A stretch of 64,000 bases of DNA from Phenylobacterium sp. (GTDB lineage Bacteria; Pseudomonadota; Alphaproteobacteria; Caulobacterales; Caulobacteraceae): contig NZ_JAUSBZ010000045.1 in the NCBI RefSeq assembly GCF_030651755.1, positions 1-64,000 on the forward strand. The letters are read 5' to 3'. Made by a program: the position numbers and the translations under genes. Under the pieces are notes generated by a model. It did no database searches. It was not told where the DNA came from and saw only the letters and a program-made list of their open reading frames with translations. Shown in pieces: positions 1-64,000 of this stretch; position 1 is the first letter of the stretch, and every line of letters starts with the position of its first letter.

Positions 1-1823
1 GCGGCGCCGGCGCGCTCCAGATCGGCCCCCTCGTCGCGGATGGCGAGCGCAATCTGGCGGCAGGTCTCCTGGCGGGGAATGTCGTCGCGCACGAAGGACC
101 ACTGCAGGATGGTCACCGGCCCCGTCAGCATCCCCTTGACCGGGCGGACGGTAAGGGACTGGGCGTAGCGCCACCAGTCGACGGTCATCGGACGGGGTCT
201 GGCCACATCCCCATAGATGATCGGCGGCCGGACGCAGCGCGAGCCATAGGACTGCACCCAGGCGTGGTCGGTGAAGGCGAAGCCTGACAGCTGCTCGCCA
301 AAATACTGGACCATGTCATTGCGCTCGAACTCCCCGTGGACCAGCACGTCGAGGCCGACGCTCTCCTGCCAGCGGATCGCCATTCGCGTCTCATCCTCCA
401 GGAAGGCCTGGTAGGCGCCGGGCTCCAGCCGGCCCCCGGCCTGGTCGGCGCGGGCCTTGCGCACCGCCGTGGTCTGGGGAAAGGACCCGATGGTGGTGGT
501 GGGATAGGCCGGCAGGTTCAGGACCTGGGCCTGCAGGGCCAGGCGCTCGGCCACCGGCGCGGCGCGGCGGGTCATCTCTGGAGTCACCGTCGCCATCCTG
601 GCCTGGACCGCCAGGTCGCGGACCTTGGGCGAGGCCTGGCGGGCGGCCTGGGCGGCGTCCGACGCGGCCAGGGCCTCGGCGACGGCGGCGCGCCCCTCAT
701 TCAGGGCGCGGGCCAGGATGGCCAGCTCCTCCAGCTTCTGCACCGCGAAGGCCAGCCAGCCGGCCACCTCCGGATCGAGTTTCGTCTCGACCGCCAGGTC
801 TATCGGGGCGTGCAGCAGCGAGCAGGAGGGCGCCAGCACGAGGGGCCGCCCGGTTGCGGCGACCGGCTCCAGACGGTCCAGCAGGGCCGAGAGATCGGCC
901 CGCCAGATGTTGCGCCCATCCACCACGCCAAGGGAGAGGACGAGGTCCGGGCGGGCCTCGGCCAGCGCCCGATCCAGGTCCCCAGGCCCCCGCACCAGGT
1001 CGAGATGCAGGCCCGCCACCGGCAGGGACAGGGCCAGGTCGAGATTGTCGTCGAGGGCCGCGAAGTAGGGGGTGAGCATCAGCTTCAGCCCCGGGGCCGC
1101 CTGGGTCAGGCTGTCATAGGCCCGTTCGAACATCGCCCAGTCGGCCGGCTCGAGATCCAGGGCCAGGGCTGGCTCGTCCATCTGCACCCAGTCGGCGCCC
1201 GCCGCCGCCAGCTGGCGCAGGATTTCCCCATAGACAGGCAGCAGCCCCTCCAGCAGATCGCGGGGGTCCGAGCCGTCCTTGGCCTTGGCCAGCTTCAGCC
1301 AGGTGACGGGACCGATCAGCACCGGGCGGGTGTGGCGACCCAGGGCGCGGGCCTCTAGAAATTCGTCCACCGCCTTGGTGGAGCTGAGCGCAAAGACCTG
1401 GCCGGCCACCACTTCGGGGGCGAGATAGTGATAGTTGGTGTCGAACCACTTGGTCATCTCGCAGGCCACGGCGTCCTGACCGCAGCAGCCGGTCTCCTGC
1501 TCGCCCGACCGGGCGCCGCGGGCCATGGCGAAATAGAGCTCCAGCCCCTGGGCGCCGGCGAAGCGCGGCGGGACGGCGCCGACCATCAGGGTGGCGTCGA
1601 GCACCTGGTCGTAGAGCGAGAAGTCGTTGCTGGGCAGAATGTCGACCCCCAGTTCGGCCTGGCGGGCCCAGGCCTCGCGGCGGAGGTCGGCGGCGGTCTG
1701 GAGAAGGCCAGCCTGTTCGAGGCGGCCGGACCAGAAGCGTTCGAGGGCGGTCTTGAGCTGGCGGCGGGGGCCGATACGGGGGAAGCCGAGATTGGCGACC
1801 AGGACGGGTTGAGCTGTGGGCAT
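1..1823 (-). CDS. metE: 5-methyltetrahydropteroyltriglutamate--homocysteine methyltransferase (cobalamin-independent methionine synthase), C-terminus outside window
   Basis: Minus-strand reading from ATG at 1823 gives MPTAQPVLVANLGFPRIGPRRQLKTALERFWSG...SLYDQVLDATLMVGAVPPRF..., the MetE N-terminus; preceded by a cobalamin riboswitch. Confidence 0.93.
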   Translation of the reverse strand, partial: MPTAQPVLVANLGFPRIGPRRQLKTALERFWSGRLEQAGLLQTAADLRREAWARQAELGVDILPSNDFSLYDQVLDATLMVGAVPPRFAGAQGLELYFAMARGARSGEQETGCCGQDAVACEMTKWFDTNYHYLAPEVVAGQVFALSSTKAVDEFLEARALGRHTRPVLIGPVTWLKLAKAKDGSDPRDLLEGLLPVYGEILRQLAAAGADWVQMDEPALALDLEPADWAMFERAYDSLTQAAPGLKLMLTPYFAALDDNLDLALSLPVAGLHLDLVRGPGDLDRALAEARPDLVLSLGVVDGRNIWRADLSALLDRLEPVAATGRPLVLAPSCSLLHAPIDLAVETKLDPEVAGWLAFAVQKLEELAILARALNEGRAAVAEALAASDAAQAARQASPKVRDLAVQARMATVTPEMTRRAAPVAERLALQAQVLNLPAYPTTTIGSFPQTTAVRKARADQAGGRLEPGAYQAFLEDETRMAIRWQESVGLDVLVHGEFERNDMVQYFGEQLSGFAFTDHAWVQSYGSRCVRPPIIYGDVARPRPMTVDWWRYAQSLTVRPVKGMLTGPVTILQWSFVRDDIPRQETCRQIALAIRDEGADLERAGA

Positions 1824-2117
1824 GGGATCTCCTTCGCCGACGCGGGACGCGCCGGCGGGATTCTGAAGGTTCGATTGGAGGGGGGGGGCAGGGACGGGCC
1901 GGCGGCTTAAGGGCGCCGACGGCCCCATCGCATTCGATGCGGGGTCGGGATCAGCTTCGGCTCTGGCGAAGGCGCCACGGCGGCCTCCCGTTCAGGTCAA
2001 GGACAGGACGGGAGACTTGCGGCAGGCGCGGACGGGCGCAGGTCGCCGCGAGACGGGAGTCCGGGCGTGCGCACGATGCGACCCGCCGGGACCCCCCGCC
2101 CGAGGACGTTATCTGAC

Positions 2118-2304
2118 GCGGCAGGTCTCCTGGCTCGCGGGTCGAAGCGGCTGTCTGGCCTTCCCGACGGGGTCTCCGTCAGTGACACGATCGACAGCCG
2201 CTCGCCGCTTACAGTTGCGGGGACAGCTCCGGAGTCGGGCGCATGGCTTGGCCCTCACCGGATTCCCTCTTAGCTCCGGGTCCGAAGACCCGCAGAACCG
2301 CGAC
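2118..2304 (-). ncRNA. Cobalamin (B12) riboswitch upstream of metE
   Basis: Minus strand carries GGGAATCCGGTGAGGGCC...AGCTGTCCCCGCAACTGTAAGCGG...GTCACTG...GGGAAGGCC...GACCCGCGAGCCAGGAGACCTGCC, the conserved cobalamin riboswitch core. Confidence 0.95.
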
Positions 2305-2310
2305 CCTGTC

Positions 2311-2339
2311 ATCTAGGGCGATCACCAGACGCCCGTCAA
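2311..2339 (-). promoter_or_regulatory. Predicted sigma-70-type promoter of the metE riboswitch transcript (TTGACG-N17-CTAGAT)
   Basis: Minus-strand TTGACG (2339-2334), 17-nt spacer, CTAGAT (2316-2311); predicted start falls at the 5' edge of the riboswitch. Confidence 0.65.
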
Positions 2340-2344
2340 GTCTG

Positions 2345-2364
2345 ACATAAAGATATCCTTATGT
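2345..2364. promoter_or_regulatory. 20-bp near-perfect inverted repeat, predicted operator (ACATAAAGATATCCTTATGT)
   Basis: One mismatched pair in 20 bp; 5 nt upstream of the metE -35; matching element upstream of ahcY. Confidence 0.7.
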
Positions 2365-2426
2365 GATTATGTGCAGCGCGCGCTGGAGACTTCGCGCCTG
2401 GCGGCGAAACCGGCTATGAGCCTGCG

Positions 2427-6018
<3,592 letters not shown>

Positions 6019-6105
6019 CCCCCACAAGCCTGGACAGGCCGCCCCAACTCCTGAACTCTTCGGTTCCGAGGAAACAAAAGCCGGAAACCGGCAGGGAGTT
6101 GGGCG

Positions 6106-7533
6106 ATGGCCTTCGACGAATATGCCGAGCATGACGGGCTGGGACTGGCCGCTCTTGTGGCCAAGGGCGAGGTCAGCCCGACCGAGCTGGTCGAGGCCGC
6201 CATCGCGCGGGTCGAGCGGTACAACGGCGTCCTGAACGCCGTCGTCCACAAGGCTTATGACGAGGCCCGCGCCACCGCCGCCGGCGACCTGCCCGACGGC
6301 CCGTTCAAGGGCGTGCCCTTCCTGATCAAGGACCTGGGCGCCCAAGTGAAGGGCTGGCCCCGCACCTCGGGCAGCCGGTTCGCTAAGGTGGCCGCCGATG
6401 AGGCCGACAGCGAACTGGTGGCCCGCTACCGCGCCGCGGGCGTGGTCCTGCTCGGCAAGTCCAACACCCCGGAGTTTGGCATTCCCGGCGTCACCCACTC
6501 CGACCAGCTGGGGGCCTGCCGCAATCCCTGGAACCCCGACCATATCTCCGGCGGCTCGTCGGGCGGGGCGGCGTCAGCCACGGCGGCGGGCATGGTGCCC
6601 CTGGCCCACGCCAGCGACGGCCTGGGTTCGATCCGGATTCCGGCGGCCTGCTGCGGCCTGTTCGGCATGAAGATCACCCGCGACCGGACCCCCATCTGCG
6701 AAGTGGTCGACGGCGCCCTGGGCTTCTCGGTCCACCATGTGGTCAGCCGCACGGTGCGCGACTCCGCGGCCATGCTGGACGCCACCGGCTATCCCCAGGC
6801 CGGCGATCCCTTCCAGGCCCCGGCCAAGGCCGGCCCCTATCTGGAGGAGGTGAGCCGAAGCCCGGGACGCCTGCGCATCGCCTGGTCGGCGGAGACGCCC
6901 AGCGGACGGCCCATCCCCGACGACATGCTCGCCCACCTGCTGGCCACAGTCGAACTCCTGAAGGGCCTGGGCCACGAGGTGTTCGAGCAGGGCCTGGGGA
7001 TCGACTATCGTCAGCTCTACCGGGCCCAGAGCCTGGCCAGCGCCTCGAACTTCTCGGCCAATGTGGCCCGCTGGGTGGAGAAGCTCGGCCGCGAGCCCGG
7101 GGATGACGAACTCGGCCCCCTGGCGCGGCGCGGCTATGAGGCCGGCAAGCGGCTGAACGGCCAGCAGGCCTTCTGGGGCTTCCAGCAGCTGCGCCTGATG
7201 AACCGTCAGATCCTCTCGGCCTTCGAGGCCTTCGACGTCTATCTGACCCCGGTGATGAGCACGCCGGCGCCCAGGGTCGACTGGCTCGACCCCAATATGG
7301 CCGACACCCGGGAATTCGATAAACGCCAGGCGGCCACCTACGCCACCACCCCGCCGGCCAACTTCACCGGCCAGCCGTCCATGTCCGTACCCCTTTGGGA
7401 GTCAGAGGACGGTCTGCCCGTCGGCATGATGTTCACAGGCCGCTTCGCCGACGAGGCCGCCCTCTACCGGCTGGCGGGCCAGCTCGAGAAGGAACAGCCC
7501 TGGAAAGACCGTCGTCCGGCCCTGTGGAACTGA
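6106..7533 (+). CDS. Amidase signature family protein
   Basis: Gly/Ser-rich amidase signature ISGGSSGGAASATAAGMVPLAHASDGLGSIRIPAACCGLFGMK. Confidence 0.9.
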   Translation: MAFDEYAEHDGLGLAALVAKGEVSPTELVEAAIARVERYNGVLNAVVHKAYDEARATAAGDLPDGPFKGVPFLIKDLGAQVKGWPRTSGSRFAKVAADEADSELVARYRAAGVVLLGKSNTPEFGIPGVTHSDQLGACRNPWNPDHISGGSSGGAASATAAGMVPLAHASDGLGSIRIPAACCGLFGMKITRDRTPICEVVDGALGFSVHHVVSRTVRDSAAMLDATGYPQAGDPFQAPAKAGPYLEEVSRSPGRLRIAWSAETPSGRPIPDDMLAHLLATVELLKGLGHEVFEQGLGIDYRQLYRAQSLASASNFSANVARWVEKLGREPGDDELGPLARRGYEAGKRLNGQQAFWGFQQLRLMNRQILSAFEAFDVYLTPVMSTPAPRVDWLDPNMADTREFDKRQAATYATTPPANFTGQPSMSVPLWESEDGLPVGMMFTGRFADEAALYRLAGQLEKEQPWKDRRPALWN

Positions 7534-7552
7534 GGCCCCAGGCTCTGAGCCT

Positions 7553-7663
7553 TCAGAACACCACGCCAAGCTTGGCCAGCGTCAGGGCGACGCTGCCAAA
7601 GGCGACGACGGCCAGAACTTCATACCACTTGAACCACGGGCCGCTCGGCGAACGCATTCTCAT
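7553..7663 (-). CDS. Small (36 aa) single-pass membrane protein
   Basis: MRMRSPSGPWFKWYEVLAVVAFGSVALTLAKLGVVF*; hydrophobic helix, purine-rich GGGGGGG upstream of ATG; not in supplied ORF track. Confidence 0.5.
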   Translation of the reverse strand: MRMRSPSGPWFKWYEVLAVVAFGSVALTLAKLGVVF

Positions 7664-7709
7664 AGATTTCCCCCCCGGGAATGTCAGATCGATGTGAGCG
7701 CCCCTTGGC

Positions 7710-8435
7710 TCAGTAGTAGGGCGCTGGCGGACGTTTGCCCGGCCAGGTCAGGTAGCCGCCGGGATCCCGGCCGGCGGCCTGGACGGGCGGGCCGGCGCAG
7801 CAGGGACCGGCGGCCACGGTGTGGGCATAGCCGCTGGACTGCTGCGAATAGCTGCGATGCTCGCTGTAGGACTGGTGCTGCTCGGCATAGCCGCGCACCT
7901 GAGGCGGCGGCGGCGGTGGCGCATAGGCGTAACGCTCCTGCCGATAGGCTCCGCCCCGATACTGTTCGTGCTGGCCCTGATGGGACTCCGCCCGGCGCTC
8001 ATAGCCGCCACGGGTGGCGATGTCGGGACCCTGATAGCGGCGATAGTCCTGCTGATGGCCAGCCGGCGGCGCCTGATGGGCGTAGTCCCGGGGCGCCGGG
8101 GCTGGTTGACGGGGCGCTGGGGGCCGAGGGGCCGGGGCGCGGGCCTGACGGACCGGAGCCGAACGCGGGCGCGCGGCGGGCTTGGTCGGCGCCTTGGCGG
8201 TCTGGACGGGCTTGGTTTCCGGGCAAGCGGCCTTAGCCGGCGGGCAGGCGCAGCAGTTGGCGACGGCCCGGGCCGGGGGCAGCGTCTCAGGGATGCTCGC
8301 CTGGCCGGCGGGCGCGGCGGCGGGCGGCGCGGCCTTTTCGGCGAAGGGCGGCTTGGGCGGCCGCTCGTCGCAGGCGGTCAGAACCAGGGCCAGACCCAGG
8401 GCGGCGATGATCGACGAAACGGTACTGGTACGCAT
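7710..8435 (-). CDS. Pro/Tyr/Gln-rich predicted lipoprotein
   Basis: Signal peptide with lipobox LVLTAC at N-terminus; low-complexity C-terminus. Confidence 0.65.
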   Translation of the reverse strand: MRTSTVSSIIAALGLALVLTACDERPPKPPFAEKAAPPAAAPAGQASIPETLPPARAVANCCACPPAKAACPETKPVQTAKAPTKPAARPRSAPVRQARAPAPRPPAPRQPAPAPRDYAHQAPPAGHQQDYRRYQGPDIATRGGYERRAESHQGQHEQYRGGAYRQERYAYAPPPPPPQVRGYAEQHQSYSEHRSYSQQSSGYAHTVAAGPCCAGPPVQAAGRDPGGYLTWPGKRPPAPYY

Positions 8436-8467
8436 AGCGGAAACTCCCTCGCCCGCACGCTGCGCGT

Positions 8468-9304
8468 TTACACCTCGTTAACGCTGTAGGATTCTCCCCT
8501 CGCGCGAATATAGGCCTCCACCAGCGCGTCGTAGGAGGCGAACCCCTTGTAATTGCGAAACTCTGCCGTAGCGCCGCGCCATGCCCGGGCGAAGGCCGCG
8601 AACCGTTCGGGGTCCTGCTCCAGGGTCTCCAGGGGCGCACGCCAGATGCGGATGGTGAACAGGGCGCCGCCCGTAACGGGAAGCCGCCGCAGGGTCTGGC
8701 GCTCCACGCGCAGATGGAGAACCCGTCCCGCCGCCTCAGGCGCGATCCCGGAGATCTGCGCCCGGATCGGCGCGGAGTCCGGCGTGAACAGGGCGTCAGT
8801 ATTGACCACCGTCCAGTTGCGCCGCTCCAGGATCAGGCCCGGCCGCAGACCGGAGAATATCCGCTCCAGCCGGCCCCCGAACCGCGCCGCAAACCCGTCC
8901 ACCGGACCGTGGAGCTCGGCCAGGCTCTTGCCCAGGGCGTCCTGCGCGGTGAAGAAGCTGGGCGCGCACAGGCTAAGCGCGGTCAGCCGCCAGACCCCCT
9001 CCCTCTGCTCCATCAGGCAGAGGTCGTCGGACACCCGCCTCGCCGCCGCCAGCAGAGGCGGCAGGCCCGCCTCGCCGGACTGGGACCCACGCACCTTCGC
9101 CACCAGGGCCAGGGCCTCGGCCTGGGCGTCCCACGAGCCAGGGGTCTCCCCCCAGACGATCTCAGGGCAGGCGGCGATCAGCGGGTCCTTTCGGGCGGCC
9201 GGATCAGCCTCCCCGCCCTCCAGCCAGTCGGCCTCGGGGATGGGTCGCAGACCGATGGCGAAGTCGCCGCCGGCCTCGGCCCAGGGGCTATGGGGTAGCT
9301 TCAC
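8468..9304 (-). CDS. DUF3445 family (heme-dependent oxidative N-demethylase-like) protein
   Basis: VKLPHSPWAE...LILERRNWTVVNTDALFTPD; GTG start in 4-nt GTGA overlap with upstream VanZ-like gene. Confidence 0.75.
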   Translation of the reverse strand: MKLPHSPWAEAGGDFAIGLRPIPEADWLEGGEADPAARKDPLIAACPEIVWGETPGSWDAQAEALALVAKVRGSQSGEAGLPPLLAAARRVSDDLCLMEQREGVWRLTALSLCAPSFFTAQDALGKSLAELHGPVDGFAARFGGRLERIFSGLRPGLILERRNWTVVNTDALFTPDSAPIRAQISGIAPEAAGRVLHLRVERQTLRRLPVTGGALFTIRIWRAPLETLEQDPERFAAFARAWRGATAEFRNYKGFASYDALVEAYIRARGESYSVNEV

Positions 9305-9672
9305 CGGCCCCGCCCCCAGCGCCCCCAGGCCAGCCACATCATCAGGGCCAGGACCTCCCCGCTCAGATTGGCCAGGAGATCGATCAGATCCCCCTGACGG
9401 CCCAGTCCCATCAGGGCCTGGGCGATCTCCACACCGGCGCCCAGCGCGAAGATCGCCGCCAGGAGAACCAGCCGGGGTCCAAAGGCGAACAGGCCCAGAC
9501 CCGTCAGGACGAAATAGGCCAGCGCGTGGCGCACCTTGTCGCCCCCCAGATCTGGCGCAGGCGTGGCGTCGGAGGGAGCCAGTGAGAGGAACAGGATGGC
9601 CGCGAGGCAGAGCCCGAAGGCCGCCCAGGCATAGCGGCGGATCAAAGGGGAGTGGCGGGAGCGAAAGACCAT
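9301..9672 (-). CDS. VanZ-like family membrane protein
   Basis: FLSLAPSDATPAPDLGGDKVRHALAYFVLTGLG...EIAQALMGLGRQGDLIDLLANLSG. Confidence 0.8.
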   Translation of the reverse strand: MVFRSRHSPLIRRYAWAAFGLCLAAILFLSLAPSDATPAPDLGGDKVRHALAYFVLTGLGLFAFGPRLVLLAAIFALGAGVEIAQALMGLGRQGDLIDLLANLSGEVLALMMWLAWGRWGRGR

Positions 9673-9742
9673 GACCCTAGCTTGCACGTCAGCCCCGCCG
9701 TCTCTAGCGTCGCGGCGTAAAACGGGCGTTTGAAGGACAGTC

Positions 9743-10408
9743 ATGATGGCGATCGAGGCGGTGATCTGGGACTTTGGCGGGGTGTTCACCTCCTCGCCCT
9801 TCGAGGCCTTCGCCCGCCATGAGGCGGCCATCGGCGCGCCCAAGGACCACATCCGCCGGGTCAATGCGACCAACCCCGACACCAACGCCTGGGCCCTGTT
9901 CGAGCGCAACGAGATCGATACGGCGGGCTTTGACGCCCTGTTCCTGGAGGAGTCCGCCGCGCTCGGCTTTCCCATCCGGGGCGCCGACGTCCTGCCGCTG
10001 ATCTCCGGCGTGGTGCGGCCGCGGATGGTCGAGGCGCTGAAGCTCTGCAAGTCCCATTTCAAGGTCGGCTGCATCACCAACAACATGGTCAGCCATCATA
10101 GTCCCGGCGCCGACGGCGTTCAGAAACCGCGCGGCGTCATGGGCCAGATCATGCCCCTGTTCGACCATGTGATCGAAAGCTCCAAGGCTGGCGTGCGCAA
10201 GCCCGATCCGCGCATCTATCAGATGATGTGTGAGGCGCTCTCGGTGGCGCCGGCGGCTTGCGTCTATCTCGACGACCTCGGGGTCAACTGCAAGCCGGCC
10301 GCCCAGCTGGGCATGACGGCGATCAAGGTCGTCGATGTGGACCAGACCCTGGCCGAGCTGTCGGCCGCCACCGGGCTGAGTTTTCCCGTCGCCGAGGCCG
10401 CCCAGTGA
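9743..10408 (+). CDS. HAD-IA family hydrolase
   Basis: [16 protein letters not shown]...[17 protein letters not shown]...[20 protein letters not shown]. Confidence 0.88.
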
Positions 10409-10698
10409 GTCGGCCCGCGCGCATCGGCGCCGAGGCCGCCCTGACCCAGCTGCCCGGCTGGACGGCCGGGGAAGGCGAGCGCGAGGCCCTGGTGCGGACC
10501 TACCGGTTCGAGGACTTCAACGCCGCCTTCGGCTTCATGGCCCGGGTGGCGCTGATGGCCGAGACGCTCGACCATCACCCCGAGTGGTTCAATGTCTACA
10601 ACCGGGTGGACGTGACCCTGACCACCCATGACGCCGGCGGGGTGACCGAGCTGGACGTCAAACTGGCGCAGTTCATGGACCAGGTCGCCGGCGCCTGA
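10405..10698 (+). CDS. phhB: 4a-hydroxytetrahydrobiopterin dehydratase (pterin-4-alpha-carbinolamine dehydratase)
   Basis: [77 protein letters not shown] overlap with upstream HAD gene. Confidence 0.92.
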
Positions 10699-10745
10699 GG
10701 CCAGGCCTCACAACCACAGAACAACAGATCCCAGGGAGGGACCAG

Positions 10746-11522
10746 ATGAGCGGACGGGTCGCAGGAAAGAAGGCCTTCATCACCGGAGGCGCCCAGGGGC
10801 TCGGGGCGGCCATGGCCGCAGCCCTGGCGGCCGAGGGGGCCAAGGTCACCCTGGCCGACATCAATCACGAGGGCGCCAAGGCCCAGGCCGCCGAAATCAA
10901 CGCCACCGTGGGCGAAGAGGTCGCCTTCGCCCTGCCCCTCGACGTCACCCGGGAGGATCAGTGGATCTACGCCCTGGAGGAGGCCGACGCGGCCATGGGC
11001 GGGCTGTCGGTGCTGATCAACAACGCCGGCGTCAGCCGGGGCGGCGACATCGAACAGCTGTCCTATGAGGACTGGAAGTTCGTGATGAGCGTCAATGTCG
11101 ACTCCGTCTTCCTGGGGACCAAGCACGCCCTGAAGTACATGCGCCGCTGTCAGCCGGGCTCGATCATCAATATCAGCTCCATCGCCGGCCTGATCGCCGC
11201 CCACAACAGCCCGGTCTACAACGCCTCCAAGGCCGCGGTCTGGCTCCTGTCCAAGGGCATCGCCCTGCACTGCGCCAAGCAGGGGCTGGATATCCGCTCC
11301 AACTCCATCCATCCGACCTTTGTGGACACCCCGATCCTCGACCCCCTGCGCCAGCGGTTCGGCAAGGAAGAGGCGGAGAACAAGTTGGCCCGTCAGGTGC
11401 CCCTGGGGCGCATCGGCGCGCCCTCGGACATCGCCAACGCCGCGCTCTATCTGGCTTCGGACGAGAGCCGCTTCATGACCGGGGCCGAACTCAAGCTGGA
11501 CGGCGGCATTTCGGCCATGTGA
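10746..11522 (+). CDS. Short-chain dehydrogenase/reductase family oxidoreductase
   Basis: KKAFITGGAQGLGAAMA...NNAGVSRGG...YNASKAAV. Confidence 0.93.
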   Translation: MSGRVAGKKAFITGGAQGLGAAMAAALAAEGAKVTLADINHEGAKAQAAEINATVGEEVAFALPLDVTREDQWIYALEEADAAMGGLSVLINNAGVSRGGDIEQLSYEDWKFVMSVNVDSVFLGTKHALKYMRRCQPGSIINISSIAGLIAAHNSPVYNASKAAVWLLSKGIALHCAKQGLDIRSNSIHPTFVDTPILDPLRQRFGKEEAENKLARQVPLGRIGAPSDIANAALYLASDESRFMTGAELKLDGGISAM

Positions 11523-11549
11523 GGTCGCAGGGTCGCCCCGGCGGGCGCT

Positions 11550-11975
11550 TCAGTTCACCAGGATGGTGCCGAGCAGCAGGGTGGCGCCGCCCTTGCCCAG
11601 GACCCGGTCGGCGTCCCGCTGCAGCTGGCGGGCGATATAGTCGGCATTGGGCAGGGCGGCGGGCCCGAGGCCCGCGGCATAGACCCTGAGGCTCTGGGAG
11701 AAGGCCGCCCGCAGACGCGGCGTCGACAGGTCGGCCGCGGCCCGAAGCTTTTCGTCGGGAATGTCGAGGCCGGCCTCAACGGTCATCACCGCGCGGCCGC
11801 CCCGCTCGCCGGCCACGGTGGCCGTCAGGGTCTGCAGCTGGATGAAGGTGAGGCCGCCGCCCTTCTTCTTGTCCCCGCCCTTAGGCGGCCCGGCGGCGGC
11901 CGGGCTGGCGCTCAGGGCCACGAGGCCGCTGAACAGGAGAGGCAGGGCGAGCCGCAGGCGATGGATCTGTTCCAT
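11550..11975 (-). CDS. Conserved hypothetical secreted/membrane-anchored protein
   Basis: N-terminal signal-like segment MEQIHRLRLALPLLFSGLVALSASPAAAG; coherent reading frame. Confidence 0.6.
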   Translation of the reverse strand: MEQIHRLRLALPLLFSGLVALSASPAAAGPPKGGDKKKGGGLTFIQLQTLTATVAGERGGRAVMTVEAGLDIPDEKLRAAADLSTPRLRAAFSQSLRVYAAGLGPAALPNADYIARQLQRDADRVLGKGGATLLLGTILVN

Positions 11976-12058
11976 ACGCGTCGGTGTGCCGCATTTATGG
12001 TTAGCGGTCTCTTTACGCGGGCGGTCCAACACTGCGACCTAGATTCGCATGGGCCACA

Positions 12059-13126
12059 TTGGAGGCCGCCTTGGGCCGTTTCGCGCCAGACTCCCTCGAC
12101 CTCGACGGCAAGGTTATCCTTGTCACCGGCGGCACCGGCTCCTTCGGACGCCGCTTTATCGACGCGGTGCTCAGCCGCGCCACCCCGCGCAAGCTCATCG
12201 TCTATAGCCGCGACGAACTCAAACAGCATGAGATGCAGATTGACCTGGCTGAACGCTATGGGCCTGAAGACATGGCCCGCATGCGCTTCTTCCTCGGGGA
12301 TGTGCGCGACCGCGAGCGCCTGACCCTGGCCCTGCGCGGGGTCGACATCGTCATCCACGCCGCGGCCCTGAAACAGGTGCCGGCGGCGGAGTACAACCCG
12401 TCCGAATGCATCCACACCAATGTCCTGGGGGCGGAGAACGTCGTCTGGGCGTGCCTGACCAACCGGGTGAAGAAGGTGGTGGCGCTGTCCACCGACAAGG
12501 CCTGCAACCCGGTCAACCTCTATGGGGCCACCAAGCTCGCCTCGGACAAGACCTTCGTGGCGGCCAACAACCTGGCCGGGGACATCGGCACACGGTTTTC
12601 CGTGGTCCGCTACGGCAATGTGGCCGGCTCCCGGGGGTCGGTGGCGCCCCTGTTCCAGCGACTGATCGCCCGCGGGGCCACCGAGCTTCCGATCACCGAC
12701 CCTCGGATGACGCGCTTCCTCATCACCCTGAACGAAGGCGTCGACTTCGTTCTATCGTCGCTGGAGGTGATGCGCGGGGGCGAAATCTTTGTGCCCAAGA
12801 TCCCCTCGGCCAAGATCACCGACCTGGCCGAAGTCCTGGGACCGGGACTGCCCCACCGGATGGTCGGCATCCGGCCCGGCGAGAAGCTGCATGAGATGAT
12901 GATCTCGGTGGACGACGCCCGCTCCACCGTCGATCTGGGGGACCGCTACGCCATCGAGCCGGCCTTTGTGGAATATCCCCGCGAATCCTTCGCCGGCGCC
13001 CACCCCATGGTGGCCGAAGACTTCTCCTACGCCAGCGACACCAATTCCGAATGGCTGAGCGGCCCGCCCCTGCTGGACCTGCTGGAGGATGGGGTTCCGC
13101 CGCGCCGCCGGCGGGCCACCGACTGA
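12059..13126 (+). CDS. flmA: UDP-N-acetylglucosamine 4,6-dehydratase (flagellin glycosylation, FlmA/PseB-type)
   Basis: LDGKVILVTGGTGSFGRRFIDAVLSR...AALKQVPAAEYNPSECIHTNVLGAENVV. Confidence 0.88.
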   Translation: MEAALGRFAPDSLDLDGKVILVTGGTGSFGRRFIDAVLSRATPRKLIVYSRDELKQHEMQIDLAERYGPEDMARMRFFLGDVRDRERLTLALRGVDIVIHAAALKQVPAAEYNPSECIHTNVLGAENVVWACLTNRVKKVVALSTDKACNPVNLYGATKLASDKTFVAANNLAGDIGTRFSVVRYGNVAGSRGSVAPLFQRLIARGATELPITDPRMTRFLITLNEGVDFVLSSLEVMRGGEIFVPKIPSAKITDLAEVLGPGLPHRMVGIRPGEKLHEMMISVDDARSTVDLGDRYAIEPAFVEYPRESFAGAHPMVAEDFSYASDTNSEWLSGPPLLDLLEDGVPPRRRRATD

Positions 13127-13130
13127 CCCC

Positions 13131-14297
13131 ATGGCCGAGCCCTTCCTGCCCTATGGCCGCCAGACCATCGAGGACGACGACATCGCCGCCGTGGCCGCCG
13201 CCCTGCGTGACGACCTGCTGACCACAGGCCCGCGAGTGGAGGCCTTCGAAAGCGCCTTCGCCGAGGCCGTGGGCGCCGAGCACGCGGTGGCCTGCGCCAA
13301 TGGCACCGCGGCCCTGCACCTGGCCATGCTGGCGCTGGGCGTGCGGGAGGGCGACGTCTGTATCGTGCCCTCCACCACCTTCCTGGCGACCGCCAACTGC
13401 GTTCGCTATGTGGGCGCTGAGGTGGTGTTCGCCGATGTGGACCCCGATAGCGGCCTGATGCGCCCCGACGACCTGGCCCAAGCCCTGGCGCGGGCCGCCC
13501 CACGGCCGGTGGCGGCGGTTCTGCCGGTCCATCTGCGCGGGGACGTCGCCGATCTGCCGGCCATCTCCGCCCTGGCGCAAGCCGCCGGAGCCGTTGTGGT
13601 GGAGGACGCCTGCCACGCCCTGGGCTCGCGCCTGCGGCACGGGGGGGACGCGGTTCTGGTGGGCTCGGGCCGTTGGTCGTCTGCGGCGACCTTCTCCTTC
13701 CATCCGGTCAAGACCATCGCCACCGGGGAAGGCGGCATGGTCGCCACACCGGACGCCGATGTGGCTGAACGCCTGCGTCGGCTGCGCAGCCACGGCATGG
13801 TTCGCCCGGCCGACGCCGACCCCTGGTGGTACGAGATGGCCGAGCCGGGGTTCAACTACCGGCTTCCCGACATTCTCTGCGCGCTTGGCCAGTCGCAACT
13901 GGCCAAGCTTCCCCGGTTCGCCTCCGCCCGTCAGGCCTTGGCCGCCCGCTACGCCGCGATCCTGCAGCCCCTGGCGCCCGCTGTTCGCCTGGCGCGCGCG
14001 CCAGCGGCCAGTCTGAGCGTGCCGCACCTGATGAGCGTGCTGATCGATTTCGAAGGCCTGGGGACAAGCCGTCGGGATCTGATGGAGCGCCTCCGCGCCC
14101 GGGGGATCGGCAGCCAGGTCCACTACATCCCGGTCCACACCCAGCCCTACTACCGGGCGCGCTATGGGGATCAGAGCCTGCCCGGGGCGCAGGCCTGGTA
14201 TGATCGAACCCTCAGCCTGCCCCTCTATCCCGCCATGACCGTCCAGGATGTCGACCGGGTGGTCGAGGCCCTGGCCGAGAGTCTTGGCCTGGCCTGA
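13131..14297 (+). CDS. flmB: UDP-4-amino-4,6-dideoxy-GlcNAc/altrosamine transaminase (FlmB/PseC-type DegT/DnrJ/EryC1 aminotransferase)
   Basis: MAEPFLPYGRQTIEDDDIAAVAAALRDDLLTTGPRVEAFE...VEDACHALGSRL...SFHPVKTIATGEGGMVAT. Confidence 0.88.
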   Translation: MAEPFLPYGRQTIEDDDIAAVAAALRDDLLTTGPRVEAFESAFAEAVGAEHAVACANGTAALHLAMLALGVREGDVCIVPSTTFLATANCVRYVGAEVVFADVDPDSGLMRPDDLAQALARAAPRPVAAVLPVHLRGDVADLPAISALAQAAGAVVVEDACHALGSRLRHGGDAVLVGSGRWSSAATFSFHPVKTIATGEGGMVATPDADVAERLRRLRSHGMVRPADADPWWYEMAEPGFNYRLPDILCALGQSQLAKLPRFASARQALAARYAAILQPLAPAVRLARAPAASLSVPHLMSVLIDFEGLGTSRRDLMERLRARGIGSQVHYIPVHTQPYYRARYGDQSLPGAQAWYDRTLSLPLYPAMTVQDVDRVVEALAESLGLA

Positions 14298-14303
14298 GGC
14301 TGG

Positions 14304-14351
14304 GAGCGCGTTCCGATAAGTGGGAACCGGTTACCTTAGCCAAACGCGCTC
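14304..14351. repeat. Intergenic palindromic element, copy 1
   Basis: GAGCGCGTTCCGATAAGTGGGAACCGGTTACCTTAGCCAAACGCGCTC; near-identical to reverse complements at 39097-39143 and 60901-60947. Confidence 0.85.
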
Positions 14352-14356
14352 ATGCT

Positions 14357-16069
14357 CTAGGCGGCCAGGCCAGCGGCCTGGATCAGGGTGCGCACCTCGG
14401 CCATCCGCTCGGGCGATCTTGCGAGTTCGGCCCGGGTGTCATCCATCCGCACCAGCTTGAGCGCCTCGGCCTTGGCGCGGTCGGCGGCGGGGCCCAGGGG
14501 GGCCGCCTCGCCGCAGGCCAGTTTCAGCAGCAGGGTCAGGCGGGTCGACGCCGGGGCGTTGGCCTTGGCCAGGCCCTGGGTCACCTTGGCGTCGGCCTCG
14601 GCCAGCCCGCCCAGGTCGCCCAGTTTCTGCTGGATGGGCAGGTAGTCCTCCGGGATCAGGCCGCCTCGGCCCACGGCGCGATAAAGCTTGGCCATGGAAA
14701 ACAGCCGGTGGGCCGCCGAGGTTTCCGGGTTGCGGGCGTCCTTCTCGAAGGCCAGGGATCCGACCACGGCGGCCAGCCAGCGAACCGCCTGGCGCTTGTT
14801 GGCCGCGCCGATCACATTCTCCACCAACCACATGAGGGCCTCGGCCTCCTGCAGGGCGGTCTGACCCTTGCCCAGATAGGTTTCCACGAAGTCGCCGGTG
14901 ACCAGCATCTTGGAGCGGTTCACAAAGGCCTGATGAACGTCGTCCAGGGGCACCAGATCGCCCGCCGCGGCGGTGAGCGACATGGCCAGGCCCCGCAAGA
15001 GGTCTATCTCGCCCGCCCCATCGCTGGGCTTCAGCCGCCGGGGACCGTTGAGCTCCTTGAGCACGCGCTTGGTGATCGCGCCCCGGACGGCGCGGAAATC
15101 CTCGGTGGCCAGCCACTTGGCGAGCCGGTGGGCCGGCTCTGAAAGCTCGGGCATGATCTTGGCCACGGACGGCTCCACCCGGATCAGGGCCTCCACCGCA
15201 TCATGCGCCGCCAGGCGGGTCATGGCCGCCAGCCGAACCCCCAGGTCGAGGTCCTTGCCGATCAGGCCCTCCAGGCCCGCCGAGGACCCCAGGATTTCGG
15301 CCAGGGGCTGTTCTATGGTCTGCAGGGCCAGCCCCCGGGGCGGGCCGGCGATGGGCGCCGCATCGGCCAGGTCCAGAAGCCGGGTGACCTTGTCCGACCA
15401 ATTGCGGGCGGGGGCGATGGAGGCGGCCACGCCGGCCCCCAGCAGATAGGCCCGTTCCGGAGCGCGGGAGACCCGCTCGGCGGCGGCGGCGAAGCCTTCC
15501 TTGTCCACATCCGGCAGGTCGCCCCGGCGGGCGTCCCCGAGGAGCCGCTCAATGGCCCGCTCCACCAGGGACTGGAAGGTCCGCATGATCTCGTGAATGG
15601 ACACGCCCCTGGCCTGGGACTCAGGCACGGCGATCTTCTGGATGGCGTGCTGCAGCTCGACGCCCGAGGCCTCGAGCCGCTCCACCAGGTCGGCCCGGTG
15701 CAGCAGTTCGAAGGGGGTGGCGTGGTTACGGGCGAGCCAGCCGTCCAGCAGGCGGCCGATGCGTTCGCGGGCATGGACGGTGTAGAGGTCCTGCGGGGCC
15801 ACGCAGAGCGGATCGTTGCGCTCCGGCGCCTTCTGGACCTTGGCGCTGTCGGGCAGGCCCAGGGACTGGATGACGACACTCCGAAACTCGTTGGTTTCGG
15901 GGTCCATGCTCTCCTTGCTCACGCGAGCCGAGGCCACCCGTCGTTCGGCGATGAGTTCCTCAGCGACCGCGACCGCCTGGGCGCGGTTCTCCGTCGCCAT
16001 CTCCAGCGACCAGCCAGAGCCGACGGTTTTCCTGACGAACACTTCGTAATGCACTTTGGCGCGTTCCAT
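14357..16069 (-). CDS. Conserved hypothetical protein, alphaproteobacterial
   Basis: Long coherent minus-strand frame, MERAKVHYEVFVRKTVGSGWSLEMATENRAQAVAVAEELI; divergent from chvI. Confidence 0.7.
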   Translation of the reverse strand: MERAKVHYEVFVRKTVGSGWSLEMATENRAQAVAVAEELIAERRVASARVSKESMDPETNEFRSVVIQSLGLPDSAKVQKAPERNDPLCVAPQDLYTVHARERIGRLLDGWLARNHATPFELLHRADLVERLEASGVELQHAIQKIAVPESQARGVSIHEIMRTFQSLVERAIERLLGDARRGDLPDVDKEGFAAAAERVSRAPERAYLLGAGVAASIAPARNWSDKVTRLLDLADAAPIAGPPRGLALQTIEQPLAEILGSSAGLEGLIGKDLDLGVRLAAMTRLAAHDAVEALIRVEPSVAKIMPELSEPAHRLAKWLATEDFRAVRGAITKRVLKELNGPRRLKPSDGAGEIDLLRGLAMSLTAAAGDLVPLDDVHQAFVNRSKMLVTGDFVETYLGKGQTALQEAEALMWLVENVIGAANKRQAVRWLAAVVGSLAFEKDARNPETSAAHRLFSMAKLYRAVGRGGLIPEDYLPIQQKLGDLGGLAEADAKVTQGLAKANAPASTRLTLLLKLACGEAAPLGPAADRAKAEALKLVRMDDTRAELARSPERMAEVRTLIQAAGLAA

Positions 16070-16251
16070 ATGGTCGTTCCCCAGGACCAGGGCCAAGCAT
16101 GTGGGAATAGAATTAAGGTCCTGTTGCCTTCGGAACGGCCCTTTCTGTCAGGAATTTAAACTTGTCCGTTTTGGCGACGCCACATTGAGGCCATCAGGCC
16201 AAACCACTAGCTTCGACACCACGGCGACGACTTCAGGAGTTCTGTTTCCCC

Positions 16252-16962
16252 ATGGCCAACATCACCCTGGTCGATGACGACGAAAACATCGTCACCTCGG
16301 TCAGCCTCGCCCTGGAAAGCCACGGTCACACCGTGAAGGCTTTCTATGACGGCGCTGCAGGTCTGGCGGCCCTGGAGAATGAGCCCCCGGACCTGGCGAT
16401 CCTTGATGTGAAGATGCCCCGGATGGACGGGATGGAGGTCCTGCGCCGCCTGCGCCGGACCAGCGACCTGCCGGTGATCATTCTCACCTCCAAGGACGAT
16501 GAGATCGATGAGATCCTCGGTTTCAATCTGGGCGCCGACGACTACATCCATAAGCCCTTCAGCCAGCGCCTGCTGCTGGAGCGGGTGAAGGCCGTCCTGC
16601 GCCGGGCCAGCGCCGATGGGGGCGAAGGGGTGGCGGGCCCCATCAGCGAGGCTGAGGCCCGGGCTTTGAAGCGGGGCAAGCTGACCCTGGACCCCGCCCG
16701 TCACGACTGCCTCTGGGAAGAGCGGCCGGTCAAGCTGACCGTCACTGAGTTCCTGCTGTTGCAGTCCCTGGCCCAGCGGCCGGGATTTGTGAAGAGTCGC
16801 GACAACCTGATGGATGCGGCCTACGACGATCAAGTCTATGTGGACGACCGCACCATCGACAGTCACATCAAGCGCATGCGCAAGAAGTTCCGCGAGATCG
16901 ACCCTGAGTTCGACGCGATCGAAACCCTCTATGGCGTCGGATACCGGTATCGCGAGTCCTGA
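16252..16962 (+). CDS. chvI: Two-component response regulator, OmpR family (ChvI-type)
   Basis: [41 protein letters not shown]...[18 protein letters not shown]; next to sensor kinase and hprK. Confidence 0.9.
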
Positions 16963-18547
16963 GCGGCCGCCCCGGCGCGAGCGGTGGCGATGGCTGCCGG
17001 GCTCGCGCCTTGGCCGCCTGATTATTGTCCTCAACCTGTTCGGGCTGGCGATCCTGATCTCCGGCGCCCTGGTGCTGAATGAACTGCGCCGGGGGCTGGT
17101 CAACGCTCGCATCGACAGCCTGACCACCCAGGGCGAACTGATCGCCACCATCATTGACCAGGCCGCCACGGTGGGCGAGCCCGAGCCGATGATGGACGGG
17201 GCCTACGCCTCGGAAATCCTGCAGATGCTGTCCAATCCCCGTTCGCAGAGGGCGCGTCTGTTCGACGCGGAGGGCCGCCTGATCGCCGACTCCTACTGGG
17301 TGTCCGACCGGGTGGAGTGGCGCACCTTGCCGCCGGCAAGGGCCCGGGGCGACGGCCCTGGGCTGGAACTCAATCTCAGCGGCGGTGATGAGGACAGCCC
17401 GGAAGGCATCGCCACAGCCAAGGCTCAGGCGGCTCTGCGGGCCGAGGTGAACACCGCCCTGCGGGGCGTTCACTGGGCGGGCCTGCGCCTGGGCGCGGAC
17501 GGCGAGCGGGTGGTGTCGGTCTCCATTCCCATCCAGCACGTCAAGGCGGTGCTGGGCGTCCTGACCCTCGAGGCCCGGGATGTGGACGAGATCATTGCGG
17601 CCGAACGGGCGGCCCTGCTGCCCTTCATCCTGATCGCCGTCGCTGTCTCCCTGGTCTCGTCCCTGCTGCTCAACCATCTGATCGCCCACCCGGTCCGCCG
17701 TCTGGCGCGGGCCGCCGACCGGGTGCGGCTGGCCAGGGCCAGGGCGATCTCCGTCCCCGACATTTCCCGCAGGGACGACGAACTCGGCGACCTCTCCCGC
17801 TCCCTGGAGGACATGACCCACGCCCTGTCAGAGCGTATCGACGCCATCGAACGCTTCGCCGCCGACGTCGCCCACGAAATCCGTAATCCCCTGACCTCCC
17901 TGCGTTCGGCGGTGGAGACCCTGGGCCTGGTGGAAGAGCCCGCCGCCCGCGAGCGGTTGATGGCGGTGCTGCAAAACGACGTGCAGCGCATGGACCGGCT
18001 GGTCACCGACATCTCCAACGCCTCGCGTCTCGACGCCGAGCTGTCGCGGGAGGCGCCGACGCCGGTGGACCTGCGCCGGCTGATCGCCGATGTGGTCTCC
18101 CTGTACCAGGCCACGGTCCGGCCTGGCGATCCAAGGGTCACCTTCACCGTACCCGAAGGCCTGGAGGCGGTGGTGGTCTCCGGCCAGGAGGACGCCCTGG
18201 GGCAGGTGCTGCGCAACCTGATCGACAACGCCCGGTCGTTCAGCGCGCCAGAGGGCCTCGTGCGGGTCAGCCTGGGGCGGCAGAGGGGTCAGGCTGTGAT
18301 CACCGTCGATGACGACGGCCCCGGCATTCCACCTGAAAACCTGGAGACGATTTTCGAGCGCTTCTACACGTCCAGGCCCAAGGGGACTGCCTTTGGCGGC
18401 AATTCGGGACTTGGCCTATCCATCGTCCGCCAGATCATTCTGGCCCATGAGGGGTCAGTACGAGCTGAGAACAGACCCGCCGATGAGCCCGGCGGCGTCC
18501 CTTCCGGCGCACGCTTCACCGTCACCCTCCCCGAGGCGCGCCGGTGA
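16931..18547 (+). CDS. chvG: Sensor histidine kinase (ChvG-type)
   Basis: [24 protein letters not shown]-box, N and G boxes ([29 protein letters not shown]), HAMP region; start [14 protein letters not shown] overlaps chvI end. Confidence 0.9.
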
Positions 18548-18957
18548 TCCTCCACGCCGGCCTGATCGCGCGACACGGCCCCGGCGGCTGGCGCGGGGTC
18601 CTGATCGAAGGTCCCTCTGGCGCCGGGAAGAGCGATCTGGCGCTGCGATGCCTCGGGGCGGGATTTCGCCTGGTGGCCGACGACCGGGTGATCACCTGGA
18701 CATCGGCTGGCCGACTGTTTGGCCGCGCCCCTGACAGCCTGGCCGAACGGCTGGAAATCCGGGGCCTGGGCGTAGGCCGGGTTTCGGCCCTGCCCCTTGC
18801 GCCTCTCTCGCTTTGGGTTCGCCTCGGGTCGCCGGAAAGGTCGCCCGATCTCGAAACCGTGACTCACCTTGGGGTGGAAACACCCCTGTTTGTGCTCGCT
18901 CCGCTCGAGAATTCGGCCCCTGCGAAACTGAGTCACGCCCTGGACTCACTTGGATGA
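18544..18957 (+). CDS. hprK: HPr kinase/phosphorylase (short alphaproteobacterial form)
   Basis: HAGLIARHGPGGWRGVLIEGPSGAGKSDLALRCLGAGFRLVADDRV; GTGA overlap with chvG. Confidence 0.9.
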   Translation: MILHAGLIARHGPGGWRGVLIEGPSGAGKSDLALRCLGAGFRLVADDRVITWTSAGRLFGRAPDSLAERLEIRGLGVGRVSALPLAPLSLWVRLGSPERSPDLETVTHLGVETPLFVLAPLENSAPAKLSHALDSLG

Positions 18958-19044
18958 ACCACGGAAGGCGCGTATCACAGCCGGCTTCTGGCCCGCATTT
19001 TGCCGCCGCGCGGCCCACAGGGGATAGCCTTTGAGAGCGTTGCC

Positions 19045-19449
19045 ATGATCGGGCTCGTGATCGTTACGCACGGGCGACTGGCCGCAGAGTTCGTATCGGC
19101 GATGGAGCATGTGGTCGGACCGCAGAGCGCGGTCGAGGCCATCTGCATCGGACCTGACGACGATATGGAGCGGCGGCGGATGGACATCCTCGGCGCCTGC
19201 GCCCGGGCCGACTCAGGCGCCGGAGTCATCCTGCTGACCGACATGTTCGGCGGCACGCCGTCAAACCTGGCCATCTCGGTGATGGAACAGACCCGGGCCG
19301 AGGTGATCGCGGGTCTGAACCTGCCCATGCTGATCAAGCTGGCCAGCGTCCGCAGCCGCTGCGGCCTGGAGGACTGCGTCTCCGCCGCCCAGGAGGCCGG
19401 ACGGAAGTACATCTCCGTGGCCTCCTACGTCCTGGCGGGCGAAAACTGA
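19045..19449 (+). CDS. PTS mannose-type EIIA component
   Basis: MIGLVIVTHGRLAAEFVSAMEHVVGPQ...ILLTDMFGGTPSNLAIS. Confidence 0.9.
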   Translation: MIGLVIVTHGRLAAEFVSAMEHVVGPQSAVEAICIGPDDDMERRRMDILGACARADSGAGVILLTDMFGGTPSNLAISVMEQTRAEVIAGLNLPMLIKLASVRSRCGLEDCVSAAQEAGRKYISVASYVLAGEN

Positions 19450-19718
19450 CCGCCGAGCGAACGGTCGAGATTCTCAACAAACGGGGTCTGCACGCCCGCG
19501 CCTCGGCCAAGTTCGTCAAGCTGGCCTCAGCCTTTGAGGCCGAGGTTCAGGTTTCCAAGGATGGTCACAGCGTCGACGCCCGCTCGATCATGGGGCTGAT
19601 GATGCTGGCCGCGGGGCCCGGCAGCACGATCCACATCGTCGCCGAGGGCGACCAGGCCGATGACGCCCTGGAGGCGCTCTGCGCCCTGGTCGCCGCCCGC
19701 TTCGAGGAAGACCAGTAG
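19446..19718 (+). CDS. ptsH: HPr phosphocarrier protein (probable CTG start)
   Basis: LTAERTVEILNKRGLHARASAKFVKLASAFEAEVQVSKDGHSVDARSIMGLMMLAAGPGSTIHIVAEGDQADDALEALCALVAARFEEDQ*; HPr His-15 motif RGLHARAS; absent from ORF track because no ATG/GTG/TTG start. Confidence 0.88.
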   Translation: MTAERTVEILNKRGLHARASAKFVKLASAFEAEVQVSKDGHSVDARSIMGLMMLAAGPGSTIHIVAEGDQADDALEALCALVAARFEEDQ

Positions 19719-19727
19719 CGTCCGGCC

Positions 19728-20489
19728 TCAGGCCTTGAGCTTGTAGCCCGTCCGGAACATCCAGACGATGAGGCCCAGACACAGGGCCATGAAGGCGAAC
19801 GTCATGGCGATGCTGATCCCGATGCCCACATCGGAGACGCCGTAGAAGCTCCAGCGAAAGCCGCTGACCAGATAGACCACCGGGTTGAACAGGGTGATGG
19901 TCTGCCACACCGGCGGCAACATGCTGATCGAATAGAAACTGCCGCCCAGGAAGGTCAGCGGCATGACCACCAGCATGGGCACGATCTGCAGCTTCTCGAA
20001 GCCGTCGGCCCAGACCCCGATGGCGAAGCCAAACAGGCTGAAGGTCACCGCCGTGAGCACCAGGAAGCTGACCATCAGAAAGGGGTGGGCGATCTCGTAG
20101 GGGACGAAGATCCGCGCCGTCGCCAGGATGATGAGCCCCAGTATGATCGACTTGGTGGCCGCGGCCCCCACATAGCCGGCCACGATCTCCACCACCGAGA
20201 TGGGCGCTGAGAGCACCTCATAGATGGTGCCGGAAAACTTCGGCATGTAGATGCCGAACGAGGCGTTGGAGATGCTCTCTGTCAGCAGGGACAGCATGAT
20301 CAGGCCCGGAATGATGAAGGCGCCATAGCTGACCCCGTCGATGGTTCCCATCCGCGAGCCGATGGCCGAGCCGAACACCACGAAATAGAGCGAGGTGGAG
20401 ATCACCGGCGAGGCGATGGACTGCATCAGCGTCCGCCAGGTCCGGGCCAGTTCGAAGTGATAGATGGCCTTGACCGCATAAAGGTTCAT
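19728..20489 (-). CDS. ABC transporter permease (ABC-2 type)
   Basis: [48 protein letters not shown]; next to ATPase. Confidence 0.88.
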
Positions 20490-21421
20490 TGGGGCGCCCT
20501 CACCAGGCTGACAAAGATGTCCTCCAGAGAGCTCTGGCGGGTCTGCAGGTCCTTGAAGTCGATGCCGTGGCTCTGCAGGCGGCGCAGCAGGGCGGCGATG
20601 CCGGTGTCCTCGGCCTGGGCGTCGAAGGTGTAGATCAGCTCGTGACCGTCGGCCGCCAGCTCAAGGGCCTCCCCGGCCAGTTCCGACGGCATGGCGTCCA
20701 GGGGACTTTGCAGGTGCAGGGTCAGCCGTCGCTCGCCCAGCTGGCGCATCAGCACCGCGGTGTCCTGAACCAGGATGATCTCCCCCTGGCGGATCACCCC
20801 GATCCGATCGGCCATCTCCTCGGCCTCTTCGATGTAGTGGGTGGTCAGGATGATGGTGACGCCGCTTTCCCGCAGGGACCGCACCATCTCCCACATGTCC
20901 CGGCGCAGCTCCACATCGACGCCCGCGGTGGGTTCGTCGAGGAACAGGATCTTGGGCTCATGGGCCAGGGCCTTGGCGATCATCACCCGGCGCTTCATGC
21001 CGCCTGAGAGCGCCATGATCTTGGAGTCCTTCTTGTCCCAGAGGGACAGATCCTTCAGCACCTTTTCCAGATGAGCGGGATTGGCCGGCTTGCCAAACAG
21101 GCCGCGGCTGAACTTCACCGTGTCCCAGACGGTCTCGAAGGCGTCGGTGGACAGTTCCTGCGGCACCAGGCCGATCTTGGAGCGCGCGGCGCGGAACTCG
21201 CGCACGATGTCATGGCCATCGGCCAGAACCTGGCCGGAGGTGGCGTTGACGATGCCGCAGATGATCGAGATCAGGGTGGTCTTGCCCGCCCCATTGGGAC
21301 CCAGCAGGGCGAAGATTTCCCCCTCGCTGATCTCCAGGTCCACCCCCTTGAGGGCGGAAAATCCCCCGGCATAGGTCTTGGTCAGACCTCTTACGGAAAT
21401 AATCGACGACAACCGCAGCAC
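20486..21421 (-). CDS. ABC transporter ATP-binding protein
   Basis: [22 protein letters not shown]...[32 protein letters not shown]. Confidence 0.95.
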
Positions 21422-21534
21422 TCCCCCTCGGCGTCACAGCCAGATAGGCGCCCCGGCAGGGCGAGGCTAGGCCCTAGGACGCCTAAAGGTTGTCAGAGCC
21501 GACAGGGGTCTTGCGGGAAATGCCGGGCTTGGCC

Positions 21535-22536
21535 TTAGACGACGGCTGAGGCGCTGGTCCCGGTTCCCATCGGCCGCAGGCCAAGCTCAGCCATCAGGGC
21601 CGCATCAGTGTCCTTGTCCGGATTGCTGGTGGTCAAAAGCTTGCCGCCCACGAACATCGAGTTGGCGCCGGCCAGGAAGCAGAGCGCCTGCAGCTCCCGC
21701 GACATGTGCTCGCGCCCAGCCGAGAGGCGGACCACGGCCTTGGGGCAGACGATGCGGGCCACCGCGATCATCCGCACGAACTCCAGTCCGTCGATGGCCT
21801 CACTGTCGCCCAACGGCGTGCCCGGAATCGGCATCAGGTCATTGATCGGCAGGCTGTCGGGATGGGCCGGCAGGGTGGCCAGGGCGTGCAGCAGGCCGGC
21901 CCGGTCGCGCCGGGTCTCACCCATGCCGACAATGCCGCCACAGCAGGTGGAGAGGCCCGCGTCCCGCACCGCCGCCAGGGTGTCCAGCCGGTCCTGATAG
22001 GTCCGCGTGGTGACCACCTGATCGTAATAGTCCGGCCCGGTGTCGAGGTTGTGATTGTAGTAGTCGAGGCCGGCGTCCTTGAGCGCCTGGGCCTGTTCGG
22101 GCTTCAGCATGCCCAGCGTCGCGCAGGTCTCCAGGCCGAGGGCCTTTACGCCGGAAATCATCGCCGCCACCTTGGGCAGGTCACGATCCTTCAGGTCGCG
22201 CCAGGCCGCCCCCATGCAGAAGCGCTGGGCGCCGCCGGCCTTGGCCTCGGCGGCCGCGGCGATCACCGTGTCGGCCTCCATCAGCTTGCTGGCCGCCACC
22301 CCGGTCTTGAAGTGCTGGGACTGGCTGCAATAGCCGCAGTTCTCGGCGCACCCGCCAGTCTTCACCGACAGCAATTGCGAGAGCTGGACCTCCGAGGGAT
22401 CGAACCAGCGCCGGTGGATGGCGGCGGCTTCGAACACCAGCTCCATGAAGGGACGCTCGAAAAGCGCCTCGATTTCCTCCAGCGCCCAATCAAATCGCGG
22501 CTGGGCGGGGTCGACATGGCGGATCGGGGCGTTCAT
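21535..22536 (-). CDS. bioB: Biotin synthase
   Basis: [18 protein letters not shown] radical-SAM motif, YYNHNLDT. Confidence 0.96.
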
Positions 22537-22633
22537 GGGGAGCACTCCTGGTCTGCGCGGCGGCGCAATCGCTATGGCCTCCCTATAGGATGCTTGGCCG
22601 GGGAGGAAAACGCCTTCGAATCGGAGCCGACCC

Positions 22634-24109
22634 TTGAGCGTTCCCCCGGAAGAAACCGAACTGAAATTCCTTTGCGAGCCTGCGGACGTCGAGACGGTCC
22701 TGGCGGCGGCGCCCGAAGGGGAGGACGGCGCCGTTGATCTGTCGGCGATTTATTTCGACACCCCTGAGCGTCGGCTAAGGGAGCTGGGCGCCGGCTTGCG
22801 CATTCGCCAGGAGCCCCAGGGCCGTCGCCAGACCCTGAAGACCGGCAAGGGTCTGCGCCGCCAGGAATTTGAGATCGCCGTCGAGGGCGACCAGCCCGAC
22901 GCCGCGCACCACCCCCTGCGCGAACTCCTGGGCAAGGACCATATCAATCGTTTGGAGCCTCTGTTCGCCGTCCAGGTGCGGCGGCGGCTGCGGACGCTCG
23001 TCTGGGAAGGCGCCGAGATCGAACTGGCCCTGGACGAGGGGGAGATTCTTGCTGGCGGTCGCCGGTCCAGCCTCTGCGAGGTTGAACTGGAGCTCAAGCG
23101 CGGTGAGGCCGGCGCGCTTTTTTCCCTGGCCCGACACCTCTTCGAAGCCGCCCCGCTCTATCTCAGCTTTCAGACCAAGGCTGATCAGGGGTTCGCCCTG
23201 GTGGCGGACGAAGACGACGCTCATCACCATGCCCCAGCCGGGCTCGCCCCGGGGATGACGGCGGCGGCGGCCTTCCAGGCGATCGCCCGCGGCGCCCTGG
23301 CGCAGATCGCCGCCAACGGTCTGATCCTGCGGGGCGGGAGCGACGCGCCTGAGGCCCTGCATCAGCTACGGGTCGCCGTCCGGCGGCTGCGCAGCGCCAT
23401 GAGCACCTTCAAGGATCTGGTGGCCGATCCCCGCCTGGACACGCTGAAGGGTGAGTTGAAGTGGCTGGCCGGCGCCTGCGACGAGGCCCGGAACCTCGAC
23501 GTCTTCCTGGCCGAGACCTATCGCCCCGCCGCCCAGGGGACAGCCGCCATCCACGGTCTGGCCGATCTGGGACAGGCGCTGGAGACGGCTCGGGGCAAGG
23601 CCCACGCCCTGGCCCGGGCGGCGGTGGCCTCCACCCGATTCCGAGCCCTGCTCCTGGAGTTGTACGCCTGGATCGAAACCGGCGAGTGGCTGGCGCGCCT
23701 GTCCGATGGCGGCGGCCCGGCCACAGCCTTCGCCGCCGAGGCCCTGGGCGCGCGCCGACGCAAACTGGCCAAGCGCGGCCGGGGACTGATGGCGCTGAGC
23801 GACAGCCAGCGCCATCAGGTGCGCATCCAAGCCAAGAAGCTGCGCTACGCCGCCGAGGCCTTTCGCCCCCTGCTCAAGGACAAGGCGGCCCGTCGGCTGA
23901 TCAAGAAGACCAAGGCCCTGCAGGCGGCCCTGGGGGCCCTCAATGACGGGGCCACCGCCGAGGCCCTGCTCACCAGCCTCGACCTGGACGGCCCCGCCCT
24001 CTACGCCGCAGGCCACCTGGCCGGGGAGCTCGCCACCGATCGGGACGGGCGCCTGCGGGTCGCGGCGAAGGCCTGGAGCGCCTATTGCGAGGCTGACAAT
24101 GCTTGGTAA
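22634..24109 (+). CDS. CYTH and CHAD domain-containing protein (inorganic triphosphatase-like)
   Basis: [12 protein letters not shown] (CYTH ExExK) N-terminus; CHAD-like [21 protein letters not shown] and [17 protein letters not shown]. Confidence 0.9.
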
Positions 24110-24114
24110 GGAAG

Positions 24115-24134
24115 ATATAAGGATATCTTTATAC
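24115..24134. promoter_or_regulatory. 20-bp inverted repeat, predicted operator upstream of ahcY (ATATAAGGATATCTTTATAC)
   Basis: Near-palindrome matching the metE upstream element; 5 nt upstream of a TTGCTC-N16-CTATAG promoter-like pair. Confidence 0.68.
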
Positions 24135-24139
24135 GATCC

Positions 24140-24167
24140 TTGCTCCGGGCCGGCGCCCCGGCTATAG
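24140..24167 (+). promoter_or_regulatory. Predicted ahcY promoter (TTGCTC-N16-CTATAG)
   Basis: -35 TTGCTC 24140-24145 and -10 CTATAG 24162-24167 upstream of ATG at 24233. Confidence 0.5.
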
Positions 24168-24232
24168 AGCGCCAAACCGTACGTTTGGGCGCCCTGGCTG
24201 GAGCCCGCGACAGGACCGCAGGACCCACCGAC

Positions 24233-25624
<1,392 letters not shown>

Positions 25625-25725
25625 AACTTTACCTGACACTCTCGCGTCAGCGCGGGAGAATTATTTGCAACGCCGCGTCGAGTCCCCTTGCGGGTCCCGG
25701 CGCGGCGCTTCTCTATGCGGCCCTC

Positions 25726-26571
25726 ATGCCGCTCGCCCTCATCATTTCCAGTCATGTCGCCGCCAGCCGTGTGGGCGGCTCCGCCCAGGCCCTGGCGCTC
25801 GCCCCCTTCAAGGTGGACGCCATGGTCGTGCCCACCGTCCTCTATGGCCGCCATCCCGGCTGGGGGCCGCCGGGCGGGGCGGCTGTCCCGGTCGAGGCCA
25901 TCGACGGCATGCTCGATGGCGTCGAGGCCAACGGCTATTTTTCCCAGATCGACCTGGTCATCACCGGCTATTTCGCCAGCAGCGCCCAGGTGCGCGCCGC
26001 GGCGAGGGCCATCGACGCCGTCCGCGCTGCGCCGCGGGACCCAGGCGCCCGCAAACCCTTCGTCATCGTCGACCCGACCCTGGGGGATGTGGGCAAGGGT
26101 CTCTATGTGCCCATCGACGTGGCCGAGGCGGTCACCGCCGACCTGGTCCCCCGGGCCGATCTGGTGGCCTGCAACACCTGGGAGCTGCAGCGGCTCACCG
26201 GCGCGGAGACCCGCACCCCCGCCCAGGCCCTGGCCGGCGCCCGCCTGCTCGGCAAGCCGGCCCTGATCTCCTCGGTGATCCGCGGTGAGGAGATGGGCGT
26301 CATCTATGCCGACCGCCGCGAGGCCTGGCTGGCCGCCCACCAGCGATCCCCGGAGGCGCCCAAGGGGACCGGCGACCTGCTCACCGCCCTCTATGGCGCC
26401 GCCGTCCTGGATGGCCTGGCGCCGGCCTACGCCCTGCCCCGCGCCGTCGGCGGGCTGGTCGAAACCGTTTCGGCGGCCCATATGTGGAAGGCGAGCGAGC
26501 TTCCCCTGGTGGCCATGGCCCAGCGGCTGAAGGCCACCTCGCCACATGTCCGCATGGAGCGTCTGAACTGA
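25726..26571 (+). CDS. pdxY: Pyridoxal kinase
   Basis: MPLALIISSHVAASRVGGSAQALALAPFKVDAMVVPTVLYGRHPGWG...GTGDLLTALYGAA. Confidence 0.88.
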   Translation: MPLALIISSHVAASRVGGSAQALALAPFKVDAMVVPTVLYGRHPGWGPPGGAAVPVEAIDGMLDGVEANGYFSQIDLVITGYFASSAQVRAAARAIDAVRAAPRDPGARKPFVIVDPTLGDVGKGLYVPIDVAEAVTADLVPRADLVACNTWELQRLTGAETRTPAQALAGARLLGKPALISSVIRGEEMGVIYADRREAWLAAHQRSPEAPKGTGDLLTALYGAAVLDGLAPAYALPRAVGGLVETVSAAHMWKASELPLVAMAQRLKATSPHVRMERLN

Positions 26572-27704
26572 CCACCGCCGACCCTGACATCCACGGCCAC
26601 GTCGCCCCAGGCTTCGAGGCCGTCTCCGCCGCCTTCGCCGACAATTTCGCGCAAGGCGAAGAGCTCGGCGCGCGGTTTGCCCTGGTCCGTGACGGCGAGC
26701 TGATCGTCGACCTCTGGGCCGGCCATGCCGACAGGGCGCGCACCCAAGCCTTCACCGCCGCCACCCTCACCCCGCTGTTTTCCACCACCAAGGCGGTGGC
26801 CGCCCTGATGGTCGCTCGCCTCGTGGACCAGGGCAGGCTGGCCTATGACCAGCCCGTCGCCGAGGTCTGGCCGGACTTTGCGCAGGCCGGCAAGGGTGAG
26901 ATCACCGTCGAGCAGGTCCTGTCGCACCAGGCCGGTCTGCCGGGCTTCGTCGCGGCCGTGGACCCCTCGCTCTGGTTCGACTGGGACGCCACCTGCGCCA
27001 AGCTCGCGGCCATGGCGCCTCTGTGGCCGCCGGGGAAGGCCAGCGGCTATCACCCGGTGACCTATGGCTATCTGGCTGGCGAAATCTTCCGCCAGGTGGA
27101 TGGCCGGACCATGGGCGCAGCCCTGCGGGAAGATCTCGCCCAGCCGTTCGACCTTGATCTCTGGATCGGCCTGCCGGACGCTGAGCACCCCCGCTGCGCC
27201 GACCTGCAGCGGCCGCCGGCCTTTCCCGACTTCGGCGAGATCAATATCCCCACCAAGGCGGCCTTCCTGGAGCCCTGGTCCTCGCCCGGCGGTCGCGGCC
27301 AGGCCGAATGGCGCCGGGCGGAGATCCCCTCGGCCAATGGCCATGCGACGGCCCCCGCGCTGGCCCGGCTGATGGGCGCGCTGGCGTCTGGGGGCTGGCT
27401 GGACGGGGAGATGATCCTCTCGCCGCCCCTGATCGCCGAGATGGCCCGCGAACGCATCACGGGCCAGGACCTCGTCCTGCCCTTCGTCATGAGCTGGGGG
27501 GCCGGCGTCATGCGCAATGGCCCGCTGAAGCCCTGGGGGCCGGGGGAAGAGACCTTCGGCCATTCCGGCTGGGGCGGCTCCTGCGCCTTTGCAGACCCGC
27601 AGACGGGCCTCGCCGGCGCCTATGTGATGAACAAGCAGTCGGCCCACCTGCTGGGCGATCCCCGCGCCAGGCGGCTGATCGAGGCGGCCTACGCCAGCCT
27701 CTAG
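26568..27704 (+). CDS. Serine hydrolase (class C beta-lactamase family); probable CTG start
   Basis: LTTADPDIHGHVAPGFEAVSAAFADNFAQGEELGARFALVRDGELIVDLWAGHAD...FSTTKAVAALM; ORF track extends to an ATG at 26484 inside pdxY. Confidence 0.85.
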   Translation: MTTADPDIHGHVAPGFEAVSAAFADNFAQGEELGARFALVRDGELIVDLWAGHADRARTQAFTAATLTPLFSTTKAVAALMVARLVDQGRLAYDQPVAEVWPDFAQAGKGEITVEQVLSHQAGLPGFVAAVDPSLWFDWDATCAKLAAMAPLWPPGKASGYHPVTYGYLAGEIFRQVDGRTMGAALREDLAQPFDLDLWIGLPDAEHPRCADLQRPPAFPDFGEINIPTKAAFLEPWSSPGGRGQAEWRRAEIPSANGHATAPALARLMGALASGGWLDGEMILSPPLIAEMARERITGQDLVLPFVMSWGAGVMRNGPLKPWGPGEETFGHSGWGGSCAFADPQTGLAGAYVMNKQSAHLLGDPRARRLIEAAYASL

Positions 27705-28876
27705 GACAGGCGGTCGCGGAATTCGCTGTAGTCGAACTCGCGCACCATCCTCAGGGCGTCGGTCTCGCTGTTCCACAGCGCGATGGCCGGCAGGGGCACG
27801 CCGTTGAAGGTGTTGGTCTTGACCATCGAATAGTGCGCCTGGTCGAGGAAGGCGATGCGGGTCCCCGGCGACGGCCGCGCCGCAAACCGGTAGTCGCCGA
27901 TGATGTCCCCGGCCAGGCAGGACGGCCCGCCCAGGCGAAGGCTCACGCCGTCCTCGGCTTCGTTCAGCATGGCCGGGCGATAGGGCGCCTCGATGACATC
28001 GGGCATGTGGCAGGTGGCCGAGATGTCGGTGATGCCGATGGCCATGCCGTTCTCAAGCACGTCCAGCACCTCGCCCACCAGGATGCCGGCGTCCAGAGCG
28101 ATGGCCTCGCCGGGCTCCAGGAAGAGGCCGATGCCGAAGCGAGCCTTCACGTCGCGCAGGAAGGCCACCAGCGCTTCGCGGTCATAGTCGGCGCGGGTGA
28201 TGTGGTGGCCGCCGCCCAGGTTCACCCACTTGATCTGGGTCCCCAGCACGCCGGCGATCTTCGGCTCCAGGGAGGCCCAGATGCGGCTGAGCGGCTCGAA
28301 GCCCTGTTCGCAGAGCGCATGGATGTGCAGGCCGTCCACGCCGGCCAGGCTTTCAGCCGTCAGCTGCGAGACGGGGAAGCCCAGGCGCGAGCCGATCTGG
28401 CAGGGGTCGTACTTGGCGACCTCGGCCTCGCTGTGCTCGGGGTTCAGGCGCAGGCCGATCTGGAAGACCTCGCCCGCCCCCCGCGCCTCGTCTATCAGGC
28501 CCTGAAAGCGCGCGATCTGGTCGGGCGAATTGAAGATCACCGTGTCCGACAGCCGCAAGATCTCGGGCAGGTCGGCGCCCTTATAGGCCGGCGAATAGGT
28601 GGTCAGCTCGCCGCGATAAAACTCCCGGGCCAGCCTCGCCTCCCAGAGCCCAGAGGCGCAGACTCCGTCCAGATGCTGGCCCACCAAGTCCGCCAGCGAC
28701 CACATGGAGAAGGCCTTCAGCGCCAGCAGCACCTGGGCCCCGCCCCGATGGCCCACATCGGCCAAGACGGAGAGGTTGCGCGCGATCGCCGCCTCATCCA
28801 CCACGAAACAGGGGGACGGAACCCGGGCCAGATCAAAGCGGGAAAACGCGCCGGCGCCGCCGGCCTTGGTCTCCAT
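27701..28876 (-). CDS. nspC: Carboxynorspermidine decarboxylase
   Basis: PSPCFVVDEAAIARNLSVLADV...LLALKAFSMWSLADLVGQHLDGVCASGLWEARLA; next to carboxynorspermidine dehydrogenase. Confidence 0.9.
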   Translation of the reverse strand: METKAGGAGAFSRFDLARVPSPCFVVDEAAIARNLSVLADVGHRGGAQVLLALKAFSMWSLADLVGQHLDGVCASGLWEARLAREFYRGELTTYSPAYKGADLPEILRLSDTVIFNSPDQIARFQGLIDEARGAGEVFQIGLRLNPEHSEAEVAKYDPCQIGSRLGFPVSQLTAESLAGVDGLHIHALCEQGFEPLSRIWASLEPKIAGVLGTQIKWVNLGGGHHITRADYDREALVAFLRDVKARFGIGLFLEPGEAIALDAGILVGEVLDVLENGMAIGITDISATCHMPDVIEAPYRPAMLNEAEDGVSLRLGGPSCLAGDIIGDYRFAARPSPGTRIAFLDQAHYSMVKTNTFNGVPLPAIALWNSETDALRMVREFDYSEFRDRLS

Positions 28877-28882
28877 GGCCCC

Positions 28883-30088
<1,206 letters not shown>

Positions 30089-30231
30089 CTCGCGCCCTTC
30101 CCTGCCGCCCGCGGCAAATCACAGTCCCAAAACGCCCGACACGCGGGGATGGGGCCATATCACGGGACGGCGCCGGGGGCTAATGGCCGGGCGATGTGTC
30201 GCGGTGAAGGTTCGGTGACGGGGGCTATGCG

Positions 30232-30475
30232 ACCGCCCTCGTCCTTCGAGGCCGCTTCGCAGCGCCTTAAGGATGAGGACGAATGAGAGGTCCCGCCCGC
30301 ACCCCCCCTCCTCATGCTGAGGTGCGAGCGCAGCGAACCTCGAAGCACGCACGGCGCCGCCACGCGCCCGCCGCAGGCGCCCCATGGCGAACCACAAAGC
30401 GCACGAAGCTCATAAAGAAGGACGCGGCGCCTTCGTGCCCTTTGTGTCCTTCGTGGTTTCTCCTTCCCCTTGCCC
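30232..30475. repeat. Composite palindromic repeat, copy A
   Basis: CCTCGTCCTTCGAGGCCGCT...AGGATGAGGACGAATGAGAGGTCCCGCCCGCACC...CCTCATGCTGAGGTGCGAGCG...AACCACAAAGC..CACGAAG...CCTTCGTGCCCTTTGTGTCCTTCGTGGTT; same order of units at 31203-31443. Confidence 0.85.
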
Positions 30476-30509
30476 CCCGCCACCAGACCCATGCATCCTG
30501 GCCCCCGTC

Positions 30510-31199
30510 ATGCTGCAGCCCCTGGACGCGAACATCTGGACGGCGGCGGGGCCGCAGGTGCGCGTCCTGGGGTTCGCCTATCCCACGCGCATGGTCGTCA
30601 TCCGGCTGTCGGGCGGCGGCCTCTTCATCTGGTCGCCCACGCAGCTGACCCCGGAGCTGAAAGCCGCCGTCGACGCCCTGGGGCCGGTGCGCTGGCTGGT
30701 CTCGCCCACGGCCATGCACCACCTGTTCCTGGGGGAGTGGCAGGCCGCCTATCCCGAGGCCCGGCTCTACGCCCCGCCTGGCCTGCGCCAGCGACGCTCC
30801 GACCTCGCCTTCGACGACGACCTGGCCGATGGCCCGGCCCACCCCTGGTCCGATGAGATCGACCAGGTCCATGTCGCGGGCAACAGGATCGCGGTCGAGG
30901 TGGTCTTCTTCCACCGGGCCAGCCGCACGGCCCTGTTCGCCGACCTGATCCAGCAGCTCGACCCGGCCAGCCTGAAGGGCTGGCGCAAGCTCATCGCCCG
31001 GCTCGACCTGATGACCGGGGATCAGCCCCAGACCCCGCGCAAATTCCGTCTGGCCTTCACCGACCGCAAGGCGGCCCGCGCCGCGCTCGACCGCATCACC
31101 GCCTGGCCGGCCCGTCGCGTCCTCATGGCCCACGCCCCGCCCGTCCTGGAAGACGGCCAGGCCTTCCTCACCCGCACCTTCGCCTGGCTGCGGCCTTAA
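30510..31199 (+). CDS. DUF4336 (metallo-beta-lactamase-like) family protein
   Basis: MLQPLDANIWTAAGPQVRVLGFAYPTRMVVIRLSGGGLFIWSPTQLTPELKAAVDALGPVRWLVSPTAMHHLFLGEW. Confidence 0.8.
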   Translation: MLQPLDANIWTAAGPQVRVLGFAYPTRMVVIRLSGGGLFIWSPTQLTPELKAAVDALGPVRWLVSPTAMHHLFLGEWQAAYPEARLYAPPGLRQRRSDLAFDDDLADGPAHPWSDEIDQVHVAGNRIAVEVVFFHRASRTALFADLIQQLDPASLKGWRKLIARLDLMTGDQPQTPRKFRLAFTDRKAARAALDRITAWPARRVLMAHAPPVLEDGQAFLTRTFAWLRP

Positions 31200-31202
31200 G
31201 CG

Positions 31203-31443
31203 CGCCGCCCTCGTCCTTCGAGGCCGCTCCGCGGCGCCTCAGGATGAGGACGAATGAGAGGTCCCGCCCGCACCCACCCCCTCATGCTGAGGTGCGAGCG
31301 CCAGCGAGCCTCGAAGCACGCACGACCCCACCGCCTCTCGCGCCGCAGGCGCCCCAGGTCGCACCACAAAGCTCACGAAGCCCACAAAGACGAACACGGC
31401 CCCTTCGTGCCCTTTGTGTCCTTCGTGGTTGATCCCTTCCCCA
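31203..31443. repeat. Composite palindromic repeat, copy B
   Basis: Collinear with 30232-30475, same orientation, high identity by eye. Confidence 0.85.
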
Positions 31444-31544
31444 CCCCCGTCAGGCTCGGCGGCGGGAGATGGTCCACGTCCGAACTCCGCCGGACGCCGC
31501 GCCTCTCCCATGCTCTGCTCGCCCCACCGCCCAAGGAGCCCCCC

Positions 31545-31982
31545 ATGACCGATCACGCCGCCACCTTCCACGCCCTGCACACCGGCCCCGACCTGCTCAT
31601 CCTGCCCAATGCCTGGGGCGCCGCCAGCGCGGCCCTGATGGCGAGCGCGGGCGCCAAGGCCGTGGCCACCTCCTCGGCCGCCGTGGCCTGGGCGCAAGGC
31701 TTTCCCGATGGAGACGCCCTGCCGACCGACCGGCTGATTGCGGTGATCGCCGATGTGGTGCGGGTGACGCCGGTCCCGGTCACCGCCGACATCGAGGGCG
31801 GCTACACCGACGACCTTGCCGAGCTTGCCGAGACCATCCGCCGGGTGGCGGGCGCCGGCGCCGTGGGGATCAATCTGGAGGATGGCGCCCGGGACCCCGA
31901 CCTCCAATCTCCTCATGCTTCGGCGCGAGCCGATGCATGCGCTCCCTCAAAAAGCGTTCGCTTGGGGACATCAAGTGCGTGA
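31545..31982 (+). pseudogene. Truncated isocitrate lyase/PEP mutase family protein
   Basis: MTDHAATFHALHTGPDLLILPNAWGAASAALMASAGAKAVATSSAAVAWAQGFPDGD...VPVTADIEGGYTDD...GAVGINLEDGARDPD, then homology stops at the low-GC junction; about half the family length. Confidence 0.75.
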
Positions 31983-32054
31983 AGAACCGAGCAGGCTAGG
32001 ATCGATTGCGGAACGAGGTTAGACCGTGTCGCGGCTAATTGGTTGGGGGGTACG

Positions 32055-33179
32055 ATGCGCTATGCGGTGAAGTTGATGACGAGCAGCGATCTGACGTTGT
32101 TCGCTGGATATTTCCGCCTGCACTCGAGCAGTAAGCAGAAGGGCACGAACCTGGACAGCGATGTGATGGCTAGCCGACTCTTTCCTGCGCTTCCGGCTTC
32201 TATAACTGGTACATTTGAACAGCCAGTGGTGGTGGATGTCTATGGCCCAGATGGCGCACCTATACACAGGGTGCGGCGTAAGATCATCAAGTCAGAGGGG
32301 AGCCGGAACTGGCGCCTGAACGGCAAGCTCATCTATGGGCCAGACGCTGACCCTAGCCGGTTCGACGGTCTCCAGGCTGAGGACATTGCTGTGTTTGGCT
32401 TTGATGGTGAACCTCTCCCAACGTCGATCAGCATGGTTCTCCTTTCGGCGACCTCGCCTTCCGACAAGCCAATCGCTGACTATCTGAGGTCCACGTTCCA
32501 GCTGGCCCCTCGGGTGCGCTCTATGACCGACATGAGCACTACCGACTTAGCAGCGGTACCGGTGCCTGCCGGGCATCCATTGAATCTTCTCCTGCCCGAC
32601 CCAGCCCGCACTGCCGATTTGATTGCAGCGGCGGAGGATGACGAGGTCGCGAGGCGCAGGCTGGACACCCGGGCACGGTCAGGCACAGCCCGCCCAGTCA
32701 GCGCCGCTGAACTTGCAGCAGCAAAGGCGCGCGCCCACGAGGTAGGCAGAGCGGGCGAGGCACTATTCTGTGCGCATCTTGAGCGCGAACTTACTGCCAA
32801 GAATATCTCAGGTTTTATCTGGACTGCAGATCAGAACGCCACCAGCCCCTATGACTTTGAGGTAACTGAACTGAGTGGCGGAACGACGCTGATAGACGTC
32901 AAAAGCACCACATCAAGCTTTGACGGCAGCGTCCATATATCTGGAGCTGAACTATACACCGCAGCGAGCAGTTCTGAGTATAGGATCGCACGCGTTTTTG
33001 ATCTTGAGGCTGCTGGTGGGCCTAAGGTCAGAGTTTCAGAGCCCATCGAGCTGATCGCCTTAGCCGTACGCGATCAACTTGCCACGCTGCCGACCGGCGT
33101 TCGGGCCTCAAAATTTGAGATGCATACGGACCTTTTTACCTGGAGCGAACCTACGCCGCTTCCGTCGGACGACGACTAG
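32055..33179 (+). CDS. Predicted restriction endonuclease with C-terminal PD-(D/E)xK (DUF3883-like) domain
   Basis: GRAGEALFCAHLERELTAKN...SPYDFEVTELSGGTTLIDVKSTTSSFDGSVHISGAELYTAASSSEYRIARVFDLE; ATG at 32055 after GGGGGG; next to C5 methyltransferase and vsr. Confidence 0.75.
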   Translation: MRYAVKLMTSSDLTLFAGYFRLHSSSKQKGTNLDSDVMASRLFPALPASITGTFEQPVVVDVYGPDGAPIHRVRRKIIKSEGSRNWRLNGKLIYGPDADPSRFDGLQAEDIAVFGFDGEPLPTSISMVLLSATSPSDKPIADYLRSTFQLAPRVRSMTDMSTTDLAAVPVPAGHPLNLLLPDPARTADLIAAAEDDEVARRRLDTRARSGTARPVSAAELAAAKARAHEVGRAGEALFCAHLERELTAKNISGFIWTADQNATSPYDFEVTELSGGTTLIDVKSTTSSFDGSVHISGAELYTAASSSEYRIARVFDLEAAGGPKVRVSEPIELIALAVRDQLATLPTGVRASKFEMHTDLFTWSEPTPLPSDDD

Positions 33180-34648
33180 GCTGCCACTAAGTCACGCGCA
33201 GAGACAGCTTCTGACAACATCGCCTTTATGTGCTTCGCGAGGGCGAACGCCAGAAGGGGTGGAACCGCGTTACCAATTTGCCTGAACGCCGGATTCATGG
33301 TTCCCCTGAACACGAAACCATCGGGAAAACTCTGAAGGCGAGCCGCCTCGCGGACGCTGATCGTGCGGGCCTGATCGCTGTCGTAGTGAATGTGCGAATA
33401 TGTATCCTTGCCAATGTGCGCCAGCAATGTGCGGCTAGGCTGATCGCGCCGCAGCTTCCACCAACGATTGGGGAAGTTTGTCACCGGATACGGCGGAACC
33501 ATCTTCCTAAACAATGCGTCGCGGCTCTCTTGTGAAACAGGATGTCCCGCCGCTTTAAGGTCAGCCACGGCCTCTTCGAATAAGCGGACAGCGGTTGCAT
33601 GAGCTGCGGGGTACTCTGCGCCATTCGGCATTTCGCGGAAGATAAACGTGTCGCGAGGCAGGTAGCGGATAACGTGATCGCTGATGCCTTCAGTGCTCTC
33701 GAAATTCGACCAGTTGCGCAAGTCGGCCGCAAATGACGACGGGAGCCGGGTAGAATCGTACCGTGTCACAACGTCAAATCGGCGCGCGCCTCGTTTCAGC
33801 TTGCCCTCAAGGTGAAGAGTGATTGGGGGCAGATCGCCGATCGCTTCCTCGGCAGTCACCGCATAGGGCAGAGAGGGGGGCCCTACGGGTTCCTCAATAA
33901 ACGTACCGGCGCACAACATGTCGATGTTCTTAAAGGCGACAGCGCGAGTGCCGCTATATCCAGGCGGCAGATCAACGTGTCTGGTCGGCGCCGGAAACGA
34001 AGGCGTTATCCCGAGGCTTTCATGGAACGCCAGAAGTATCACGCGGTCGCGCATTTGGGGGACGCCAAATCGGGAGGCGTTTAGGAGCGTGTACCGGGCA
34101 ATGTAACCCATGTCTGAGAGCGCTTCAGCGATCTCAGCCACTACATTGTGGCCGCCATAGTTCATGATATCCGGCACGTTCTCCATGAGAAGAGCCAGCG
34201 GTTTTGTCTCATTCACATAGTGGAGATAGCGGAGATATAGGTTGCCTCGAGCATCAACTTTGAAAGCTTCAGGATGCTGGGCAACGTCGCGTAGCTTGGC
34301 TCTGCCAACGCGAGCATAAGCTTGGCACGGCGGCCCTCCCACCAAGACGTCGAAAGCGTCTGGGGCAGCCTCAAGGCCCAGCTCTGCCACCAGTTGCTCG
34401 GGCTCAATTGCGGTTATGTCACGCGCCGATGCATGGCGCTCAAACTCCGCAGGCGCAGCATGCCGATGAAAGTTGGTGGCGTGTGAGAGAGCGGCGAGCG
34501 GATCGAATTCAATCGCGGCCTCGATCTGGAAGCCAGCTCGCTGGAACCCAAGCGATATGCCTCCGCATCCAGCGAACAGGTCCAAAACCCGCACCGGATT
34601 ACCGTCTGAAAGTCGCTCCAGCTTTCTGGCGATGGAAGGGTCTGTCAT
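33176..34648 (-). CDS. DNA (cytosine-5-)-methyltransferase
   Basis: VRVLDLFAGCGGISLGFQRAGF, VGGPPCQAYARVGR, MENVPD, QIGNAVPPLLAFALA. Confidence 0.96.
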   Translation of the reverse strand: MTDPSIARKLERLSDGNPVRVLDLFAGCGGISLGFQRAGFQIEAAIEFDPLAALSHATNFHRHAAPAEFERHASARDITAIEPEQLVAELGLEAAPDAFDVLVGGPPCQAYARVGRAKLRDVAQHPEAFKVDARGNLYLRYLHYVNETKPLALLMENVPDIMNYGGHNVVAEIAEALSDMGYIARYTLLNASRFGVPQMRDRVILLAFHESLGITPSFPAPTRHVDLPPGYSGTRAVAFKNIDMLCAGTFIEEPVGPPSLPYAVTAEEAIGDLPPITLHLEGKLKRGARRFDVVTRYDSTRLPSSFAADLRNWSNFESTEGISDHVIRYLPRDTFIFREMPNGAEYPAAHATAVRLFEEAVADLKAAGHPVSQESRDALFRKMVPPYPVTNFPNRWWKLRRDQPSRTLLAHIGKDTYSHIHYDSDQARTISVREAARLQSFPDGFVFRGTMNPAFRQIGNAVPPLLAFALAKHIKAMLSEAVSARDLVAA

Positions 34649-35076
34649 CTGTCGGCTGGCCTGATCCGCGGCGGCCCAAGGAAATCGACCAGCCGCCTTC
34701 GCAACACTTCACTATCGACCGCTTCGCATTCCCAGACAACAAGCGCTTCCCAGCCTAGAGCATTGACCGCCAAGAGCACCCGCCCGTCGCGCTCGCGGTT
34801 TTTTCGGAACTTTTCTGACCAGAATGCAGCCCGGCTTTTAGGCCGATAGGCTTTGGCGCACCCCTCGTGGCTGTGCCAAAAACAACCATGAACGAAGATG
34901 ACCTTACGACGCTTGGGGAAGACAAGGTCGGGGGAGCCCGGCAGGCCGCGATCATGCAAACGGTACCTGTAGCCAGCCCGGAACGCGGCGGAGCGAACGA
35001 TTATCTCTGGCTTCGTATTGCGCGACCTAATGGCGCGCATGTTGGCCGACCGGCGCTCAGGCGATAGGCGATCCAT
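34645..35076 (-). CDS. vsr: Very short patch repair endonuclease
   Basis: MDRLSPERRSANMRAIRSRNTKPEIIVRSAAFRAGYRYRLHDRGLPGSPDLVFPKRRKVIFVHGCFWHSHEGCAKAYRPKSRAAFW; ATGA overlap with methyltransferase. Confidence 0.96.
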   Translation of the reverse strand: MDRLSPERRSANMRAIRSRNTKPEIIVRSAAFRAGYRYRLHDRGLPGSPDLVFPKRRKVIFVHGCFWHSHEGCAKAYRPKSRAAFWSEKFRKNRERDGRVLLAVNALGWEALVVWECEAVDSEVLRRRLVDFLGPPRIRPADR

Positions 35077-35318
35077 GAACTCCCCTAACTGGTTGAAGCA
35101 GGCGAACCAACCGTACCACCAGCTGCAATCAAGCCTCCTTGACGCTGTAGCGTAAGGATGACTGCAACGGCTCAGCCTGTAAGCAAGCCAACATATTGCG
35201 GATAGGTGTGATGGGCCTGCCAATGCGTCCCTTTCCGCCCGAGGATCTCGATTTTGAAAGCGTCAACACCCCACCTCCGCACGTGACCACGGCCCCGCCC
35301 GCGCCTATCTTCCCGCGC

Positions 35319-38156
35319 ATGACCGACACGCTTGAGACCGCCCCCCTGCCGGACCTGCCGCGGACGCCCACTCAGGATGGGCCGCCGGTGCGGCTCTATC
35401 TGGTGGATGGGTCGGGCTATATCTTCCGCGCCTATCACGCCCTGCCGCCGCTGACCCGCAAGAGCGACGGCCTGCCGATCGGGGCGGTGTCGGGCTTCTG
35501 CAACATGCTGTGGAAGCTGCTGGTGGAGATGCGGGCCCAGGCCGATGGCCCGACCCACCTGGCGGTGATCTTCGACCATTCGGAGAAGACGTTCCGCAAC
35601 ACCCTCTATGACCAGTACAAGGCCCACCGGCCGCCGCCGCCGGAGGACCTGATCCCGCAGTTTCCCCTGGTGCGGGAGGCGACGCGGGCCTTTGGCGTGC
35701 CGAGCCTGGAGCTGCCCGGCTATGAGGCCGACGACCTGATCGCGGCCTATGCCTGCAAGGTGCGCGACGCCGGCGGCGAGGTGACCATCATCTCGTCGGA
35801 CAAGGACCTGATGCAGCTGGTCGGCGACCGGGTCTCCATGCTCGACACCATGAAGAACCTGAAGATCGGCCGCGAGCAGGTGATCGAGAAGTTCGGGGTG
35901 CCGCCGGAAAAGGTGGTGGATGTCCAGGCGCTGTGCGGCGATTCCGTCGACAATGTGCCGGGCGCGCCGGGCATCGGCATCAAGACCGCCGCCCAGCTGA
36001 TCAACGAATATGGCGACCTCGATACGCTGTTGGCGAGGGCGGGCGAGATCAAGCAGCCCAAGCGGCGCGAGACCCTGATCAATTTCGCCGACCAGATCCG
36101 CCTGTCGCGCCAGCTGGTGCAGCTGGACTGCGACACCCCCCTGCCCGCCCCCATCGACGACCTGGCGGTGGCCGAGCCGGAGCCCGCCGTGCTGGCGGCT
36201 TTCTTGGAGGAGATGCAGTTCCGCAGTCTGGCCAGGCGGGTGAGCGCGGGCGACGCCGCCCCTAGCCAGCCGGCGCCCGAGCCCCGGGCTGCGCCGGAAG
36301 CGCCACCCATCGACGTCAACGGCTATGAATGCGTGCGCGATGTGGCCACGCTGGAGGCCTGGATCGAGAAGGCCCGGGCCATCGGCGTCGTCGCCTTCGA
36401 CACCGAGACCGATGCGCTGTCCTCGGCCAGCGCCGGCCTGTGCGGCGTGTCCCTGGCCGTCGCGCCCGGTCAGGCCTGCTACATTCCCCTGGCCCATGAG
36501 GAGCTGGACGGCCTGGCGCTGGATGCGCCGTCCGACCTGACCCAGATCCCACTGCCCATCGCCATCGAGCTGCTGAAGCCGATGCTGGAGGACCCGGCGG
36601 TCCTGAAGATCGCCCAGAACGCCAAGTACGACCTGGCCGTCCTGTCGCGCTACGGCGTGCGCGTGGCGCCGGTCGAGGACACCATGCTGATCTCCTATGT
36701 GCTGGAGGCGGGCCTGCATGGGCACGGCATGGACGAGCTGTCGCGCCTGTGGCTGGGCCATGAGCCGATCCCCTTCAAGCAGGTGGCCGGGACCGGCAAG
36801 GGGCAGAAGAGCTTCAAGAAGGTCGCCCTGAAGGAGGCCACCTGTTACGCCGCCGAAGACGCCGACGTGACCCTGCGGCTCTATCAGGTGTTGAAGCCCA
36901 GGCTCGCACCCGCAGGCCTGTCCACCGTCTATGAGACCCTGGAGCGTCCGCTGGCCGCCGTGCTGGCCGACATGGAGGTGGCCGGCATCGCGGTGGACCC
37001 CGAGCACCTGCGCAAGCTGTCCAACGACTTCGCCCTGCGCATGGCCGAGTTCGAGGCCAAGGCCCATGAACTGGCCGGCCGGCCGTTCAACCTGGGCTCG
37101 CCCAAGCAGGTCGGCGAAATCCTGTACCAGGAGATGGGGCTGGCGCCGAAGCGGACCACGGCGTCCGGCGCCTCGTCCACCGACGCCTCGGTGCTGGAGG
37201 AGCTGGCCCTCCAGGGCCACGAACTGCCCCGGGTTCTGCTGGACTGGCGCCAGCTCTCGAAGTTGAAGGGCACCTATACCGACGCGCTTGTGGCGGCCAT
37301 CGCGCCGGACACCAGGCGCGTCCACACCTCGTTCGCGCTCGCGGCCACCACGACCGGGCGGTTGTCGTCGTCTGACCCCAACCTGCAGAACATCCCGATC
37401 CGCACGGAGGAGGGCCGCAAGATCCGCAAGGCCTTCGTGGCCGAGCCGGGCCATCTGCTGATCAGCGCCGATTACAGCCAGATCGAGCTGCGCATTTTGG
37501 CCCATATGGGCGACATTCCGCAGCTTAAACGGGCCTTTTTGGACGGTTTGGACATCCACGCCATGACGGCTTCGGAGATGTTCGGCGTACCCATTGAAGG
37601 CATGCCGGCCGAGACGCGCCGCCGCGCCAAGGCGATCAATTTCGGCATCGTCTATGGCATCTCGGCCTTTGGCCTGGCCAACCAGCTGTCGATCCCGCAG
37701 GACGAGGCGGGGGCCTATATCCGCACCTATTTCGACCGTTTCCCCGGCATTCGCGACTATATGGACGCCGAAAAGGCCAAGGTGCGGAGCCAAGGCTTCG
37801 TCACCACGCTCTTTGGCCGCAAGGTCAACATCCCCGAGGTCGGCGCCAAGGCCGCCGGCATGCGGGCCTTCGCCGACCGCGCCGCCATCAACGCCCCGAT
37901 CCAGGGCACCGCCGCCGACGTGATCCGCCGGGCCATGATCCGCATGCCGGGCGCGCTGGCGGCCGCGGGGCTTTCCACCCGCATGCTGCTGCAGGTGCAC
38001 GACGAACTGGTGTTCGAGGCGCCTGAGGCCGAGGCCGAGGCGGCGATCGCCGTGATCAAGCGGGTGATGGAGACCGCGTCCGAACCGGCCGTGGCCTTCT
38101 CCGTCCCCCTGGTGGTGGAGGCCCGCGCCGCGGCCAACTGGGACGACGCCCACTAG
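35319..38156 (+). CDS. polA: DNA polymerase I
   Basis: LYLVDGSGYIFRAYHALPPLTRKSDGLPIGAVSGFCNMLWKLL...SADYSQIELRILAHMG...QVHDELVFE. Confidence 0.98.
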   Translation: MTDTLETAPLPDLPRTPTQDGPPVRLYLVDGSGYIFRAYHALPPLTRKSDGLPIGAVSGFCNMLWKLLVEMRAQADGPTHLAVIFDHSEKTFRNTLYDQYKAHRPPPPEDLIPQFPLVREATRAFGVPSLELPGYEADDLIAAYACKVRDAGGEVTIISSDKDLMQLVGDRVSMLDTMKNLKIGREQVIEKFGVPPEKVVDVQALCGDSVDNVPGAPGIGIKTAAQLINEYGDLDTLLARAGEIKQPKRRETLINFADQIRLSRQLVQLDCDTPLPAPIDDLAVAEPEPAVLAAFLEEMQFRSLARRVSAGDAAPSQPAPEPRAAPEAPPIDVNGYECVRDVATLEAWIEKARAIGVVAFDTETDALSSASAGLCGVSLAVAPGQACYIPLAHEELDGLALDAPSDLTQIPLPIAIELLKPMLEDPAVLKIAQNAKYDLAVLSRYGVRVAPVEDTMLISYVLEAGLHGHGMDELSRLWLGHEPIPFKQVAGTGKGQKSFKKVALKEATCYAAEDADVTLRLYQVLKPRLAPAGLSTVYETLERPLAAVLADMEVAGIAVDPEHLRKLSNDFALRMAEFEAKAHELAGRPFNLGSPKQVGEILYQEMGLAPKRTTASGASSTDASVLEELALQGHELPRVLLDWRQLSKLKGTYTDALVAAIAPDTRRVHTSFALAATTTGRLSSSDPNLQNIPIRTEEGRKIRKAFVAEPGHLLISADYSQIELRILAHMGDIPQLKRAFLDGLDIHAMTASEMFGVPIEGMPAETRRRAKAINFGIVYGISAFGLANQLSIPQDEAGAYIRTYFDRFPGIRDYMDAEKAKVRSQGFVTTLFGRKVNIPEVGAKAAGMRAFADRAAINAPIQGTAADVIRRAMIRMPGALAAAGLSTRMLLQVHDELVFEAPEAEAEAAIAVIKRVMETASEPAVAFSVPLVVEARAAANWDDAH

Positions 38157-38205
38157 GTTCAGCCCCCCCGGAACCTTGGCTGTCGCGGGCACGTTTGCGC
38201 CCAGC

Positions 38206-39084
38206 ATGGCCACAGCTTCCGAACACGACGCCGAGACCGCCCTCCGCCAGACCCTGCGCTGGCTGGGCGCGGCCCCGCTTGGCGCCCTGGCGCAGCTGGC
38301 CTGCCGCTTCGGCTACGGCGCCCGGGGCTTTGTCTATGTCAGCATCGGGTTCATCGCCTTCCTGGCCGCCATCGGGCGGGTTCCCGCCGCCGAGGGGTCG
38401 CTGGGCGCCCTGCAGGCCTGGGCGGAGTGGCCTCTGGGCCTCGTGCTGCTGGGCGTCACGGGGCTTGGACTCTACGGTTTCGCCGGCTGGCGGCTTCTAC
38501 AGTCGCTGTTCGACGCCGAGCGCCAGGGGACCTCGCCCAAGGCGCTGGCCACCCGCGCGGGCCAGGCGATCAGCGGCCTCGTCTATGGGGCGCTGGGCTT
38601 TTCGGTGTTCAGCGCCCTGGACCTGCTGGAGGACCTCGGCGAGGCCGATGAGGGCCGCTCCGAGCAGGAGGCCGCCGCCCAGGCCCTGACCATGCCCGGC
38701 GGCGAATGGCTGATCGTCGGGGTCGGCGTCTTCATCCTGGCGGCGGGCCTCTCCAACGGGGTCAAGGCGGTCCTCGGCGGTCTCTGCAAGCGGCTGGTCT
38801 GCGAGGGGGCCATAGGCCGCTTGGCCGAACCCCTCGGCCGCCTGGGCTACGGCGCCCGCGCGGTGGCCTTTGGGGTCATGGGGGTGATGCTGGTCCAGGC
38901 GGGACTGCACGCCAACGCCGCCGAGGCCGCGGGCCTGGCCGAGGCCCTGCAGGCCCTCAAGAACGGTCCCATGGGGAACGGCCTGCTGACCTTGGTGGCC
39001 CTGGGCCTGCTGGCCTTCGGCGCCTTCGCCCTGGTGGAGGCCCGCTATCGTCAGATCCCCGCCGGCGAGGTCCTGGACGACTAG
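38206..39084 (+). CDS. DUF1206 family membrane protein
   Basis: Three repeated RFGYGARGFVYVSIGFIAF-like modules with TM helices. Confidence 0.8.
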   Translation: MATASEHDAETALRQTLRWLGAAPLGALAQLACRFGYGARGFVYVSIGFIAFLAAIGRVPAAEGSLGALQAWAEWPLGLVLLGVTGLGLYGFAGWRLLQSLFDAERQGTSPKALATRAGQAISGLVYGALGFSVFSALDLLEDLGEADEGRSEQEAAAQALTMPGGEWLIVGVGVFILAAGLSNGVKAVLGGLCKRLVCEGAIGRLAEPLGRLGYGARAVAFGVMGVMLVQAGLHANAAEAAGLAEALQALKNGPMGNGLLTLVALGLLAFGAFALVEARYRQIPAGEVLDD

Positions 39085-39096
39085 ACCCCAGAGTGA

Positions 39097-39143
39097 GAGC
39101 GCGTTTCGCTCCGATAACCGGTTCCCACTTATCGGAACGCGCC
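39097..39143. repeat. Intergenic palindromic element, copy 2
   Basis: GAGCGCGTTTCGCTCCGATAACCGGTTCCCACTTATCGGAACGCGCC. Confidence 0.88.
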
Positions 39144-39923
39144 CTAGGCCGCGGCCCGGCCCACCCGAGCCTGGATGAACTTGTGACCCCCGTCGTCCAG
39201 CCGGGCGGCGGTCAGCACGCCGGTGGCGTAGGCGCCAGTGTCCAGGCCCAGCCGGTGCGGGGTCACCTGCGGCTCCTCCATGGGAGTGTGCCCGTGGACG
39301 ATCACCTTGCCGAAGGGGCCTGAGGCCTGGAGAAACTCCCCGCGAATCCACAACAGGTCCCGTTCGGTCTGGTGGGCCAGGGGCACGCCCGGCCGCACGC
39401 CCGCATGGACGAAGGCGTAGTCGCCGACCTCGGTGATCAGGTCGAGGGCGTCATAGAAGGTCCGGTGGGCGCCCGGCAGGGCCTCGCCGAAGGCCGCCCG
39501 GGCCACCGCCCAGGCCTCCGGATCGGTGCGGGTGGCCGGGGGCTGGACCCCATAGGAGGCCAGGGTGGCGTTGCCCCCGTGCTCGGCCCAGGTCGACCCG
39601 AAGGCCGGCTCGTCGAGGAAGCGCAGCAAGGCCTCCTCGTGATTGCCCTTCAGGGTCCGGACCTCGAAGGCGGGTTCGCTCCGCAGGGCCAGGATCGTCT
39701 CCACCACCTGACAGGAGCCCGGCCCCCGGTCCACATAGTCCCCGAGGAAGACCAGGAGCGGCTGGGCGTCCGGCGGTTCGGCGCTCACATCGGTGGCGAT
39801 CTCACGCAGCAGAGCGACCAGCAGGTCATGGCGGCCATGGATGTCGCCCACCGCATAGACCCGGCGCCCGCCGGTGGAGGGCGGGGCCTTGGGCGTCTTC
39901 TTGCCAAACAGGCTTTTGAACAA
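39144..39923 (-). CDS. Metallophosphoesterase / serine-threonine protein phosphatase family (probable TTG start)
   Basis: FKSLFGKKTPKAPPSTGGRRVYAVGDIHGRHDLLVALLREI...LVFLGDYVDRGPGS...LKGNHEEALLRFL. Confidence 0.9.
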   Translation of the reverse strand: MFKSLFGKKTPKAPPSTGGRRVYAVGDIHGRHDLLVALLREIATDVSAEPPDAQPLLVFLGDYVDRGPGSCQVVETILALRSEPAFEVRTLKGNHEEALLRFLDEPAFGSTWAEHGGNATLASYGVQPPATRTDPEAWAVARAAFGEALPGAHRTFYDALDLITEVGDYAFVHAGVRPGVPLAHQTERDLLWIRGEFLQASGPFGKVIVHGHTPMEEPQVTPHRLGLDTGAYATGVLTAARLDDGGHKFIQARVGRAAA

Positions 39924-39993
39924 CGGGGGATCCTGGTCTCTCTGCGCGCCCTCACATTGTGGCGGGGCGGGGCCGCTCAATGCAAGGTCGGGC

Positions 39994-41745
39994 CTAGGTG
40001 TAGAACAGCGAGATCATTCCCGACGACACGAGAACCACCAGGACGGTCAGGGCGGCGCCCACCCGGGCATAGTCCCGGAACATGTAGCCCCCCGGAGCCA
40101 TGACCAGCAGATTGTTCTGGTGGCCGATGGGCGTCAGGAAGTCCGAGGACGCCGCGATCAGCACCGCCAGCAGCAGGGCGTCCGGCGGGAAGTTCAGCTG
40201 GATGGCCATGCCGATGGCCACCGGCCCCATGATCACGGCGGTGGCGACATTGTTCAGGAACAGGGACAGCACAATGGTCGCCACCGAAACCGCCACAGCC
40301 GCGGCGAACAGGGGCGCGCCCCCCAGGCCGGTTCCCAGCCAGTCGGCGACAATGGCGGCCGCGCCGCTGGTCTGGAAGCTCTGGCCCACCGGGATCATGG
40401 CGGCCAGCAGCACGATGGCCGGCCAGTCGATGGACGAATAGATCTCGCCCGAGGGCAGGAAGCGCAGGGCCGCCAGGCCGGCGGCGGCGGCGGCGAAGGT
40501 CAACGCCGTGGGCAGGCCGAAGGCGACGGCGGCGATGACGGCGGCGGCGTAGATGCCGAGCGCCAGGGCCGCCCGGCGGGGCTGCACCACCACGGCGGAC
40601 TTGCGGTCCAGCTCCAGCAGGCGGCCATAACGGAGATAGGCCTCCAGCCGCTCAGCCGGGCCATGCAGCACCAGCTGGTCGCCGGCGCGGATCTCCATGG
40701 CCCCCAGGGAGCCCTCGGCGCCGGCGGCGCGGGGACCGGCGGCCACCACCTTCAGCTCCTGGTCGGTTTCGGCCGAGATGATGTCGTAGGGCCGGCGGAT
40801 CAGGGGCGAGCCGTGGGCCACAGCCACCCGGGAGGTCACTGCGTCGGCGGCTGTCGAACGCTCTACGGCGAGCTTGGCCCCCACCTTGTTGGCCAGCTCC
40901 CAGGGGTCCAGGGCGGTGACCACCAGGACCCGGTCGTTGGGGGACAGCCGGTCAAGCTTGTCCAGCTTGATGCGGCGATGACGGCGGACGACCGCCAGAA
41001 CATGCGCGCCGGCCGCCTTGATCTCGGCGAACAGGGCCTCATGGTCCAGGTCGGCGGTGGTTCCGTCCTCGTCAGCCGCCGGCCGGGGCGGGATCAGCTC
41101 GAACACATTGCGGCCCCCGCTGGCGGCCTCTTCCCCCGTCCGTCGGGGGGTCAGCCGCCAGCCGATCAGGCAGAGATAGAGCAGGCCGACACCGGCCACC
41201 GTCACCCCCAGGGGGGACATGGCGAAGAAGCCGAAGGGCTCCCCCAACTCCTCCCGACGGATGGAGGACAGGATCAGATTGGCCGGCGTGCCGATCAGTG
41301 TGGTCATGCCCCCCAGGATGGTGGCGAAGGCCAAGGGCATGAGGCCGGCGGCGGCTGGCAGGCGGGCCGCGCGACAGACGCTGGCCACCACCGGCATGGT
41401 GATCGCCAGGGCGGCGATATTGTTCATGAAGGCCGACAGCACGGCCGCGGCCAGCAGCAGGATGCTGAGCTGCAGGGGAAAGGGCATGCGCAGGGCCGCA
41501 AGCTTGGAGGTGGCTGCGGCCGCCACCCCGGTCAGCTCGATGGCCCGGCCAATGATCAGCACCGCGGCGACCACCACCACGGCAGGGTCCGACAGGCCCT
41601 GGAGAGCCTGGTCAGGGGTGGTGAGCCCCAGGATCAGACAGGCGCCAAGGGCGCAGACCGCGACAAGATCGTGGCGCACCTTGTCCCAGGCGAACAGGGT
41701 CAGGGCGAAGACGAGGACCAGACCGGCCAGAAGCGCGTCGCTCAT
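39994..41745 (-). CDS. SLC13/DASS-family permease with TrkA-C (RCK_C) domains
   Basis: MSDALLAGLVLVFALTLFAWDKVRHDLVAVCALGACLILGLTTPDQALQGLSDPAVV...FMNNIAALAITMPV. Confidence 0.88.
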   Translation of the reverse strand: MSDALLAGLVLVFALTLFAWDKVRHDLVAVCALGACLILGLTTPDQALQGLSDPAVVVVAAVLIIGRAIELTGVAAAATSKLAALRMPFPLQLSILLLAAAVLSAFMNNIAALAITMPVVASVCRAARLPAAAGLMPLAFATILGGMTTLIGTPANLILSSIRREELGEPFGFFAMSPLGVTVAGVGLLYLCLIGWRLTPRRTGEEAASGGRNVFELIPPRPAADEDGTTADLDHEALFAEIKAAGAHVLAVVRRHRRIKLDKLDRLSPNDRVLVVTALDPWELANKVGAKLAVERSTAADAVTSRVAVAHGSPLIRRPYDIISAETDQELKVVAAGPRAAGAEGSLGAMEIRAGDQLVLHGPAERLEAYLRYGRLLELDRKSAVVVQPRRAALALGIYAAAVIAAVAFGLPTALTFAAAAAGLAALRFLPSGEIYSSIDWPAIVLLAAMIPVGQSFQTSGAAAIVADWLGTGLGGAPLFAAAVAVSVATIVLSLFLNNVATAVIMGPVAIGMAIQLNFPPDALLLAVLIAASSDFLTPIGHQNNLLVMAPGGYMFRDYARVGAALTVLVVLVSSGMISLFYT

Positions 41746-43379
41746 GGGGCGACCTCGTCCAGGCCTGCGTCGGTGTCCCGGGCGGTGGGCAAGCCCAGGG
41801 GCCGCACAGCCGCAAACCACAGGACCGACGGGTCCTGGGGCGAGACGGCTGGGGTCTCGCTTCTGATTTCGATGTCGCGCACGCCCAGGGCCTCCAGCCG
41901 ATCGGCCACGGCTTGCGCTCGGGCCTCGGCCACACGGACGTCCCGGGGCCTAGGCCCCCGAGGTCCGGGGCTGGCCGACCCAACGACTTCGGCCCCCGAA
42001 ACGTTCCACCGCGTGAACGCCCAGGCGATCAGCGCCACCCGGCGCTCGGCGCCGGCGTCCAGGGTGCTACGCCCCTCGCCGAAGGCGATCACCGGCAGTT
42101 CAAGGAAGGGCGGGGTCAGTTCGAGCTCCACCTCCGGCAGGAAACGCTGCGCCGCCGCTTCCAGCGCGGCGTAGTCGTCCAGGGTGGCCGGGCGGTTCAG
42201 CCGGACAGCCGCCTGCAGCCGCCCCGCCGCCATCGCCTGCGTCGCCTCCACCGTTCCGACCCCGGTGAGCATGTCCCGCAGCTTTTGCTCGGGGGTCGTA
42301 CGCAGGGTGCGTGAGGTGGCCAGGGCGCGATTGGCCAGGGCGCCCCCGCTGGGGTCGGCCCGGGGGAGTCCGTCGGCGGTGAGGATCTGTTCGATCTGGA
42401 CCTCCGGCTGGCCGCCCAGGGCCTGGGCCACCCGCCGTTCGGCCTGGGCCTGAAAACGGCCGGTGACCACCACCGCGCGGACCTGATCGACCCCGCCGCG
42501 GCCCGCACGGACCTGCAGGTCGGTAATGTGCTGATCGCCGCCCTCGAAGACTCCCTGGATGGCGCTTCGCACCCGGGCGGTCTCCCGGGCTTCGACGACG
42601 ATGTCCCGGAGCGAGACCGCCAGGGGCAGGGACAAGAGCAGCAGGGTCGCCACCAGGGCCAGTTCCTCCCACCGCCGCCGCCGTCGCACGATGGGCTGGA
42701 AGCCATAGCGACGGGCGACGGCGAACACCGCCCCCAGTATGGCCACCACATTGGTCAGGAACAGCAGGAAGGCGCCGCCGGCCATGTTCCAGGCGCCGGT
42801 GGCCAGGCCATAGCCCACCACCGCCAGGGGCGGCATCAGGGCGGTGGCGATGGCCACGCCGGCCACCACACCGGGGCGCTTGGTGATCAGCACATAGGCG
42901 CCGACAAAGCCCGAGAGTATGGCCACCACCAGGTCCAGCAGGGTCGGCCGCGTCCGGGCGAGAATTTCCGGCGTCACGTCCTTCAGGGGCGAGGCCCAGA
43001 CGATCAGGGCCGAGGCGGCCACAGAGACCGCCGCGCCCAAGGCCAGGGCCACGGCCGCCCGTTCGAAGGCCCGGGCGTCGAGCCTGGCGACCCCCATGCC
43101 CATGCCCATGATCGGTCCCATCAGCGGCGAAATGAGCATCGCGCCGATGACCACGGCGGCGGAGGATTGCAGCAGGCCCAGGGCCGCGATGCCGCAGGAA
43201 CAGAACAGCAGGGCGAAATAGCCGGGGGAAATCCGGGCCCCCTCGGCGATCTCCGCCTCGATCTGCAGGCGATCAGCGTCGGTATGCGGAGCCGCGCCAT
43301 GGGTGAGGCCACGACGCAGCTGGGCCAGCGCCAGACGGAAACGGGCGCGCAGGCGCAGGGAGGCGGGAGCCGACAGCAT
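41742..43379 (-). CDS. DUF389 family membrane protein with C-terminal OmpA-like domain
   Basis: SPLMGPIMGMGMGVARLDARAFERAAVALALGAAVSVAASALIVWASPLKDVTPEILARTRPTLLDLVVAILSG (DUF389) plus GRSTLDAGAERRVALIAWAFTRWNVSGAEVVGSASP...AEARAQAVADRLEALGV. Confidence 0.82.
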   Translation of the reverse strand: MLSAPASLRLRARFRLALAQLRRGLTHGAAPHTDADRLQIEAEIAEGARISPGYFALLFCSCGIAALGLLQSSAAVVIGAMLISPLMGPIMGMGMGVARLDARAFERAAVALALGAAVSVAASALIVWASPLKDVTPEILARTRPTLLDLVVAILSGFVGAYVLITKRPGVVAGVAIATALMPPLAVVGYGLATGAWNMAGGAFLLFLTNVVAILGAVFAVARRYGFQPIVRRRRRWEELALVATLLLLSLPLAVSLRDIVVEARETARVRSAIQGVFEGGDQHITDLQVRAGRGGVDQVRAVVVTGRFQAQAERRVAQALGGQPEVQIEQILTADGLPRADPSGGALANRALATSRTLRTTPEQKLRDMLTGVGTVEATQAMAAGRLQAAVRLNRPATLDDYAALEAAAQRFLPEVELELTPPFLELPVIAFGEGRSTLDAGAERRVALIAWAFTRWNVSGAEVVGSASPGPRGPRPRDVRVAEARAQAVADRLEALGVRDIEIRSETPAVSPQDPSVLWFAAVRPLGLPTARDTDAGLDEVAP

Positions 43380-43445
43380 CTCCCCCCTTAGCCGATCATG
43401 GCTGCGCCTGTCTCCTCAAGGCCGGAGCCTCCGGCCCGCAAGGAC

Positions 43446-45047
43446 TCAGGCCGCCCGGCGGGGCGCCGAGGTGGCCGCCGGGCGACCGATTTCGAAGCGG
43501 GCGACACTGTCGGTGAGGAGGCGGGCCTCGCTGGCCAGGGCGTGGCTGGCGGCGGTGGTCTCTTCGACCATGGCCGCGTTCTGCTGGGTCACCCGGTCCA
43601 TCTCGTTCACGGCGGTGTTGACCTCGTGCAGACCGGTGGCCTGCTCCTGGGCGCCCGCGGCGATCTCGCGGACCAGACCATCGATCTCGGCCACCTGGAC
43701 GACGATCCGCTGCAGAGCCTCCCCGGTCTGGCCCACCAGGCCGACGCCCTGGGCCACCTGCTGTGACGAAGCGCTGATCAGGGACTTGATCTCCTTGGCG
43801 GCGTCCGCCGAGCGCTGGGCGAGCGCCCGCACTTCAGAGGCGACGACGGCGAAGCCACGGCCGGCGTCGCCGGCGCGGGCGGCTTCGACGCCGGCGTTCA
43901 AGGCCAGCAGATTGGTCTGGAAGGCGATCTCGTCGATGACGCCGATGATCTGGGTGATCTGATCCGACGACTTCTCGATCTCGCTCATGGCCTGGACGGC
44001 GTCGCCGACCACCTGGCCGGCCTTCTGGGCGTCCTGCCGGGAGCGGGCGACCACCTCGGCGGCCTCCTTAGCGCCCTCGGCGGACTTGCGCACCGTGGCG
44101 GTGACCTCGTCGAGGGCGGCGGCGGTTTCTTCCAGCCCCGCGGCCTGCTGTTCGGTGCGCCGCGAGAGGTTGTCTGCGGCCTGGCTGATCTCGCCGGCCC
44201 CGCCGTGCATATTGGCGGCCGCCTGGGCGATGACGCCCAGCGCGTCCTGCAGCCGTTCGGCGGCGCTGTTGAAGTCACGGCGAAGGGCTTCGTACTGGGG
44301 CGTGAAGGCCTGACCGATGCGATAGGTGAGGACGCCCTGGGCGAGCTTGTCCAGGCCCGTCGCCAGGCCTTCCACCACCGCTTTGCGCTCATCCTCCACC
44401 GCCCGCTGCAGGTCCAGGCGCTCCTGGGCGGCGACCTGCTCGGCGGCGCGGGACTCTTCCACCGCCAGGGTCGCGCCCTCGGCGGTCTGACGGGCGGCCT
44501 CGGCCTCGGCCACGGCGGTGGTGGAGGTGGCGAACATCTGCAGGATGCGCAGAACCGCCCACACCAGCACGGCGGCCTCGACCACCAGGATCACCGCGTG
44601 GACCAGGACCCGGCCGATATCGCCGCCGCCGGGGAAGACGGCGGCCGGCAGGACAAGGCTGAGCACCAGGTGATGGACCGCTACGGTTCCGGCGCCGGCC
44701 ACGATGGCCCGCCAGTCGCAGAAGACGATCAGGGTCGCCAGGGCGGCGAAATAGGCCATGTGCATGTCCACCTGCCAAGGGGCGCCGGCGAAGGCCGCCA
44801 CCAGCAGGGACACCGCCCCCATCAGGGCCACGCCCACGGTCAGCCGGGCCGCAGCGCCGCCCGCCCGCGACATGACCAGCGAGGCGCAGGCCAGCCCGGC
44901 GGCGGCCAGGCTGAGCCCGATCCAGGGGCCGCCATTGAGAAAGGCCGCCAGCCCCACCAGGGGGATGAACAGGCAGATCAGGGCGTTGAGCACCTTCAGG
45001 CCGAAGGCCCGCTGATCTTCGAGGGTGAGCGCGCGGGATTGGGTCAT
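43446..45047 (-). CDS. Methyl-accepting chemotaxis protein
   Basis: EIAFQTNLLALNAGVEAARAGDAGRGFAVVASEVRALAQRSADAAKEIKSLI signalling tip. Confidence 0.96.
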   Translation of the reverse strand: MTQSRALTLEDQRAFGLKVLNALICLFIPLVGLAAFLNGGPWIGLSLAAAGLACASLVMSRAGGAAARLTVGVALMGAVSLLVAAFAGAPWQVDMHMAYFAALATLIVFCDWRAIVAGAGTVAVHHLVLSLVLPAAVFPGGGDIGRVLVHAVILVVEAAVLVWAVLRILQMFATSTTAVAEAEAARQTAEGATLAVEESRAAEQVAAQERLDLQRAVEDERKAVVEGLATGLDKLAQGVLTYRIGQAFTPQYEALRRDFNSAAERLQDALGVIAQAAANMHGGAGEISQAADNLSRRTEQQAAGLEETAAALDEVTATVRKSAEGAKEAAEVVARSRQDAQKAGQVVGDAVQAMSEIEKSSDQITQIIGVIDEIAFQTNLLALNAGVEAARAGDAGRGFAVVASEVRALAQRSADAAKEIKSLISASSQQVAQGVGLVGQTGEALQRIVVQVAEIDGLVREIAAGAQEQATGLHEVNTAVNEMDRVTQQNAAMVEETTAASHALASEARLLTDSVARFEIGRPAATSAPRRAA

Positions 45048-45108
45048 GCGGCGGTGTCTCTGGCGGACGACGGCGGGGTCGCCGGGAAAGGGGGATGGAC
45101 GGACATGG

Positions 45109-45423
45109 TCAGGGGACCGTCGCGCACGGACCGGCCAGGCCCGGATCGACCACCAGCCACGCGCCCTGGGCGCGCAGGGCCGAGGTCAGGCTTGGAGAGG
45201 CGCCGCCAGCCGGGGCGCGCTCGGTCAGGATGATGATGAAGGGTTGAGCGCCGACGCCGGTGACCTCACCGGCCCGGTCAGCGGCCGCGAGCGCCCGGGG
45301 GGCCGCCCACCAGGGGGGGAAGACGGCCGCGGCCGCATTGGCCTGACGCGGGGCGGCGCCGAGCACCAGGGCCGCGATCAGGCTCACAATGCATAGGCCG
45401 GCGGCCGGCAACCACGTCGCCAC
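45109..45423 (-). CDS. Hypothetical secreted protein
   Basis: N-terminal signal-like segment; no recognised family. Confidence 0.4.
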   Translation of the reverse strand: MATWLPAAGLCIVSLIAALVLGAAPRQANAAAAVFPPWWAAPRALAAADRAGEVTGVGAQPFIIILTERAPAGGASPSLTSALRAQGAWLVVDPGLAGPCATVP

Positions 45424-45631
45424 GGATCAACTCCCCATTTTGGGGACCAGATGTAGCAAGCACAGGGTTAAGCAGAGCTTAGCACGCCTCGGTGGCGCCA
45501 AGTTGTCGCAGGGACTCGACCTGGGCCTGTTGTCGGGGGATACGTATCCACGAGGCGTCTAGTGGAGCGGGGAGTCGTCGCCAGGCGGAACAACCGGCGC
45601 CCGCGACGACTCAAGCGATCCGCATGGGACC

Positions 45632-45700
45632 TTAAAACACAAAGGCGAGAACAGCGCCGACGACAACGACGAGGCCGACAATATAGATGATCGAGTTCAT
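45632..45700 (-). CDS. Tiny (22 aa) single-TM peptide
   Basis: MNSIIYIVGLVVVVGAVLAFVF*; GGAGAG Shine-Dalgarno just upstream; sigma-EcfG-like promoter at 45732-45756. Confidence 0.6.
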   Translation of the reverse strand: MNSIIYIVGLVVVVGAVLAFVF

Positions 45701-45731
45701 GACATCTCTCCAAGATTGCGTCTGCTGGGAG

Positions 45732-45756
45732 AACGTCGCGCCGTGGCTAGGGTTCC
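45732..45756 (-). promoter_or_regulatory. Predicted sigma-EcfG (general stress response) promoter GGAAC-N16-CGTT
   Basis: Minus-strand GGAAC (45756-45752), 16-nt spacer, CGTT (45735-45732). Confidence 0.65.
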
Positions 45757-45806
45757 GCTCGCCCTGAGAGCGGGGCGCCGGAGCCGTCTGGCGATGGGGG
45801 AAATCC

Positions 45807-45882
45807 TGGTGGAGCCGAGCGGAATCGAACCGCTGACCTCCTCATTGCGAACGAGGCGCTCTACCAACTGAGCTACGGCCCC
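45807..45882 (-). tRNA. tRNA-Ala (anticodon CGC)
   Basis: GGGGCCGTAGCTCAGTTGGTAGAGCGCCTCGTTCGCAATGAGGAGGTCAGCGGTTCGATTCCGCTCGGCTCCACCA folds as a cloverleaf with encoded CCA. Confidence 0.96.
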
Positions 45883-46012
45883 CAGGAAGGCGCGGAGTTA
45901 GGCGTGTGGTGGTTTTCTGTCAAGCCGCTCAAGGGGCCGGCGGAAGGCGCCGCCTTGTCAGGGGGGAGGCCCCGCGGCTAGAACCGGGGCTCAAGTCAGA
46001 TCGGGACGCCCC

Positions 46013-46327
46013 ATGGCCGCCATCCTCCAGTTCATCTTCTTCATCATCGGGGCGATCCTCCAGCTGATGATCTACGCGATCATCATCAATGCGATCCTCT
46101 CCTGGCTGGTGGCCTTCGACGTGATCAATCTGCGCAACCAGTTCGTCTACAATATCGCCCGGGCCCTGGAGGCGATCACCGCGCCGGTGATGCGCCCGGT
46201 GCAGCGGATAATCCCGCCCCTGGGCGGGGTGGATATCAGCCCGATCATCGTCATCCTGGTGCTGATCGGGGTGAAGGACATCCTGCTGCCGGCGCTCTAT
46301 CGCGCCCTGGTCACGCCGGTCATCTGA
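46013..46327 (+). CDS. YggT family protein
   Basis: MIYAIIINAILSWLVAFDVINLRNQFVYNIARALEAITAPVMRPVQRIIPPLGGVDISPIIVILVL. Confidence 0.92.
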   Translation: MAAILQFIFFIIGAILQLMIYAIIINAILSWLVAFDVINLRNQFVYNIARALEAITAPVMRPVQRIIPPLGGVDISPIIVILVLIGVKDILLPALYRALVTPVI

Positions 46328-46337
46328 GCCGGCGCCG

Positions 46338-46616
46338 ATGCGCCTGGCCGTTCGGCTGACGCCCAAGGGCGGGCGCGACGCCGCCGACGGCTGGGGCCAG
46401 GACGCCGAGGGCCGGGCCTATCTGAAGGTGCGCGTCTCGGCCCCGCCGGTGGACGGCGCCGCCAATGGCGCCCTGATCGCCTTCCTGGCCAAGACGTTCC
46501 GGCGACCGCGCTCCAGCCTGAAGATCGTGTCGGGCGAGACCGCACGACTGAAGCTGGTGGAAATCGCCGATCTGGCGGAAGAAGATCTGGCCGCCGCCTT
46601 CGGATCGCCACCTTGA
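46338..46616 (+). CDS. DUF167 (YggU) family protein
   Basis: MRLAVRLTPKGGRDAADG...YLKVRVSAPPVDGAANGALIAFLAKTFRRPRSSLKIVSGETARLKLVEI. Confidence 0.92.
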   Translation: MRLAVRLTPKGGRDAADGWGQDAEGRAYLKVRVSAPPVDGAANGALIAFLAKTFRRPRSSLKIVSGETARLKLVEIADLAEEDLAAAFGSPP

Positions 46617-46649
46617 GGCGATCCTGATGATCGCCGAAGAGGAAGCCCG

Positions 46650-47165
46650 ATGTTCAAGCCCCTGCGCCTGCTGATCCCGCTGGCCCTCGCCCTGAGCCTC
46701 AGCGCCTGCGCCGGGGGCGCCCAGCGGCTGGATGCGGCGGGCGATGTCCACACCCTGCTGACCGCCATCCGCGACGGGGACGAGGCGACCTTTGATCGCC
46801 ATGTGGACCGCCAGGCCCTGCGCGCCCAGATCGAGGCCCGCATCGCCGTCGAGGCCGGCCGGGCCGGGGGCAATGACGAGATGCGGGCCTTGGGCGCCCT
46901 GCTCGGCCCCGCCCTCGCCAAGGCCGCCAGCGAACAACTGGTCCGGCCGCAGGTGTTCCGCGGCGTGGCGGAATACTCTGGCTATGACCCCCGCCAGCCC
47001 CTGCCAGGGCGGGTGGCCATAGCCGGCTCCCTGCGCGCCCTGGACAATGGCCGGGTCTGCGCGACCCGGGCCAAGGACGGACCCTGCCTGCTGATCTTCA
47101 CCCAGACCGACGGGGTCTGGCGACTGTCGGGCTTCGAGGGCGAGATCGACATGCTGCGCCGCTGA
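46650..47165 (+). CDS. DUF2939 family predicted lipoprotein
   Basis: LSLSACAGGAQ lipobox; AGDVHTLLTAIRDGDEATFDRHVDRQALRAQIEARI. Confidence 0.72.
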   Translation: MFKPLRLLIPLALALSLSACAGGAQRLDAAGDVHTLLTAIRDGDEATFDRHVDRQALRAQIEARIAVEAGRAGGNDEMRALGALLGPALAKAASEQLVRPQVFRGVAEYSGYDPRQPLPGRVAIAGSLRALDNGRVCATRAKDGPCLLIFTQTDGVWRLSGFEGEIDMLRR

Positions 47166-47200
47166 GCTAGTCTCGTCCCCTCGGAGCGGGGGAGCGCGAC

Positions 47201-47989
<789 letters not shown>

Positions 47990-48111
47990 GCGCCCTGGCG
48001 GGTCGCGCGGCCTGGGCCTAGACTTCGGGAGGCGCGGCCACTAGAAGCGCGCCCTTCCCTGCGCCGGGCGTTCGAGCCGCCGGCCAGGCCAGATCCTGCG
48101 AGAGCCTCGCC

Positions 48112-48540
48112 ATGAAACGTCGTCCCCCACCCCGCACGCCGGGCGCCCGTCCGGCCCTTCGTGGCCCCAGCCAGCGTCAGCTTCGGGCCGGCGAACTGGT
48201 CCGCCACGCCCTGGTGGAGATCATGCGCGAAGAGGATCTGGACGATCCGGCCCTGGCGGGCGACCCCGTCACCATCACCGAGGTCCGGGTCAGCCCCGAC
48301 CTGCGCCACGCGGTCTGCTTCATCCAGCCCCTGGGCGGCGAGAACGCCACCGAGGTTGTGGCGGCGATGAACCGGGCGTCGAAATTCTTCCGCGGGTGCC
48401 TGGGGCGGATGATCGAGCTCAGGGCCACCCCGGAGCTGAAGTTCCTGCATGACGAGACCTTCGACGCCGCCGACCAGATGAGCCGGCTGTTCGATGATCC
48501 CAAGGTCCGCCAGGACCTCGACGCCCCCGAAGAGGACTGA
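48112..48540 (+). CDS. rbfA: Ribosome-binding factor A
   Basis: [28 protein letters not shown]...[19 protein letters not shown]. Confidence 0.95.
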
Positions 48541-48544
48541 GCCC

Positions 48545-49477
48545 ATGGGCCGTCGGCGCAAGGGAGAGGCGGTGTCCGGCTGGATCTGCCTGGACAAGCC
48601 CTATGACCTGACCTCCACCCAGGCAGTGGGCAAGGTGCGCAGGATCTTCAACGCCCAGAAGGCCGGTCACGCCGGCACCCTCGACCCTCTGGCCACCGGC
48701 GTCCTGCCCCTGGCGCTGGGCGAGGCCACCAAGACGGTGGCCTATATGGTTGAGGCCGATAAGGGCTACCGGTTCACCATCTGCTGGGGCGCCTCGACCA
48801 CCACCCTCGACAGGGAAGGCGAGATCACCGCCCGCTCCGACGTCCGGCCCACGCCCGACCAGGTCAAGGCCGTGCTGCACGAATTCGAGGGCGAGGTGAT
48901 GCAGGTCCCGCCCATCTATTCGGCCATCAAGGTGGACGGCGAGCGGGCCTATGACCTGGCCCGGGCCGGGGAAGAGGTCGAGCTGAAGGCCAGACCCGTC
49001 ATGATCCATGGCCTGGCGGTGGGCGAGGCGCCCGACGCCGACCACATCGAGCTGATCATGGACTGCGGCAAGGGCGCCTATGTGCGCTCGGTTGTCCGGG
49101 ACCTGGCCCTGCGGCTGGGGGCCGAGGCCCATGTGAGCGCCCTGCGCCGGACCCGGGTCGGCGCCTTCACCGAGGCCCGGGCGATCGGGCTGGATTTACT
49201 TGAGGAATTGGGGCATAAGGCCCGCCAGTCGGAGGCATTGCTTCCGGTCGAGACCGCGCTGGACGACATCCCGGCGTTGGCCGTGACCGACGAAGACGCT
49301 TTCAGACTTAAGCAGGGACGGTCGATCGTTCTCGTTCCCCGACAGGTCGAAACCTTGAGAGCCGGGCTCGCGCCGGGCGCTCGAACCGTTTCGGCCATGT
49401 GTCGTGGCGTGATGGTGGCCCTCTGCGAGATGCGCGCCGGCAAGCTCGAGCCGTCCCGTGTCTTTCATCTCGAATAG
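48545..49477 (+). CDS. truB: tRNA pseudouridine(55) synthase
   Basis: [52 protein letters not shown]. Confidence 0.97.
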
Positions 49478-49491
49478 AGCGGAGACGCACG

Positions 49492-49761
49492 ATGTCGGTT
49501 ACCCCGGACCGTAAGGCCGAAATTATCAAGACCCACGCCCGCAGCGAGGGCGACACTGGAAGCGCCGAAGTGCAGGTCGCGATCCTCACTGAGCGGATCG
49601 TCAACCTCACCGAGCACTTCAAGACCCACAAGAAGGACAACCATTCGCGCCGGGGCCTGCTCAAGATGGTCTCCCAGCGCCGGTCGCTCCTCGATCACCT
49701 GAAGAAGTCCGAAGCTGACCGATATCAGGCGCTCATCGAAGTGCTCGGCCTCCGCCGCTAG
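49492..49761 (+). CDS. rpsO: 30S ribosomal protein S15
   Basis: [60 protein letters not shown]. Confidence 0.98.
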
Positions 49762-49771
49762 GACGTCCCTG

Positions 49772-49793
49772 CGCCCCCGCGAAAGCGGGGGCG
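49772..49793 (+). promoter_or_regulatory. Perfect 9-bp GAAA-tetraloop hairpin in the rpsO-pnp intergenic region
   Basis: CGCCCCCGC-GAAA-GCGGGGGCG, no following T-tract. Confidence 0.7.
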
Positions 49794-50035
49794 TCGCACT
49801 TCAGGGTCCAGCTTCAAGGACCCGCCGCCGTCGTTGCGGCGAACCACCACCGTTCCCCCTCCGAAACAGGCCGGAGGCACTATAGAACGGCGGGGGCCAA
49901 GGCCCCCAAGACGCACGCTGAGGGTTGCGACGAAATCCTCATCACGCCTGTTCACCTGGAGAGGATTTCGGAAGTCCGACGCCCTGTCCGCCCCCGCCAG
50001 GAATACGCCTGCGGGACCTGAAAGAAGAAAAACTC

Positions 50036-52174
50036 ATGTTCGACATCAAACGTAAGACGATCGAGTGGGGCGGCAAGACGCTGACCCTCGAAACCGGCCG
50101 CATGGCCCGGCAGGCTGACGGCGCGGTTCTGGCCACCTATGGCGAGACCGTGGTCCTGGCCACCGCCGTGTTCGCCAAGAGCGCCAAGCCCGGCCAGGAC
50201 TTCTTCCCCCTGACCGTGAACTACCAGGAAAAGACCTATGCCGCGGGCAAGATCCCCGGCGGCTTCTTCAAGCGTGAAGGCCGGCCCTCGGAAAAGGAGA
50301 CCCTGGTCTCCCGCCTGATCGACCGCCCGATCCGCCCCCTGTTCGTCAAGGGCTTCAAGAACGAAGTCCAGGTGGTCTGCACCGTCCTGGCCCACGATCT
50401 TGAGAACGATCCCGACATGGTCGCCATGGTCGCGGCCTCGGCCGCCCTGGTGATCTCCGGCGCGCCCTTCATGGGTCCGATCGGCGCCGCCCGCGTCGGC
50501 TTCATCGATGGGGAATACGTCCTCAACCCGACCCTGGAAGAGCTGAAGACCAGCCAGATGGACCTCGTCGTCGCCGGTACGGCCGATGCGGTGATGATGG
50601 TGGAGTCCGAAATCCAGGAACTGACCGAAGAGCAGGTCCTGGGCGGCGTCTCCTTCGCCCACAAGGCCATCCAGCCGGTGATCGAGGCGATCATCGACCT
50701 GGCCGAACATTCGGCCAAGGAGCCCTTCGACTTCGCCGCCGACGACACCGACGCGCTCAAGGCGCAGATGAAGACCCTGGTCGGGGCCGACATCGCCGCC
50801 GCCTACAAGGTCACGAAGAAGCAGGACCGCCAGGAAGCGCTCAGCCAGGCCAAGCAAAAGGCCGTGGCTTCCATGGCCAAGTCCGAGGCCAATCCCGACG
50901 GCGTCGACAGCCAGAAGCTGGGCGGCGTGTTCAAGGAGCTTGAGGCGGACGTGGTCCGCCGCGGCATCCTCGACACCGGCCTGCGCATCGACGGCCGCAC
51001 CGTCGACAAGGTCCGTCCCATCGTCTCGGAAGTGGGCATCCTGCCCCGGGCCCACGGCTCGGCCCTGTTCACCCGCGGCGAAACCCAGGCCCTGGTGGTC
51101 GCCACCCTGGGCACCGGCGACGACGAGCAGTTCATCGACGCCCTGGAAGGCACCTACAAGGAGAAGTTCCTTCTCCACTACAACTTCCCTCCCTTCAGCG
51201 TCGGGGAAGCTGGCCGTATGGGTTCGCCCGGCCGTCGTGAAATCGGCCATGGCAAGCTCGCCTGGCGCGCCGTCCGTCCGGTCCTGCCGGCGACGGAAGA
51301 CTTCCCCTACACCATCCGCCTGGTCTCGGAGATCCTGGAGTCCAATGGCTCCTCCTCCATGGCCACGGTCTGCGGCGCTTCGCTGGCCATGATGGATGCG
51401 GGCGTGCCCCTGAAGAAGCCGGTCTCCGGCATCGCCATGGGCCTGATCCTGGAGGCCGACGGCTTCGCCGTGCTCTCCGACATCCTGGGCGACGAAGACC
51501 ACCTGGGCGACATGGACTTCAAGGTCGCCGGCACCGCTGATGGCATCACCTCGCTGCAGATGGACATCAAGATCGCCGGCATCACCGAGGAGATCATGAA
51601 GAAGGCGCTGGAGCAGGCCAAGGCCGGCCGCCAGCACATCCTCGACGAGATGACCAAGGCCATGGACGCGCCGCGCACCGAGCTCGGTGAGTACGCGCCC
51701 AAGATCGAAACCATGAAGATCGCGGTCGACAAGATCCGCGAAGTCATCGGTTCGGGCGGCAAGGTGATCCGTGAGATCGTCGCCGAAACCGGCGCCAAGG
51801 TGGACATCTCCGACGACGGCACGATCAAGATCGCGGCTTCCGAACAGTCCAAGATCGATGCGGCCCGCGACTGGATCAAGTCCATCGCCTCGGAGCCCGA
51901 GCTGAACGCCATCTACACCGGCAAGGTGGTCAAGGTGGTGGACTTCGGGGCCTTCGTGAACTTCTTCGGCGCCAAGGATGGCCTGGTTCATGTGAGCCAG
52001 ATCTCCAGCGAGCGCGTGGCCAAGGTCTCTGACGTCCTGACCGAAGGCCAGGAAGTGAAGGTCAAGCTCCTGGGCTTCGACGATCGCGGCAAGACCCGCC
52101 TGTCCATGAAGGTCGTCGACCAGGTGACCGGCGAAGACCTGTCCAAGAAGGAAGGGGCCGAGGTCGAGGCTTAA
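50036..52174 (+). CDS. pnp: Polyribonucleotide nucleotidyltransferase
   Basis: [45 protein letters not shown]...KH and S1 domains at C-terminus. Confidence 0.98.
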
Positions 52175-52202
52175 GGCCTCACCTCCATCCTGACGACGAA
52201 CG

Positions 52203-52233
52203 GGGCGGCCGCAGCGATGCGGCCGCCCTTTTT
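52203..52233 (+). terminator. Rho-independent terminator of pnp
   Basis: GGGCGGCCGC-AGCGAT-GCGGCCGCCC followed by TTTTT. Confidence 0.92.
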
Positions 52234-52283
52234 CGTAGGCCGCACCGCCCTTGCCAGCCATCGGCGGACTGGTAGAAGCCTCA

Positions 52284-52433
52284 TGGGTCTGCAGTTCACC
52301 CAGGCGTCACCGCCCCATCCGGGGAGCTAAACCTGCCAAGGCGAAGACGCCCCGCTTGTCCTGACGAGCGCCGGGTCGGAAGTCGGTGACCTCGACGCCC
52401 CTTCAAGGGGTTGGCGCCTCATGAGGATGAGTG
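52284..52433 (+). ncRNA. Candidate structured 5' leader (putative cis-regulatory RNA) of the DUF2087 gene
   Basis: Promoter-like TTGCCA-N16-TAGAAG at 52251-52278; mutually exclusive pairings GGCGTC/GACGCC and GTCACCG/CGGTGAC; several small hairpins; Shine-Dalgarno inside CCTCATGAGG palindrome. Confidence 0.35.
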
Positions 52434-52955
52434 ATGCCCAGAACCGCTATTCCCTACGCCACGCCGGACATCTCGACCCTGGCCAGGTCCCTGCGCGACC
52501 AGCTGGCGCGGCTGGGGCCGACGCCTGGCCATGTGGAAATGCTGAACATCCTGGCCCGGGCGGCTGGGGCGAAGAACTTCCAGCACTTCCGCGCCCGTTA
52601 CGGCGCGCCTGAGGCCCCGCCCGAGCCTGCGGCCGATCTCGCCCGGGTGGAGAAGCTCGCCCGCCAGTTCGACGCCCAGGGGCGGCTCGCCCAGTGGCCG
52701 GCCAAGCCCTCCCAGCAGGCGTTGGCGCTTTGGGCCCTGTGGGCCGCCCTGCCGGCCGGGGACACCGTCAGCGAGCCGGTGTTCAACGGGCGGCTGAACG
52801 CCCTGCACACCTTCGGGGACCCGGCCATCCTGCGCCGGTCCCTGGTCAGCGCCGGCCTCGTCTCGCGCACCCTGGACTGCCGGGACTATCGGCGGATCGA
52901 GCAGCGGCCGCCCCCGGAGGCCCAGGCCCTGATCGGCCGGCTGCGGCGAGGCTGA
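52434..52955 (+). CDS. DUF2087 domain-containing protein
   Basis: VFNGRLNALHTFGDPAILRRSLVSAGLVSRTLDCRDYRRIEQ C-terminus; GPTPGHVEMLNILARAAGAKNFQHFRAR N-terminus. Confidence 0.75.
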   Translation: MPRTAIPYATPDISTLARSLRDQLARLGPTPGHVEMLNILARAAGAKNFQHFRARYGAPEAPPEPAADLARVEKLARQFDAQGRLAQWPAKPSQQALALWALWAALPAGDTVSEPVFNGRLNALHTFGDPAILRRSLVSAGLVSRTLDCRDYRRIEQRPPPEAQALIGRLRRG

Positions 52956-53037
52956 CGGCCTCTCACGGGCCGGTCAGCATCCAGCGCCTTCCGCCGCCCG
53001 TCACCCTCACACTCGGCGCTCGGCGCTCGGCGCCTGC

Positions 53038-53072
53038 TAAAAAAGCGAAAGGCCCGCCGGGGATGGCGGGCC
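53038..53072 (-). terminator. Rho-independent terminator of dnaA
   Basis: Minus strand GGCCCGCC-ATCCCC-GGCGGGCC followed by TTTCGCTTTTTT. Confidence 0.88.
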
Positions 53073-53108
53073 TTCAGGCTTGCGGACCGTGGGGTCGGCT
53101 AGGGCAGA

Positions 53109-54587
53109 TCAGCCGCGGAGCTTGCGCAGCAGCAGGTCGAGGTCGCGGGCCAGGCTCGGATCCTCGGCCTTCAGGGCCTCGATACGGCGCACGGCGTGCA
53201 GGACGGTGGTGTGGTCGCGGCCGCCGAACCGCCGGCCGATGTCGGGCAGGGAGCGGGTGGTGATCTGCTTGGCGATCCACATGGCCGCCTGGCGGGGGCG
53301 CGCCACGGCCCTGGCCCGGCGCTCCGACAGCAGGTCGGCCTGGGTCAGGCCAAAATGCTCGGCGACGGTCTTCTGGATCTGGTCCACCGTCACCTTGCGC
53401 TCCGGCGCCGACAGGTGAGGCCTCAGGATGCTCTGAGCCTCGTCCAGACTGAGCTGGGCCAGTTGGGGTCCGATCCGGGCCACAAGGGTGTTCAGGGCCC
53501 CTTCCAGCTCGCGGACGCTGTCGCTGAAGCGGTCGGCGAGGAATTGCAGGACCTCAGGCCGGGCGGTGGGTGAAAAACCCCCCTGGCGGGCCAGGATGTC
53601 CAGCTTGCGCTCCAATATCCCCTGGCGCAGGTCGCGGTCGGCCGGCTCGATGCCGCAGACCAGGCCCGCCTGGAGGTGCGAGCGCAGGCGGGGCTCCAGA
53701 TCCGACAACTCGTGCGGCGGGCGATCGGCGGTCATCACCACGCGACGGCCGTCCTGAACCAGGGCGATCAGGGTGTGGAACAGCTCTTCCTGGGTCGAGG
53801 CCTTGCCGGCCACGAAGTGGACGTCGTCGATCAGCAGCAGGTCGGCGTCCCGCAGCTCTTCCTTGAAGGCCGCGGTCTGGCGGTCCTGTACCGCCTTGAC
53901 GAAGGTCTGGGTGAAGCGTTCGGCGGTGAGATAGACCACCTTCTTGTCGGGCGCCGTGCGCAGGGCTTCCCAGCCGAGCGCGTTCAGCAGGTGGGTCTTC
54001 CCGAAGCCGTAGGGGCCATGGAAGACCACGGGGTTGAAATGGCCGTCAGCCCAGCAGCCCACCCGGCGGGCGACCGCAAAGGCGAACTCGTTGGCCGGAC
54101 CCGGCACGAAGGTGTCGAAGGTGAAGCGTTCCTGCAGGCCATGGGTGCGGACGGTGCGGGCCGCGGGGGCCTCGAAGTCGGCAGGGCCCTCATGGACGGT
54201 CAGGACCCGGGCGGCCGAACCCGAAGACGCGGCGGCCAGGCTCACCTCGGCCACCAGGGGCTCGGCGGGGGCGGCGCTGTCGAACTCCATCCGGGACTTC
54301 AGGTCGAGGGCGCGGCCCTCGGGATCGTTCTGGGCCCAGAGCTCGCCGATGCGGCGCCAGGCGTGGCGGCGGATCCAGTCGCGGGCCACGCCCGTGGCGG
54401 CCACCAGGCACACCTCGCTGTCAGATCGCTCACGCAGGGCGGCATGGCCGAGCCAGGAGCCAAAGGTGGCGTCGCCGAGCTCACGTTTCAGGGTCAAGCA
54501 CGTCTTTGTCCAGACCGCCCCAGCCGGCGTCGCTGTCGTCCTGTCCGCCAATCCTCCAGAAGCCATCTTCGCTACTTCCCCCAACAT
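53109..54587 (-). CDS. dnaA: Chromosomal replication initiator protein DnaA
   Basis: RFTFDTFVPGPANEFAFAVARRV...VVFHGPYGFGKTHLLNALGWEAL...LLIDDVHFVAGK...RPRQAAMWIAKQITTRSLPDIGRRFGGRDHTTVLHAVRRIE. Confidence 0.98.
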   Translation of the reverse strand: MLGEVAKMASGGLADRTTATPAGAVWTKTCLTLKRELGDATFGSWLGHAALRERSDSEVCLVAATGVARDWIRRHAWRRIGELWAQNDPEGRALDLKSRMEFDSAAPAEPLVAEVSLAAASSGSAARVLTVHEGPADFEAPAARTVRTHGLQERFTFDTFVPGPANEFAFAVARRVGCWADGHFNPVVFHGPYGFGKTHLLNALGWEALRTAPDKKVVYLTAERFTQTFVKAVQDRQTAAFKEELRDADLLLIDDVHFVAGKASTQEELFHTLIALVQDGRRVVMTADRPPHELSDLEPRLRSHLQAGLVCGIEPADRDLRQGILERKLDILARQGGFSPTARPEVLQFLADRFSDSVRELEGALNTLVARIGPQLAQLSLDEAQSILRPHLSAPERKVTVDQIQKTVAEHFGLTQADLLSERRARAVARPRQAAMWIAKQITTRSLPDIGRRFGGRDHTTVLHAVRRIEALKAEDPSLARDLDLLLRKLRG

Positions 54588-54892
54588 CCGCCATCATTGG
54601 CCGCAACCCCACGCTGCGGCCACGTTCTTCAAGAAACACAGAGGGTTACCCGGAGAGCGCATAGAATCCCGCCCCCGTTCTTTTCATCCGAATTCAGATG
54701 GAAAACACGTCTGTGTTGAAGCCCAGAGACTAGTCCTGGACCGGGGGGGGTCAACGGTGATTCTTCGCGCCGTCCGCGGATATTTTCGTTGACTCAACCG
54801 CACGCCCTCGCGCCACAAGGGAAATCTCGAAATCAGCCATCCGCAGTGAGAACATTGGTCGCAGGAGTCGCACCACAGCGGACAGGAGACAG

Positions 54893-54924
54893 AAAAGCCC
54901 GCACGCCGATAAGGCGCGCGGGCT
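54893..54924 (-). terminator. Rho-independent terminator of rpsT
   Basis: Minus strand AGCCCGCGCGCC-TTATC-GGCGTGCGGGCT with TTTT tail. Confidence 0.85.
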
Positions 54925-54984
54925 CGTTCATTCGTCGAACAAATTCAATCAACTAGGCCGCGCGAAGGCAGCCAGGCTCAAGCT

Positions 54985-55254
54985 TTAGGCGACGGCCAGC
55001 TTTTTCAGCCGGGCGGCCAGGCGCGAGACCTTCCGCGAGGCGGTGTTCTTATGGATCACACCCTTTGTGACCGCCCGCATGACTTCGGACTGGGCCTCGA
55101 CAAAGGCGGTCTTGGCGACGGCTGCGTCACCAGCGGCGACCGCCTCTTCAAACCGTCGAAGATAGGTCCGTACGCGCGAGCGGCGGGCGGTATTGACTTC
55201 GGTGCGACGGGCGATCTTGCGGATCGCCTTCTTGGCGCCGGGCGTGTTGGCCAT
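54985..55254 (-). CDS. rpsT: 30S ribosomal protein S20
   Basis: [43 protein letters not shown]...[21 protein letters not shown]. Confidence 0.98.
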
Positions 55255-55371
55255 TCTTCAGCTCTCGAATAGTAGCGCGCCCTAACGCAGGTCCGGGCGG
55301 TGAAAATCGGAGGCGCGGATATACGGGATGGCGGGAGGCCGGTCAATGGCGCCTGGACCTTCGGCCGGAAT

Positions 55372-55953
55372 TCACTGCCGTCCCGTGAACCCTCGCCAGG
55401 CTGGATGGGCCGACACCAGCTGGGCCATCTGCCCATACCCCGCCGCGCCAGGGTGGGCGCCGTCGCCCGCCTGGGCCTCGGCCAGCCAGACGCCGCTGAC
55501 AGCCAGGGGACGCAGGACGTCGATATAGGGAACCCTCAGGCGGGCGCAGAGGGCCTTGAAGGCCTCGTTGAGCGCCTCGACCCGCGCCGCCAGCCCGGGC
55601 TCCTCCACCGGCGGCGGGCCAACCATCAGCACGGGCGCCAGCCGCGCCCCCTCCGTCAGCATCAAACGGGCATTCTTCAGGCTCTCCGCGGCCGAGAGCC
55701 GCGGGGCGCCGCCCTCGGCGTTCGCGTCATTGCAGCCGAAGGAGAAGACGATCCCGCACGGCTCGGCGTCGGTGAGCCTGGCCCCCGCCTCGGTCGACCA
55801 GCGGCGGGCGACATCTGCGCTGGTGTCGCGGCGGACGCCGAGATTGTAGAGAGTCACCTCCGCCCGGCCGGCCAGGGCGCGGCCGAGCCAGCCCTGATGG
55901 GCCGGGTCGCCGACCCCGGCCACGAAGGAGTCCCCGAAGGCGAGGATCCGCAC
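55372..55953 (-). CDS. GDSL/SGNH-family esterase
   Basis: MRILAFGDSFVAGVGDPAHQGWLGRAL...FSFGCNDA...DGAHPGAAGYGQMA. Confidence 0.9.
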   Translation of the reverse strand: MRILAFGDSFVAGVGDPAHQGWLGRALAGRAEVTLYNLGVRRDTSADVARRWSTEAGARLTDAEPCGIVFSFGCNDANAEGGAPRLSAAESLKNARLMLTEGARLAPVLMVGPPPVEEPGLAARVEALNEAFKALCARLRVPYIDVLRPLAVSGVWLAEAQAGDGAHPGAAGYGQMAQLVSAHPAWRGFTGRQ

Positions 55954-56739
55954 CTAGCGGCCCTTGAAGCTGGGCTTTCGCTTTTCGACGAAGGCGGCCA
56001 TGCCCTCCTTCTGGTCCTCGAAGGCGAAGAGGGAGTGGAACAGCCGCCGCTCCACCGCCACACCGGCGCTCAGCGTGGTCTCATAGGCGGTCTCCACCAG
56101 CTCCTTGTTCATCATCACCGCCACCGGCGACTGGGCGGCGATCTTGGCGCCGGCCGCCAGAGCCTCCTCCACCAGGGCGTCGGCCGGCACAACGCGCGAG
56201 ACCAGGCCCGCCCGCTCGGCCTCGGCGGCGTCCATCATCCGCCCGGTCAGGATCATCTCCATGGCCTTGGACTTGCCCACGAACCGCGTCAGGCGCTGGG
56301 TGCCGCCAATGCCCGGCATGACGCCGAGATTGATCTCCGGCTGGCCGAACTTCGCCGTATCGGCGGCCAGGATGAAGTCGCACATCATGGCCAGCTCGCA
56401 GCCGCCTCCCAGGGCGAAACCCGCGACGGCGGCGATGATCGGCTTGCGGCAGGCCTCGATCCGCCGGGCGCTGCGGGCGAAGGTGTCGGCGACGAACATG
56501 TCCGCATAGGACTTGTCGGCCATTTCCTTGATGTCGGCGCCGGCGGCGAAGGCGCGCGCCGAACCCGTCAGGATGATGCAGCCGATCTCGGGGTCGGCCT
56601 CGGCCACGTCGAGGGCGGCCTCAAGTTCGGCCAGCAGCCTGGCGTTCAGAGCGTTCAACGCCTCTGGCCGGTTCAGGCGGATCAGGATGACGGGGCCGTG
56701 GGCCTCGATGAGCAGGGTCTCGTAGCTGGGCGCGGACAT
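55954..56739 (-). CDS. Enoyl-CoA hydratase
   Basis: [25 protein letters not shown]...[47 protein letters not shown]. Confidence 0.95.
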
Positions 56740-56771
56740 GGCGGCTCCTGTGGAAGACACGTCCCTGCCGC

Positions 56772-57659
56772 TTAAGGCCCCTCGACCTCGTAGCCAAGGG
56801 CGCGCAGGCGCTGCGGCAGGCCCTCGGCGCCCAGCAGGTGGCCGGCCCCGACCACCACCACCGTGCGGCCCGAGCCGTCCAGGCGCGTCTGGAGCTGTTC
56901 GAGCCAGGCGGCGTTGCGTTCGACGATCAGCCGCCGATAGAGGCCTGGCGCCGCCGCTTCCAGGGGCGCAAGGGCCTCGGCCTCCAGGGTCGCCAGGTCG
57001 CCCGCCATCCAGGCCGCCACCAGCCGGTCGAAGGCCTCGAGGTCTTCCTCCATGGTCTGCAGACTATGGGCGAGGCTGGCCAGCTGTTCCTCCAGGGAGA
57101 CGCCGTCAAAAGCCGAGAGTTGCGCCTCGACGGTTTCCAGGGCCTGGCGCGTCACCGCCGGCGGGGCCGTGGCGCTGACCTGTTGTTCGACCCCGTGGGC
57201 GATGTCGGCCCCCTGGCTTCCCAGCATGGCGGTGACCAGCAGCACTTCGGCGAACCAGGGCTTCAGCTGGTCCAGCAGGGTGGGGGGCAGGCTGTAGCGC
57301 ACGGCCATGCGGCCCAGGCGCAGGCGGCTGTCTTCGGGCAGGCGCTCATAGAGGCCCCGCCCCGGCGGCAGGACCCCCAGCCGCAGGGCCAGACGTGCGG
57401 CCTCCTGCTCGGTGGCGGGATCCACCGGCAGCTCGAACCACAGGTCGTCGGCCTGGGCCAGCGCCGCGTCCAGGGCGGCGGGCCGCCAGTCGAGCCCGGG
57501 CGGCAGCAGGTGGATGGAGCCGAACAGGAGCATCTCGGAGTCGTCATCGCGCACGATCCACACCGCCGGCTGCGCCTGGGCGGGCGGGGGCGCGCAGGCG
57601 CCCGCCAGGGCCAGGAGGATGAGGGCGAACAGGCCTCTCAGATGTCGCATCGCGTTCAC
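56772..57659 (-). CDS. TraB/GumN family protein
   Basis: [45 protein letters not shown]...[32 protein letters not shown]. Confidence 0.9.
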
Positions 57660-58519
57660 CTCTGGCAGGCGGGACAGAAGAAGGTGGAACGGCCGGCCTG
57701 GACCTGGCGCTGGATGGTCCCGTTGCAGCCCGTATTGCGGCAGGGCTCACCCTCCCGCCCGTAGGCGCGGAAACTGTGCTGAAAATAACCCAGGGCCCCA
57801 TCGGCGGCGGCGTAGTCGCGCAAGGTGGAGCCGCCCGCCGCGATAGCCGCGGTCAGCACCTGGCGAATGGCCTCGACCAGGACGGTCAGCCGTCGCTTGC
57901 TGATCTTGCCTGCCGGGCCGAAGGGGGAGATGCGGGCCATGTGCAGGGCCTCGCACACATAGATGTTGCCGAGCCCCGCAACGATCCTCTGGTCCAGCAG
58001 CAGGGTCTTGGGCCCCTGCTTGCGGCCTTCGAAGGCGCGGGCGAGGCGGCCGGCGTCGAAATCGTCGGACAGGGGCTCTGGTCCCATGCCAGCGAACCAG
58101 GGATGGCTGGCCAGATCCTGGGTGGGGATCAGGCCCATATAGCCGAACCGCCTTGGGTCGTAATAGGTCACCCGGCCGCCCGCCTCGGTCTCGAAGACCA
58201 CATGGGCGTGCTTGGGATCGGGATCGGCGGCATAGACGAACTGGCCTGGCCGGATCGTCCCCTCGGGCCGGGCGATCTCGAAGCGGCCGCTCATGCCCAG
58301 ATGCATGACCAGGGTGTCGCCCCGGTCGGTGGGGGCCAGCACATATTTCGCCCGCCGGGACAGGGCCTCGATACGCGCCCCAGCCAGCCGCTGGACGAAG
58401 CCCTCGGGGAAGGGGAAGCGCAGGTCCGGGCGCCTGGCCTCCACGCGGGTCAGGCGCTGGCCGTCCAGGACGGGCGCCAGGCCGCGCCGCACGGTCTCGA
58501 CCTCGGGAAGTTCAGGCAT
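57656..58519 (-). CDS. mutM: Formamidopyrimidine-DNA glycosylase
   Basis: MPELPEVETVRRGLAPVLDGQRLTRVEARRPDLRFPFP...C-terminal zinc finger [31 protein letters not shown]. Confidence 0.97.
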   Translation of the reverse strand: MPELPEVETVRRGLAPVLDGQRLTRVEARRPDLRFPFPEGFVQRLAGARIEALSRRAKYVLAPTDRGDTLVMHLGMSGRFEIARPEGTIRPGQFVYAADPDPKHAHVVFETEAGGRVTYYDPRRFGYMGLIPTQDLASHPWFAGMGPEPLSDDFDAGRLARAFEGRKQGPKTLLLDQRIVAGLGNIYVCEALHMARISPFGPAGKISKRRLTVLVEAIRQVLTAAIAAGGSTLRDYAAADGALGYFQHSFRAYGREGEPCRNTGCNGTIQRQVQAGRSTFFCPACQR

Positions 58520-58617
58520 GCCGCCTCGATTGGCAGAGGCTGCGCGCATGATCAACTTCAACCGCGCCGGCGGCCTTGCGCTGGCGCGGGCGGCTCAGGG
58601 AGGTTATGAGGCGAGCC

Positions 58618-59376
58618 ATGACCGGACCTGCCGCCACCTTCGGCTTTCGCGACGTTGCGGCCGACGAGAAGCCGCGCCTGGTGCGCGGGGTCTTCGACCG
58701 CGTCGCCCGCCGCTATGACCTGATGAACGACCTGATGAGCGGTGGCGTCCACCGCCTCTGGAAGGACGCCGTCGCCGCCCGACTGAACCCCCAGCCGGGG
58801 GAGGTGATCATCGACTGCGCCGGCGGCACCGGCGACATGGCCCGGCGCTTCGCGAAGATGGCCAGGCGCGCCCAGGAGCGACGGGGCGGCCCTGACGCCA
58901 CCATCCTGCTGATGGACTACAACGCCGAGATGATCACGGCGGGCCGGGAAAAGGGCTCCGAGCCGGAGATCTGCTGGAACGTGGGCGATGCTCAAGCCCT
59001 GCCGCTGCCGGACGCCTGCGCCGACGCCTATGTGATCTCGTTCGGCATCCGCAACGTCACCGACATTCCCGCCGCCCTGCGCGAGGCCAGGCGGGTGCTG
59101 AAGCCCGGCGGCCGGTTCCTGTGTCTGGAGTTCTCCAAGCCGGTCACCGAACCTCTGCAGAAGGCCTATGACGCCTATTCCTTCAAGGTCATCCCCGCCG
59201 TGGGCGAGCTGGTGGCCAAGGACCGGGACTCCTACCAGTACCTGGTGGAGAGCATCCGCCGCTTCCCCGACCAGCAAAGCTTCGCCCAGATGATGCGCGA
59301 GGCCGGCTTCTCTCGGGTGAGCTACACCAACTTCACCGCCGGGGTGGCGGCCCTTCACCAGGGCTGGGCCATCTGA
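58618..59376 (+). CDS. ubiE: Demethylmenaquinone/ubiquinone biosynthesis methyltransferase
   Basis: [54 protein letters not shown]. Confidence 0.96.
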
Positions 59377-59377
59377 C

Positions 59378-60880
59378 ATGGCGCGACCCGCCGCCTATGG
59401 CCGGCTCTTGGCCGCCGCCTGGACCCTGGCCCGTCACGACGCCCTGCTGCCTGCCGAGCTCGAGACCCTCTATCCGCCGCCGATCCGGGACTTGGGACGG
59501 ACCTTGCGTCTCCTGGCCGGAAAGCAGGCGCGGATCGGCCGCCCCGGGGAGCGGCTCGCCCGGGCCCTGGTGCAGCTGGGGCCGGTGGCCATCAAGGTGG
59601 GGCAGCTCATGTCCACCCGGGCCGACATCTTCGGCGCCCCATTCGCTGAAGACCTGTCTCGGCTGAAGGACCGGCTGCCGCCCTTCCCCGCCGAGATCGC
59701 CCGGGCCCAGGTGGAGGCCGCCCTGGGCGCGCCCCTGGAGACCCTGTTCACCGAGTTCGGCGAGGCGGTGGCGGCGGCGTCGCTGGCCCAGGCCCATGAC
59801 GCGCGCCTGCGGGACGGCCGTCGGGTGGCGGTCAAGGTGCTGCGGCCCCATATCGCCGTGCGGGTGGCCCAGGACTCCGCAGCGCTGGCCCAGGCCGCCC
59901 GTCTGGTGGACCGATATGTGCCGGCCGCCCGCCGGCTGGAACCCCGGGCCTTCGCCCAGACCGTGATCCGCGCCACCGAGCTGGAGCTTGATCTTCGCCT
60001 GGAGGCGGCCGGCTGCGACGAGCTGGGCGAGGTGATGGCCCGGGATGGCTACATGTCCGCCCCGCCCGTGATCTGGGAAGGGGTCGGCAAACAGGTCCTG
60101 ACCCTGGAATGGGCGCCCGGCGCCCCCCTGTCTGATCCCGCCGCCCTCGAGCTGGCCGGCCTCGACCGGCCCCAGCTGGCGATCAACCTGCTGCGCGCCT
60201 TCCTGTCCCAGGCCCTCGACCATGGGGTGTTCCACGCCGACCTGCATGAGGGGAACCTGTTCGTCGAGGCGCCGGCCAAGATCACGGCGGTGGACTACGG
60301 CATTGTCGGCCGCCTCGGCCCCGACGAGCGCCGCTACCTGGCCGAGATCCTCTGGGGCTTTCTCGATCGGGACTATCTGCGCGTGGCCGATGTGCATTTC
60401 CGCGCCGGCTATGTTCCCGCCCACCACGACCGGGCGGCCTTCGCCCAGGCCCTGCGGGCGGTGGGCGAGCCGGTGTTTGGCCGCTCAGCCAGTCAGGTCT
60501 CCATGAGCCGGGTGCTGATCCAGCTCTTCGAGATCACCGCCCTGTTCGACATGCGCCTGCGCCCCGAACTGGTGCTGTTGCAGAAGACCATGATGACGGT
60601 GGAGGGCGTGGCCCGCCGCATCGATCCCGACCACGACATCTGGGCCGCCGCCGACCCCGTCGTGCGCCGCTGGATCGCTCGGGAGCTGGCGCCCCCGGCC
60701 CAGGCCAAGCGGCTGGTTCAGGAGAGCCTGGATATCCTGCAGGGCCTCAAGCGCCGGCTGCAGGACCCCGAGCCGTCCGTAGCCGTGATGACGGCGCCGG
60801 AGCGGGACTCAGGCTGGCTCTGGTTCTTTCTCGGCGCCCTGACCGCGGGCGGCGCCTTCCTGCTCGGCGCCCTGGCCTGA
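59378..60880 (+). CDS. ubiB: Ubiquinone biosynthesis protein UbiB (ABC1/ADCK family)
   Basis: LGPVAIKVGQLMSTRADIFGAPFAEDLSRLKDRLPPFP...VFHADLHEGNLFVEAPAKITAVDYGIVGRL. Confidence 0.95.
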   Translation: MARPAAYGRLLAAAWTLARHDALLPAELETLYPPPIRDLGRTLRLLAGKQARIGRPGERLARALVQLGPVAIKVGQLMSTRADIFGAPFAEDLSRLKDRLPPFPAEIARAQVEAALGAPLETLFTEFGEAVAAASLAQAHDARLRDGRRVAVKVLRPHIAVRVAQDSAALAQAARLVDRYVPAARRLEPRAFAQTVIRATELELDLRLEAAGCDELGEVMARDGYMSAPPVIWEGVGKQVLTLEWAPGAPLSDPAALELAGLDRPQLAINLLRAFLSQALDHGVFHADLHEGNLFVEAPAKITAVDYGIVGRLGPDERRYLAEILWGFLDRDYLRVADVHFRAGYVPAHHDRAAFAQALRAVGEPVFGRSASQVSMSRVLIQLFEITALFDMRLRPELVLLQKTMMTVEGVARRIDPDHDIWAAADPVVRRWIARELAPPAQAKRLVQESLDILQGLKRRLQDPEPSVAVMTAPERDSGWLWFFLGALTAGGAFLLGALA

Positions 60881-60900
60881 GGCTCTGAACTTTAAGTCTT

Positions 60901-60947
60901 GAGCGCGTTTCGTCCCGATAACCGGTTCCCACTGATCGGAACGCGCG
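60901..60947. repeat. Intergenic palindromic element, copy 3
   Basis: GAGCGCGTTTCGTCCCGATAACCGGTTCCCACTGATCGGAACGCGCG. Confidence 0.88.
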
Positions 60948-60955
60948 CCCGGTCC

Positions 60956-61474
60956 TCAGTCGTCGCCCCGCCCAGCCTCGCGAGCCTTCTGCTCTCGCCA
61001 ATAGGCGGCCCCATTGTCGGGCTTGAACATGGTCCGCGGCGCGCCGGCCGCCGTCGCCACGGCGAAGATGTTGCCGGTGGGGTCATAAATCAGGGTGTCC
61101 CCATTGCCCCGCTTGATCGTCTCGGCCCCGGCGGGCGGATTGTTGACGAAGGCGTGGGCCTTGCGGACGAAGTCGTTCAGGTCCGTGGCCCCGAAGGCCT
61201 CGCCATTGCGAGCAAAGGCGCGCTCGGCGTTTTCCTGGGCGGAATAGCGTTGGGTCTCCGACCACAGGGGCCGGCCGTCCACCTTGGGGACCGGCGCCCG
61301 GGCCGTGTTGCTGGACGTGGCCGGCGCCGTGGCCGCCGCATCCTGGGCCACCTCGCCAGCGCTGGGCGCCGGCGCCACCGCCGAAGGCCCGTTGTCACAG
61401 GCGCCAAGAACGAAAAGACTGACGGACGCCGCGAGCGCCCCCACTGACCGCATCATCACCGTGTTTCTCCCCAC
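60956..61474 (-). CDS. Predicted lipoprotein with C-terminal polymorphic-toxin-like nuclease domain
   Basis: Lipobox SLFVLGAC; C-terminus ENAERAFARNGEAFGATDLNDFVRKAHAFVNNPPAGAETIKRGNGDTLIYDPTGNIFAVATAAGAPRTMFKPDNGAAYWREQ resembles nuclease tips of Rhs/MuF-type toxins. Confidence 0.6.
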   Translation of the reverse strand: MGRNTVMMRSVGALAASVSLFVLGACDNGPSAVAPAPSAGEVAQDAAATAPATSSNTARAPVPKVDGRPLWSETQRYSAQENAERAFARNGEAFGATDLNDFVRKAHAFVNNPPAGAETIKRGNGDTLIYDPTGNIFAVATAAGAPRTMFKPDNGAAYWREQKAREAGRGDD

Positions 61475-61580
61475 AGCTCAGCCTCAGGCTGTAATAGAAC
61501 GAACAAAGAACAGATGCGCGGGTTTGTCCAGAGCCCAGTTGCGGCTATAGCGTTGCCCGTGTGCGAAAGGGCCTCTGACC

Positions 61581-62777
61581 TTGGCGGATAAGCGAGTTCT
61601 CCTCATCGTGGGCGGCGGCGTGGCCGCCTATAAGGCCCTGGAGCTGACCCGCCTGTTGCGCAAGGCCGGGGTCGGCGTGCGGCCGATCCTCACCCCCGCT
61701 GGCGCCCAGTTTGTCACGCCCCTGTCCCTGGCGGCTCTGGCCGAGGACAAGGTCTATTCCGAGCTCTTCTCCCTGACCGACGAAGCCGAGATGGGCCATA
61801 TCCAGCTGTCCCGCTCGGCCGACCTGGTGGTCGTGGTCCCTTCCACCGCCGATCTGATGGCCAAGGCCGCCCATGGCCTGGCGGGCGACCTGGCCTCGAC
61901 CACCCTGCTGGCCACCGACAAGCCGGTGCTGATGGCCCCGGCCATGAATGTGCGCATGTGGGAACACCCCGCCACAAAGCGGAACCTGGCGACCCTGAAG
62001 GCTGACGGCGTCGCCTTTGTCGGCCCCGATGAAGGCGCCATGGCCTGTGGCGAATATGGTCCTGGCCGGATGGCCGAGCCCGCGGTCATCTTCGAGGCGA
62101 TCATGGGGATGCTGCGCGGAACGACGCCTCGCCCCCTGGCCGGCCGCCGCGCCATCGTCACCGCCGGTCCCACCGCCGAGCCCATCGACCCCGTGCGCTA
62201 TCTGACCAACCGCTCCAGCGGCAAGCAGGGCTATGCGATCGCAGAGGCCCTGGCGGCCCTGGGCTGCGAGGTCACCCTGGTCTCAGGTCCCACGGCCCTG
62301 GCCGCGCCGGCCGGGGTCACCCGGGTGCAGGTGGAGACGGCCCGCGACATGCTGGCCGCCTGCCAGGCCGCCCTGCCCGCCGACCTCGCCGTCTGCGTCG
62401 CCGCCGTCGCCGACTGGCGCCCGGCGGATGAGGGCGCGGTGAAGATCAAGAAGACCGGAGACGCCCCGCCCGCCCTGCGGCTGGTGGAGAACCCCGACAT
62501 CCTGGCGACCCTTTCGGCGCCAGGCCCGGCCCGGCCCCGGCTGGTGGTCGGCTTCGCCGCCGAGACCAATGATGTGGAGGCCTACGCCCAGGCCAAGCTG
62601 GCCCGGAAGGGCTGCGACTGGATCGTGGCCAATGATGTCAGCGTCGACGGCGTCATGGGCGGCGACGACAACACCGTCTCCATCGTCAGCGCCACGGGCG
62701 TCGAGCGCTGGGACAAGACGGCCAAATCCGAGGTGGCGACCAGGCTCGCCCAGCGCATGGCGGAGGCCCTGGCATGA
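61581..62777 (+). CDS. coaBC: Bifunctional phosphopantothenoylcysteine decarboxylase/phosphopantothenate--cysteine ligase
   Basis: [27 protein letters not shown]...[21 protein letters not shown]...[32 protein letters not shown]. Confidence 0.97.
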
Positions 62778-63229
62778 CCCCGAAGATCAAGATCATCCGC
62801 CTGCCCCACAACACCGACCTGCCCCTGCCAGCCTATGAGACCGCGCTGGCCGCCGGCATGGACCTGCGCGCCGCCGTACCCGAGGACGCGCCCGTCGTGC
62901 TGCGCCCCATGGAGCGGGCCATGGTCCCCACCGGCCTGGCCATGGCCCTCCCGCCCGGCTTCGAGGGCCAGGTGCGCCCGCGCTCAGGGCTGGCGGCCAA
63001 GTTTGGCGTCACCTGCCTCAATTCGCCCGGCACGGTGGACGCCGACTATCGGGGCGAGATGAAGGTGATCCTGGTGAACCTCGGCGAGGAGGACTTCATC
63101 ATCCGCCGGGGCGACCGCATCGCCCAACTGGTGATCGCCCCCGTGATCCAGGCCGCCTGGGACGAGACCGACGCGCTGGACGAAACCGCCCGCGGCGCCG
63201 GCGGCTTCGGCTCCACCGGCGCGAGCTGA
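62774..63229 (+). CDS. dut: Deoxyuridine 5'-triphosphate nucleotidohydrolase
   Basis: [21 protein letters not shown]...[38 protein letters not shown]. Confidence 0.97.
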
Positions 63230-63233
63230 AGTC

Positions 63234-64000
63234 TCAGTCGTACCAGGCCCGGCCGGCCCGCTCGATCAGGGCGAAGGCGCCCGCAGGCCCCCAGCTTCCG
63301 GCGGCATAGGGCTTGGGCGCCATGCCGGCTTCGGCCCAGGCCTCGGCCACGCCGTCCACCCAGCGCCAGGCCTGCTCCACCTCGTCGCGGCGGACGAACA
63401 GCGCGCTGTTGCCCAGGATCACGTCTAGGATCAGGCGCTCATAGGCGATCCGCCGTCGCGCATTGGGCCCCGAATAGGCCCGCAGCAGGGACAGAGACAG
63501 CGGCAGGGACTGCAGCCGCATGCCGCCCTGGGAAATGCCCGGGGCCTTGTTCATCAGCAGGAGTTCGATGTCCTCGTCCGGCTGCAGGTCGATCACCAGC
63601 CGGTTGGCCACCAGGTCGCCCTCGGCCTGGCCGCCGAAGATCGAGTGGGGCACGCCCTTGAACTGGATGGCGATCTGGGTCCGCCGCTCAGGCAGGCGCT
63701 TGCCGGTGCGCAGGAAGAACGGCACCCCAGCCCAGCGCCAGTTATCGATGTCCACCCTCAGGGCGACGAAGGTCTCCGTCGCGCTCTCCTGGCCGCGCTC
63801 GTCTTCGTAGGCGGCGGCTGACTGGCCCTGGGCGACGCCGGCGACATACTGACCCCGCACGCTGGTCTGGGCCACGTCCTGGCGGGTGAAGGGGCGCAGG
63901 GAACGCAGCACCTTGACCTTCTCGTTGCGCAGGGACTCGGCCTCCATGTCCGAGGGCGGCTCCATGGCCACCAGACAGAGCAGCTGCAGCACATGGTTCT
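63234..64000 (-). CDS. zwf: Glucose-6-phosphate 1-dehydrogenase (partial, runs off window)
   Basis: DNWRWAGVPFFLRTGKRLPERRTQIAIQFKGVPHSIF; gene continues beyond 64000. Confidence 0.95.
   Translation of the reverse strand, partial: NHVLQLLCLVAMEPPSDMEAESLRNEKVKVLRSLRPFTRQDVAQTSVRGQYVAGVAQGQSAAAYEDERGQESATETFVALRVDIDNWRWAGVPFFLRTGKRLPERRTQIAIQFKGVPHSIFGGQAEGDLVANRLVIDLQPDEDIELLLMNKAPGISQGGMRLQSLPLSLSLLRAYSGPNARRRIAYERLILDVILGNSALFVRRDEVEQAWRWVDGVAEAWAEAGMAPKPYAAGSWGPAGAFALIERAGRAWYD

What the first reader, a model, noticed from the sequence alone, without database searches (positions are those of the whole stretch)
32055..35076. Compact R-M-repair island: PD-(D/E)xK nuclease, C5 methyltransferase and Vsr between a broken gene and polA
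Seen: three genes filling ~3 kb of visibly lower GC. A C5-MTase (VGGPPCQAYARVGR, MENVPD, QIGNAVPP) has a 4-nt ATGA overlap with Vsr. A convergent predicted nuclease ends on the same CTAG tetranucleotide as the MTase. Knowledge: Vsr repairs T:G mismatches from 5mC deamination at its partner methylase site. Inference: a horizontally acquired type II-like defence module with built-in mutation repair and an atypical nuclease partner. No integrase or transposase is visible in the window.
Basis: partly seen in the sequence, partly recalled or inferred. Interest (0 to 1): 0.7.

Follow-up and report, generated by a model that had tools for sequence, protein, structure and literature searches.

The report
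Restriction-modification island with built-in mismatch repair
A 3.4-kb piece of foreign DNA in a Phenylobacterium-like genome carries a DNA-cutting enzyme, the enzyme that marks the host's own DNA, and a repair enzyme for the mutations the mark causes; the trio recurs across many bacterial phyla, so it is very probably a real defence unit of a known general type, with an unusual, little-studied cutter.

Summary
An island (window 31907-35268, GC about 0.58 against about 0.69) holds a nuclease, a C5 methyltransferase and Vsr, with the stated CTAG and ATGA overlaps. Its edges match sharp breaks in alignment to same-genus genomes, which carry other cargo at the same mutase/polA junction.

The nuclease has two domains: an N-terminal B3-like DNA-recognition fold (AlphaFold pLDDT 94; Foldseek: LlaJI.R1, BfiI, plant B3) and a C-terminal NOV_C/DUF3883 PD-(D/E)xK nuclease (Hjc, PvuII, SwaI; E-D-(D/E)xK invariant in 42/42 relatives). 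In 50 relatives from many phyla the methyltransferase is adjacent in 48 (the other two hit contig ends) and Vsr present in 40, in at least seven gene orders. This is strong evidence for one functional unit: a Type II restriction-modification system with Vsr.

The recognition site was not found and nothing is experimentally shown. DUF3883 was already listed as a presumed Type II REase. New variant of a known kind.

The parts
31907..35268 (.). Island: foreign segment between truncated mutase gene and polA
   Evidence: Homology to G440 and G565 stops at 31906 (31897 and 31886 in G682 and G521) and resumes at 35269 in all four; low GC
32055..33179 (+). Predicted restriction endonuclease: B3-like domain plus NOV_C/DUF3883 PD-(D/E)xK nuclease, 374 aa
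   Evidence: PF13020 E=1e-7; AF2 pLDDT 93.7; Foldseek; invariant catalytic residues in 42/42
32055..32534 (+). B3-like DNA-recognition domain (about residues 1-160)
   Evidence: Foldseek: LlaJI.R1 N-terminal domain 6c5d prob 1.00, BfiI 3zi5 prob 1.00, ARF5/VAL1/FUS3 B3; same domain found alone or in other fusions
32697..33176 (+). PD-(D/E)xK nuclease domain (residues 215-374; E235, D267, D281-x-K283)
   Evidence: AF2 pLDDT 94.5; Foldseek: Hjc, PvuII, SwaI, DpnI, AvaII
33176..34648 (-). C5 cytosine DNA methyltransferase, 490 aa, motifs I, IV, VI, VIII, IX, X intact
   Evidence: PF00145 E=1e-56; TIGR00675; 26-sequence alignment
34645..35076 (-). Vsr mismatch endonuclease, 143 aa
   Evidence: PF03852, TIGR00632; alignment to E. 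coli Vsr 1cw0 E=7e-28
31545..31982 (+). PEP-mutase/isocitrate-lyase-like gene truncated by the island (native to 31906, then non-homologous to a stop)
   Evidence: Intact 305-aa ortholog in G440 (L085)
35319..38156 (+). polA, right-hand neighbour, not part of the island
   Evidence: 92-95% identity to relatives from 35269 onward

Best explanation
This is a horizontally acquired Type II restriction-modification system with a built-in repair gene. Proposed mechanism: the MTase puts 5-methylcytosine on one specific site throughout the host genome. The nuclease binds the same site, unmethylated, in incoming DNA through its N-terminal B3-like domain and cuts with its C-terminal PD-(D/E)xK (NOV_C) domain. 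Vsr nicks T:G mismatches left when 5mC deaminates, so short-patch repair restores the site and the host is spared mutations at methylated positions. Shown here: the genes, intact catalytic motifs, the two-domain predicted fold, exact island edges, and tight conservation of the trio. Inferred: that nuclease and MTase read the same site, that restriction occurs, and that Vsr acts on this MTase's site. Not determined: the site.
For: Nuclease relatives: 48/50 non-redundant loci have the C5 MTase adjacent (the 2 exceptions end 67 and 116 nt past the gene), 40/50 have Vsr, in at least seven different gene orders and orientations, across Proteobacteria, Cyanobacteria, Deinococcota, Bacteroidota, Firmicutes, Planctomycetes, Chloroflexota and Myxococcota. 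Distances correlate: nuclease-MTase Mantel r=0.70, MTase-Vsr 0.63, nuclease-Vsr 0.43 (expected from any co-inheritance, so supportive only). Catalytic E235, D267, D/E281 and K283 invariant in 42/42. Fold evidence for B3 and PD-(D/E)xK domains. MTase and Vsr motifs intact. DUF3883 was named presumptively a Type II REase group (PMC10609329) and a novel REase domain (PMC3710099). The insertion site carries defence-candidate PDC-M11A/B in G440 and a NACHT protein in G521.
Against: No activity data. The recognition site could not be inferred. Vsr is missing in at least five relatives with enough flank (L041, L047, L055, L065, L067) and is eroded in the closest one (L026), so it is an accessory, not essential. 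NOV_C occurs in other contexts (C-terminal-only hits), so the domain alone does not imply restriction.
Confidence: 0.85

Rival explanations
1. The nuclease is modification-dependent (Type IIM or IV-like), attacking DNA modified differently from the host, and the adjacent MTase-Vsr pair is a separate epigenetic unit that happens to travel with it.
For: The MTase clade also occurs next to an AspBHI-type REase (L096), a family known to me as 5mC-dependent, and next to Mza genes, so MTase-Vsr is not tied to one nuclease.
Against: Adjacency of this nuclease to this MTase clade is 48/48 where testable, in many gene orders. Foldseek places its reader with site-specific B3 domains such as LlaJI.R1 and BfiI rather than 5mC readers.
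Confidence: 0.07
2. The nuclease is not the full restriction activity: the locus is a reduced form of a five-gene system (MTase, McrB-like GTPase, DUF2357 McrC-like nuclease, NOV_C protein, Vsr) and has lost restriction, leaving methylation and repair.
For: Five-gene forms exist in L015, L017, L018, L037 and L056, including a same-genus genome (G517).
Against: The form without McrB/DUF2357 is the common one (45 of 50 loci) and spans phyla; the nuclease active site is invariant in both forms, which would not be kept if useless.
Confidence: 0.05
3. The trio is a decaying or selfish cargo with no present function in this genome.
For: The island looks patchy: among 299 sampled family genomes only two others had a full-length nuclease relative, both in the five-gene form, and same-genus genomes have other cargo at this site.
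Against: All three reading frames are open with intact motifs.
Confidence: 0.03

Closest known systems
B3-domain Type II restriction enzymes (EcoRII, BfiI, NgoAVII/CglI)
   Same: A B3-like DNA-recognition domain joined to a nuclease domain and paired with an MTase; EcoRII also combines an N-terminal B3-type effector domain with a PD-(D/E)xK nuclease (established knowledge; BfiI B3 in PMC4081073)
   Different: Catalytic domain is NOV_C/DUF3883; no sequence match to any PDB restriction enzyme by phmmer or profile; specificity and two-site behaviour unknown
LlaJI / BsuMI-type GTP-dependent R-M systems
   Same: LlaJI.R1 has a B3 recognition domain, the best fold match (PMC7680126); some related loci of our family carry McrB-like and DUF2357 genes
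   Different: The window has no McrB-like or DUF2357 gene; its nuclease carries its own B3 and PD-(D/E)xK domains. PF13020 did not match the B. subtilis control genome (B. subtilis is among the controls)
Vsr-linked C5 methyltransferases (Dcm-Vsr of E. coli, Neisseria Vsr, Caulobacter ScmA-VsrA)
   Same: Vsr paired with a C5 MTase; same repair logic (PMC12907096, PMC6116569)
   Different: Here Vsr travels with a nuclease as an R-M trio; Caulobacter VsrA is unlinked to its MTase and of DUF559 type
DUF3883/NOV_C proteins of PADLOC (TmtA, PDC-S36)
   Same: Same C-terminal NOV_C domain (TmtA E=1e-10, PDC-S36 E=2e-8)
   Different: Matches cover only the C-terminal domain; the full-length B3-NOV_C form matched no library model over its length
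Mza defence system
   Same: The same MTase-Vsr clade sits beside MzaB/C/D-like genes in Rhizobium, Sinorhizobium and Rhodovastum plasmids
   Different: No Mza genes at the window locus

Membership tests
Type II restriction-modification system | Endonuclease gene with a cognate MTase gene adjacent, conserved as a pair | tested here: met
   48/50 loci, other 2 at contig ends; at least seven gene orders
Type II restriction-modification system | Recognisable nuclease active site | tested here: met
   PF13020 over cut-off; E235/D267/D(E)281/K283 in 42/42; fold matches Hjc, PvuII, SwaI
Type II restriction-modification system | Active C5 MTase motifs (FxGxGG, PCQ, ENV, QxRxR, GN) | tested here: met
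Type II restriction-modification system | Endonuclease and MTase act on the same site; methylation blocks cutting | not testable with these tools
   Needs enzymes; motif-depletion attempts to find the site were inconclusive
EcoRII family | Sequence homology to EcoRII or its Pfam families | tested here: not met
   No hit in Pfam or PDB sequences; only the architecture is similar
B3-domain restriction enzymes | B3-like recognition fold | tested here: met
   Foldseek prob 0.97-1.00 to LlaJI.R1, BfiI, ARF5, VAL1, FUS3; computed model, not a solved structure
B3-domain restriction enzymes | Site-specific DNA binding by the B3 domain | not testable with these tools
   Only conservation of candidate motifs QK..N and KNWRLNG
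Vsr (VSP repair) | Vsr domain over curated cut-off with active-site and Zn-ligand residues kept | tested here: met
   PF03852, TIGR00632; aligned to E. coli Vsr: PD, HGCFWH, FW, RD and VWEC conserved; the Thr of IFTHGCF is Val here
Vsr (VSP repair) | Acts on T:G in the partner MTase site | not testable with these tools
   Inferred from linkage only
LlaJI/BsuMI-type system | McrB-like GTPase and DUF2357 nuclease genes | tested here: not met
   Island filled by three genes; present only in some relatives

The most novel reading that the evidence does not exclude
A conserved C5 MTase, usually with Vsr and often a B3 reader domain, forms a chassis of one fixed DNA specificity across many phyla onto which different effectors are swapped: NOV_C nuclease, stand-alone B3 with another nuclease, GHKL ATPase fusion, LlaJI-like McrB/DUF2357, Mza, or AspBHI-type REase.
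Probability: 0.4. Interest if true: 0.6.

Novelty: new variant of a known kind. Interest (0 to 1): 0.42.

Why it matters
It gives a concrete architecture and gene context for DUF3883/NOV_C, a domain only presumed to be a Type II restriction enzyme. It also makes testable whether self-marking, repair of the mark's mutations, and target reading form a fixed unit to which bacteria attach different weapons. Practically, the family spans phyla with a well-conserved MTase target-recognition region, so one methylome could predict the site for many members.

Tried and rejected
Inferring the recognition site from palindrome depletion: GGGCCC was lowest in carrier loci (observed/expected 0.50-0.52 against 0.81 in controls; per-locus p=0.002 before correction for 64 palindromes). 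Rejected as evidence because same-genus genomes without the island look equally depleted (L146-L148), flanks are often mobile DNA, and with degenerate patterns it fell inside an overdispersed spread. CTCGAG, considered from memory of BsuMI, showed no carrier-control difference. PDB sequence searches for the nuclease gave nothing. The idea that the island sits beside polA because VSP repair uses Pol I was rejected: relatives carry unrelated cargo at the same junction. A literature search for DUF3883/NOV_C found only passing mentions.

Full report
Observation. Library matches are strong: C5 MTase E=1e-56, Vsr E=1e-29, NOV_C E=1e-7, all above curated cut-offs. The nuclease start at ATG 32055 rather than TTG 32043 is supported by the start of its closest relative (L026).

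Island edges. Alignment to same-genus genomes gives sharp borders. Homology stops at 31906 in G440 (94% identity up to there) and G565, a little earlier in G682 and G521, and resumes at 35269 in all four. The left border lies inside a PEP-mutase-like gene that is intact (305 aa) in G440, so the broken gene is real. The same junction holds different cargo elsewhere: PADLOC candidate PDC-M11A/B in G440, a NACHT-like protein in G521 (Pfam E=2e-5, just under the curated cut-off) and an RlaP-family protein in G565. It is therefore a cargo hotspot with some defence-like genes, and adjacency to polA is probably incidental. No integrase lies in the island; how it arrived is unknown. A degenerate copy of a dispersed repeat overlaps the left border, but shuffles reach as many matches in 9 of 100 cases.

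The nuclease. A 42-sequence alignment gave an AlphaFold model of mean pLDDT 93.7. Foldseek against PDB matched the N-terminal part to B3 domains: LlaJI.R1, BfiI, and the plant factors ARF5, VAL1 and FUS3. The C-terminal part matched Hjc resolvase. Modelled alone (pLDDT 94.5) it matched Hjc first, then PvuII, SwaI and DpnI, with AvaII lower down. E-values for the C-terminal part are modest (best 0.005), but hits 1-19 are all PD-(D/E)xK nucleases, and E235, D267, D/E281 and K283 sit in the expected secondary-structure elements and are invariant in 42 of 42 relatives.

Neighbourhood. Relatives came from genome contigs (42 loci), viral contigs (7), plasmids (2) and family genomes. After removing duplicates, 48 of 50 have the C5 MTase adjacent and the two exceptions run off their contig; 40 of 50 have Vsr. 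Gene order and orientation vary (at least seven arrangements), which argues for selection on linkage rather than simple inheritance of one operon. Five of 50 have McrB-like (Walker motifs) and DUF2357 genes in addition. The closest relative (L026, a Phenylobacterium MAG, nuclease 73% and MTase 83% identical) sits at another chromosomal position and has no Vsr beyond a short stretch of DNA similarity at the gene's 3' end.

Partner swapping. Starting from the MTase instead, plasmid and viral relatives (about 47-67% identical) show other partners: Mza-like genes, McrB/DUF2357 without the nuclease (L125, L126), an AspBHI-type REase (L096), and B3-like domains alone (L105-L107, L124, L127) or fused to a GHKL ATPase (L108) or inside a 646-aa protein (L104). 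The motifs around Q28, N32 and KNWRLxG largely recur in these B3 domains. The MTase target-recognition region is nearly as conserved as the rest (median identity 0.54 against 0.57), which suggests, without proving, one shared specificity.

Function. Best reading: a Type II R-M system with a B3-PD-(D/E)xK endonuclease and a Vsr that limits mutation at the methylated site. The joint specificity, the cutting and the repair are inferences from families and linkage. The recognition site was sought by motif depletion and not found.

Known or new. DUF3883 was already called presumptively a Type II REase group (PMC10609329) and a novel REase domain (PMC3710099). B3-domain restriction enzymes are known. 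The B3-NOV_C architecture with a Vsr-MTase partner, and the effector swapping around it, I did not find described in the papers searched, but subscription papers and REBASE could not be searched.

Noticed in passing
L094 (G000 contig C4): Vsr 4148-4645 (-), cysteine synthase 4663-5652 (-), C5 MTase 5728-6900 (-): The same genome has a second C5 MTase and Vsr flanking a cysK-like gene, with no significant match to the island's MTase by tblastn; possibly comparable to the Caulobacter ScmA/VsrA pair, but linked here.
   Followed up: partly
L085, L086, L087, L088 (mutase/polA junction in G440, G565, G682, G521): The orthologous junction carries different cargo in each relative, including PDC-M11A/B and a NACHT-like protein: a cargo hotspot.
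   Followed up: partly
L096:4056-7458: C5 MTase and Vsr next to an AspBHI-type (RE_AspBHI_N plus Mrr_cat) enzyme; if that enzyme is 5mC-dependent as AspBHI is, the pairing looks paradoxical.
   Followed up: no
L106:5977-8054 (also L105, L107): Viral contig with the MTase and a stand-alone 168-aa B3-like protein near a serine recombinase, with no obvious nuclease: possibly self-protection or a regulator.
   Followed up: no
L026:5897-6000: Closest relative keeps nuclease and MTase but Vsr is missing apart from DNA similarity at its 3' end; Vsr can be lost.
   Followed up: partly
window 30233-30476, 31205-31448 and 31904-31932: Dispersed intergenic repeat in two copies upstream; a third degenerate fragment spans the left island border.
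   Followed up: partly
L061:5456-7534: A second, 692-aa NOV-matching protein lies next to the R-M trio.
   Followed up: no
window 2103-2317, 52285-52338, 45810-45882: Cobalamin riboswitch, COG3860 RNA and a tRNA.
   Followed up: no
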